A DNA stretch of 45,348 nucleotides from Deltaproteobacteria bacterium SM23_61. GTDB taxonomy: Bacteria > Desulfobacterota > SM23-61. The first letter of the stretch is position 1, and each line of letters opens with the position of its first letter. The position numbers were made by a program, and so were the translations under genes. Shown here piece by piece: positions 1-45,348 of the stretch. The stretch is taken from positions 1 through 45,348 of the forward strand of contig LJUR01000019.1 of NCBI GenBank assembly GCA_001304105.1, read 5' to 3'. The notes below the pieces were generated by a model. It ran no database searches and had not been told where the DNA came from. It worked only from the letters and a program-made list of their open reading frames with translations.

Positions 1-357
1 GTTCCGGACCGCCAAATCCATGATTTTGCATATTTTCCGCGCCTCCCGTTCTCCGATCGACCCCCCTTCGACGGTGAAATCCTGGGCATAAAGATAAACC
101 GGCCGGTTCTGGATCTTGGCCGCTCCGGTTATCACCGCTTGCCGCGTGCTTGTTTTGCCCTTGTATCTACCGAATTTGGGAGCATTGCTTTCCATATAGG
201 CGTCGAGTTCATCGAAACTCATAGGATCTACCAATAAGTCGATCCTTTCCCGGGCGGTTAGCTTTCCGGCCTGGTGTTGCTTGTTCTTAGCGGATTCTGA
301 ATCTTCCATGGAAATCTTTTTTTCTGCCAGTTCTTCCAATTGAGCGATGGATACCAT
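1..357 (-). CDS. Acyl-CoA carboxylase carboxyltransferase subunit (propionyl/methylmalonyl-CoA type), N-terminal part, truncated by window edge
   Basis: Reverse translation MVSIAQLEELAEKK...HQAGKLTARERIDLLVDPMSFDELDAYMESNAPKFGRYKGKTSTRQAVITGAAKIQNRPVYLYAQDFTVEGGS: typical carboxyltransferase N-terminus (KLTARERIDLL...). Confidence 0.85.
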   Translation of the reverse strand, partial: MVSIAQLEELAEKKISMEDSESAKNKQHQAGKLTARERIDLLVDPMSFDELDAYMESNAPKFGRYKGKTSTRQAVITGAAKIQNRPVYLYAQDFTVEGGSIGEREARKICKIMDLAVRN

Positions 358-432
358 TTTTCAGTCCTTTTCAGGTTGCAGTTGAGAAATAGAGAGCACC
401 CTCGAAACCGGGAACCCGAAACGCGTAACTTT

Positions 433-1686
433 TCAGTCCACCGGTATATACTGCAACGACCCGTTGGGGAAGATGGAAACGCTCTGACCGGCCGAGCCGT
501 TCTTCAGTTCTTCCAGCACATCCTTCCAGGTGTTGCGGATGATCACCTGCTCCGGATAACGCTCCAGAAGGTCGGCGCGGGAGCAGTTGGGGGAAAAGAC
601 GATGACTTTCCGGCCCTGGAAAATGTCCCCCACGGCTTTTCGGCGGCCCACCCGGTTGTAAAGCCTCATCCCCCGGTCGGCCAGGGAGTGAAACCCCAGG
701 CCGTCGGAGCTGGCCGTGGCGATGACGACCTTCCCGCCCTCTCTCACCAAGCGGCAGGTTTCATTTCCCGTCCAGACGTTCATGGCCTTTTGCGCCTGCA
801 CCAGTTCCGTATCTTCCGGGAAGGCGTTGAAAATCCCGATGTCCACGTCGCAGGGTGCTTCGGTCTTGTACACCTTTCGAGCGAGTTCCACGGCAGCCCG
901 GTGGGCCTGGACCAGGTCTCCCACAAAGACCCCGGCGGTCTTGCCTTCCGAAGTCCCCACGGAGTTTACGACGGCGTTCAGGCCGGCCATGCGGGCGCCC
1001 TCTTCGATGTCCGCCCGGAGCTCGTTGGCGTTGATATCGTAGCCTTTGGAAAAGCCCGTGTTGCCGATCTTTCCCTGGAAGGCCGGGGTGTGATTTCGAT
1101 GGATGGTGTCGATGGACCCCAGGCCGGGGACTACGATCTTCCCCCCACCCCCGAAAGCGGCAATGGGGTGGGGAGTGATGAAGCCGACCCCGATTTTCAC
1201 ATCGGATTCCACGAAATAGCGGTTGAGGATGACCGGCGTTCCCCGCGAGGTGGTTCCCACATGGACCACATTCTCAAAAGGGTGATGGTTGTAGACGGCG
1301 AACCGGTTGGCCATCTTCTTGCCCAACTTCTTCTCCTGGTCCGCCTTCATGAGCGGGCGGTGGCAGCCGATGGCCATGATGATCTTGATGTTTTCGTCGG
1401 GGATGCCGGCCTGGTTCAGTTCTTCTACGATAAATGGAAGGAAGCGATACGCTTGGGTTGGACGGGTCAGGTCGTCCACCGCAATCGCGGCGGTCTTTTT
1501 CCCCTCCGCTAGCCTGCGGATCCGCTCCTGGCCGATGGGGTCCTGGAAGGCCTGCCGAATCTCCTCCTGGCTCACATCCGGCTTATCGGCCATGGTGGCC
1601 ATGCTGATCTTCCAGTTGTTCGGAAAAGTCAAAGGCAGGCTCTTGCTTCCCCGCCAGCACCCCCAAGGGATCGTAACCTTTCGCAT
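433..1686 (-). CDS. LarA-family (nickel-pincer racemase-like, DUF2088) protein
   Basis: Motifs AIGCHRPL and TPHPIAAFGGGGK-IVVPGLGSIDTIHRNH match LarA-family cofactor/nickel site spacing (H+10=K, K+16=H). Confidence 0.85.
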   Translation of the reverse strand: MRKVTIPWGCWRGSKSLPLTFPNNWKISMATMADKPDVSQEEIRQAFQDPIGQERIRRLAEGKKTAAIAVDDLTRPTQAYRFLPFIVEELNQAGIPDENIKIIMAIGCHRPLMKADQEKKLGKKMANRFAVYNHHPFENVVHVGTTSRGTPVILNRYFVESDVKIGVGFITPHPIAAFGGGGKIVVPGLGSIDTIHRNHTPAFQGKIGNTGFSKGYDINANELRADIEEGARMAGLNAVVNSVGTSEGKTAGVFVGDLVQAHRAAVELARKVYKTEAPCDVDIGIFNAFPEDTELVQAQKAMNVWTGNETCRLVREGGKVVIATASSDGLGFHSLADRGMRLYNRVGRRKAVGDIFQGRKVIVFSPNCSRADLLERYPEQVIIRNTWKDVLEELKNGSAGQSVSIFPNGSLQYIPVD

Positions 1687-1871
1687 CTTATAAATTCCCC
1701 CCTTTGGTTGAAATCGTCCGTAAGAAATATATCATAAATATGGAAGCACGATGGGAAAAATTTCGGGGAAGGTCCGGCAATCTCCGGATTTGAATTGAAC
1801 AGGGGGATTGGTTTGGTAGGAAGATGATGGTATATTCATTCGAGTAAAAGTTTTCACTGAGGGAGACCCCG

Positions 1872-2789
1872 ATGAATCGAATGATCAGACGCTCAACCTT
1901 GATTCTTCCTGTAAATATTCCCCGCTTCGTGGAGAAAGCCTACCAGCGGGGAGCGGATGCGATCCTCCTGGACCTGGAAGATGCGGTCCCCTGGGCGGAG
2001 AAGGAAAACGCCCGCAGACTGGTCAAGGGCTCGATTCCTTTGGCCGCCAAAGGCGGGGCCGAAGTGGGGGTGAGGATCAACAAGGATCCCCAGTGGCTGT
2101 CCCTGGATGTAGAGGCTTCTGTCTACCCGGGTCTGGACGGGATCGCCCTGCCCAAGACCGAATCGGCCGAAGAGGTGCGCAGCCTGGAAGCCCTGGTGGA
2201 AAAGATGGAGAAGCAACGGGGAATCAAGCCAGGGCACATCCAGTTTTCCATCCTGATCGAGACCCCCCGGGGGCTGCTAAAAGCCCAGGAGATCGCCACG
2301 GCCAGCCCGCGGATTGAGTCCATGAGCATCGGGCCCGAGGACTACTGCCTGGAATTGGGCGTGGAGCCTTCGGCGGATGGGAGCGAGATCTTCTATGCCA
2401 TCTCCTGGATCGTGACCGTCTGCAAACCGGTCGGGGTCCGGCCCATGGGCATGTTGGGAAGCATCGGCGGTTTCCGGGACCTGGAGGCCTTCGAACGGTC
2501 GGTCAGGCGGGCCCGGCAGCTCGGATGTGAAGGCGCTTCCTGCATCCATCCCGACCAGGTGGCGGTGATCAACCGGGTCTACACTCCGGAGGAGGATAAG
2601 GTGGCCTTCGCCCGCCGGGCAGTGGAGGCCTTCGAAGAAGGGGTGAGGAAGGGGACCGCCTCGGTCAACCTGGACGGAAAGATGGTGGACATCCCGGTGT
2701 ACAACCGGGCGAAATTGATCTTGGCCCGGGCCGAAGCCATCGCCGCCGTGGAGAAAAGAAAGGCCGAAGCGCTGGCCAGGATAAAATAA
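1872..2789 (+). CDS. HpcH/HpaI aldolase / citrate lyase beta subunit-like (CitE) protein
   Basis: RRSTLILPVNIPRFVEKAYQRGADAILLDLEDAVP...; ILIETPRGLL; GCEGASCIHPDQV. Confidence 0.88.
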   Translation: MNRMIRRSTLILPVNIPRFVEKAYQRGADAILLDLEDAVPWAEKENARRLVKGSIPLAAKGGAEVGVRINKDPQWLSLDVEASVYPGLDGIALPKTESAEEVRSLEALVEKMEKQRGIKPGHIQFSILIETPRGLLKAQEIATASPRIESMSIGPEDYCLELGVEPSADGSEIFYAISWIVTVCKPVGVRPMGMLGSIGGFRDLEAFERSVRRARQLGCEGASCIHPDQVAVINRVYTPEEDKVAFARRAVEAFEEGVRKGTASVNLDGKMVDIPVYNRAKLILARAEAIAAVEKRKAEALARIK

Positions 2790-2793
2790 TGGG

Positions 2794-3132
2794 TCTTCTC
2801 CCAATCGAGTGGGTGATTTCCGTGGATTTTCCGTCGGACGGCATGCTCGTTGGGGGATTCGGGAGGGGCCCCGGGGGTGCATCCCGCCCCTGGCGGGACA
2901 TAATTAAGCGGTTGTTCTTTCATCGGTTCGCGTCGGATGATTATTTTGTTGGCCGGATCGGAGCAGGGATTCGGTTTTCCGCAAGGGGATCGGGGACAGG
3001 TGCCTCGCGGAACCCAGGCAACCGCTCCCGAATCCGGGTTGTTCCCGCTGATTCTGTCCCGCCATGAACGGGACGCACCCCCTGGGCGGAGAGTGTTTCT
3101 TTTCCCTTTCCACCCACTCGATCGGAAGAAGA
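2794..3132. repeat. ~340-bp imperfect inverted-repeat element (outer arms 2794-2813 / 3113-3132; inner arms 2873-2905 / 3051-3082)
   Basis: TCTTCTCCCAATCGAGTGGG versus CCCACTCGATCGGAAGAAGA (2 mismatches); GGGGGTGCATCCCGCCCCTGGCGGGACATAAT versus ATTCTGTCCCGCCATGAACGGGACGCACCCCC. Confidence 0.75.
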
Positions 3133-3144
3133 ACCAAAATAATT

Positions 3145-3228
3145 TTTCGAGTTTCGGATTCCAAGTTTCGAATTTCTGGTTTAAGACAGAAACACTGGGT
3201 CCCAAGACTCGAAACCCGAAACTTTCTT
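3145..3228. repeat. Inverted pair of 7-bp-period arrays (TTTCGAG-type / CCCGAAA-type)
   Basis: tttcgag tttcgga ttccaag tttcgaa tttctgg ... cccaaga ctcgaaa cccgaaa; upstream of the next CDS. Confidence 0.75.
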
Positions 3229-3248
3229 TTTCCGAAAGGGAGGAATGA

Positions 3249-4337
3249 ATGGCACCGTATCGAATCGTTGTATTGCCCGGGGACGGGGTGGGCCCGGAGG
3301 TCATTGCCGAGGGGCTAAAGGCCATCCGGGCCGCCATGGAAGGAGTGTCCCTGGAGGCCCAGTTTATTGAACTGGAGATCGGCGCCGCCCGCTATCGGAG
3401 GACGGGCGCGGCCTTTGGGCAGGAAGACATCGAAAAAGTACGCCAGGCGGATGCCGTTTTCTTCGGGGCCGTGGGCCTTCCCGATGTCCGCCTGCCGGAT
3501 GGCCGGGAAGTCCAGTCGGGGTACATTTACCGCCAGGACCTCGACCTCTATGCCAACATCCGGCCGGTGAAGCTGTACAAAGGGGTGGAATCCCCTCTGA
3601 AGAAAGCTGAGGAGAGGGGAATCGATTATGTGATCTTCCGGGAGAACACGGAGGGCCTTTACACCTTCGGCAAAGGCGGGTTCCGCATCGGGAAGGAAGC
3701 GGCGGTGAATCCCTTGATCATTTCCCGGAAAGGGACGGAGCGGATCGTGCGGGCCGCCTTCCAGATGGCCCGTCGGCGGAGAGGAGCCCCCGAAGACGGC
3801 GTGAAAAGGGTGACCTGTGTGGACAAATCAAACGTCGTGGAGGCGTATGCCTTCTTTGAAGAAGTTTTCCGTGAGGTGGCGGGGGAGTTTCCCGACATCC
3901 AGAGCGAGCATTACTACACGGATGCCATGACCGTCCTGATGGTCCAGAGGTCCTGGCATTTCGATGTGGTGGTTACGGAAAACATGTTCGGAGATATTCT
4001 TTCCGACCTGGGGGCGGGGACCATCGGCAGTCTCGGCCTGGCCCCATCGGCGGAGGTGGGAGACCATCACGGTCTCTTCCAGTCCATTCACGGAAGCGCC
4101 CCGGACATCGCCGGGAAAGGGATCGTCAATCCGATCGCCGCCATCCTCTCCGGCTCCATGATGTTCGACTGGCTGGGAGCCACGCATAGGGACCCGAAGG
4201 CTTCGGAGGTTGGGCGCCGGATCGAGGAGGCAGTGGAGACCGTTCTGGCCAAGGGCCGGGTAAAAACCCCCGACCTCGGCGGGAAGAACACCACTTCTCA
4301 GATGGGAGATGCCATCGTTGAGGAGATAAAGGCCTAG
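3249..4337 (+). CDS. Isocitrate/isopropylmalate/tartrate dehydrogenase-family protein
   Basis: MAPYRIVVLPGDGVGPEVIAEG..., RENTEGLY, TDAMTV, VVTENMFGDILSDLGAG, HGSAPDIAGKGIVNP. Confidence 0.92.
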   Translation: MAPYRIVVLPGDGVGPEVIAEGLKAIRAAMEGVSLEAQFIELEIGAARYRRTGAAFGQEDIEKVRQADAVFFGAVGLPDVRLPDGREVQSGYIYRQDLDLYANIRPVKLYKGVESPLKKAEERGIDYVIFRENTEGLYTFGKGGFRIGKEAAVNPLIISRKGTERIVRAAFQMARRRRGAPEDGVKRVTCVDKSNVVEAYAFFEEVFREVAGEFPDIQSEHYYTDAMTVLMVQRSWHFDVVVTENMFGDILSDLGAGTIGSLGLAPSAEVGDHHGLFQSIHGSAPDIAGKGIVNPIAAILSGSMMFDWLGATHRDPKASEVGRRIEEAVETVLAKGRVKTPDLGGKNTTSQMGDAIVEEIKA

Positions 4338-4368
4338 GAAAACCGATCTATCAAAACAAGTTAATCTA

Positions 4369-4663
4369 GCAAATTAGGGGACGTTGGTTCTAAGTGACGT
4401 TGTAGTCGGTTATATTGATTTCCCAATTTTCTCGCTTAAAACGGCCCAGCAGAGTTGATTATTCCTTTCACCGGTGATTTTGAGAAGCTTCTTCCGGTTC
4501 ACGTTTCTTGGGGTAGATCGCCCCAATCAAGTCCGGTCCGGGACAGAAGGCGGATTCCCTGAAATATCGGTAACCTTGGGCTATCGTAAAACTCTCTTAA
4601 AAGCGTCATTTGCTCTACTCTATAATTCTGAAGGTCACTTAGAACCAACGTCCCCTATTCTGC
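4369..4663. mobile_element. MITE-like element with ~30-bp terminal inverted repeats
   Basis: AGGGGACGTTGGTTCTAAGTGAC (4376-4398) and its perfect reverse complement at 4634-4656; with flanking bases 28/30 match. No convincing transposase inside. Confidence 0.72.
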
Positions 4664-4785
4664 GTATTTTTGCCGGTTTGCACGAGTCCGGGAATATCAT
4701 TATTTGTATATTCTTGAAAGGCAGCGAATATGATAAGCTAATTCGGCCGCCAGGATAAAAGGCTACCCGGCCGAAAGAGGAAGGG

Positions 4786-5211
4786 ATGGAAGAAGGGAAG
4801 AGAAAGCTAGAACTGTTGCCCGATACCTACGCCGTGTGCCGGTTGGATAAGAACGCTCCGGTACCCGATTGGGGGACCCGGGGTTCTTTTTACTCCATCA
4901 CCTGCACCGCAGAGGAGCTTTCCGTGGTCTGCCCGGACGCCCACGTTCCCGGGGGAGTGAATAAAGAGGGTGGGTGGAAGATTTTGAAGGTCGAAGGACC
5001 CCTGGAATTTTCTTTGACCGGGGTCCTGGCGTCCCTGACCGCCCCCCTGGCTCGGGAGGGGATCAGCGTCTTTGCCCTGTCCACTTATGACACGGACTAT
5101 CTCTTGGTGAAGAAAGAGCAGCTGGAAAAGGCGGTTCGGGCGTTGCGGGGAGAGGGAAACGAGGTAAAGACAGGGGGCAGGGGGCAGGGGGAAAAAGGGA
5201 GTAGGGTGTAG
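4786..5211 (+). CDS. ACT domain-containing protein (CASTOR/ACT_7-like)
   Basis: LELLPDTYAVCRLDKNAPVPDW...SITCTAEELSVVCPD...WKILKVEGPLEFSLTGVLASLTAPLAREGISVFALSTYDTDYLLVKKEQLEKAVRAL; last ~13 residues are encoded by a repeat array. Confidence 0.82.
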   Translation: MEEGKRKLELLPDTYAVCRLDKNAPVPDWGTRGSFYSITCTAEELSVVCPDAHVPGGVNKEGGWKILKVEGPLEFSLTGVLASLTAPLAREGISVFALSTYDTDYLLVKKEQLEKAVRALRGEGNEVKTGGRGQGEKGSRV

Positions 5212-5263
5212 GGTGTCGGGTGTAAGGTGTGGAGTGTCGGGGGTAGGGTGAGGGTGTAGGGGT
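5170..5263. repeat. 7-bp-period G-rich array (AGGGGGC / AGGGTGT)
   Basis: agggggc agggggc aggggga ... tgtaggg tgtcggg tgtaagg tgtggag tgtcggg ggtaggg; contains the stop codon of the preceding ORF. Confidence 0.85.
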
Positions 5264-5349
5264 TTGAGTGGCGAAGGAAAAAGTTTTTGGGCCTGAGCCT
5301 TGTGCCCAGTGCTTTGAACCTTTTCTTATGAATCAAACCGGAGCATATC

Positions 5350-6513
5350 ATGAATTTTAATGTTGCCAAAAGAACCGAATCTTTTCAGGAATCGGTCATC
5401 CGCAAGATGACCCGGGTATGCCAGCAGTACCGGGGGATCAACCTGGCCCAGGGGTTTCCGGAGAAGGACCCGCCGGAAGAAGTGATCAAAGAAGCCCTGC
5501 GGGCGATCGAGCAGGGGAGCAACCAGTATTCCATCACCTGGGGCCTGCCGGCGCTGCGCGAGGCGGTGGCCGGGAAAGTCTCCCGTTTCGCCGGCCTGAA
5601 GGCCGACCCGGAGAAAGAGATCACCATCACCTGCGGCAGCAGCGAAGCCATCGTGGCTTCCCTGATGGCCCTGGTGAACCCCGGGGAAAAGGTGATCGTC
5701 TTCGAGCCCTTCTACGAGAATTACCTTCCCGGATTGACCCTCTGCGGCGGAATCCCCGAGTTCGTCCGGTTGCGGGACCCGAACTGGGCCCTGGACCCGG
5801 ATGAACTGAAGAAGGCCTTTTCCCAAAAGCCCAAGGCGGTGATCCTGAACACGCCGGCCAACCCCTCCGGGAAGGTTTTCTCCCGCGGGGAAATGGAAAT
5901 CATTGCCCGCTTCTGCCGGGAGTACGGGACGTACGTGATTACCGACGAGATCTACGAGCACATCCTTTACGACGGGCTCCAGCACATCCACATGGGCAGC
6001 CTGCCGGGGATGTGGGAACGGACGGTCACCATCAGCGGCATCTCCAAGACCTACAGCGCCACGGGATGGCGGGTGGGGTACGTGATCGCCCACCAGGGTC
6101 TCATGTCGGCCATCCGCAAGTGTCACGACTACATGGTTGTCGCCGCCCCCACCCCCTTCCAGATGGGGGCGGCGGTGGCCATGGGCCTTCCCGATTCCTA
6201 TTACCGGGACCTCCAGGAATTCTACCGGGAGCGCCGGGATTTTCTGCTCAAGGTTTTTGAGGACCTTTCCGTTCCGGTCTTCCGGCCCGCGGGAGCCTAC
6301 TACATGATGATCCGGATCGACGGGCTGGGCCTTGGGGATGACGAGGCCTTCGCCATGGCCCTGGTGGAGAAGACCGGTCTGGCCGTGGTACCGGGGTCGA
6401 GCTTCTACCACCGGCCGGAAGACGGCCGGGACAAAGTCCGCTTCTGCTTTGCCAAAAAGTGGGAGACCCTGAATCAGGTCAAGGAAAGAATGGAGAGGTT
6501 TCTAAAGAGATAA
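5350..6513 (+). CDS. PLP-dependent class I/II aminotransferase
   Basis: INLAQGFPEKDPP, TCGSSEAIVAS, NTPANPSGKVFS, ITDEIYEHI, SGISKTYSATGWRVGY (PLP lysine). Confidence 0.92.
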   Translation: MNFNVAKRTESFQESVIRKMTRVCQQYRGINLAQGFPEKDPPEEVIKEALRAIEQGSNQYSITWGLPALREAVAGKVSRFAGLKADPEKEITITCGSSEAIVASLMALVNPGEKVIVFEPFYENYLPGLTLCGGIPEFVRLRDPNWALDPDELKKAFSQKPKAVILNTPANPSGKVFSRGEMEIIARFCREYGTYVITDEIYEHILYDGLQHIHMGSLPGMWERTVTISGISKTYSATGWRVGYVIAHQGLMSAIRKCHDYMVVAAPTPFQMGAAVAMGLPDSYYRDLQEFYRERRDFLLKVFEDLSVPVFRPAGAYYMMIRIDGLGLGDDEAFAMALVEKTGLAVVPGSSFYHRPEDGRDKVRFCFAKKWETLNQVKERMERFLKR

Positions 6514-6530
6514 CCCTTCGCCCGCATCCC

Positions 6531-6556
6531 TAAGGGCGATTCATGAATCGCCCTTA
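6531..6556. repeat. Perfect 26-bp palindrome (TAAGGGCGATTCATGAATCGCCCTTA)
   Basis: Read directly; lies between convergent genes. Confidence 0.85.
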
Positions 6557-6663
6557 CACCAGGAACGCGAGACGGCTTTCTGGTTTTTGCCAACACGCTG
6601 CTATTCATGGAGGGCTGATCGCCTAACCTTTTTGCGATTCAAAGCTTGGAATTTAGTGTTCTT

Positions 6664-6698
6664 AAATTCCGCATTCCACATTCGGCATTCCGCATTCA
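6664..6698. repeat. 7-bp-period array (GCATTCC)
   Basis: aaattcc gcattcc acattcg gcattcc gcattca; last unit contains the stop codon of the minus-strand CDS ending at 6696. Confidence 0.82.
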
Positions 6699-7853
6699 GA
6701 AGGGCGGGTTGACGGTCATCATGGTGAAGACCTCCATGCCGTTGGCCTCGGCCCTGGTCTTTTCCCCGTTGATCACCCGGACCAGGTAGTCGATCATCTT
6801 CTCCCGGAGTTCTTCCATGGGCGTTCCTTCCACCAGTCGACCGGCATTGATGTCCATGTCGTCCCGCATGGTCTGGTAAACCCTGGTGTTGCTCGTCACT
6901 TTGATCACCGGGACCACGGGGAAGCCGGCCGGAGTCCCCCGCCCGGTGGAGAAGAACATGACCTGAGAACCGCTGGCAGCCAGGCCGGCCATGGAGTCTC
7001 CGTCGTACCCCGGGCCGTCCTGGAGGATCAGCCCTTTTTCCGTGGGCCACTCCCCGTAATCCACGACCTGGTTAATCGCCGTCGTGCCACCCTTGTGGAT
7101 ACACCCCATGGACTTCTCCGCGATGGTGCTCATGCCCCCGTCCATGTTGCCGGGGGAGATGACCCAGCTGGCCAAAGGCCCCATGATATCCTTGGTCCGC
7201 TGCTCGGCCTGGTCGATCATGCCCGCGATCTTTCCGGCGACCTCTTCATTTTTCGCCCGCCGGGTGAGGACATGGGTGGTTCCGATCATCTCCGTGTTCT
7301 CCCCGAAAATGACGCTGCCCCCCTTCCCCACCACCCAGTCGGAGACCGACCCCAGGGCCACGTTGGCGGTAACCCCGGACATGGCGTCGGAACCCCCGCA
7401 TTCCATGGCCACCAGGAGTTTTTCCCAGGACATGGGGACGCGCCGCTGAGGGCCAATTTCCGCCAGCATCCGCCGGGCTGCTTCGATGCCTTTCCGGGCG
7501 GTTTGCAGGGAGCCGGACTCCTGAACATCAAAGACGGCGACGGGCTTCTCCGCTTTCTCGATGAAGGGCCGAAAATCCCTGGTGTTGGCCCGCTCGCAGC
7601 CCAGCCCGATGACCACCGCCGCCCCCACGTTGGGGTGGTGGACCAGGCTGGCCAGGATGCGAAAGAGGATCTGGGTTTCCCGGGCGCTGCCCCGCCCGCA
7701 TCCGTAGGCATGGGGGACGCAGACCGCTTCGGGGACTTCCCGCGAAATTCTGTTGATTACTCCATTGACGCAGGAGACCGTGGCCAGGACCAGTACATGG
7801 TTGCGGACGCCGAATTTCCCGTTCTTTCTCTCGTAGCCGGTGATCTCCCTCAT
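6696..7853 (-). CDS. UxaA-family lyase, large subunit (altronate dehydratase C-domain / sulfolactate sulfo-lyase SuyB-like)
   Basis: MREITGYERKNGKFGVRNHVLVLATVSCVNGVI..., GCGRG, GLGCE, AMECGGSDAMSG, GGTTAINQVVDYGEWPTEKGLILQDGPG. Confidence 0.85.
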   Translation of the reverse strand: MREITGYERKNGKFGVRNHVLVLATVSCVNGVINRISREVPEAVCVPHAYGCGRGSARETQILFRILASLVHHPNVGAAVVIGLGCERANTRDFRPFIEKAEKPVAVFDVQESGSLQTARKGIEAARRMLAEIGPQRRVPMSWEKLLVAMECGGSDAMSGVTANVALGSVSDWVVGKGGSVIFGENTEMIGTTHVLTRRAKNEEVAGKIAGMIDQAEQRTKDIMGPLASWVISPGNMDGGMSTIAEKSMGCIHKGGTTAINQVVDYGEWPTEKGLILQDGPGYDGDSMAGLAASGSQVMFFSTGRGTPAGFPVVPVIKVTSNTRVYQTMRDDMDINAGRLVEGTPMEELREKMIDYLVRVINGEKTRAEANGMEVFTMMTVNPPF

Positions 7854-8122
7854 TTCTTCCACCTCTTGCTCTCCAGGTTGTGAATGTGGACCCATTGCCC
7901 TTTCTTGATGTCCCGGGTGGAGACCGCCACCACTTCCCCGTATTTGATGATTTCTTCCCCCGCCGGTATGTCCCGCAGAGCCGCCTTGTGGCTGGCGGTA
8001 ATCTTTTCCAGGACCGGAAAGCCGTCAATCCCCTTGGCCCTGACCTCTTCTCCCTCGGCCAGGTCCCGCAGGGCGACGATCACGTTGTCGCGGGGATGAA
8101 TCAGCAGGGCATTTTCCTTCAT
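7850..8122 (-). CDS. UxaA-family lyase, small SAF-domain subunit (SuyA-like)
   Basis: MKENALLIHPRDNVIVALRDLAEGEEV...VLEKITASHKAALRDIPAGEEIIKYGEVVAVSTRDIKKGQWVHIHNLES; overlaps the start of the large subunit. Confidence 0.83.
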   Translation of the reverse strand: MKENALLIHPRDNVIVALRDLAEGEEVRAKGIDGFPVLEKITASHKAALRDIPAGEEIIKYGEVVAVSTRDIKKGQWVHIHNLESKRWKK

Positions 8123-8140
8123 CAGACCCTCCACCCCAAA

Positions 8141-8221
8141 AGCATAGAGCAAAGAGCATAGCGCATAGCGCAAGAAAACTCTCGACTTCAAAACTCTATG
8201 CTCTCTGCGCTCTGCTCTATG
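8141..8221. repeat. Inverted pair of 7-bp-period arrays (AGCATAG / CTCTATG)
   Basis: agcatag agcaaag agcatag cgcatag cgcaaga ...18 nt... ctctatg ctctctg cgctctg ctctatg. Confidence 0.85.
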
Positions 8222-9461
8222 CGTCTTTCTTTTTCATGTACATCATCGTCCCGTCCTGGACCACCGCCACCTTGGCTGAACCGGGAAAGTCTTTTTCCAG
8301 GATGGCCAGGACTTCGGGCCAGGTCTTGACCATTATCGCGTCGTCCACGTTGCAGATGAGGTCCAGGCCTGTCCGGTCCGGGTAGGGGGCCAGGACGATC
8401 AGCTTCTTCATCAGCAGGTTGACGAAACCTTTGGGGCGGGGATTGAAGTGGCGCCCGCCATAGTCGCTCCCCCAGGCCCTCATCACATAATGGGGGGTCT
8501 GTCCCTCCGGGGCGTCGGAGATGAGAACGGCAACTCCTTCCTTGGGTTTGAGGAGGGTCAAGGCGAAGAGGAGGGCGATGGCCGACTCGTTGGCTTTGGC
8601 GTAGGCGTTGCAGACTGCCAGGTCATAGCCGGCGGAATGGGGAATCCCGTAATGCTCCTTCCCTTCCTCCGCGCCCGCCTGGTGGGTGGCTTTGAAGGGC
8701 CCGGCATAGAGGTTGGTGATCTCCCCCCGCCGGTTCACCAGGCAGTCGATCTTGAAATTCAGGCCCGCTGCATCCCCGGCGGCGTCGCACTCGGCGCGCA
8801 TGATGTTGTTCTCAAAATTGCCCAACCCGGTGCGCTTCGGGTCCCGGTGGAGCTGGTTGTGAAACTGGTTGATGCTCTCGATTCCGGCCAGCCCCGGGAG
8901 AATGAGCTTGGCACCTCCCCCGAACCCCACGTGGACGTGGGGAGTGATGCAGCCGATGGCGATCTTCAAGTCGCAGGACATGAACTCCCGGTTGAACCAG
9001 AGTTCCACCCCCGTGGGGGTCCTCCCCACCCGCACGGTGTTCTGGAAAGGATCGTGGTTGTACACCGGGTAATTCTCCACGATCTCCTCCCCCAATTTTT
9101 TACGGGCGTTGATCATGTCGTAGGCCCCGTGGGCTCCCAGGCCCCAGATGAACCGGATCTGGTCTTTCCTCATCCCGGCCCGGTGGAGGGTGGCAACCAC
9201 ATGGGGGGCGACCTCCTTGACCGGGGTCGGGCGGGTCATGTCGTCGAAAACGATGACCGCCTGCTTCTTGCCGCGGGCGAGATCTTCCAGGGTGGGTCCC
9301 TGAATCGGCTGATCGATTTTTCCCCGGATCTGCTGCGGGCCGATCGCCGGCTTTTCAAAACCGGGTGGGTTCAGGTTCTGAACCTCCCAACGGTCGAGCA
9401 AGGTCAGTTCCCATTCTTTATTCTCGTACCAGAGGCGGGAGGGAATCGGTATCCTATGCAT
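8217..9461 (-). CDS. LarA-family (nickel-pincer racemase-like, DUF2088) protein, second paralogue
   Basis: TPHVHVGFGGGAK-LILPGLAGIESINQFH keeps LarA K/H spacing; IWGLGAHGAYD corresponds to the GxHR(P) motif. Confidence 0.85.
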   Translation of the reverse strand: MHRIPIPSRLWYENKEWELTLLDRWEVQNLNPPGFEKPAIGPQQIRGKIDQPIQGPTLEDLARGKKQAVIVFDDMTRPTPVKEVAPHVVATLHRAGMRKDQIRFIWGLGAHGAYDMINARKKLGEEIVENYPVYNHDPFQNTVRVGRTPTGVELWFNREFMSCDLKIAIGCITPHVHVGFGGGAKLILPGLAGIESINQFHNQLHRDPKRTGLGNFENNIMRAECDAAGDAAGLNFKIDCLVNRRGEITNLYAGPFKATHQAGAEEGKEHYGIPHSAGYDLAVCNAYAKANESAIALLFALTLLKPKEGVAVLISDAPEGQTPHYVMRAWGSDYGGRHFNPRPKGFVNLLMKKLIVLAPYPDRTGLDLICNVDDAIMVKTWPEVLAILEKDFPGSAKVAVVQDGTMMYMKKKDA

Positions 9462-9486
9462 GGTCCTCCTCAATTGCACGAAGGGC

Positions 9487-9559
9487 ATGGAGCGTGGAGC
9501 ATGGAGCACGGAGTAAAAGATCTCTGTAAAACTCCACGCTCTTCGCTCTTTGCTCTTTG
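9487..9559. repeat. Inverted pair of 7-bp-period arrays (GCATGGA / GCTCTTT)
   Basis: gcatgga gcgtgga gcatgga gcacgga gtaaaa...ccacgctcttc gctcttt gctcttt gctttt; begins just downstream of the LutC-like stop codon. Confidence 0.82.
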
Positions 9560-9564
9560 CTTTT

Positions 9565-10236
9565 TTAGCCGACCAGTATGACGATGACCTTGCGGGGACC
9601 GTGCATCCCCTTGAAGAGAACCCCCTGGATATCGCCAGTCATGCTCGGCCCGGTGATGAAGACGAACTGGCTGGGATATTCCCCCTTTTTCCCGAAGACT
9701 TTTTCGATGGCCTGCTCGTAGACCGGGACGATCCGGTCCACGGGAACGACGGCGATGTGGAGAATCGGGGCCACGGATACCAGCCGGGCCTGGTCCTTGT
9801 TGATGATGAGCCCGATGGTAGCCGACTCCGCCACGGCGAAGTCGGCCCCGGTGATTCCCGCCTGGGCCTGGTCGAAGACCGCATCCCGGTAAGAATAACG
9901 GTCCGGGAAATCCCCGGGGGTCATAACCTGGATGCCGTTTTTTTGGCCCCAGGAGGCCAGGTCGAGACGGGAAATTACGTCGTCGGTGGAAGTCATGACC
10001 TTTTTCAAGCCCTCTTCCGCGGCAACCGCCGTAAGCCGATCCAAAGCTTCCTGGAAATCTTTGACCCGGTGGACCCCGACCCCCTCTTCCGCCAGTCGGG
10101 CGCTGAATTCGGCGATCAGCTGTTCCCGGTCCATGGAGAGCGTTTCATAGGGGGGCAGGGGAGGCCGGGTGGGAACTTCGGCCTTCGGCGCCGCCTTCAA
10201 TTTCGCCAGGATTTCATCCCGTACGCTTTGTTCCAT
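9565..10236 (-). CDS. lutC: LUD-domain protein, LutC/YkgG-like
   Basis: STDDVISRLDLASWGQKNG..., GITGADFAVAESATIGLIINKDQARLVSVAPILHIAVVPVDRIV, FITGPSMTGDIQGVLFKGMHGPRKVIVILV. Confidence 0.85.
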   Translation of the reverse strand: MEQSVRDEILAKLKAAPKAEVPTRPPLPPYETLSMDREQLIAEFSARLAEEGVGVHRVKDFQEALDRLTAVAAEEGLKKVMTSTDDVISRLDLASWGQKNGIQVMTPGDFPDRYSYRDAVFDQAQAGITGADFAVAESATIGLIINKDQARLVSVAPILHIAVVPVDRIVPVYEQAIEKVFGKKGEYPSQFVFITGPSMTGDIQGVLFKGMHGPRKVIVILVG

Positions 10237-10263
10237 CCTAACCTCCCAAAGGAATAACAGAGG

Positions 10264-10329
10264 GCTGGGTGCAGGGTGCTGGGGGCAGAAGAATCCTGCA
10301 CCCTGCTCCCTGCCCCCTCCACCCTGTGA
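10264..10329. repeat. Inverted pair of G-rich/C-rich 7-bp-period arrays (GGGTGCA / CTGCACC)
   Basis: ctgggtgcagggtgctgggggcag-aagaatc-ctgcaccctgctccctgccccctccaccctg. Confidence 0.82.
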
Positions 10330-10337
10330 TTTTCACC

Positions 10338-11774
10338 TTACCCCTTTTTTTTCAGTTTATTTTTCCACCGGTCATGAAAGGTATCCCCGGCCATGGCCGG
10401 GATGTCCCGGCTGCGGAACCACCCTCCGAAGGGGCCCGTGGCTTTGCGGACGACCCCGTCCCGTGCATTCTTATTCATGATAGGCCGGGCCATGCGCACG
10501 CCCACATTCCAGGCCCAGGGGGTGCTGGAGGCCCAGCTCCACATCTTGAAGAACTGCCTTTCCATCCAGGGACGACCGACGCTCTTGAAACCGGGGTCGC
10601 CCAGAACATCCTTGGACCGGTAATACAGGAACAGGCTCGGGTGATCGATTCCCACGGGGCAGAGGCTCTTGCAGGCTCCGCACAGGGTGGAGGCCCGGTA
10701 GAGGTCCTGGGTTTTGTCCAGTCCCAGGAGCATGGGGTTCAAGACCTGTCCCATGGGGCCGGAGTAGGCCCACCCGTAGGCATAGCCGCCGATCTGCCGC
10801 CAGACGGGACAGGCCACCAGGCAGGCCCCGCAGCGGATGCATCGGAGCGCCTCCCGGGCCTTGCGGTCCTGGTAAATTTTGGACCTTCCGTTGTCCACGA
10901 TCACCAGGTAAAGCTCTTCCGGACCATCGATCTCCTCCCTCTTCTTGGGCCCGCTATCCATGGATATGTAGACCGAGAGTCGCTGTCCGGTGCAGCTGCG
11001 GCACAGGAGCCGCAGCATGTGGAGGGCATCCTTCATGGTGGGAATTACTTTTTCCAGGCTCATCACCGATACCTGGACCGGGGGGGACGATTTGGTGAAG
11101 CGGATGTTCCCCTCATTCTCCACGTTGATGATCGTCCCGGTTTCGGCCACCGCCATGTTCACCCCGGTAATCCCCATCTGGACGTGGTGGAACTTGTCCC
11201 GCAGGAAGAGACGGGCGGCGTAGCCCAGCTGGACGGGGTCCAGGGTCGGCTCCTTCAGCCCGGTTTTTTCCATGAAGAGATCCCGGACCTCTTCCACCGG
11301 GACGTTGATGGCCGGGCCCACGATGTGAAAGGGGGGGCGGTGGAGCTGCTGGGCAATGAACTCCCCGAGGTCGGTTTCCCAGACCTCGATTCCGTTTTTT
11401 TCCAGGAGTTCGTTGAGGGCGGTCTCTTCGGTGACCATGGATTTCCCTTTGGTCACGTACTGGACTCCCTTTTCCTTGGCCAGTTTTTTTATGAACTCGT
11501 TGGCCTCTTTGGCGTCCCGCGTCCAGACGACTTTCATCCCGTTGGCCAGGGCTTTTTTCTCGAACTCCTCCAGGAGCTCCGGCAGCCGGGCCAGAGCTTC
11601 AGCCCGGATCGCCGCACCATAGGCCATGGCCGCGGGAGAATCGGGAAGGCTGGCCATCCCGGCCTCCCGCTTGGCATTCATCACCGGGGGGATCAATTTG
11701 AGGAAGAGGCGGGAGCGTTCGTTTTTCAACTCCTTCTTGGCCAATTCGGTGAATTGATCGGTCTTAATTTCCAT
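10338..11774 (-). CDS. lutB: LutB-type LUD/4Fe-4S iron-sulfur protein
   Basis: EFIKKLAKEKGVQYVTKGKSMVTEETALNELL..., CIRCGACLVACPVWRQIGGYAYGWAYSGPMG, STLCGACKSLCPVGIDHP. Confidence 0.92.
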   Translation of the reverse strand: MEIKTDQFTELAKKELKNERSRLFLKLIPPVMNAKREAGMASLPDSPAAMAYGAAIRAEALARLPELLEEFEKKALANGMKVVWTRDAKEANEFIKKLAKEKGVQYVTKGKSMVTEETALNELLEKNGIEVWETDLGEFIAQQLHRPPFHIVGPAINVPVEEVRDLFMEKTGLKEPTLDPVQLGYAARLFLRDKFHHVQMGITGVNMAVAETGTIINVENEGNIRFTKSSPPVQVSVMSLEKVIPTMKDALHMLRLLCRSCTGQRLSVYISMDSGPKKREEIDGPEELYLVIVDNGRSKIYQDRKAREALRCIRCGACLVACPVWRQIGGYAYGWAYSGPMGQVLNPMLLGLDKTQDLYRASTLCGACKSLCPVGIDHPSLFLYYRSKDVLGDPGFKSVGRPWMERQFFKMWSWASSTPWAWNVGVRMARPIMNKNARDGVVRKATGPFGGWFRSRDIPAMAGDTFHDRWKNKLKKKG

Positions 11775-12510
11775 AATGGGCCTCCCTGCCGTCGGTGGCC
11801 AGGAAGCTGGCCAGGTGCATGACCTTCTTCCCGGGGTGATTCCGGTTCAGGTAACCGCCGATGTTGAGGAAACAGCCGGGCTCGTTGAGGACCAGGAGGT
11901 TGGCACCGCTGGCCAGGAAGCTTTCCACCTTGTCCCTGACCATGGATTCGGATATGTCCGGGAAGTCGTTGGCAAACTCCCCCCCGAAGCCGCAGCAGTT
12001 GTCGGCGTTTTCCAGGAGCACCAGCTGGGCCCCTTTCACCGCTCGGATCAGCTTTTTGGGCTGCTCGGAAATTCCCAGGCCCCGGAGGATATGGCAGGAT
12101 TCGTGGTAGGTCACCTTTCCCTGGAAGGAAGCCCCCACGTCCTCCACTTTCAGAACATCCACCAGGTACTGGGAGAACTCGTACAACCTGGGACCGAGCG
12201 CCTCGGCCCTCCGCAGCCAGTCGGGCTCGTCCTCCAGGATTTCAGGGTACCGGTCTTTCACCATGCAGACGCAGGAGCCCGCGGGACTCACGATCACTTC
12301 GTCCTTTTCGAAGACCGAGATAAAGTGCTTGGCCACCTTTTTTGCTTCTTCCCGGTAGCCGGCATTCATCGCCGGCTGGCCGCAGCAGGTCTGCTCTTCA
12401 TGGTAGATCGGGTTGACCCCCACGCGGCGGAGGATATTCACGACCGCCTCGCCGATCCGGGGGGCGAAGAGGTCAACCGTGCAGGGAATAAATAATGATA
12501 CGTCTTTCAT
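11764..12510 (-). CDS. lutA: LutA-type (Fe-S)-binding protein with CCG domains
   Basis: MKDVSLFIPCTVDLFAPRIGEAVVNILRRVGVNPIYHEEQTCCGQPAMNAGY..., TYHESCHILRGLGI..., NADNCCGFGGEFANDFPDIS. Confidence 0.92.
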   Translation of the reverse strand: MKDVSLFIPCTVDLFAPRIGEAVVNILRRVGVNPIYHEEQTCCGQPAMNAGYREEAKKVAKHFISVFEKDEVIVSPAGSCVCMVKDRYPEILEDEPDWLRRAEALGPRLYEFSQYLVDVLKVEDVGASFQGKVTYHESCHILRGLGISEQPKKLIRAVKGAQLVLLENADNCCGFGGEFANDFPDISESMVRDKVESFLASGANLLVLNEPGCFLNIGGYLNRNHPGKKVMHLASFLATDGREAHYGN

Positions 12511-12652
12511 GGAAAACTCCTTTTTGGCCAATCCGCTGGATTTTTACCGTCCTATTTCTACCAGAGAAGAAAGAAAGCGGTCAAGGGGAAAGCGGATTGG
12601 GCGGATCGGGGTAAAGGGTGTAGGAAGGAAGGGGCTAGAAGAGGAATAGAGA

Positions 12653-13819
12653 TCAGGATGCATTCCGAATTTCTTCGGGCGGGTAGGGGATGGGCAGGAA
12701 GACCAGGAAAGCGAGAATGGGAAGGATAAAGGTGATCTGCAGGGCCGTGGGAATTCCCCAGTGGTCGGCCACCCAGCCCAGGAGGGTGGTGGAGATCCCT
12801 CCGATCCCCATGGCCAGTCCGAGGATCAATCCGGAAGCCATCCCCACGTTGCGGGGCATGAGGCTCTGGCCGATGGCCATGGTCACCGAGTTGGACATGA
12901 TGATGAACATCCCGGCGGTAGCGAAGAAGACCAGGGAAAGGATCCCCTGGGTAAAATAGAAGAGGAAGAGGAGGATCGAAGAAACGGCGAAACTGAGGAG
13001 CGTCGTTTTCTTATACCCGAAGCGGTCGGCCAGAGGACCCCCGATCACGATCCCCGCGGTCCCGGCAAGCAGAAAGATGGAAAGATATTTTCCCACCATC
13101 ATGGGATCGCCCTGCTGGATCTTAATGAAATAGAAAGGGACAAAAGTCAGGAGTCCCAGCCGGGTGGCGGCTCTCAGGACGACTGCTGAGATGAGAAGGG
13201 CCATGGGAACCGCTGCATTGCGGAGAGACCCGGAGAGTTTTTTGCCGCGGGACTGGCCGGGGAGAGGAACCTGTCGGACCCTCCACTGGGTCGTGGAGAG
13301 AAAAACGGCCAGCATGACGATCCCCGGGATGAGGAAAAGCATAGAACCTTTGAGGCCCCAAAGGGTGAAGAAGGTGGTGATCAGTATGGGCCCGACTGCA
13401 AACCCCAGGTTGCCCCCGAAATGAAAGAAGGAGATGACCGTGGCTTTTTTCGGCCCGCTGAGGAGGTTTACGGTTTTAAAACCCTCGGGATGATAGCTAG
13501 CCTGGCCGATCCCGCTCAGGGAGGCGAAGAAGAGAATCCAGGCGTAAGATGGGGCGATCCCCAAAAGGGCCAGTCCCAGGGAGGCCCAAAAGGGCCCCAC
13601 GGGAAGAAGCCAGCGGATGGACCAGCGGTCCGAGAAGTACCCGAAGGCGGGCTGGATGACCGAGGAGGTCAGATTGAAGACCAGGATGATGGTGGCGGCC
13701 ATGGTGTAGGAAAGGCCGAGGGGTTCTTTGATGAAGGGCAGGAAGGCGGGAAGAGCGCCGGTGTTGATGTCGGTGACGAAATGCCCGGCAATCAGAAGGG
13801 CCAGGATTTTCCAGTTCAT
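12653..13819 (-). CDS. MFS transporter (fosmidomycin-resistance/Fsr-like)
   Basis: Twelve-TM-like hydrophobic protein; HFVTDINTGALPAFLPFI, GYFSDRW, GIGQASYHPEGF, GGPLADRFGYK. Confidence 0.85.
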   Translation of the reverse strand: MNWKILALLIAGHFVTDINTGALPAFLPFIKEPLGLSYTMAATIILVFNLTSSVIQPAFGYFSDRWSIRWLLPVGPFWASLGLALLGIAPSYAWILFFASLSGIGQASYHPEGFKTVNLLSGPKKATVISFFHFGGNLGFAVGPILITTFFTLWGLKGSMLFLIPGIVMLAVFLSTTQWRVRQVPLPGQSRGKKLSGSLRNAAVPMALLISAVVLRAATRLGLLTFVPFYFIKIQQGDPMMVGKYLSIFLLAGTAGIVIGGPLADRFGYKKTTLLSFAVSSILLFLFYFTQGILSLVFFATAGMFIIMSNSVTMAIGQSLMPRNVGMASGLILGLAMGIGGISTTLLGWVADHWGIPTALQITFILPILAFLVFLPIPYPPEEIRNAS

Positions 13820-14060
13820 AGAAACATACTAACCCGCTCCATCTTCCAAAAGTCAAGTGAATTTGTTTTCCCCGCAGGGGAAGAACGTTCAGGCATTTTT
13901 ATTCCCCTGCAGACAGAAGAATGAATCCATTTCGCATGGGCCATTCGGAATTTTGCATTTAGAAAGATTCTTCTTTAACAAGGTCCTGGGAATGTGTAAA
14001 ATGAACCCGGATTTTATCCCCGGATTCGAGGGGAAGAGAATTTAAAGGAGGAGTGCTTCA

Positions 14061-15725
14061 GTGGGAATCATGGTTGACGCGGATGTGGTGCTGTTCAACG
14101 GAGAAGTGATCACCGTGGATGAAAAAAAACCCCGGGCCCAGGGGGTCGCCGTCAGGGACGGCCGGATCCTGTGGGTGGGGACGAACGAAGGGGTCCGACA
14201 GGCGATCGGAAAGGGTACGCAGGTCCGGGATTTGAAGGGGATGAGCGTGGTTCCAGGATTCATCGAATCCCACAATCATACCCTGATGTTCGGCCTGGGG
14301 TTGAGTTCCATCGATCTGACCAAAGTTTCCTCGATCGAAGAAATCATTGCCCTCGTGCGGGAGAGAGCTGCCAAACAGAAAGAGGGAACCTGGATCACCG
14401 GGGTGGGCTACAACCAGAATGAGTTGAAGGAAAAAAGGCATCCCACCCGGGAGGATTTAGACAAAGCCGCCCCGAAACACCTGGTCAGCCTCCGCCATAC
14501 CTCGGCCCACGGTTGTGTGGTGAACAGTTTGGCCCTGGCGAAAGCCGGGATTACGAAAGAGACCCGGGATCCGGAAGGGGGGAAGATCGGCAAAGATGGG
14601 GCCACCGGTGAGCTGACCGGCTTGCTCTTCGAAACTCCGGCAATGAAAATGATTGACGACATAACGCCCAAACCCACCCTGGAAGAGCTGATCCCCGCCT
14701 TGGGGAACGCCGGCCGGAGGTTTCTCTCCGAAGGAATTACCAGCGCCATGGACGCCAGCGTGGGGGGGAACGACATTCCCTTGCAGATCGCCGCTTACCA
14801 GGAGGCGGTGGAGCGGGGAATTCTCAAGGTCCGCCACAACCTGGCCATCTGGAGCGAGGCGGTCTTCGATTACTGCCGCTTTGAAGAATCTTTGAAAGAA
14901 GCCCGGGGAAGGCTTCTCGGCCTGGGGATCCGGAGCGGGCTGGGGGATGAAAAACTGCGCATCGGCCCCTTTAAAATCATCGTCGACGGGGCTTTCAGCA
15001 CGGTCACCGCGGTCACCTATGAACCCTACGGAGCCGAGGCCAGCGATCGCGGGTGCGGGGTTCTGGTGGTGGAACCGGAAAAGCTGGCCAGGCTGGCTTC
15101 CTTGGTCCATGGGCTGGGCTGGCAGCTTTCCATCCACGGGATCGGGGACCGGGCCATCGATGTCTGCCTGGACGCCTTTGAGGCCGCTCAGAAATCCCAG
15201 CCCAGGAAGGACGCCCGGTACCGCCTGGAACATTGCACCATGGTCCTGCCGCGGATGTTCGACCGGATGAAGAGACTGGGCGTAATCCCCGTGCTCCAGC
15301 CCGGGTTTATCTGGGAGCTGGGAGACAATTGGTTCCGTCAACTGGGGAAAGAAACCTGCGCGCGGCTCAAACCCTTCCGGACGCTTCTGGCCAACCAGAT
15401 TCTCATGGCCTTCAGCTCCGACCGCCCGGTGGTCAGCGGCGCCCCCCTGTTGGGGATTCACTCGGCGGTGAACCAGAAGACCCGCAGCGGGCAGGACTAC
15501 GCCCCCGCGGAAAGAATCACTCCCGAAGAGGCCCTGCGCTGTTACACCATCAACGGCGCCTACGCGACCTTTGAAGAGAAGATCAAAGGCTCCATTGAAG
15601 TGGGCAAACTGGCCGACCTGGTCATCCTGGCCGAAGACCTGACCCGGGTAAAACCGGAGAGCATCAAGGATATACCGGTCGTGGCCACGATGGTAGGGGG
15701 GGAATTTTGCTGGGAGAAGAAATGA
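14061..15725 (+). CDS. Amidohydrolase family protein (YtcJ-like)
   Basis: DVVLFNGEVITVDEKKPRAQGVAVRDGRILWVG..., VPGFIESHNHT, IHGIGDRAID, SSDRPVV. RBS aaaggaggag upstream of a GTG start. Confidence 0.88.
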   Translation: MGIMVDADVVLFNGEVITVDEKKPRAQGVAVRDGRILWVGTNEGVRQAIGKGTQVRDLKGMSVVPGFIESHNHTLMFGLGLSSIDLTKVSSIEEIIALVRERAAKQKEGTWITGVGYNQNELKEKRHPTREDLDKAAPKHLVSLRHTSAHGCVVNSLALAKAGITKETRDPEGGKIGKDGATGELTGLLFETPAMKMIDDITPKPTLEELIPALGNAGRRFLSEGITSAMDASVGGNDIPLQIAAYQEAVERGILKVRHNLAIWSEAVFDYCRFEESLKEARGRLLGLGIRSGLGDEKLRIGPFKIIVDGAFSTVTAVTYEPYGAEASDRGCGVLVVEPEKLARLASLVHGLGWQLSIHGIGDRAIDVCLDAFEAAQKSQPRKDARYRLEHCTMVLPRMFDRMKRLGVIPVLQPGFIWELGDNWFRQLGKETCARLKPFRTLLANQILMAFSSDRPVVSGAPLLGIHSAVNQKTRSGQDYAPAERITPEEALRCYTINGAYATFEEKIKGSIEVGKLADLVILAEDLTRVKPESIKDIPVVATMVGGEFCWEKK

Positions 15726-15778
15726 TTCCTCTATCCGAACTGCATGTGAATGGCGTAAGCCTGGTGATTGAAAAACCT

Positions 15779-16285
15779 TTCGCCACGGAGGGCACAGAGA
15801 TCACAGCGCGGCTGCGCAGCAATAAAAAGTGGTTCATCTCCAAATTCGTTGAAAGCCAAAGAGCTGGTTTTTTCAGAATGTCCTGTGATTTCATGGGCCC
15901 GGAAGAAAAGTCATCTTGCTTGCAATCATGAGGCGCCTATCTCTCCCCACCGGTGGCGGGGGAGTCGGTAATTTCTTCGAGGCTCACTTATGGTGCCCCC
16001 GCTGCGCTTTGCGGATGACCGACAGGGGATTCATGGGAAGCGGATATCCCGCCGATGCTTGCTGCGCAATCTGCCTTTCCTTCCGGGCCCTTGACAGGCT
16101 TTCGTGAAAAATTCGATCAACGAATTTGGAGATGATCCTAAAAAGTTTTATATTGGCTAAAGACGGACCCGGATAAACACAGATTTTATTGGCAAAAAAT
16201 CAAAGACCAAAGACCGATTCGGGTATAGCTTTCGAGTTTCGTGTTCTTATTATCCGTCTCTGTGTTCTCTGCGCCTCTTTGGTGA
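15779..16285. repeat. Spacer element bounded by inverted CACAGAG-type ends
   Basis: Left cgccacggagggcacagagatcacag; right ctgtgttctctgcgcctctttggtg, an imperfect reverse complement of the left. Confidence 0.5.
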
Positions 16286-16310
16286 GAATCTTTATTAAAT
16301 AGGAGGTTAT

Positions 16311-17081
16311 ATGGGTCAAGGAAGATTAGAGGGGCGGGTGGCGATGATCACCGGGGGGGCCAGGGGGATCGGCAAGGCCGCCGCGGTCAGGATGGTCAAG
16401 GAAGGGGCTTGCGTGGTTCTGCTGGATATCCTTCCCAAGGAGGTGGCCCGGGTGGCCAAAGAGTTGAAGGCCATCGGGGGGCAAATCCTGGGGATCCAGG
16501 CGGATGTGAGGAAAAAAAAGGAAGTGGAGAAGGCCGTTGAAAAGGCCCTTTCCAAATGGAGGCGGGTGGACATCCTGGTCAACAACGCGGGAATCGTCAG
16601 GCCAGCCCTGCTGGAAAATGTCAGGGATGAAGACTGGGACGAAACGGTCGGCGTGAACCTGAAGGGGACTTTTTTCTGCACCCGCGCCGTGCTTCCGTCC
16701 ATGAAAAAGCACCGCTACGGAAAGATCATCAACCTTAGCTCCCGGGCCAGCCTGGGCAAGGAGCTCCGGACCGTGTACGGGGCCACCAAGGCGGCGCTGA
16801 TCGGACTTACCCGGACCTGGGCCCTGGAACTGGCCCAGTACAACATCAACGTGAACGCCATCGGGCCGGGCCCCATCGCCACCGAGCTTTTCACCGCGGC
16901 GAATCCCCCGGACAGCCCCCGGACCAAGGCGATCATAAACGGAATTCCCCTGAAGAGAATGGGGCAGCCGGAGGATGTGGCCAACCTGATCCTCTTCCTG
17001 GCCTCGGATGAGTCCTCCTTCATCACCGGCCAGGTCATCTTCCTGTGCGGAGGGCTGACCGTGGGGTTGGCACATTATTAA
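16311..17081 (+). CDS. SDR-family oxidoreductase (FabG-like)
   Basis: VAMITGGARGIGKAAA, NNAGIVRPA, INLSSRASLG, VYGATKAALIGLTR (YxxxK), NAIGPGPIATEL; RBS aggaggt. Confidence 0.92.
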   Translation: MGQGRLEGRVAMITGGARGIGKAAAVRMVKEGACVVLLDILPKEVARVAKELKAIGGQILGIQADVRKKKEVEKAVEKALSKWRRVDILVNNAGIVRPALLENVRDEDWDETVGVNLKGTFFCTRAVLPSMKKHRYGKIINLSSRASLGKELRTVYGATKAALIGLTRTWALELAQYNINVNAIGPGPIATELFTAANPPDSPRTKAIINGIPLKRMGQPEDVANLILFLASDESSFITGQVIFLCGGLTVGLAHY

Positions 17082-17085
17082 ATCA

Positions 17086-17176
17086 GGGTGCGGGGTGCAG
17101 GGTGCAGGGTGCAGGGCGCAGGGGGCAGGGGAGAGGGGCAGGGTGAAGGGTGTCGGGTGTAGGGTGTGGGGCGTAG
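17086..17176. repeat. 7-bp-period G-rich array (GGGTGCA -> GGGTGTA)
   Basis: gggtgcg gggtgca gggtgca gggtgca gggcgca gggggca ... gggtgtc gggtgta gggtgtg gggcgta ggg; starts ~5 nt after the SDR stop. Confidence 0.87.
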
Positions 17177-17574
17177 GGAAGACCAAGGAAGAACTTTTTA
17201 GCCCGGGCTTTGCGGGGTGATTCATGAGCCGCCCCTACTTTTTGTCGCCAATCAATCCTAATCGGGAGGCGCAGAAGAGGTAGAAGACGACCCATCTTTT
17301 ATGGGGTCCCCATGCTTCCATCATTTTCCGCAATTCTTTCCCCGTGACTCCATGGAAACCTCAAATTTCATTTTTCCATCTGTTTTTCCTTGAATCTTTC
17401 CAGACTCATCATGGGGTACTTTGCTGCCGGGGGCAAGGAAGGAGGAAAATCCGCATCCGGGGGATTTTTCCACCCGGAAAACGCGCCGAAAAATGGGAAA
17501 AAAATCTTGTTAAATATAAATTTTTTCGCTATGGTGAACATGATTTGAAAAAAGAACAGCGGGAGGAGTCTCAG

Positions 17575-19308
17575 ATGAAACCCTATTTCGAGAAAATGCC
17601 CAGTTTCGGCAAACCTTTAACAGAAAGGCAAATGAAGAGTTCGGAGGAGAACCTCAAAAAGATTCGCGAGGTGGAACAGGAGATCGCCGAAGCCGTGAAG
17701 AAGGTGAAAGCGGCCGGCCTCCCCACGGAGCAGATCAATAAACGGGGGGAGATGACCGTTTACCAGAGGCTAGAATATTTGCTGGACCCCGGCACCTGGT
17801 GCCCCCTGCACACCCTCTACGACCCGGAGGATGAGGAGTCCGGCACCACCGGGGTGGTGGACGGGCTGGGTAAAATCGGCGGGAAATGGGCAGTGATCAT
17901 CGGCTTTGACAACAAGGTAATGGCCGGCGCGTGGATCGCCGGGCAGGCGGACAATGTCCTGCGGGTGACGGACATGGCCAAGAACCTCCACCTCCCCCTG
18001 GTCTGGCTGGTGAACTGCAGCGGGGTGAAGCTGCCGGAGCAGGAGAAAGTCTACGCCGACCGGAGAGGAAGCGGGACCACCTTTTTCCGTCATGCCGAAT
18101 TGGAAAAACTGGGGATCCCCGTGCTGGCCGGGATCTACGGGACCAACCCCGCGGGAGGGGGTTACCAGGGAATCAGCCCGACCATCCTCCTGGCCCACAA
18201 GAACTGCAACATCGCCGTGGGCGGCGGGGGGATCGTGAGCGGCATGAGCCCCAAGGGTTTCTTCGACGAGGAAGGGGCGGAAATCGTGATCGAAGCCACC
18301 CGGAAGTTCAAAGCGGTTCCTCCCGGGCGGGTGGAAATTCATTATGACTCCACGGGATTCTTCAAGGCCGTCTTTGAGAAAGAAGAGGGCGTGCTGGACG
18401 GGTTGAAGGAGTACATGCGTTATCTTCCGGCCTACGACCCCAAGTTTTTCCGGGTGGCCGAGCCCAAGGAGCCGAAGTTTTCCCCCGAGGAGGTCAACCG
18501 CCTGGTCCCCTTCAACCAGAAGATGGCCTACAATTTCGAGGAGGTTCTGGCGAGGCTGACTGACGGGAGCGAGCACATGGAGTTTCGGCCTACCTACGGC
18601 CCGGAGGTTTACGCCGGCCTGGCAAAGGTGGACGGGTTCCTGGTCGGCATCATGGGCAACAAGCAGGGGATCCTGCCCAAAGGATACCCGGAGTACGCCG
18701 ACTATCCGGGCGTCGGCGGAAAATTCTACCGCCAGGGGCTCATCAAGTTTAACGAGTTCGTCACCCAATGCTCGAGAGACCGGGTACCCATCATCTGGTT
18801 CCAGGACACCACCGGAATCGATGTGGGCGACATCGCCGAGAAGGCGGAGCTGCTGGGGTTGGGGCAATCCCTGATCTACTCCATCGAGCAGTCCAACCTT
18901 CCCATGATGTGCATAATCCTCAGAAAAGGAACCGCCGCGGCCCATTACATCATGGGAGGCCCCCAGGCGAACAACAACAATATTTTCACCCTGGGAACAC
19001 CGACCAGCGAGATTTATGTGATGCACGGGGAGACGGCTGCGGTGGCGTCCTTTGCCCGGAGACTGGTGAAGGAGAAGGATTCGAACCGGCCGCTGAAACC
19101 GGTGATCGACAAGATGAACGTCTTGGCGCAGGACTATTACAACAAGTCCCGTCCCATCTATTGCGCCAAGACCGGGTTTGTGGATGAAGTGGTTACCCTG
19201 CCGGAGATGCGGAATTACATGGTGGCCTTTGCCGGCGCCGCCTACCAGAACCCCCGGTCCATCTGTCCCCACCATCACCTCATGCTTCCCCGGCTGATCA
19301 AAGGATGA
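17575..19308 (+). CDS. Acyl-CoA carboxyltransferase / glutaconyl-CoA decarboxylase alpha subunit-like
   Basis: MKPYFEKMPSFGKPLTERQMKSSEENLKKIREVEQEI..., GAWIAGQADNVLRVTDMAK, NPAGGGYQGISPT, IWFQDTTGIDVGDIAEKAELLGLGQSLIYSIEQSNLPM. Likely start is the internal ATG at 17575. Confidence 0.87.
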   Translation: MKPYFEKMPSFGKPLTERQMKSSEENLKKIREVEQEIAEAVKKVKAAGLPTEQINKRGEMTVYQRLEYLLDPGTWCPLHTLYDPEDEESGTTGVVDGLGKIGGKWAVIIGFDNKVMAGAWIAGQADNVLRVTDMAKNLHLPLVWLVNCSGVKLPEQEKVYADRRGSGTTFFRHAELEKLGIPVLAGIYGTNPAGGGYQGISPTILLAHKNCNIAVGGGGIVSGMSPKGFFDEEGAEIVIEATRKFKAVPPGRVEIHYDSTGFFKAVFEKEEGVLDGLKEYMRYLPAYDPKFFRVAEPKEPKFSPEEVNRLVPFNQKMAYNFEEVLARLTDGSEHMEFRPTYGPEVYAGLAKVDGFLVGIMGNKQGILPKGYPEYADYPGVGGKFYRQGLIKFNEFVTQCSRDRVPIIWFQDTTGIDVGDIAEKAELLGLGQSLIYSIEQSNLPMMCIILRKGTAAAHYIMGGPQANNNNIFTLGTPTSEIYVMHGETAAVASFARRLVKEKDSNRPLKPVIDKMNVLAQDYYNKSRPIYCAKTGFVDEVVTLPEMRNYMVAFAGAAYQNPRSICPHHHLMLPRLIKG

Positions 19309-19314
19309 AAAAAA

Positions 19315-19340
19315 GGCCCGCTTCCAGCGGGCCTCTTTTT
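19315..19340 (+). terminator. Rho-independent terminator
   Basis: GGCCCGCT-TCC-AGCGGGCC followed by TCTTTTT, immediately after the stop at 19308. Confidence 0.9.
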
Positions 19341-19529
19341 CCAGTTGTTGGGTGTCCCGGAAATCGGGTGACCCAGATGGACCCTACATTGGAACCTCCT
19401 TTTGGTATTGACAACTTCCGACGGGCGGGGATAAATAGGAATAGGTCAAAAGGCCGAGGGAAGAACAGAAAATCATTACTGCGTCTCTTTTTGATAAGGG
19501 AAAAGAGAAAGCGGCGGGAGAATGGCCGA

Positions 19530-20351
19530 ATGGACAAAATGATCATCACCGTGGGAGTCACCGGGTCGCGGATCAGCCGCCAGCTGACACCCCATATCCC
19601 CATCCTTCCCCAGGAGATCGCCCAATCGGGAATCGAGGCGGTGAAGGCCGGGGCGGCGATCCTGCACATCCACGTGCGCGACCCCCAGACCGGCCTGGGG
19701 ACGCAGGATTATGCGATCTTCAAAGAAGTGGTGGACCGGATCCGCAGCGAGGTGGATTGCGCTCTGTGCCTCACCACCAGCGGGATTCCCGGCCGGAACC
19801 TTCCCATTGAAGCGAGATTGACCCCCCTGGCGTTGAAGCCCGAACTGGTTTCTTACGACGCAGGATCCATCAACATGGGGGAGAACGTTTTCCTGAACCC
19901 GCCGGAGTTCCTGGAAGCCCTGGCCAGGGGATGCCTGGAAAAAGGGGTCAAGCCGGAGCTGGAGATTTTCGAGGTGGGAATGGTGTATACCTGCCTCAAG
20001 TATTTTGCGAAAGGCCTCCTCCGGGCGCCCCTGCATTTTCAATTTGTCCTGGGCACCCCGGCGGGCATGCCGGCCACGCCCAAATCCCTCCTCTATCTCT
20101 CGGAGATCATCCCCGCGGGTTCCACCTGGTCGGTCATCGGGATCGGCCCGGGCCAGCTGCCCCTGGCGGTCATGGGAATGGCCATGGGAGGGCACGTCAG
20201 GGTCGGTCTGGAAGACAACATCTACTACTCCAAGGGAAGACTGGCCAAAAGCAATGCCGAACTGGTGGAAAGGGTGGTAAAGATCGCCCGGGAATACGGC
20301 CGGGAGATCGCGACCCCCCAGGAAGCCCGGAAGATACTGAGCCTGACCTGA
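19530..20351 (+). CDS. BKACE (beta-keto acid cleavage enzyme, DUF849) family protein
   Basis: MIITVGVTGSRISRQLTPHIPILPQEIAQSGIEAVKAGAAILHIHVRDPQTG (HxH metal site); YDAGSINMGENVF; GHVRVGLEDNIYYSKG. Confidence 0.9.
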   Translation: MDKMIITVGVTGSRISRQLTPHIPILPQEIAQSGIEAVKAGAAILHIHVRDPQTGLGTQDYAIFKEVVDRIRSEVDCALCLTTSGIPGRNLPIEARLTPLALKPELVSYDAGSINMGENVFLNPPEFLEALARGCLEKGVKPELEIFEVGMVYTCLKYFAKGLLRAPLHFQFVLGTPAGMPATPKSLLYLSEIIPAGSTWSVIGIGPGQLPLAVMGMAMGGHVRVGLEDNIYYSKGRLAKSNAELVERVVKIAREYGREIATPQEARKILSLT

Positions 20352-20356
20352 AAAAT

Positions 20357-20475
20357 GTTTCCCGTTCCCGGTTCCCTGTTGCCCGTCGAAGAATCAGGAT
20401 CCTCAACCGGCAACTGGAAACGGGAAACCGGCAACCTTTTCCATCCGGCATTCCGCATTCGCAGTTCCGCAAGGT
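20357..20475. repeat. Inverted pair of 7-bp-period arrays (GTTTCCC / AACCGGC) plus GCATTCC units
   Basis: gtttccc gttcccg gttccct gttgccc ... aaccggc aactgga aacggga aaccggc aaccttt ... ggcattc cgcattc gcagttc cgcaagg. Confidence 0.82.
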
Positions 20476-20578
20476 TGACAACCCCTCCGAAAGTATGGGA
20501 AACTAGAAGCCCCTTTCGTCCCTATCCAGCAAAGAGAAAACTCGGTCTCCGGGTACAGATCAGGGAGAGGAAACACCG

Positions 20579-22870
20579 ATGAGGATCACCTTCCGCATTA
20601 TCCTTTCCATTTTCATCGTGATCGGCGTCATCGTCGTTCTCTTCACGGTCCTGCAGGTCGAGCAGGAAAAGAAGCGGATGACCAAGGACCTGGAGCGCCG
20701 GGCATCCGTCCTGGGGGAGAGTCTGAAAGAAAGCGTTGAGCCCCTGGTCGCCAAAGGCCTGGCCCAGCGACTGCAGACGATCGTCGCGAAATTCGGGAAC
20801 CGGGAAAATCTGGCCGGAGTGGCGGTGTACGACGCTGGGGACAAGCTCGTGGCCTCCACCGCCCCGCTGACCCCTCATCTGAAAACCCCGTTGCCCCTGG
20901 TCGGAAGGGTTCTGAGCGCGGGCCAGGAAGAGGGGACCTTTTTCTTCATGGGCGGAAAAGAGGTGTACCTCCACGCCCTTCCCCTCCACCGCGAGAAAAA
21001 CGTGTCCGGGGCACTGGTAATTTTCTATGAGACGAAACAGATCAGAGAGAGCGTCGCCCGCATCTGGGAGAATAATTTCATGCGCTGGCTGGTGAGCGCG
21101 CTCTTCATCTCGCTCACTACCCTCCTGGTGATCCGCTGGAGCATGGTCCACCCCATCGCCCGCATGGCGGACTGGATGAAAAGCCTGCGGACCGAAAAGG
21201 AAGACGCCCCGCTCCCCCCTCCTCCCGGCAGAGTCTTCGAACCCCTGGCCCGGGAGGCGACGCGGATGGTCCGCAGCATCTCGGAAGCACGATCCGCCGC
21301 CGAACAGGAAGCCCGGCTGCGGCGCAATGGCGAAACCTTCTGGACCCCCGTGCGGCTGCGGGAGCACGTGCGGAATCTTCTGCGGGGAAGGCCCCTCTTC
21401 GTGGTTTCCAACCGGGAGCCCTACGTGCATGAGAGGCAGGGGAAGAAGATTGAGTACGTCGTCCCCGCCAGCGGTCTGGTGACGGCCCTGGAGCCGATCC
21501 TGCAGGCCTGCGGGGGAACTTGGGTAGCCCATGGGAGCGGGGATGCGGACCGGGAAGTCGTCGATGAGCAGAACCAGGTGCGGGTTCCCCCCGAAGACCC
21601 TCAATACACCCTGAAAAGGGTCTGGCTGACCAAGGAAGAGGAGGAGGGGTATTATTACGGATTCGCCAACGAGCCGCTCTGCCACATCGCCCACACCCGT
21701 CCCACTTTCCGGGCGGAGGACTGGAGCCACTATGAGGCGGTAAACTGGAAATTTGCCCTGGCCACCCTGGAGGAGCTGGAAAACAGCCAGGATCCCTGGA
21801 TCCTGGTCCAGGATTATCATTTCGCCCTTCTCCCGCGGATGATCAAAGGAAAAAGACCCGACGCCCGGGTGGCCCTTTTCTGGCACATCCCCTGGCCCAA
21901 CCCTGAGTCCTTCGGGATCTGTCCCTGGCAGAGGGAGATCGTCCACGGCATGCTGGGAGCCGACCTCATCGGTTTCCACGTTCAGTTTCACTGCAACAAT
22001 TTTCTGGAGACGGTGGACCGGGCCCTGGAATCGAGGATCGACTGGGAGAATTTTACCGTGGAAAGGGAAAACCACCTGACCCAGGTGAAACCTTTTCCCA
22101 TCAGCATTGCTTCCCCCGCACCCGCTGCTTTGTCCAACCCCGTCAATGGAAGCCTGAAGAAAAACCTTCTGCGGGAAGTGGGCGTTCAGGGAGAATACCT
22201 CGGGGTGGGGGTTGACCGGGTGGATTACACCAAAGGCCTGCGGGAGCGATTTCTGGCCATCGAGCGGTTCCTGGAAAAATATCCCTCCTACCAGGGGGAA
22301 TTTACCTTTGTGGAACTGGGAGCCCCCAGCCGGACCCACATCAAGGAGTACCGGGATCTAGTGGCCCGGTTGGAGACGGAGGCTGAAAGGATCAACTGGC
22401 GCTTCCAGACCAAAGAGTGGAAGCCCATCGTATTCCTCAAAAGGCACCACAGCCACAAAGAGATCGCTCCTTTCTATGAGGCCGCCGATCTCTGTCTGGT
22501 CACCTCGCTCCACGACGGAATGAACCTGGTGGCCAAGGAATTCATCGGCGCAAAAGGGGATGAATCCGGGGTCCTCATCCTGAGCCAGTTCACCGGGGCC
22601 TCCCGGGAGCTGAAGGATGCCCTCATCGTGAACCCCTACGACACGGAGCAAATGGCCGAGGCCATCCGCAGGGCCCTGGAGATGGACCCCGAGGAGAGAA
22701 GGGCACGGATGGAAAGGATGCGGGAAGCGGTGAACGAAAGGAACATCTACCGCTGGGCCGGGGATTTGCTTTCCAGCCTGAGCCGGATCCGCCTTTCTTC
22801 GGTCCCCCCCATGGGGGTCAACACCCGACATAATTTATCAAAGCCAAATAATCTCCCAGGTGGCGGGTGA
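20579..22870 (+). CDS. Membrane sensor-like N-terminus (TM-periplasmic-TM) fused to a GT20 trehalose-6-phosphate synthase (OtsA-like) domain
   Basis: N-term ITFRIILSIFIVIGVIVVLFTVL...WLVSALFISLTTLLVIRWSMVHPIARMADWMKSL; GT20 motifs LFVVSNREPY, VQDYHFALLPRM, FWHIPWP, GADLIGFH, GVDRVDYTKGL, TSLHDGMNLVAKEF. Confidence 0.9.
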   Translation: MRITFRIILSIFIVIGVIVVLFTVLQVEQEKKRMTKDLERRASVLGESLKESVEPLVAKGLAQRLQTIVAKFGNRENLAGVAVYDAGDKLVASTAPLTPHLKTPLPLVGRVLSAGQEEGTFFFMGGKEVYLHALPLHREKNVSGALVIFYETKQIRESVARIWENNFMRWLVSALFISLTTLLVIRWSMVHPIARMADWMKSLRTEKEDAPLPPPPGRVFEPLAREATRMVRSISEARSAAEQEARLRRNGETFWTPVRLREHVRNLLRGRPLFVVSNREPYVHERQGKKIEYVVPASGLVTALEPILQACGGTWVAHGSGDADREVVDEQNQVRVPPEDPQYTLKRVWLTKEEEEGYYYGFANEPLCHIAHTRPTFRAEDWSHYEAVNWKFALATLEELENSQDPWILVQDYHFALLPRMIKGKRPDARVALFWHIPWPNPESFGICPWQREIVHGMLGADLIGFHVQFHCNNFLETVDRALESRIDWENFTVERENHLTQVKPFPISIASPAPAALSNPVNGSLKKNLLREVGVQGEYLGVGVDRVDYTKGLRERFLAIERFLEKYPSYQGEFTFVELGAPSRTHIKEYRDLVARLETEAERINWRFQTKEWKPIVFLKRHHSHKEIAPFYEAADLCLVTSLHDGMNLVAKEFIGAKGDESGVLILSQFTGASRELKDALIVNPYDTEQMAEAIRRALEMDPEERRARMERMREAVNERNIYRWAGDLLSSLSRIRLSSVPPMGVNTRHNLSKPNNLPGGG

Positions 22871-24014
22871 TCAGGAAGTTCCGGCGGACGAACTCCCGGG
22901 CATCCTGGCCCATCTTGTTCATCACTTCGGGATTATCCAGCAGGTGGTGAATCCGGAAGGCCGCCCCTTCCACGGAATTCACCGTGAATCCCGTAACCCC
23001 GTAAACCAGTTGAACGGTAATCCCCCCGGTAAAACCTCCGATCACCGGTTTTCCCTTCCACATGGCCTCGGCCACGGTCAGACCGAAACCTTCCCGCAGG
23101 GACTTCTGCAGGACGATGGCGGCGGCTCTCTGCAGGGCGTTAATTTCCAGGTAGGCATCGGGGGGAAGGAGAAGAATTTGGATGTCGGGGTCATCCTGGG
23201 CCGCCTCCCGGACTTCCTCCAGAACGGTTTCTCCCTCGGGATCGTCGGTAGCTCCCCCTCCGGCCAAAACCAGCCGCAGATCATGATGTTTTTTGACCAG
23301 CCGGTAGGCCTGGATCACTCCCAGGGGATCCTTGAACCGGTCAAACCGTGAGACTTGCAGAAGGATGGGTTTGTCCGTGGAAACCTCCAACCGCCGGAGA
23401 ATTTCCTGCTGCTCCTCGGGGGTGAGGTCCCGGTTTTTGTCGCTCAGGGGATCGATCGAGGGGTGGATCAGGAATTGAGGGATGGGGAGGCGCTGGGCGA
23501 ATCGGGGCAGGGAAAAAATGGTCCCGTCGTAGCTCACCACGAACTGGCGGAGGAAATCCCAGACCTTTCTCTGGGGTTGGGAAACATCGATATGGCACCT
23601 CCAGATCCATTTCCCCTTGGGGGGGCGGTATTGAATCAGCGCTGCAGGCTGGGGGTCATGGATGACCACGAAATCGGCGTCCAGAGAAATGTTTTGGGCA
23701 TTTTCCCGGTTCACCTCCAGATAATTTTCGAGCATGGTGGGGGGAATTTTCTGCTCCTGCCCCTGCAGGGCATTATGGAAAGCCTTGGTGGTGGAAAAGA
23801 ATTCCTCATTCCCGCCGATCACTTCCCATTGAGCGTCCAACCCGACACTCTGCAGCAGGGGAACGAGACTCCGCAGGATTTCTGCCACTCCGCCTCCCAA
23901 TTTGGTTGAATTTACGTGGATGATCTTTTTCCCCTGCATTTTTTCCGCCATACGGTAGAGAAAGTCCACGATTCCCTGGGGGGCGATTTCCCGGTAGGCC
24001 TCAAGGCGGATCAT
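22818..24014 (-). CDS. treT: Trehalose synthase TreT-like glycosyltransferase (GT4)
   Basis: KIIHVNSTKLGGGVAEILRSLVPLLQSVGLDAQWEVIGG..., DFVVIHDPQPAALI, LLQVSRFDRFKDPLGVI, REGFGLTVAEAMWKGKPVIGG. Confidence 0.87.
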   Translation of the reverse strand: MIRLEAYREIAPQGIVDFLYRMAEKMQGKKIIHVNSTKLGGGVAEILRSLVPLLQSVGLDAQWEVIGGNEEFFSTTKAFHNALQGQEQKIPPTMLENYLEVNRENAQNISLDADFVVIHDPQPAALIQYRPPKGKWIWRCHIDVSQPQRKVWDFLRQFVVSYDGTIFSLPRFAQRLPIPQFLIHPSIDPLSDKNRDLTPEEQQEILRRLEVSTDKPILLQVSRFDRFKDPLGVIQAYRLVKKHHDLRLVLAGGGATDDPEGETVLEEVREAAQDDPDIQILLLPPDAYLEINALQRAAAIVLQKSLREGFGLTVAEAMWKGKPVIGGFTGGITVQLVYGVTGFTVNSVEGAAFRIHHLLDNPEVMNKMGQDAREFVRRNFLITRHLGDYLALINYVGC

Positions 24015-24688
24015 TTCTGCTCCCCCCCTTCTTTCAGGAATTCGTCGCAGAGCTTCAGGATGCGGCCCCTGATGGATTCCAGGCTGATCCGGTACGGATG
24101 GAGGTTGGAAATTCTCTTCCCCAGCTCGGGGAGACCCAGTTGTTCTTCCACCCATATGGCAAAGTCGCCCTTCGGTTTTCCCAGGCGGAGAATGGCCTCA
24201 AAGGTGTGATAATAAATGACGCTGGCCTCCACCGACCCCAGAACCTTCCGGAATTCCCGGAGGGTATGAGCCTGAAGGCCGGTGGGAGCCGGGATGATGC
24301 GGGACTGCATGAATTGAAAAGGCTCTTCGTAGATGACTCCGGGAATGACCTGCAGCCGGGACAGATGGTCGGCGATGATGGTCACGATTTCCGCCCGCAT
24401 GGATTCCAGATCCCCGAAATCGTAGGGATTGAGGATCCCCAGTTTTTCTCCCAGGACCCGGTCCCGCACCTGGATCGCGGCCCAGGTGGCGAAATCATTG
24501 GGGTAAGGGCCGGCAATATACTTATGGCGAAGCAAGAAGCTATGGGTATGATAATACAGGGAATCGAGGGGGGCTTCTTCGATGGCCTCCAGCAGTTGCC
24601 GTTCATCGCGGGCGCTCCGGCCGAGCATCTCCCGGAGCTCCCAGCAGCCCACAAAAATAAAAGGGTTTGCGGCCCTTCGATTCGCCAT
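24011..24688 (-). CDS. DUF5752-like protein of unknown function with internal domain duplication
   Basis: Two similar halves: LYYHTHSFLLRHK...NDFATWAAIQ...LGILNPYDFGDLESMRAEI and IYYHTFEAILRLG..GDFAIWVEEQ...ISNLHPYRISLESIRGRI. Stop overlaps the treT start (ATGA). Confidence 0.75.
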   Translation of the reverse strand: MANRRAANPFIFVGCWELREMLGRSARDERQLLEAIEEAPLDSLYYHTHSFLLRHKYIAGPYPNDFATWAAIQVRDRVLGEKLGILNPYDFGDLESMRAEIVTIIADHLSRLQVIPGVIYEEPFQFMQSRIIPAPTGLQAHTLREFRKVLGSVEASVIYYHTFEAILRLGKPKGDFAIWVEEQLGLPELGKRISNLHPYRISLESIRGRILKLCDEFLKEGGEQK

Positions 24689-24880
24689 GACCACGCTCCT
24701 TTCTCCTGGATAAGGTTCCGGTGTTTCATAACCTTTCCTGATGCTATTGTACAATATTTTCCTGCCGGTTTGCCCAGATAAATGTGGACTGGCGGGATGA
24801 GAGGAGGCCTTCTAAATCTGCAATTCGTCCTGCACTACCTTGCCCAGGGCGCGTTCCGCCATTTCAATTCCTAAGAGGCC

Positions 24881-24909
24881 TTGACAAAAAGCGATCCCGT
24901 CTGTAGGAT
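24881..24909 (+). promoter_or_regulatory. Putative sigma70-type promoter upstream of livK
   Basis: TTGACA (24881-24886) - 17 nt - TAGGAT (24904-24909). Confidence 0.6.
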
Positions 24910-25007
24910 GATCGTGTTTAAAATCCGGAAAAGAAAGGAAGAATTTGCTGAAAACTCGGCGAGAGATAATGTTTTTTGCAAATCAGCATAAAGGAAAGGA
25001 GAAAACG

Positions 25008-26264
25008 ATGAAACGGATTTGTATTTATTTATTGGTTGTGACCATGGTCGTCGGTTTTGCCGCCGGGCTTGCGTTGGGCCAGGCCAAGAAAGGGGCCTTC
25101 AAGTACGAAGACAAGATCGGGGTCATCAAACTGAAACCCGGAGAACCCATTCACATTGCCTCCTGGATGGTGATTGCCGGGCCCGATGCATCTCTGGGCA
25201 CGGACACCAAGCGCGGGGTGGAGATCGCCATCGATGACAAGGGCGGAAAACTCCTCGGCCATCCCATCAAGCTGACCGCCCAGGACACGGGCTGCAACGC
25301 CGAGGGCGGGCAGGCGGCGGCGACCAAGCTGGCTGCGGATCCCACCGTGGTGGCCGCGATCGGCTCAAACTGCTCCAGCGCAGCCAAGCCTGGCGTCCCG
25401 ATCCTGTGGAAGGCCGGCATCGCCACGGTTTCTCCGTCCAACACAGCTCCCTACCTGACCGACCCGAAGCGGGGGCCGGATTATGACGGCTACCTCCGCA
25501 CGGCCCATAACGACAAAGTCCAGGGCGCGGTGGCCGCGGCATTCGCCATCGAGCAGATGAAAGTCAAGAAAGCCGCGACCATTCACGATGGAAGCGTGTA
25601 CGCGGAACAACTGCAGGCCGTCTTCGCCGAGACCTTCAAGAAGATGGGGGGAAAGATCACCTCCCAGGAAGCCGTCGCTCCCACGGACACGGACATGCGG
25701 CCGGTTCTGACCAAGATCGCCACCGGCAAACCGGAATTTCTCTATTATCCCATCTTCATCGCCGCGGGCGGCCACATTACCCGCCAGGCGAAAGAAATTA
25801 AGGGACTGGAAAAAACTGCCCTGATGGGCGCCGACGGGATGTTCTCCCCCGACTTTTACAAGGCGGCGGGGGAAACCGCTGTGGGGATTTACCACTCGAG
25901 CCCCGATTTTTCCGCCTTCGGCGCCGGCTACAAGGTCTTTCTGGAAAAGCATCAGAAAAAATACGGGGAAAAGCCGATCGCTCCTTTCCACGCGCACGCC
26001 TACGATGCCGCCACGATGATCTTTGCGGCCATCCAGAAAGTGGCGAAAAAAGCTCCGGACGGAACCCTGTACATCGGCCGGCAGAAACTCCGCGATGCTC
26101 TGTATGCGATCAAAGGCTTGAAAGGGCTGACCGGAACCATCAGCTGCGATAAGTACGGAGACTGCGCGGACCCGAGAATTGCCGTGTACAAGACGACGGA
26201 AGAAAACGTGAAAAAGCTGGTGATGCCCGATAACCCGTTCTGGAAGCCCACGGCGAAGAAGTAA
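25008..26264 (+). CDS. livK: Branched-chain amino acid-type ABC transporter substrate-binding protein
   Basis: Signal peptide MKRICIYLLVVTMVVGFAAGLALGQA; HIASWMVIAGPDASLGTDTKRGVEIAID...HPIKLTAQDTGCNAEGGQAAATKLAADPTVVAAIGSNCSS; RBS aaaggaaaggag. Confidence 0.92.
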   Translation: MKRICIYLLVVTMVVGFAAGLALGQAKKGAFKYEDKIGVIKLKPGEPIHIASWMVIAGPDASLGTDTKRGVEIAIDDKGGKLLGHPIKLTAQDTGCNAEGGQAAATKLAADPTVVAAIGSNCSSAAKPGVPILWKAGIATVSPSNTAPYLTDPKRGPDYDGYLRTAHNDKVQGAVAAAFAIEQMKVKKAATIHDGSVYAEQLQAVFAETFKKMGGKITSQEAVAPTDTDMRPVLTKIATGKPEFLYYPIFIAAGGHITRQAKEIKGLEKTALMGADGMFSPDFYKAAGETAVGIYHSSPDFSAFGAGYKVFLEKHQKKYGEKPIAPFHAHAYDAATMIFAAIQKVAKKAPDGTLYIGRQKLRDALYAIKGLKGLTGTISCDKYGDCADPRIAVYKTTEENVKKLVMPDNPFWKPTAKK

Positions 26265-26292
26265 GCCGAGGGTTCCTTCGAGCCACGACGAT

Positions 26293-26320
26293 GAGCCGGG
26301 AGGAGAGAAGAGCCCGGCTC
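26293..26320 (+). promoter_or_regulatory. Intercistronic stem-loop between livK and livH
   Basis: GAGCCGGG-aggagagaagag-CCCGGCTC, perfect 8-bp stem, no strong T-tract. Confidence 0.5.
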
Positions 26321-26376
26321 GTCTGCTTTGGTTATGTTTCTCTTTTGACATTCTCAGCCTGTTCCGGGGAATTTCC

Positions 26377-27438
26377 ATGCCCCAGCGATGGAGAGAAAGA
26401 ATTAACGTTACCGATCTCCTCATGTGGCTGACCGGAGGGACCATCGTCCTGCTGATCCTCTGGGGGTCGGCCGCCACCCTGGCTTCGGGCCGGTACAGCG
26501 GGCACCACTGGTTTGATTTCCTCGTCTTCGGCCTGGCCCAGGGGAGCATCTACGCCCTCATCGCCCTGGGCTATACGATGGTTTACGGTACCCTGCGGAT
26601 GATCAACTTCGCCCACGGCGAAGTCTTCATGAGCGGTCCCTATACGGCCTATTTTGTGGCCGCGGCCTTTTATTCCTCCGGTCTTTTGGACCAGCATCCC
26701 ATCTTAAGCCTGGCAGCCATTTTTCTGGTTTCCATGGCGACTTCCACCCTGATCGCCGTCCTCCTGGAGCGGATCGCCTACCGCCCCCTGCGGAATTCGC
26801 CGCGCCTGGTGCCCCTCATCACTGCCATCGGGGCCTCCTTCTTTCTCCAGTATACCTTCCGGGGACTCTACGGTTCGGGCTTCCAGGCCTACCCGACGGT
26901 GAAGGTCCTGGAAGGACAATGGATGCTCGGAGATTTTCGGATTCTAAAATTCCAGGCCGTGGTGATCCTTGCCGCCGCGCTCATGATGGCCGCTCTTTAC
27001 GCCTTCGTCCAGAAGAGCAAGATGGGGAAGGCCATCCGGGCGGTGTCCGAGGACAAGGAGGCGGCTTCCCTCATGGGAATCGGCATCGACCGCATGATCG
27101 TCACCACCTTCGTCATCGGGGGGATTTCCGCGGGGGCGGCGGGAGTGCTGTATGCGCTGATGTTCAAGCAGGTTCACTTCTTCATGGGTTTCATCCCGGG
27201 GATCAAGGCCTTCACCGCGGCGGTCCTGGGGGGAATCGGGAATATTCCCGGGGCCATGCTGGGGGGAATCTTCCTGGGCCTGGTCGAGTCGGTGGGCCCC
27301 AGCCTGTTCCTGGACGGCCTGGGCATCGTCGCACCCTACCAACTGAAAGACGCGATTGCCTTCACCATGCTGGTCCTGGTGCTCATCTTCAGGCCGACCG
27401 GACTGCTGGGGGAGAGATTAGCCGTCAAGAAAGCCTGA
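26377..27438 (+). CDS. livH: Branched-chain amino acid ABC transporter permease LivH
   Basis: GLAQGSIYALIALGYTMVYGTLRMINFAHGEVFM...; GIKAFTAAVLGGIGNIPGAMLGGIFLGLVES. Confidence 0.93.
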   Translation: MPQRWRERINVTDLLMWLTGGTIVLLILWGSAATLASGRYSGHHWFDFLVFGLAQGSIYALIALGYTMVYGTLRMINFAHGEVFMSGPYTAYFVAAAFYSSGLLDQHPILSLAAIFLVSMATSTLIAVLLERIAYRPLRNSPRLVPLITAIGASFFLQYTFRGLYGSGFQAYPTVKVLEGQWMLGDFRILKFQAVVILAAALMMAALYAFVQKSKMGKAIRAVSEDKEAASLMGIGIDRMIVTTFVIGGISAGAAGVLYALMFKQVHFFMGFIPGIKAFTAAVLGGIGNIPGAMLGGIFLGLVESVGPSLFLDGLGIVAPYQLKDAIAFTMLVLVLIFRPTGLLGERLAVKKA

Positions 27439-27471
27439 GCCCGTGAAATTCCAAGCACCGAATCTGGAATC

Positions 27472-29193
27472 ATGACATTGAAGTCGTCCGGCCCACAGGG
27501 AAGCAATCGGATGAAGGTGGTTTTCGGCCTCTGGAAAAACGGAGTCAAGGTCGGCCTGATCGTGGGCGCCGTAGGGATCCTGCTGGCGCTGATCGGAATG
27601 GTGGAGGCGTTCGGCCAGCGGAGCGTGATCAGCGAGATCATCTCCATGGGTCATACCCTTTTGCTTCTGGTTGCCCTGTTCGGCGGTTACTTGGCAGCCA
27701 GGCGCACCACCCGAACGGAATCGGCCTACCCGATCCTCACCAGCCTCCTATCGGGCCTGTTTGTAGGGGGGGCTCTTTCCCTCCTCGTCCTCCTGGGGAG
27801 CGTGGTAAACCTGCGCAAGATTTTCATCAATGCCTCTCCCCTTTTGTACCGGCTGCTGACCTTCGACCTGGAGCCGGGGGGCGGGACCATCTTTCTTCTT
27901 CTATTCGGAGCGCTGAGCGGTCTCCTGGCCGGCCTTTATTATCTTTCCTCTCCCCTGGTTCGCCGGGTCCTGGGTACCTCCCTGGGCTGCATGGTCCTCA
28001 CCGGAGTGTTACAGGACCTGCTCCGGCCCACCTTTGCCCTCTGGGGGCCCCTGGCCATCATCAACGACTGGCTTTACGCGGCCAACGGCCTGACGCTGTG
28101 GGGGGCGGCCTCGCTGGTCATCGTGACCGCGCTGGTCACTTACTTCTGGGCCAAACGGGGAGGGGCCCTGCGAACAGCCTTCGGGCAAATGTCTTCGGGC
28201 AAGCAGCGAGCTTTTCGCCTGACCGGGTGGAGTCTCGTGGCCCTCCTTCTCATCCTGCTTCCCCATATTCTCGGACTTTTTTTGAGCGAAGTATTGACCA
28301 TTGTGGGACTCTATGTTCTCCTCGGATTGGGGCTGAACATCGTAGTTGGGTATGCCGGCCTCCTGGACCTCGGATACGTGGCCTTTTTCGCCATCGGGTC
28401 CTATACGATGGCCCTGCTCACTTCTCCGGAGCTTGGTTTCTTCCATTTTTCTTTCTGGGGGGCCCTTCCTTTTGTGATCTTTATGGGGGTTATCTCCGGC
28501 GTCCTCCTGGGGATCCCCGTTCTCAAGATGAGGGGTGATTACCTGGCCATTGCCACCCTGGGATTCGGGGAAATCATCCGGATTCTGGTCCTCTCCGATT
28601 TCCTGAGGCCCTGGCTGGGAGGGGCGCAGGGGGCGGGGAAAATCCCCAAGGCCTCGATCGCGGGGATGGAGTTGGCGACGCCCCAGCAGATCTACTACCT
28701 GATCCTCGCGGGCTGTCTCCTGGTGGGGTTTATCTCCTGGCGCCTGCGAGAATCTCGGCTGGGGCGGGCCTGGATGGCGGTGCGGGAAGACGAAGATGTG
28801 GCCCAGGCCATGGGGATCAACCTGGTGGCCACGAAATTAATGGCCTTCGCCACGGGAGCCGGATTTTCGGCTTTGAGCGGGGCGATCTTTGCCAGCAAAC
28901 TTGGGTCCGTATACCCCCACAGTTTCAACGTCATGATCTCCATCAATATCATCTGCGTCATCATTGTGGGGGGGATGGGAAGCATTCCAGGGGTCATCCT
29001 GGGCGCAATCGCCCTGGTGGGTCTGCCCGAACTCCTCAGGGAGTTTGCCGAGTACCGGCTCCTCGTATACGGGGCTGCGCTGGTGGCCATGATGCTTTTG
29101 CGGCCGGAAGGCCTGTGGCCAGAGGCGATCCGGCGCCGCGAGCTGCACGGGGAGGAGCCGGAGGAGGTGGAGACGCAACCTCCCCCGGCTTAA
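27472..29193 (+). CDS. livM: Branched-chain amino acid ABC transporter permease LivM with long hydrophobic N-terminal extension
   Basis: Core GLGLNIVVGYAGLLDLGYVAFFAIGSYTMALL, KMRGDYLAIATLGFGEIIRI, VGGMGSIPGVILGAI; ~270 extra N-terminal residues with several predicted TM segments. Confidence 0.9.
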   Translation: MTLKSSGPQGSNRMKVVFGLWKNGVKVGLIVGAVGILLALIGMVEAFGQRSVISEIISMGHTLLLLVALFGGYLAARRTTRTESAYPILTSLLSGLFVGGALSLLVLLGSVVNLRKIFINASPLLYRLLTFDLEPGGGTIFLLLFGALSGLLAGLYYLSSPLVRRVLGTSLGCMVLTGVLQDLLRPTFALWGPLAIINDWLYAANGLTLWGAASLVIVTALVTYFWAKRGGALRTAFGQMSSGKQRAFRLTGWSLVALLLILLPHILGLFLSEVLTIVGLYVLLGLGLNIVVGYAGLLDLGYVAFFAIGSYTMALLTSPELGFFHFSFWGALPFVIFMGVISGVLLGIPVLKMRGDYLAIATLGFGEIIRILVLSDFLRPWLGGAQGAGKIPKASIAGMELATPQQIYYLILAGCLLVGFISWRLRESRLGRAWMAVREDEDVAQAMGINLVATKLMAFATGAGFSALSGAIFASKLGSVYPHSFNVMISINIICVIIVGGMGSIPGVILGAIALVGLPELLREFAEYRLLVYGAALVAMMLLRPEGLWPEAIRRRELHGEEPEEVETQPPPA

Positions 29194-29241
29194 AAGGAAA
29201 TAATAAGCGTCTCTGCGTCCTCCCTGGAAAAAGAAAAAATC

Positions 29242-29505
29242 AACCGCAGAGCATGCAGAGACCGCCGAGATAGTTCTTGGCAAAGATGAAAACACAAACC
29301 ATTTTATGGGATCGACTCTTCTTTGTCCTTCGATCCCCCGGGATTGAAGACCAGAGGATGCACGAAGAGGAGGCAGAGAGCGCAGAGGTTACGAATTAGG
29401 AACGCTGGAATAATGGAACAATGGGTTTGGGTATTTCATTTTTTGCCCATCATTCCAATATTCCTTTTTTTCAATTCTCTGCGTGCTCCGCGATCTCTGC
29501 GGTTT
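29242..29505. mobile_element. MITE-like repeat copy A, CGCAGAG-type terminal inverted repeats
   Basis: AACCGCAGAGCATGCAGAGACCGCCGAGA ... TCTCTGCGTGCTCCGCGATCTCTGCGGTT; wider region 29209-29390 is clearly similar to 31077-31258. Confidence 0.72.
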
Positions 29506-29544
29506 CGTTTTTCCTTTTCGGCAAGACCGAATTGAGATAAGAGA

Positions 29545-30318
29545 ATGGCTATTCTTTCGGCAAAAAAAGCGACCAAACGCTTCGGCGGCCTGGTGGCCGT
29601 GCAGGATCTGGACATCGAGGTCCGGGAGAAGAGCATTCACAGTATCATCGGGCCCAACGGAGCGGGAAAGACGACTTTTTTTAACTGCGTCACCGGTTTC
29701 TACAGGGCGGAGGAAGGGGAGATCCTCTTCGCGGACCGTTCCCTGGTGGGTCTCCTGCCCGACCAGATCGTCCGCCTGGGAATCACCCGTACCTACCAGA
29801 ATATCCGTCTCTTCCCCAACCTGACGGTGATGGAAAACATCCTGGTCGGGCTCCACGGCCACTTGAAAGCAGGGTTCTTCGGGATCGTAGTGAGAACTCC
29901 GGGGACCCAGAAGGAGGAAAAGGAGGCGGCCGAAGAAGCCCGAAAAATTCTTCGCTTCGTGAACCTGGCCGGAAAGGGGGATTTTCTGGCCAAGAATCTT
30001 CCTTACGGAGACCAGCGGAGGCTGGAGATCGCCCGGGCCCTGGCCACCCGGCCCAAGCTTCTTCTCCTGGATGAGCCCACCGCGGGAATGAACCCCAGGG
30101 AGACCCAGGCAATGATGGATTTCATCCGCCACCTACGGGATGAACTGGGGATCACCATCCTGCTCATCGAACACCAGATGCGGGTGGTGATGGGCATATC
30201 CGAAACCGTAACCGTCCTGGACTACGGGAAAAAAATCGCCGAAGGACCACCGGATGAAATCCGGAATAACCCCGTGGTCATCGAAGCGTACCTGGGGAAG
30301 GGGGGAACCTCTCATTAG
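29545..30318 (+). CDS. livG: Branched-chain amino acid ABC transporter ATP-binding protein LivG
   Basis: Walker A GPNGAGKTT, YGDQRRLEIARALATRPKLLLLDEPTAGMNPRET. Confidence 0.94.
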   Translation: MAILSAKKATKRFGGLVAVQDLDIEVREKSIHSIIGPNGAGKTTFFNCVTGFYRAEEGEILFADRSLVGLLPDQIVRLGITRTYQNIRLFPNLTVMENILVGLHGHLKAGFFGIVVRTPGTQKEEKEAAEEARKILRFVNLAGKGDFLAKNLPYGDQRRLEIARALATRPKLLLLDEPTAGMNPRETQAMMDFIRHLRDELGITILLIEHQMRVVMGISETVTVLDYGKKIAEGPPDEIRNNPVVIEAYLGKGGTSH

Positions 30319-30326
30319 GAATCCTT

Positions 30327-31046
30327 ATGCCCATTCTTGTGGTTGAAAACATCCATACCTATTACGGCCACATTCATGCCCTGAAGGACGTCTCCCTGGC
30401 TGTTGAAAAAGGTGAAATCGTCACCCTGATCGGGGGCAACGGGGCGGGAAAGAGTACGACTCTCAACACCATCAGCGGCCTGCTGCGGCCACGCCAGGGG
30501 TCGGTCCGCTTCGAAGGGGAAGAACTCACCAAATATCCCCCCCATGAAATTGTCGGCAAAGGGGTGGTCCAGGTTCCCGAAGGACGGCGAATTTTTGGCC
30601 GCCTCACGGTTCTGGAGAACCTGGAAATGGGGGCTTTCCTGCTCTCGGACCGCAAGCAGGTTCAGAGCAATCTGAAACAGGTTTTTTCCCTTTTCCCCAG
30701 GCTGAAAGAGCGCCTGCATCAGGTAGGAGGAACCCTAAGCGGGGGGGAACAGCAGATGCTGGCCACCGGGCGGGCGCTCATGTCCAGCCCCCGGCTTCTT
30801 CTGCTCGATGAACCCTCCATGGGACTGGCACCGGTCCTGGTAGAAAGCATCTTCGAAACCATCAGCCAGCTTCACGAGACCGGTACCACCATCCTTCTGG
30901 TGGAACAGAACGCCCGCATGGCCCTCCAGGTGGCTGACCGGGGGTATGTTCTGCAGACGGGGACGATCCTGCTCCGGGATACGGCCGAACGCCTGCGCCA
31001 GAACGAGACCGTGCGCCAAGCCTATCTGGGAGAGTCCACCGGATAA
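30327..31046 (+). CDS. livF: Branched-chain amino acid ABC transporter ATP-binding protein LivF
   Basis: VENIHTYYGHIHALKDVSL, GGNGAGKST, LSGGEQQMLATGRALMSSPRLLLLDEPSMGLAP. Confidence 0.94.
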   Translation: MPILVVENIHTYYGHIHALKDVSLAVEKGEIVTLIGGNGAGKSTTLNTISGLLRPRQGSVRFEGEELTKYPPHEIVGKGVVQVPEGRRIFGRLTVLENLEMGAFLLSDRKQVQSNLKQVFSLFPRLKERLHQVGGTLSGGEQQMLATGRALMSSPRLLLLDEPSMGLAPVLVESIFETISQLHETGTTILLVEQNARMALQVADRGYVLQTGTILLRDTAERLRQNETVRQAYLGESTG

Positions 31047-31109
31047 AGGTATATTTCTTCCTGGGAAAATATAAAAGTCTCTTCGCCCTCCGAGGATGAA
31101 GAAAAAATC

Positions 31110-31376
31110 AACCGCAGAGTACGCAGAGACCGCAGAGCTTTTTCTGGGTAAAGACAAAAAACATAAATCCTTTTATGGATATGGACCGCTTCGGTCTTTC
31201 GATCCTCCGGGATTGAAAACCGGAGGATGAACGGAGAGGAGGCCGAGAGCGCAGAGATCGTTTCTGGAAAGCCCCTTGGCCGCATGGATTGGGAAATAGG
31301 GCGGCTTTTCCCCCTGCATCCTGGCCCTGAGCATTTGGCCATTTCCACCTCTGCGTGCTCCGCGACCTCTGCGGTT
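31110..31376. mobile_element. MITE-like repeat copy B, CGCAGAG-type terminal inverted repeats
   Basis: AACCGCAGAGTACGCAGAGACCGCAGAG ... CTCTGCGTGCTCCGCGACCTCTGCGGTT; direct-repeat relationship to copy A. Confidence 0.72.
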
Positions 31377-31452
31377 AAGTTTTTTTATTGGGGTATCCCT
31401 TGATCTGCTGTAAAATAGGGCAAAACCGGAGAGGAATCGGGATTTATCGGCC

Positions 31453-33636
31453 ATGAGCGTTTATGCCATCCCCGCAGCCCTAGCCTTTGCCATCAACCTG
31501 ACCCTCTGCCTGATTGTCTTCTTCGACAACCCCAGGGGGGTGGTAAACCGGGTCTTTACTCTCCTCATCCTTTCCTTTGTTGCCTGGAATGCCGGAGAGA
31601 TGATCATGGTCAACAGCGACCTCCAGTCCGTCGCCCTCGTGGGGGTCAAGGTCATCTTCACCGGCGTCTTTCTCTTCCCCGTCTTCTTCCTCCATTTTTC
31701 CTATGTCTTTCCCCAGAAGCTGACCCGCTTCTTCGACGGCTGGCGGAGCCTCATTCTCTACGCGGGACCCCTGGCCCTCTTGGTTCCCTTCATCCTTCTC
31801 CTGCAGGTGGACATCGGGCGGGTGGTGAAAATCGGCTCCATCTTTTATTATGTCTTCACTTTCCACGGCCCCCTGGAGTCCCAGCTATTGGCCCTGATCC
31901 TGGCCCTGATCGGCCTGGGGTACTTCACCTGGGGCGTGGTCAACTTCATCGTTTCCTACCGGCAGACCAAGGTCGCCCGCCAGCGGCTGCAGATCCTCTA
32001 CCTCCTGGTGGGAATCATCTCCATGTTCGTCATCGGGCTTTTCCTGCACGTGATGAACTATTTCTTCCACCTGGGCTATTCCTTCTTTTTCGTGGCCAGC
32101 CTGTATTCCCTCCTCATCAGCTTCTTCTTCGCCCTGGCCATCGTGAAATACCGCCTGGTGGACATCCACTTTATCATCCGGGGCGGGATCCTGTATTCGC
32201 TCCTTTCCGGTCTGGTCCTGGTGATCTACGTCCTCTTCATCAAAAACGTGTGCGATATCCTGGCCAGCAAACTGGAGACCACTTCGCTCCTGGTGGAAGC
32301 CACCATGGTACTGGTGCTGGTTTTCCTGCTGCGCCCGCTGGAGAGAAAAGTGGAAGAATTCATCGACCGTTTCTTCTACCGGGAAAGGTATATCTTCCGC
32401 TTGAAATTCTTCGAGTTCACCCGCACCCTCCTGAATCTTTTGGACCTTCAGACCCTGCTCGGGGCCACGGTCAACTTCCTCTCCCAGGCCCTTCTCCTGG
32501 ACCGGGTGGGGATCTGGATCCTGGAGGGCGATTCCGATGATTACCGCCTCCTTAGCCAGAAGGGGTTCCCCCGGGAGCGGTATTTTTCTACAGACAGTCC
32601 TTTCGTCACCTACCTGAAGAAGTCCGAAAGAGCGGTGGAACTGGAAACGGTAAAGAATTTTCGGACCCTCCGGGCCGAGGTCGGGGAAATGATCAATACC
32701 GGCCTTTCCCTGGTCCTTCCGCTGGAATGGGAGGAGGGTCTCCTGGGGTTCATCATGGTGGGGGAGAAGAAAGACGGGAAAAACTTCACCATCATGGAGA
32801 TCGAAGCCCTGGAGGCCCTGGCCCCGGCTGTGGCCATGGCCATCTCCCGGGCACGCCTCTACCAGGACCTGAAAAAAAAGGACTGGCAGATGATGCAGTC
32901 GGAGAAGCTTGTCGCCCTGGGAGAGATGGCCGCCTCTTTCGTCCACGGGATCCGGAATCCCCTGGGGATCATCCTGGGTTCGGCGGAGACACTCAAGAAA
33001 GGGGTTGCCCACCCGGTCCAGTCGGAGATGGTCCAGTTTATCGGCGAGGAGTCGGAGCGGATCAACCGCATGCTCACCAATTTTCTGGAATTCGCCAAAC
33101 CGAACCCCCCCGTCTTCCAGGAAGTGGACCTGAAGGACGTTTTGAACCGGACCCTGGACTGGATTTCCATTCCCGCGCGGAAGCAGCGGGTCGAGGTTCA
33201 GAGAGAATACCCGGGAGAAAAAGTCCTCATCCCCGTAGACCCCGAGCAGATCCGGGAGGCCCTGGTGAACCTGGAGATGAACGCCCTGGAAGCCATGCCC
33301 AAAGGGGGAACGCTGCGGATCGTCCTGAATCAGAAGGATAACCAGGATGTGACCATCCGCCTCAGCGACACGGGTGCCGGGATCCCCCCGGGGCTGGAAT
33401 CCAAGATTTTCGACCCCTTCTTCACCACCAAGGAAGGGGGAACGGGTCTGGGGCTCTCCATCGTCCACTCGGTGGTTAAAAACCACGGGGGAACGATCTC
33501 CGTCGCCAGCAACGACGGAGAGGGAACCACCTTCACCCTGAACCTGCCTTACCCCAGGGCCGTCATGGGGTGCTTCGGGCCGATCGGACCGGTGAAGAAC
33601 AGCAGGGGGCAGGGGGCAGGGTGCGGGGAGAGCTGA
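31453..33636 (+). CDS. Sensor histidine kinase with multi-TM (7TM-type) N-terminus and GAF-like region
   Basis: Hydrophobic N-terminus; EKLVALGEMAASFVHGIRNPLGIILG (H-box), LVNLEMNALEAM (N-box), DTGAGIPPGLESKIFDPFFTTKEGGTGLGLSIV. C-terminal tail runs into a repeat array. Confidence 0.92.
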   Translation: MSVYAIPAALAFAINLTLCLIVFFDNPRGVVNRVFTLLILSFVAWNAGEMIMVNSDLQSVALVGVKVIFTGVFLFPVFFLHFSYVFPQKLTRFFDGWRSLILYAGPLALLVPFILLLQVDIGRVVKIGSIFYYVFTFHGPLESQLLALILALIGLGYFTWGVVNFIVSYRQTKVARQRLQILYLLVGIISMFVIGLFLHVMNYFFHLGYSFFFVASLYSLLISFFFALAIVKYRLVDIHFIIRGGILYSLLSGLVLVIYVLFIKNVCDILASKLETTSLLVEATMVLVLVFLLRPLERKVEEFIDRFFYRERYIFRLKFFEFTRTLLNLLDLQTLLGATVNFLSQALLLDRVGIWILEGDSDDYRLLSQKGFPRERYFSTDSPFVTYLKKSERAVELETVKNFRTLRAEVGEMINTGLSLVLPLEWEEGLLGFIMVGEKKDGKNFTIMEIEALEALAPAVAMAISRARLYQDLKKKDWQMMQSEKLVALGEMAASFVHGIRNPLGIILGSAETLKKGVAHPVQSEMVQFIGEESERINRMLTNFLEFAKPNPPVFQEVDLKDVLNRTLDWISIPARKQRVEVQREYPGEKVLIPVDPEQIREALVNLEMNALEAMPKGGTLRIVLNQKDNQDVTIRLSDTGAGIPPGLESKIFDPFFTTKEGGTGLGLSIVHSVVKNHGGTISVASNDGEGTTFTLNLPYPRAVMGCFGPIGPVKNSRGQGAGCGES

Positions 33637-33840
33637 AAAACAGGGTGCAGGGTGCGGGGGGCAGGGGGCAGGGAAAGAAAAAAGAAAGGGTGTAGGGTGT
33701 AGGGTGTAGGGGGCAGGGAGCAAAGAGCAAAGAGCATAGAGCATGGAGAAATGACCAATGACCAATGACTAATGACTAATGACCTTTGGTCCATGACTAA
33801 TGACCAGTAAGCAATATAGGATTTGGAGTTGGGTGTAGGG
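33603..33840. repeat. Composite 7-bp-period array: GGGGGCA/GGGTGCA/GGGTGTA -> GAGCAAA/GAGCATA -> AATGACC/AATGACT
   Basis: agggggcagggggcagggtgcgg...agggtgtagggtgtaggg...agcaaagagcaaagagcatagagcatgg...aatgaccaatgaccaatgactaatgactaatgacc. Confidence 0.88.
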
Positions 33841-34012
33841 GCGACTGGACTTTGGCGAGATCAGTCGAGCCGCTGGTTGCCTGTTGGAAGGTCGTAGGGG
33901 CAATTCATGTCGCAGACTCGGCTCTACGAGAATCGCCCGTTTGAGAATAGTAGCTTCTAATTGTTTTTCTCTGTGTGCTCTGTGTCTCTGTGGTGAAATA
34001 TTTTGGGGGGTT

Positions 34013-35416
34013 ATGAAACCGAGAATCCTGATTGTCGACGACGAAGCCCGGATGCAGCGGCTCTTCGAGATCAACCTGGGCCCGAAGTATGAAGTGATGA
34101 CCGCCGGGGATGGGAAAAGGGCGCTGGAGGTGATGAAATCCGGGGATGTGGCCCTTCTGGTCACCGACCTGAAGATGCCGGGGATGAACGGGATGACCCT
34201 TCTGCAAGAGGCTCACCGCATGGACCCGGACCTGCCGGTGGTCATCATGACCGCCTACGGAACCGTGGAAGGGGCGGTCCAGGCCATGAAGGAAGGGGCG
34301 GTGGATTACATCCTCAAACCCGTCAAGATGGAAGAGATGGAGATCCTCATCGAAAAGACCCTCTCCGTACGCCGGCTCCAGGACGAGAACCGCTCCCTGC
34401 GCCGGGAACTGCAGGGTGTGTACGGCCCGACCAGTATTGTGGGGAATCATCCCGCCATCCAGAGAGTCATCCAGCTCATCTCCCAGGTAGCCGGGACCAA
34501 AGCCACGGTACTGGTCCAGGGGGAGAGCGGGACGGGGAAGGAGATCGTTGCCCGGGCGATTCACTACCAGAGCGACCGGGCGAGCAAGCCCTTCGTGGTC
34601 ATCAATTGCGCCGCCATTCCCGGTAACCTCCTGGAGAGCGAACTCTTCGGTCACGAGAAGGGGGCCTTCACCGGGGCGATCAAGACCAAGCGGGGCCGCC
34701 TGGAGCTGGCGGATCAGGGGACGCTCTTTCTGGATGAGATCGGGGAAATGCCCAAAGAACTCCAGGTGAAAATCCTCCGGGTGATGGAAGAACAGAAATT
34801 CCAGCGAGTGGGCGGCACCGGGGACGTGCAGGTGGACAACCGGATCATCGCTGCGACCAACAAGGATCTGAAACAGGCGGTAGAGGCCGGGGCCTTCCGG
34901 GACGACCTCTTTTACCGTCTGAACGTGATTACCATCTCCATCCCGCCCCTGCGGGAAAGGATAGAAGATATCCCCCTGCTCATCGAGTATTTTTTGAAGA
35001 AGCACCGCGAGGTATTCAAGAGCCGCGTAGTGGGATTGAGCGATGAAGCGATGGAGATCCTCACCGATTACTCCTGGCCGGGGAACGTGCGGGAACTGGA
35101 GAACACCCTCGTGCGGGCCATGATCCTTTGCGGATCGGAATTCATCCAGCCCGGGGATTTGCCGGACGAACTGGGGCGGGAAGAACGAAGAGAAGAAACG
35201 AAGTTGCCCGCGGACCGGGAAGCGCTGAAGCAGATGAAGAAGGAGGCCCAGCAGAAGGCCAAGGAGGAGATCGAGAAGAGTTTTGTCATGGAAGCCCTGA
35301 GGCAGGGGGGAGGAAACGTTATGCGCTCGGCGGAGATGGTAGGCATGGACCGGAGACAATTCCAGAACCTTCTGCGCAAATACGGTATCTCCCGGAAGGA
35401 TTTCCTGAAGGATTGA
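34013..35416 (+). CDS. Sigma-54-dependent response regulator (NtrC family)
   Basis: MKPRILIVDDEARMQRLFEI receiver; GESGTGKEIVARAIH; HEKGAFTGAIKTKRGRLELADQGTLFLDEIGEMP; C-terminal HTH EALRQGGGNVMRSAEMVGMDRRQFQNLLRKYGI. Confidence 0.95.
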   Translation: MKPRILIVDDEARMQRLFEINLGPKYEVMTAGDGKRALEVMKSGDVALLVTDLKMPGMNGMTLLQEAHRMDPDLPVVIMTAYGTVEGAVQAMKEGAVDYILKPVKMEEMEILIEKTLSVRRLQDENRSLRRELQGVYGPTSIVGNHPAIQRVIQLISQVAGTKATVLVQGESGTGKEIVARAIHYQSDRASKPFVVINCAAIPGNLLESELFGHEKGAFTGAIKTKRGRLELADQGTLFLDEIGEMPKELQVKILRVMEEQKFQRVGGTGDVQVDNRIIAATNKDLKQAVEAGAFRDDLFYRLNVITISIPPLRERIEDIPLLIEYFLKKHREVFKSRVVGLSDEAMEILTDYSWPGNVRELENTLVRAMILCGSEFIQPGDLPDELGREERREETKLPADREALKQMKKEAQQKAKEEIEKSFVMEALRQGGGNVMRSAEMVGMDRRQFQNLLRKYGISRKDFLKD

Positions 35417-35679
35417 TACAAAAAATTAATTTTAAAGTGCGAAGAAAAAGGTGTAAAGTGCGATTAAAACATTCGCACAACTAACCATTTGACATTTATT
35501 GATATTCTGTTTTGGCCCTCGACAGCCCCCTGGAATTCCCTCAAAGGCCGATCTTCTGGTATTTCAGATATAAATAAATCTTAATAAATCCAAATAGTTA
35601 AAAAATTTTTTCTTTGCTTCCCCTTGGCTCATTTTTTGCTGTAAAGCGGGTAAAAGAAATAAATGGGGAGGATACTACC

Positions 35680-37413
35680 ATGGCCATCGGAGAATTGATT
35701 CGCGGCCTGAGAAAAAAGACTGCGCTCAAAAATTTGGGAAAAGTCGAGCCTTACTACCCGCCGACCCAGAATGTACCCATCGGGCTTCCCAAGGAAGTAA
35801 ATAGTCTTTGCCCGGAGTGCGGAAAAACCATCCGGGCCGTCATTCTGGAGCGGGAAGGGAAAGTCTTCATGGAAAAAACCTGCCCGGATCACGGCTTCAT
35901 CCGGGACCTGGTCTACTCAGACGCCGAGCTTTACAAGAAGTCCGAGCGCTGGACCTATGAAGACGGGGACCGGATTCAGAACCCCCAGGTCACCGGCGGA
36001 AAGTCCTGCCCGAGGGATTGCGGCCTGTGCGACCAGCACATCAGCCCGCCGATCCTGGCCAACATTGACCTGACCAACCGCTGCAACATGCGCTGCCCCG
36101 TCTGCTTCGCCAACGCCAACGTGCAGGGGTATGTGTACGAGCCCACCTACGAGCAGGTGGTGGAGATGCTCTCCCGGTTGCACAACATCAAGCCCTTTTC
36201 CCCGCCGGCCATCCAGTTCTCGGGGGGAGAGCCGACCATTTATCCCCGGTTCCTGGACATCCTGAAGGGGGCCCGTTCCATGGGGTTCAGCCACCTGCAG
36301 ATCGCCACCAACGGAATCCGCATCGCCAAGGACCTGGATTTTGCCAAGAAGGCAAAAGAGGCCGGGCTTTACACCATGTACCTGCAGTTTGACGGGACCT
36401 CCGACGATGTCTATAAGAAAACCCGAGGTCTCTCCGGCCTCTGGGAACTGAAACAGCGAGCGGTGGAGAATGCCCGGGCCGCGGAACTGCGCATCGTCCT
36501 GGTACCCACCATCATCAAGACCATCAATGACGACCAGGTGGGGAAGATCCTCGAGTTCGCCGTGGCCAATTCCGATGTGATCAGCGGCATCAGCTATCAG
36601 CCCGTGGCCTTCACCGGAAGAATTTCCACCGCGGAGAGGGAGCAGCAGCGCTACACCCTTGCGGACCTGGCCCTGGACATCGAGGCCCAGACGGGACTTC
36701 TCAAGGCGCGGGAAGACTGGTATCCCCTGTCGGTGACTTCCCCCTTCTCCAAGCTCCTCAGCTCCATCTGGAAATACGATGTGGCCAAGATCACCTGCCA
36801 CTCGGACTGCGGGCTGGGCTCTTACATTTTCGTGAACCGGAAAACGGGGAGCGTGACTCCCATTACCCAGGCCATCGACATCGAGGGATTCACCTGGGAG
36901 CTGAACAAGCTGGTCAAACAGAAGATCTCCAACATCCGCGCTCTTACCGCCCTCACTGCCCAGCACCTGCTGAAGAAGTTCTTCCGGGAGGAACGGGTCA
37001 AGGACGGGTTGACCGCGGAGATCTGCCTGGAGCTCTTCCAGGGGGTCGTGGACATGGAAGCCCAGCGGCGGGTGGAGCTGATCTACTACTGGGACATGCT
37101 CCTGGTGGGGGGCATGCACTTCCAGGATGGATACAACTACAATGTGGACCGGGTGAAGCGGTGCTGCATCCACTACGCCGCCCCGAACGGGCGGATCTAT
37201 CCCTTCTGCACCTACAATTCAGGGCCGGTCTTCCGGGAAAAGATCGAACGGGAGTTTTCCATTCCCCTGGATGAGTGGCGGAAGCGGAACCGCTCGGAAG
37301 CGGAACCGCTCCCTGGAAGAGGCGGATTATTTCCTCTGCCGAACGTAAGTAGCAAATCAGGAAAGGAAAAGGGAGGCTGGTACCGCCTCCCTTTTTTTAT
37401 GCCCCGACCATAA
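35680..37413 (+). CDS. Radical SAM enzyme of MJ0619/COG1964 (Tes/tetraether-lipid-synthase-like) type; C-terminus apparently frameshifted
   Basis: CPECGKTIRAVILEREGKVFMEKTCPDHGFIRDLVYSDAELYKKSERW; CPRDCGLCDQH; LTNRCNMRCPVCFANA; QFSGGEPTIYP; CCIHYAAPNGRIYPFCTYN. 16-bp tandem duplication at 37280-37311. Confidence 0.85.
   Translation: MAIGELIRGLRKKTALKNLGKVEPYYPPTQNVPIGLPKEVNSLCPECGKTIRAVILEREGKVFMEKTCPDHGFIRDLVYSDAELYKKSERWTYEDGDRIQNPQVTGGKSCPRDCGLCDQHISPPILANIDLTNRCNMRCPVCFANANVQGYVYEPTYEQVVEMLSRLHNIKPFSPPAIQFSGGEPTIYPRFLDILKGARSMGFSHLQIATNGIRIAKDLDFAKKAKEAGLYTMYLQFDGTSDDVYKKTRGLSGLWELKQRAVENARAAELRIVLVPTIIKTINDDQVGKILEFAVANSDVISGISYQPVAFTGRISTAEREQQRYTLADLALDIEAQTGLLKAREDWYPLSVTSPFSKLLSSIWKYDVAKITCHSDCGLGSYIFVNRKTGSVTPITQAIDIEGFTWELNKLVKQKISNIRALTALTAQHLLKKFFREERVKDGLTAEICLELFQGVVDMEAQRRVELIYYWDMLLVGGMHFQDGYNYNVDRVKRCCIHYAAPNGRIYPFCTYNSGPVFREKIEREFSIPLDEWRKRNRSEAEPLPGRGGLFPLPNVSSKSGKEKGGWYRLPFFMPRP
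37280..37311 (+). repeat. Exact 16-bp tandem duplication (GGAAGCGGAACCGCTC x2) inside the radical SAM gene
   Basis: Read directly: cGGAAGCGGAACCGCTCGGAAGCGGAACCGCTCcctgg. Confidence 0.97.
37371..37398 (+). terminator. Rho-independent terminator, inside the annotated 3' end of the frameshifted ORF
   Basis: GGGAGGC-TGGTACC-GCCTCCC followed by TTTTTTT. Confidence 0.9.
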
Positions 37414-37416
37414 GAG

Positions 37417-37811
37417 GGTGCAGGGTGCTGGGGGCAGAAGGCAGGGTGTAGCGTGTAGGGTGTCGGGGGTAGGGGAAAGGAAGCAAAGAGCAAAGAGCAT
37501 AGAGCAAATAGCAAATGGCAAATAGCAAATAGAATTAATCATTGACCATTGACCAATGATCAATGGCCAATGATCAATGACCAATGATTAATGGCCAATG
37601 ACCAATGACCAGTGACCAATGACCAGAGAGCAGCAAACAAATAGCAGGTGAAGGATTACCGAGTAAATAGAAACGAGCAACCAGAAACCAGCAACCAGGA
37701 CGAGGAACGAATAACGAATAACGTGTAACGTATAACGAGTAACGTTTTCTTCCCCGGGACTCAGGACTAAGGACTAAGGACTTAGGATTCAGGATTCAGG
37801 ACTCAGGACTG
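37417..37811. repeat. ~395-bp composite array of at least seven different 7-bp unit families
   Basis: AGGGTGC -> GAGCAAA -> TAGCAAA -> TTGACCA/ATGATCA/ATGACCA -> CAACCAG -> AACGAAT -> AGGACTA/AGGATTC, each in 7-bp steps. Confidence 0.9.
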
Positions 37812-38173
37812 CCCTTCGGCGGTTCGGGCGGCGGCTGTGCAGGAGGATTGGATGAAGGGGTCCTGTAGTAGCGGCAGAGGAGAAAAATCCCGATGATCAC
37901 CAGAATGGTGGGCCAGACCAGGTCGCTCCAGGCTTCCGCTTCCGGGAAGAAGGCGATGACGAAATAAATGAGAAAGAGAAGGACTCCGATCCCGCCGACA
38001 ATCCGGGCGGCCAGACTGCGGGGGTTGAGGAGAAAAAGGGCGACCCCGACGGCCACCAGGATGAGGGGCCAGCTGGTGTAAATCTGCAGAATGAACAGCC
38101 GGTCCAGGATAAACAGGCATCCCACCGTGAGCAAAACCAGCCCGGCGATCAAGTGCCCTTTCTTTCCCCGCAT
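37796..38173 (-). CDS. Small membrane protein, DUF5668/LiaI-like
   Basis: GLVLLTVGCLFILDRLFIL...SWPLILVAVGVALFL...LVWPTILVIIGIFLLCRYY; stop codon supplied by a 7-bp repeat unit. Confidence 0.72.
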   Translation of the reverse strand: MRGKKGHLIAGLVLLTVGCLFILDRLFILQIYTSWPLILVAVGVALFLLNPRSLAARIVGGIGVLLFLIYFVIAFFPEAEAWSDLVWPTILVIIGIFLLCRYYRTPSSNPPAQPPPEPPKGSPES

Positions 38174-38550
38174 CCCATCCAACCTTTGGCTGTTCTCGTC
38201 TGTTCGAATTTTAGTGGCAGTTTTGATAAAGGCTGATGTTCAAATTTTTCTTTCCATTCACCTGCCTGAATAATACCTCATTTGTGGGGTTTCTTACAAT
38301 GACGAAAGAACCCCGGGGCAGAGGCTGCTAGGGGCGCACGCCGATGGCTACTTTCCTGGATGGGAAAAGGCGTGTTGCGGAAAAGAATCTATTGAATCCG
38401 CTGGCAGCGTAAACCTGCCGAAAATCCAGAACGGCCTGAGGCTGTCCACTTAAGTTCCGTTCAGGAGAAATTAAACCCAGTCAAAAATGTCCCGGAAATC
38501 CCGTAAAAGGCGCGACGTCAGGACCGGCCTGTTCACGTACTCGTTAGACC

Positions 38551-39231
38551 TCATTTGGGCAGGTCATACTTAAAAACTTCATAGGACCAGACACCCATAC
38601 CCATAAGATAAACGTATTGATGTTCGACATCGCCATCTTCCTCATAAATTATGACTACACTGAATCGTAAACGATTGCTTTTGGCATCGGTGTTCGGGGC
38701 CATGAAAGCGAGCATACGCTTTCCTATGTTGCCTTTATTTAGATCGATCGGTGAGATATTCCCTGCTTTGTGGTAGACGATTACTTGTTTCGGTTGTACC
38801 GCTTGTTCTTCAGTCAGGGACTTCAGGGTAACTGTAGTTCCATCATCTCGAGTCTTACTTGCTGTGCCAATTATATGGCCTCCTATAGCTATAGAGAGGT
38901 TCGAAATAATAGCGCCGCCTAGATCTTTGGTGGCGATGTCTGAGGCTTGAAAAGGGGCCAATAAATCGAGGGCTTTTTTTGTAAATTGTTCAGTTTCCTC
39001 CGGTCCCAAACGTCTTTTGGGCTGGCTAACTACTCGAACCTTCTTTGGTTTTGGCGGTGGAGTGGGTTTAGGCTGAGCCCCGGGCACCCCTTTAGCGGGC
39101 GGTATCGCTTCTGCGGTTGAGGATATAAGTCTTTTATTTTCCGGAGCCGACGGAGATGGACCGGAAGCGCAACCGACTAATAACCACGCAAGAAGGGCCG
39201 TTAGGAGGCAACGAAACAATAGCTGGTTCAT
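38551..39231 (-). CDS. Predicted lipoprotein of unknown function
   Basis: MNQLLFRCLLTALLAWLLVGCASG (lipobox LVGC) followed by proline-rich linker and a soluble domain. Confidence 0.72.
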   Translation of the reverse strand: MNQLLFRCLLTALLAWLLVGCASGPSPSAPENKRLISSTAEAIPPAKGVPGAQPKPTPPPKPKKVRVVSQPKRRLGPEETEQFTKKALDLLAPFQASDIATKDLGGAIISNLSIAIGGHIIGTASKTRDDGTTVTLKSLTEEQAVQPKQVIVYHKAGNISPIDLNKGNIGKRMLAFMAPNTDAKSNRLRFSVVIIYEEDGDVEHQYVYLMGMGVWSYEVFKYDLPK

Positions 39232-39583
39232 AGTATATCTCTCCAAATGCAATTGGTCTACCGTATTAACCCAACAAAAATTTTTATGCCGCGGATTCGA
39301 CCTAAGAGCTCAGTTGAACAAACCCTTTCACGGGGGGCTTTTACTTCTCTGGAGGTACCATCGCCGTAGGGGTTGATTTGGGAACTATGATGGGGGATTT
39401 TTTCTTTGAAATCAAGTAATAAAGGGGGCGGAAGGAATCGGTGTGCCCCGGTGAGCCTCCCAAACGCCTGCCGGACCCCAGGAAATCGTTGAAACAGCCT
39501 CCTCACCACCGCCACCCCGAAAATCCCCCGAATTCCATTGAAACACCCCCCAAACAAGCCCAAGATCTTGGGCTAAAATTCCC

Positions 39584-39612
39584 TTGACACGCAATGGGCT
39601 CTTTTGTACATT
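39584..39612 (+). promoter_or_regulatory. Putative sigma70-type promoter
   Basis: TTGACA (39584-39589) - 17 nt - TACATT (39607-39612), ~100 bp upstream of the ORF at 39711. Confidence 0.5.
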
Positions 39613-39710
39613 CAATCCACCTCAAGACGCCAGCTGCACCTTTGTAGTTGGTTAGTTGGAAATGAGCGTTGGGGACAATACTTTTTCCAAACCATTGAGG
39701 TCGGTTTGGT

Positions 39711-40928
39711 ATGTTTATTAAGGGAAAGCCATCCCTCTGGTTATTGATGATAGGCTGGTTCTGCTTGGATATAGGCTTGTTTTCCGGACCGGTTTACGGG
39801 AAGGATCTGGATCCGCAGAAGCGGCTTGATCAATGTGCCGAGATCCAGAGATTGTCGGGCGAATTAGGGAGTGTAACGGCAACTCTTCCCCGAGGCCCAA
39901 AATTGAACTGGGACTGGGGAAGGAAAGCTTATCATCCCCCTCTTCAATCACACCTCAGCAGATTCAGCAAAGTCAATGGGATCAGTCTTAAAATCCTCAG
40001 CCTGATGGACGAGCTTCACACCGCAGGGCCTGAAGAACAGATCCCGGACTGTAACCTAACTGCCCACATTACATTTTGCCGGAAGGCGACGATTTCGTTC
40101 AGCGCCAAGGGGGTGATCGATCGGGAAAATGCCCGAATTGAATATAAGATGACCGGCAGGGCGCCAGCAATTCAGATAACCGATTTTACCGTGGGGGTGA
40201 CGCCTATAGAAATCTTCGGCCACGGTTTTGCGATCATTTCTGAAAATCCTTACGTTACATTTGCATCGAGCCATGTTGAAATGAGTGGCCATTATACTTA
40301 TTTCGGAGAAAGGTTTAAAGCTACGGAATTTGCGAGCTTCGCGGGCCCGTATATCTATATGGTCGTAAAAAATATGTCCCAAGAGAAACCATACTTTCCC
40401 ACCCTTTATACGCTAACCGTTCATCAACCGAACGTGGTCTTCTATTCTAAAAAAGGACACATCGAGGGGGGTGTTGTCCGGTGTCTCGACTACCGATGGC
40501 GGCCCATTCATCTGACACCGCAGGATCTCCAAGAGGCCTTCGAAAAAGGGCGCCTCACACTACGGAGGAAGACGGAAAAGGAGTCGTTGTCAGGGGAAGT
40601 TACCATTGACTTTGCGCCGCTCGACCTGGAGCTTCAGGCCCCGAACAAATCCGTTTCCGGAGGAATCGGCCTGTGGGGAGATAGGACAACGCATGGCGGC
40701 TTTCTTCTCGCCGCGGGAAAAGGGGTCTTTAGCGATGGGCACGCAGTTGCCAAGGAGGCGGATCCTGTATTGTGCCCGATCCATGGACTTTCAAAGGTTT
40801 CCCGGGACGAGTCCTCGGGTGTTTATATTGGTGACAAAACCGTGGCCTTTGCAGGGGGCAGGGCAGATTGCGGAGCAAAGATACTGAGCAAAAGCCCCTT
40901 GACGCTGGTGCAACCGGTTAAACAATAA
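39711..40928 (+). CDS. Secreted protein of unknown function
   Basis: Signal-peptide-like N-terminus LWLLMIGWFCLDIGLFSGPVYG; 405 codons with no plausible competing ORF; no family recognised. Confidence 0.7.
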   Translation: MFIKGKPSLWLLMIGWFCLDIGLFSGPVYGKDLDPQKRLDQCAEIQRLSGELGSVTATLPRGPKLNWDWGRKAYHPPLQSHLSRFSKVNGISLKILSLMDELHTAGPEEQIPDCNLTAHITFCRKATISFSAKGVIDRENARIEYKMTGRAPAIQITDFTVGVTPIEIFGHGFAIISENPYVTFASSHVEMSGHYTYFGERFKATEFASFAGPYIYMVVKNMSQEKPYFPTLYTLTVHQPNVVFYSKKGHIEGGVVRCLDYRWRPIHLTPQDLQEAFEKGRLTLRRKTEKESLSGEVTIDFAPLDLELQAPNKSVSGGIGLWGDRTTHGGFLLAAGKGVFSDGHAVAKEADPVLCPIHGLSKVSRDESSGVYIGDKTVAFAGGRADCGAKILSKSPLTLVQPVKQ

Positions 40929-40960
40929 AGGATCACTTCAACTGCAAGGAGGACCTATCT

Positions 40961-41533
40961 ATGATTAAAATTCATCGTGACAATCGGGTTATTTTCTGGT
41001 TATTAATCGGAGCCCTTGTAATGAACATTCTATGGAGTCTCAGGCTGGAGCTGCAGGCCCAAGATATAACCATCCCTGAAACGGGTCCAAACAAAATCAT
41101 TTATGAACTCAATACGGAGGGCAAAAAGCCTTTTAAACTCGTTATGAGCGGAAAAACAGGTACTTTTCAACTTACTTACGATAAAATTGTGTTTGTTTTA
41201 GGAAATATAAGTTCCATTAGCAAAGATTGGAACGACGGCATCTTAATGGGTACGGAGGGATTTAAACAACTAATATATATGGGCAAGGAAGAAGGCATGG
41301 CCCTTAGAGATATTAAAAATATCTATTTTATAGTCGGTGCTCCCGGTGATGACAGTAAAGCAATTTATCTTAAAATGAAGACCGACACAGGATCAACTGA
41401 AATTCGCAACGACAAATCTACACTAAGTGTTGGCCCGAAAAATATCTCAATCGAGGCTGAGGGCGATATCGATATTCGGTCCAAGAATGGAGTGCTTAAA
41501 CTAAACGGCAAGAAGATTCATATGAACAAATAA
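40961..41533 (+). CDS. Membrane-anchored/secreted protein of unknown function with VgrG/Gp5-tail-like C-terminal repeat
   Basis: N-terminal hydrophobic VIFWLLIGALVMNILWSL; C-terminal NISIEAEGDIDIRSKNGVLKLNGKKIHMNK; RBS aaggagg upstream. Confidence 0.7.
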   Translation: MIKIHRDNRVIFWLLIGALVMNILWSLRLELQAQDITIPETGPNKIIYELNTEGKKPFKLVMSGKTGTFQLTYDKIVFVLGNISSISKDWNDGILMGTEGFKQLIYMGKEEGMALRDIKNIYFIVGAPGDDSKAIYLKMKTDTGSTEIRNDKSTLSVGPKNISIEAEGDIDIRSKNGVLKLNGKKIHMNK

Positions 41534-41617
41534 TTTCATTCTGGTAAACCCCCGGCTTTGCCGGCGGTCCCGCCTACAGCGGGGTTGACATTTCCGGAAT
41601 GCTTGGGTTGTGGCCCG

Positions 41618-41830
41618 GGGGCAAGGAGCTGCCGGGCAAAAAGCATCGGCCGGGCGGGCCCTTTTCCTGAAGGCTTTGGCTGGCTTCCGCAGCCTGCGGC
41701 GGGCCGATCGGGCGACCGGCCGTCGCCCCTACCCGGAGAGAATCTCTTCATCGGAGGTTCAGAGGGTTGGCCCGCCTGGTCCAGGGAATGGAAGCCGCCT
41801 CATGGTTTTTGTCCGGAAGCTCCTTGCCCC
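41618..41830. repeat. Noncoding spacer bounded by a 13-bp inverted repeat and rich in palindromes
   Basis: GGGGCAAGGAGCT (41618-41630) and AGCTCCTTGCCCC (41818-41830). Confidence 0.55.
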
Positions 41831-41937
41831 TGGACCTGACCCCAGAGCGAAGGCCACCTTTAGGTGGCGCCCATTTTAATCCGCTTTGATTTGAGTTTCA
41901 TGACCCCATCTGGTATGGTAAATTAAGGAAAAAGCTT

Positions 41938-42023
41938 CCAGCGGTCAGCAGTCAGCGTTCAGCAAAAAAAACTGATCATTTATTTGTCGTAAGCTGATAG
42001 CTGACTGCTGAAAGCTGACTGCT
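41938..42023. repeat. Inverted pair of 7-bp-period arrays (AGCAGTC / AGCTGAC)
   Basis: agcggtc agcagtc agcgttc agcaaaa ... agctgat agctgac tgctgaa agctgac tgctg; ends just before the helicase ATG. Confidence 0.82.
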
Positions 42024-42029
42024 GTTTTT

Positions 42030-45002
42030 ATGCTTCGATTTATCGAAAAATTAAAGCGTCACCGCTACTACGCCCCTCAGGTCGTCTGTCACCAGCCCTT
42101 TCCCCCTCAAACCGCCAGTTTTTCCCGGCCGGGCAAGGACTTTCCCCCGGCTCTAGCGCGGACCCTGGAAAGAATGGGAATCCGCGGGCTCTATTCCCAC
42201 CAGGGGGAGGCGATCGAGAAGGTCCGCGCGGGGAAGAACGTGGTCATCGCCACCCCCACGGCCAGCGGAAAGACCCTGACCTACAACCTTCCGGTGGTGG
42301 AAAGGATGCTCCAGGACCCCGCAGGAAAGGCCCTTTACCTCTTTCCCCTGAAAGCCCTGGAACAGGACCAGTTGAAAGCTTTCCGGGAGTTTGTCCAACC
42401 TTTCCAGGTCCAGTTTCCCTTCAAGGCCGAGATCTACGACGGGGACACCTCCAGCTACCGCCGCAAAAAGATCCGGGAGTCCGTGCCCCCGGTACTCATT
42501 TCCAACCCGGACATGATCCACCTCAGCCTGCTTCCGTTCCACGCCCAGTGGGAACCCCTTTTTCGCAACCTGCGTTTTGTGGTGATCGACGAACTCCACA
42601 CCTACAAGGGGATCTTCGGCTCCCATCTGACCCAGGTTTTTCGCCGGCTGGAAAGGGTCTGTGACTTCTACGGGGCCAGCCCGCAGATCATCGCCTGCTC
42701 GGCCACCATCGCCAACCCGAAAGCTTTCGCCGAGAAACTGACCGGCCTTCCTTTCGAAGCGGTCACCGAGAGCGGGGCGCCCCGCTCGGGAAGGCATTTT
42801 CTTTTTCTCAACCCCAATGCCAGTCCCTATACCCTGGCGGCCAAACTCTTCTTGGACTGCATCGACGGGGGTTTCCGGACTCTCGCTTTTACCCAGGCGC
42901 GGAAGATCACCGAGCTCCTCCACGCCTGGGTGCTGAAGGACCGGCCGGACCTGCGGGGAAAGGTCAGCTCCTACCGGGCCGGATTCCTCCCGGAAGAGAG
43001 GAGGGAGATCGAGGCCAAGCTGGTTTCGGGGGACCTCTTAGGAGTGATCTCCACCAGCGCCCTGGAGCTGGGGATCGATATCGGGGGGCTGGATGTGTGC
43101 ATCCTGGTGGGCTACCCGGGAACGGTGGCCGCCACCTGGCAGAGGGGAGGGCGGGTAGGGCGTGCCGACCGGGAATCCCTCATCGCCCTAATTGCCCAGC
43201 CCGATGCTCTGGACCAGTATTTCATGCACCATCCCGAGGATTTTTTCGGGCGGGGGTTCGAGAGTGCGGTGGTGGACCCGGACAATTCCGTGGTGGTCTC
43301 CAAACACCTGGTCTGTGCCAGCGCGGAAATCCCCCTGCGAACGGACGAGTCGATCATCCCGATCCAGAATTATACCCCTCTTCTAGACCAGCTGGTCTCG
43401 GACGGAGAGCTTCTGCAAAGCGCTTCCGGCCGGGAATGGTTCTCCCACCGCCTCAATCCTCATCGCCTGGTAGACATCCGCAGCGCCGGAGAAGGATTTA
43501 CCATTTTCGAGGAAGAGACCAAGCGTTTGATCGGCCAGATCAGCGTTCCCCGGGTCTACAGCGAGTGTCACCCGGGAGCGATCTACCTCCACCGGGCCGA
43601 ACCCTATCTAATCGTCCGCCTGGACCAGGGAAAGCGGGAAGTCTGGGCCAAGCCAGCGGACGTGGATTATTACACCCGCGCCCTCACGGAAAAAGAGACG
43701 GAGATTCTCTCGGTGGTCAAGACCCAGCCCTTTCCCCATTTCACCGCCTGCTACGGCCGGCTGAAGGTCACGGAACGGGTCCGGGGTTTTGAAAAACGGC
43801 GGATCTTCGGCCAGGACCTGCTCAGCGTGCACGACCTGGAGATGCCTTCCCACATCTTTGAAACGATGGGCCTCTGGATCATCCTGCCCGGGGAGATGGT
43901 CCAGCGGTTCAAGGAAGAAGGCCTTCACTTCATGGGCGGGATCCACGCCGTCGAACACGCCTCCATCGCCCTCTTTCCCCTTTTTGCCCTTTGCGACCGG
44001 AACGACGTGGGGGGAATCTGCTACCCCCATCACCCCCAGCTGGAGAAACCAGCCATCTTCATCTATGATGGGTACCCGGGAGGGGTGGGACTGGCGGATT
44101 ACGGTTACGGGGTGATCGAAGAACTCTTGCGCAAGACGCTGGGGCTGATCCGGGATTGCCCCTGCCTGGACGGCTGCCCTTCCTGCGTTCATTCTCCCAA
44201 GTGCGGTTCGGGGAACAAGCCCCTGGACAAAGGGGCCGCGGAATTCGTCCTGGAGTGGCTTCTGGGAGAATCAAGAAGGGAGCAAGCGAAGGCTAAGGCC
44301 GAGGGTAAGGTTAAGGCTGAGGTCAAGGTTAATATTAAGGATGAAGTCTTCACCACGGATATGCTAGCCCGGGATTCCGAATTGGAGGAACCGGAAGCCG
44401 TTGCCACCGCTCCCGCCCCTGCCTGGCTGAAAGAGGAACTGGCCCGGCACCGGGTCCTTTTCCTGGATATCGAGACCCAGCGCAGCGCCGAGGAGGTGGG
44501 AGGCTGGCACAACAAGCACCTGATGAGGGTGGCGGCGGCGGTGGCCTACGATTCCCGGGAAGATTCTTACCAGGTGTTCCAAGAGGAAGGCGTTCACGAA
44601 CTGGTCGAAAAGCTGAAAAGCGCAGATCTCATCGTGGGCTTTAACATTGCCGATTTCGATTATCAGGTGCTAAAAGCCTATACCTCCTTTCGTTTCCAAT
44701 CGCTGAAGACCTTCGACATCCTGCAGGAAGTCTCCCGCCAGTTGGGATACCGCCTGTCTCTCGGCCATCTGGCCCACAAGACCCTCCATAGGTCGAAGTC
44801 CGCCGACGGCCTCCAGTCCCTGCAGTGGTTCAAGGAAGGCCGGATCGACGAGGTCATCGCCTACTGCAAGAAGGACGTGGAGATCACCAAGGACCTCTTC
44901 CTCTTCGGCCTGGCCAACGGCTATCTTCTCTTCGAGACCAGGTCTGGGCAGCGGGTCCGGCTGCCGGTGGACTGGAAGCTGGAGAGAATATTGAAGGGAT
45001 GA
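42030..45002 (+). CDS. MrfA/YprA-type DEAD/H helicase (with C-terminal Cys cluster) fused to DEDDy exonuclease (MrfB/YprB-like)
   Basis: ATPTASGKT, VIDELHTYKG, QRGGRVGR, CPCLDGCPSCVHSPKCGSGN; exonuclease motifs VLFLDIETQ (DxE), GFNIADFDYQ, YCKKD (YxxxD). Confidence 0.92.
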   Translation: MLRFIEKLKRHRYYAPQVVCHQPFPPQTASFSRPGKDFPPALARTLERMGIRGLYSHQGEAIEKVRAGKNVVIATPTASGKTLTYNLPVVERMLQDPAGKALYLFPLKALEQDQLKAFREFVQPFQVQFPFKAEIYDGDTSSYRRKKIRESVPPVLISNPDMIHLSLLPFHAQWEPLFRNLRFVVIDELHTYKGIFGSHLTQVFRRLERVCDFYGASPQIIACSATIANPKAFAEKLTGLPFEAVTESGAPRSGRHFLFLNPNASPYTLAAKLFLDCIDGGFRTLAFTQARKITELLHAWVLKDRPDLRGKVSSYRAGFLPEERREIEAKLVSGDLLGVISTSALELGIDIGGLDVCILVGYPGTVAATWQRGGRVGRADRESLIALIAQPDALDQYFMHHPEDFFGRGFESAVVDPDNSVVVSKHLVCASAEIPLRTDESIIPIQNYTPLLDQLVSDGELLQSASGREWFSHRLNPHRLVDIRSAGEGFTIFEEETKRLIGQISVPRVYSECHPGAIYLHRAEPYLIVRLDQGKREVWAKPADVDYYTRALTEKETEILSVVKTQPFPHFTACYGRLKVTERVRGFEKRRIFGQDLLSVHDLEMPSHIFETMGLWIILPGEMVQRFKEEGLHFMGGIHAVEHASIALFPLFALCDRNDVGGICYPHHPQLEKPAIFIYDGYPGGVGLADYGYGVIEELLRKTLGLIRDCPCLDGCPSCVHSPKCGSGNKPLDKGAAEFVLEWLLGESRREQAKAKAEGKVKAEVKVNIKDEVFTTDMLARDSELEEPEAVATAPAPAWLKEELARHRVLFLDIETQRSAEEVGGWHNKHLMRVAAAVAYDSREDSYQVFQEEGVHELVEKLKSADLIVGFNIADFDYQVLKAYTSFRFQSLKTFDILQEVSRQLGYRLSLGHLAHKTLHRSKSADGLQSLQWFKEGRIDEVIAYCKKDVEITKDLFLFGLANGYLLFETRSGQRVRLPVDWKLERILKG

Positions 45003-45042
45003 AGGGCAAAGCAGTTCGGGGTTTTTGCCGCGACCTCCGTAC

Positions 45043-45063
45043 GGGCGGGTTTCAAACCCGCCC
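45043..45063. repeat. REP-like palindrome GGGCGGGTTTCAAACCCGCCC
   Basis: 10-bp perfect stem around a single central base. Confidence 0.75.
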
Positions 45064-45114
45064 CTACTTTGAACCCCAATCCTCTTCATCCTGCCCCCCG
45101 ATACCTCCAGGCCC

Positions 45115-45149
45115 GCTCCCTGCTCCAAGCTCTTTGCTCCCCGCTGACT
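45115..45149. repeat. 7-bp-period array (GCTCCCT)
   Basis: gctccct gctccaa gctcttt gctcccc gctgact; ~5 nt downstream of the UspA stop. Confidence 0.78.
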
Positions 45150-45153
45150 TTTT

Positions 45154-45348
45154 CTAGCAGACCCTGCACAAGAAGATCGGCACGGTGGCCGTGTGGATGA
45201 TCTTGTTGGCCACGCTACCCAGGACGAACTGGGTGAGGCCGGTACGGCCGTGGGTGGACATGGCGATGAGGTCAAAGTCCCGGTCCCGGGCATGATCGAC
45301 GATCTCCTGGGCATCATTTCCATACCGGACCACGGATTTTACTTTCAC
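45154..45348 (-). CDS. Universal stress protein (UspA) C-terminal part, truncated by window edge
   Basis: AQEIVDHARDRDFDLIAMSTHGRTGLTQFVLGSVANKIIHTATVPIFLCR (GRTG...GSVA motif). Confidence 0.92.
   Translation of the reverse strand: MKVKSVVRYGNDAQEIVDHARDRDFDLIAMSTHGRTGLTQFVLGSVANKIIHTATVPIFLCRVC

Follow-up and report, generated by a model that had tools for sequence, protein, structure and literature searches.

Composite heptanucleotide arrays with a shared block order at gene ends of a deltaproteobacterial genome

The window analysed here is a stretch of 45,348 nucleotides from Deltaproteobacteria bacterium SM23_61 (contig LJUR01000019.1). A repeat array of about 400 bp (37414-37820, the 37.4-kb array) occupies the spacer between a radical SAM gene with an HMPTM-type zinc ribbon (35614-37413, plus strand) and a convergent gene with a LiaF-like transmembrane domain (37796-38182, minus strand). 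A terminator-like hairpin with a T run, read from the sequence at about 37371-37397, immediately precedes the array. Near the end of the radical SAM gene, a 16-bp tandem duplication (37279-37311) shifts the frame relative to the congener G001, so that the ORF continues through the hairpin to a stop beside the array. Rfam and tRNA scans of the window gave no matches.

The array follows a strict 7-nt period. Its self-identity is 0.69 at lag 7 versus 0.19-0.29 at other short lags, and across the whole window 70% identity over 42-bp stretches is reached at lags 7 and 14 only. The first-pass annotation had described the spacer as filled almost entirely by seven heptad families. The periodicity and the order were borne out, but six main families describe the array better, because GAGCAAA and AGCAAAT form one drifting block. 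These families are, in order, A (AGGGTGC), B (AGAGCAA), C (AATGACC), D (AACCAGC), E (AACGAAT) and F (AGGACTC). The plus strand thus reads GGGTGCA/GGGTGTA, then AGAGCAA merging into AAATAGC, then TGACCAA, a degenerate stretch, AACCAGC, AACGAAT and finally AGGACTC/AGGATTC. In a first array list, from which some arrays are missing, about two positions of each family vary and five stay fixed.

All blocks lie on the plus strand. Block A (37414-37478) consists of AGGGTGC/AGGGTGT heptads, and 38 bp of it (about 37430-37467) are identical to a stretch of C192 in the same genome, here called G000 (3955-4103, minus strand). Block B (37479-37539), in the same register as block A, starts as AGAGCAA/AGAGCAT and drifts to AAATAGC. 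Block C (37540-37623) contains 12 units of A(A/T)TG(A/G)(C/T)C and is followed by the degenerate, weakly periodic stretch (37624-37672, lag-7 identity 48-52%). Block D (37673-37705, AACCAGC heptads) has 30 bp in common with C262, and block E (37706-37743) is built of AACGAAT/AACGTGT/AACGTAT heptads. Blocks A to E keep a single continuous 7-nt register, with a lag-7 identity of at least 0.48 at the junctions. Block F (37757-37810, AGGACTC/AGGATTC heptads) is out of register with block E, from which it is separated by 13 bp of unrelated sequence, and extends to the stop codon of the convergent LiaF-like gene.

A second composite array is present on the plus strand at 33602-33806. It reads A-B-C and so agrees in order and strand with the 37.4-kb array; the shared order had been claimed from the first reading of the sequence. 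The two loci are not a single assembly duplication, since their flanks differ and their sequence is shared only in part. The first heptads of the second array code for the C-terminal tail of a histidine kinase ORF up to its stop. The A heptads at 33602-33636 encode the tail SRGQGAGCGES, and a similar tail is found in the congener G002 (L095, about 8685-8715). A CTCTGTG(TG)-type element with a period of about 8 nt (33968-33992, also L094) recurs in spacers of the genus, and lag-8 regions also occur in G000.

Heptad arrays are abundant in this genome (4.24 Mb in 286 contigs, 88% complete). In 254 kb of its other contigs, 17 lag-7 regions were detected versus none in dinucleotide-resampled sequence, and BLAST gave 55 matches to the 37.4-kb array, the array itself counted. 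After de-duplication by contig position, our list holds 162 arrays: 128 from the sampled part of G000, 23 from the congener G002 and 11 from the congener G001. At least nine heptad families occur here, joined in composite arrays. Such arrays were found in all 7 genus and family mates searched and, patchily, across the rest of the phylum, one closed genome included. The empty resampled sequence and the presence in relatives, among them the closed genome, indicate that the arrays are neither chance nor an assembly fault. In that closed genome (G044), GGACTAA heptad arrays form part of a longer cassette, which is dispersed and whose non-heptad ends are shared (GACTAGAATTGACTAG ... GCACGTCTC; L195, L196, L197). 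A phage search gave no match, and a plasmid search gave three short matches.

The positions of 67 arrays in the window and in randomly taken contigs were compared with the calls of a simple codon-usage gene caller. In this set, drawn from the first list, 61 arrays are intergenic, and 5 are flanked by divergent genes. Where the neighbouring genes are co-directional, the array lies a median of 2 bp from the end of the upstream gene versus 64 bp from the next start.

The order of the blocks is not random across the genome, as the copying proposed in the first-pass annotation demanded. For the order A<B<C<E, 35 same-strand pairs are consistent and none reversed in G000, and the counts are 10 and 0 in G002; these 45 pairs come mostly from arrays found by BLAST with the 37.4-kb array, a search biased toward a shared order. 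Randomly taken contigs outside the window contain four composites (C8, C10, C13, C23), all four consistent with the order, and no new A/B/C/E composite was called in a further 200 kb of G000. D and E blocks are interleaved. The C block of C192, which is nearly palindromic, accounts for two opposite-strand calls, and an exception to the same-strand rule is found at C227 (L287, 2074-2240), where B-type heptads on the plus strand adjoin E heptads on the minus strand. The phase at each junction, determined on the first list, takes two adjacent values: 2 or 1 for A to B, 5 or 6 for B to C, and 0 or 6 for D to E.

Arrays also share irregular sequence. With the first list, 10 non-allelic pairs share at least 28 bp of imperfectly periodic sequence, versus 0.27 when the units are permuted within families. 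Under a stricter control on a corrected array set, in which the unit order was reversed inside blocks and local runs were kept, the numbers are 17 versus 4.5, and 8 versus 1 at 32 bp. One 23-mer without tandem structure, GCAGCAAACAA(A/G)TAGCAGGTGAA, is present in G000 only at 37630 and in C140. G002 carries it with a single mismatch, in the array that corresponds to the 33.6-kb one, and it had no match in the other genomes searched; a search for the exact irregular piece across all GTDB species likewise found none. Some of the shared stretches are so simple that slippage from the same units could have produced them. The best partner, in the first list, changes along the 37.4-kb array (C192, C15, the G002 array, C196, C75, C218), so this array is a mosaic of segments common with several others rather than one fixed cassette. 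The proposal that a composite cassette had been copied, instead of slippage at each locus, is thus upheld for the copying by the block order and by irregular sharing above two controls, but not for the single cassette. Duplication of whole loci was rejected as a cause, because only 6 short matches appeared when the flanks of 65 arrays (60 bp or longer) were compared with one another.

Comparison with sister species shows gain and replacement of blocks at counterpart sites. The flanking genes of G002 and G000 are mostly 84-92% identical, and the congener spacers outside arrays are too diverged to place exact ends, except for array starts at stop codons. The 37.4-kb site is free of heptads in G001; in G002 the same terminator is followed by block A, beside other repeats, and in G000 by A to F. 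At the 33.6-kb site the first heptads of G000 and G002 agree and the contents then diverge. C88 is empty in G001, and its arrays in G000 (A-B-D-E-I) and G002 (B first) both start at the stop codon. At C23, A heptads provide the stop in G000 and G002, and the G001 stop falls within C-type heptads. At C101, an A-B-E stretch in G000 lies within what is a C-E array in G002, and E-like units are also found ahead of C. Elsewhere the block structure is kept while the units differ (G-C-I at C218, B-C-E at C44).

Palindromes and inverted repeats of mobile elements were also searched for. Block C holds a 25-nt inverted repeat (84% complementary), the sole inverted repeat of the 37.4-kb array; no terminal inverted repeats of a MITE or other transposable element were found in this array, nor was the short GTAG-foot palindrome typical of the REP/BIME of RAYT transposases. 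Both G000 and G018 contain REP-like palindromes. Those with GTAG feet (GTAGGGGCGATTCATGAATCGCCCCTAC) lie at 33834, 33893, 41732, 45067 and 17238 of the window (also L179, L180, L186). In G018, another REP (TGTAGTTGCCCGAT..ATCGGGC) directly adjoins the ends of several heptad arrays.

Block order, strand, register and exact sharing argue for copying between arrays, and slippage explains the period of 7 and the number of units. Copying of composite pieces between arrays is thus supported, and independent slippage alone is not. We therefore favor, with a probability of roughly 0.55, slippage arrays of a known class that exchange blocks with one another through in-register template switching or gene conversion and have no demonstrated function. 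Slippage by 7 nt would add and remove units, and a strand end from one array could pair with a similar block elsewhere and copy onward, through ectopic gene conversion or template switching during replication. Because pairing would need agreement in strand and in 7-nt register, a newly placed downstream block would keep the strand, order and phase of its donor, and repeated exchanges would produce mosaics in which the order is conserved and the junctions stay in register. The arrays would be tolerated where the sequence is least constrained, beginning at the upstream gene's stop codon and running outward. We infer the exchange from draft assemblies, and we infer the template-switching route and the absence of function as well. 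Exchange does not explain how arrays arise at empty sites.

Replication slippage acting independently at each locus, with a biased choice of units, could give the same families and an apparent order. Heptads are over-represented among the longer simple repeats of many bacteria, for which a proposed cause is slippage tied to the length of the polymerase contact (PMC4692102), the two variable and five fixed positions of each family fit such a process, and the recurrence of the B and C families in a Pedobacter MAG, a member of another phylum, favors some convergence. However, this process fails to give exact irregular sharing, a single order and strand, and a near-constant junction phase, which makes it improbable as the whole explanation. 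We hold it equally doubtful that one ancestral composite element spread in a transposition-like manner and that the present arrays are copies of it which have decayed and lost internal parts in register. In favor of this, internal deletion would leave a total order in which some blocks are skipped, the G044 cassette has shared ends, and Y1 transposase matches were found in 17/17 array-bearing genomes versus 21/42 genomes without arrays. These last counts, however, ignore kinship, and REP-like palindromes can account for the Y1 enzymes. Moreover, the arrays lack terminal inverted repeats, flanks and ends differ between copies, and no target duplication was identified in congener spacers too diverged to place exact ends. 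Exchange is preferred over transposition and reverse transcription, because homologous pairing can act in one orientation only and tends to keep register, so that it would preserve the grammar, whereas no ends or duplications were found for transposition.

An enzyme that adds templated 7-nt units stepwise and in one direction, such as a reverse transcriptase or a telomerase-like enzyme, would account for units that shift gradually and in register along the array, and for the three states (none, A only, A to F) at one site in three species. The first-pass annotation had named sequential template-directed growth as an alternative to cassette copying, with a reverse transcriptase among the genes to be looked for. 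A search for RVT_1 (PF00078) found none in G000 (88% complete), G018, G024, G039, G055 or the closed G044, all of which bear arrays. A reverse transcriptase is thus not needed for the arrays, template-directed growth by such an enzyme is not supported, and growth of this kind is very unlikely, the more so as whole blocks elsewhere are replaced and not extended. Selection on the arrays as gene-end elements, either for stops in all frames within 21 nt or for G-quadruplexes or RNA signals at the 3-prime end, also seems quite unlikely. In its favor, 27 of the 39 arrays at gene 3-prime ends hold the stop codon, block A is on the coding strand in 9/9 co-directional cases, and block A fits the G4 pattern at several window sites. 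But without the gene's own stop the excess of sense-strand stops is no longer significant (20 versus 11, p = 0.15), the RNA fold of the array is marginal (z = -2.0), and presence and content vary between sister species.

The reading preferred here, exchange between slippage arrays, may have a wider form, in which in-register exchange maintains a fixed grammar (A, B, C, D/E, F) among the blocks throughout the genome, and the part of this order that a Bacteroidota genome shares, B before C with the same units, reflects transfer between phyla or a common directional process. We regard this form as rather unlikely. A GTDB search for the composite B-then-C pattern had the Pedobacter MAG as its sole match, with 39 matches to the window array. 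At targeted loci of this MAG, B precedes C in four arrays and follows it in none, and most of its arrays use other heptads, so that the sharing is suggestive only. The MAG (L114, L198-L212) is rich in heptad arrays, of which 58 were counted in 400 kb taken at random, and AGAGCAA, AATGACC and TATCAAG are among its families.

The dominance of seven-base repeats among long bacterial simple repeats is usually attributed to polymerase slippage alone. An ordered, in-register mosaic is a readable record of array growth and exchange, and comparison of close strains can separate slippage from copying. The arrays also show one way in which repeat DNA rewrites gene ends, in stop codons and C-terminal tails.

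The arrays have the features of intergenic heptanucleotide repeats: 7-nt head-to-tail units, many dispersed copies and a position near the sense-strand stop codon. They belong to this class (STRR/G-rich heptamer) and not to any published unit family; GGGAATC, GGGGAYT and TAACTGA are not among the families here. The class is known, and a fixed order with mosaic copying is not described in the papers found. The STRR heptanucleotides of heterocystous cyanobacteria form several families dispersed in the intergenic DNA of one genome. The present arrays resemble them in this, but the unit sequences differ, and no conserved composite order was found for STRR in the literature examined. Heptanucleotides of Calothrix are mentioned in PMC4692102. 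The TAACTGA direct repeats of Beggiatoaceae, cyanobacteria and Bacteroidetes (MacGregor 2015, PMC4679880) are likewise intergenic heptads common to distant phyla, and in Microcystis they are often mixed with other heptamers; they differ in that only one heptad is described, which in Beggiatoaceae is found mainly upstream of start codons, and neither a block order nor in-register junctions are reported for them. Geobacter metallireducens carries four-heptad elements (GGGACCG) in 49 places (PMC2700814), which are also dispersed tandem heptads in a delta-proteobacterium, but with a fixed four copies of one unit, within genes too. The G-rich heptameric repeats GGGAATC of Xanthomonas and GGGGAYT of Nostoc (Rehm et al. 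2015, PMC4692102) share the position near the stop codon, the sense strand and the rarity between divergent genes. For Xanthomonas and Nostoc one unit family per genome is described, whereas the genome studied here has at least nine, joined in composite arrays with a fixed order, a near-constant register and pieces common between loci.
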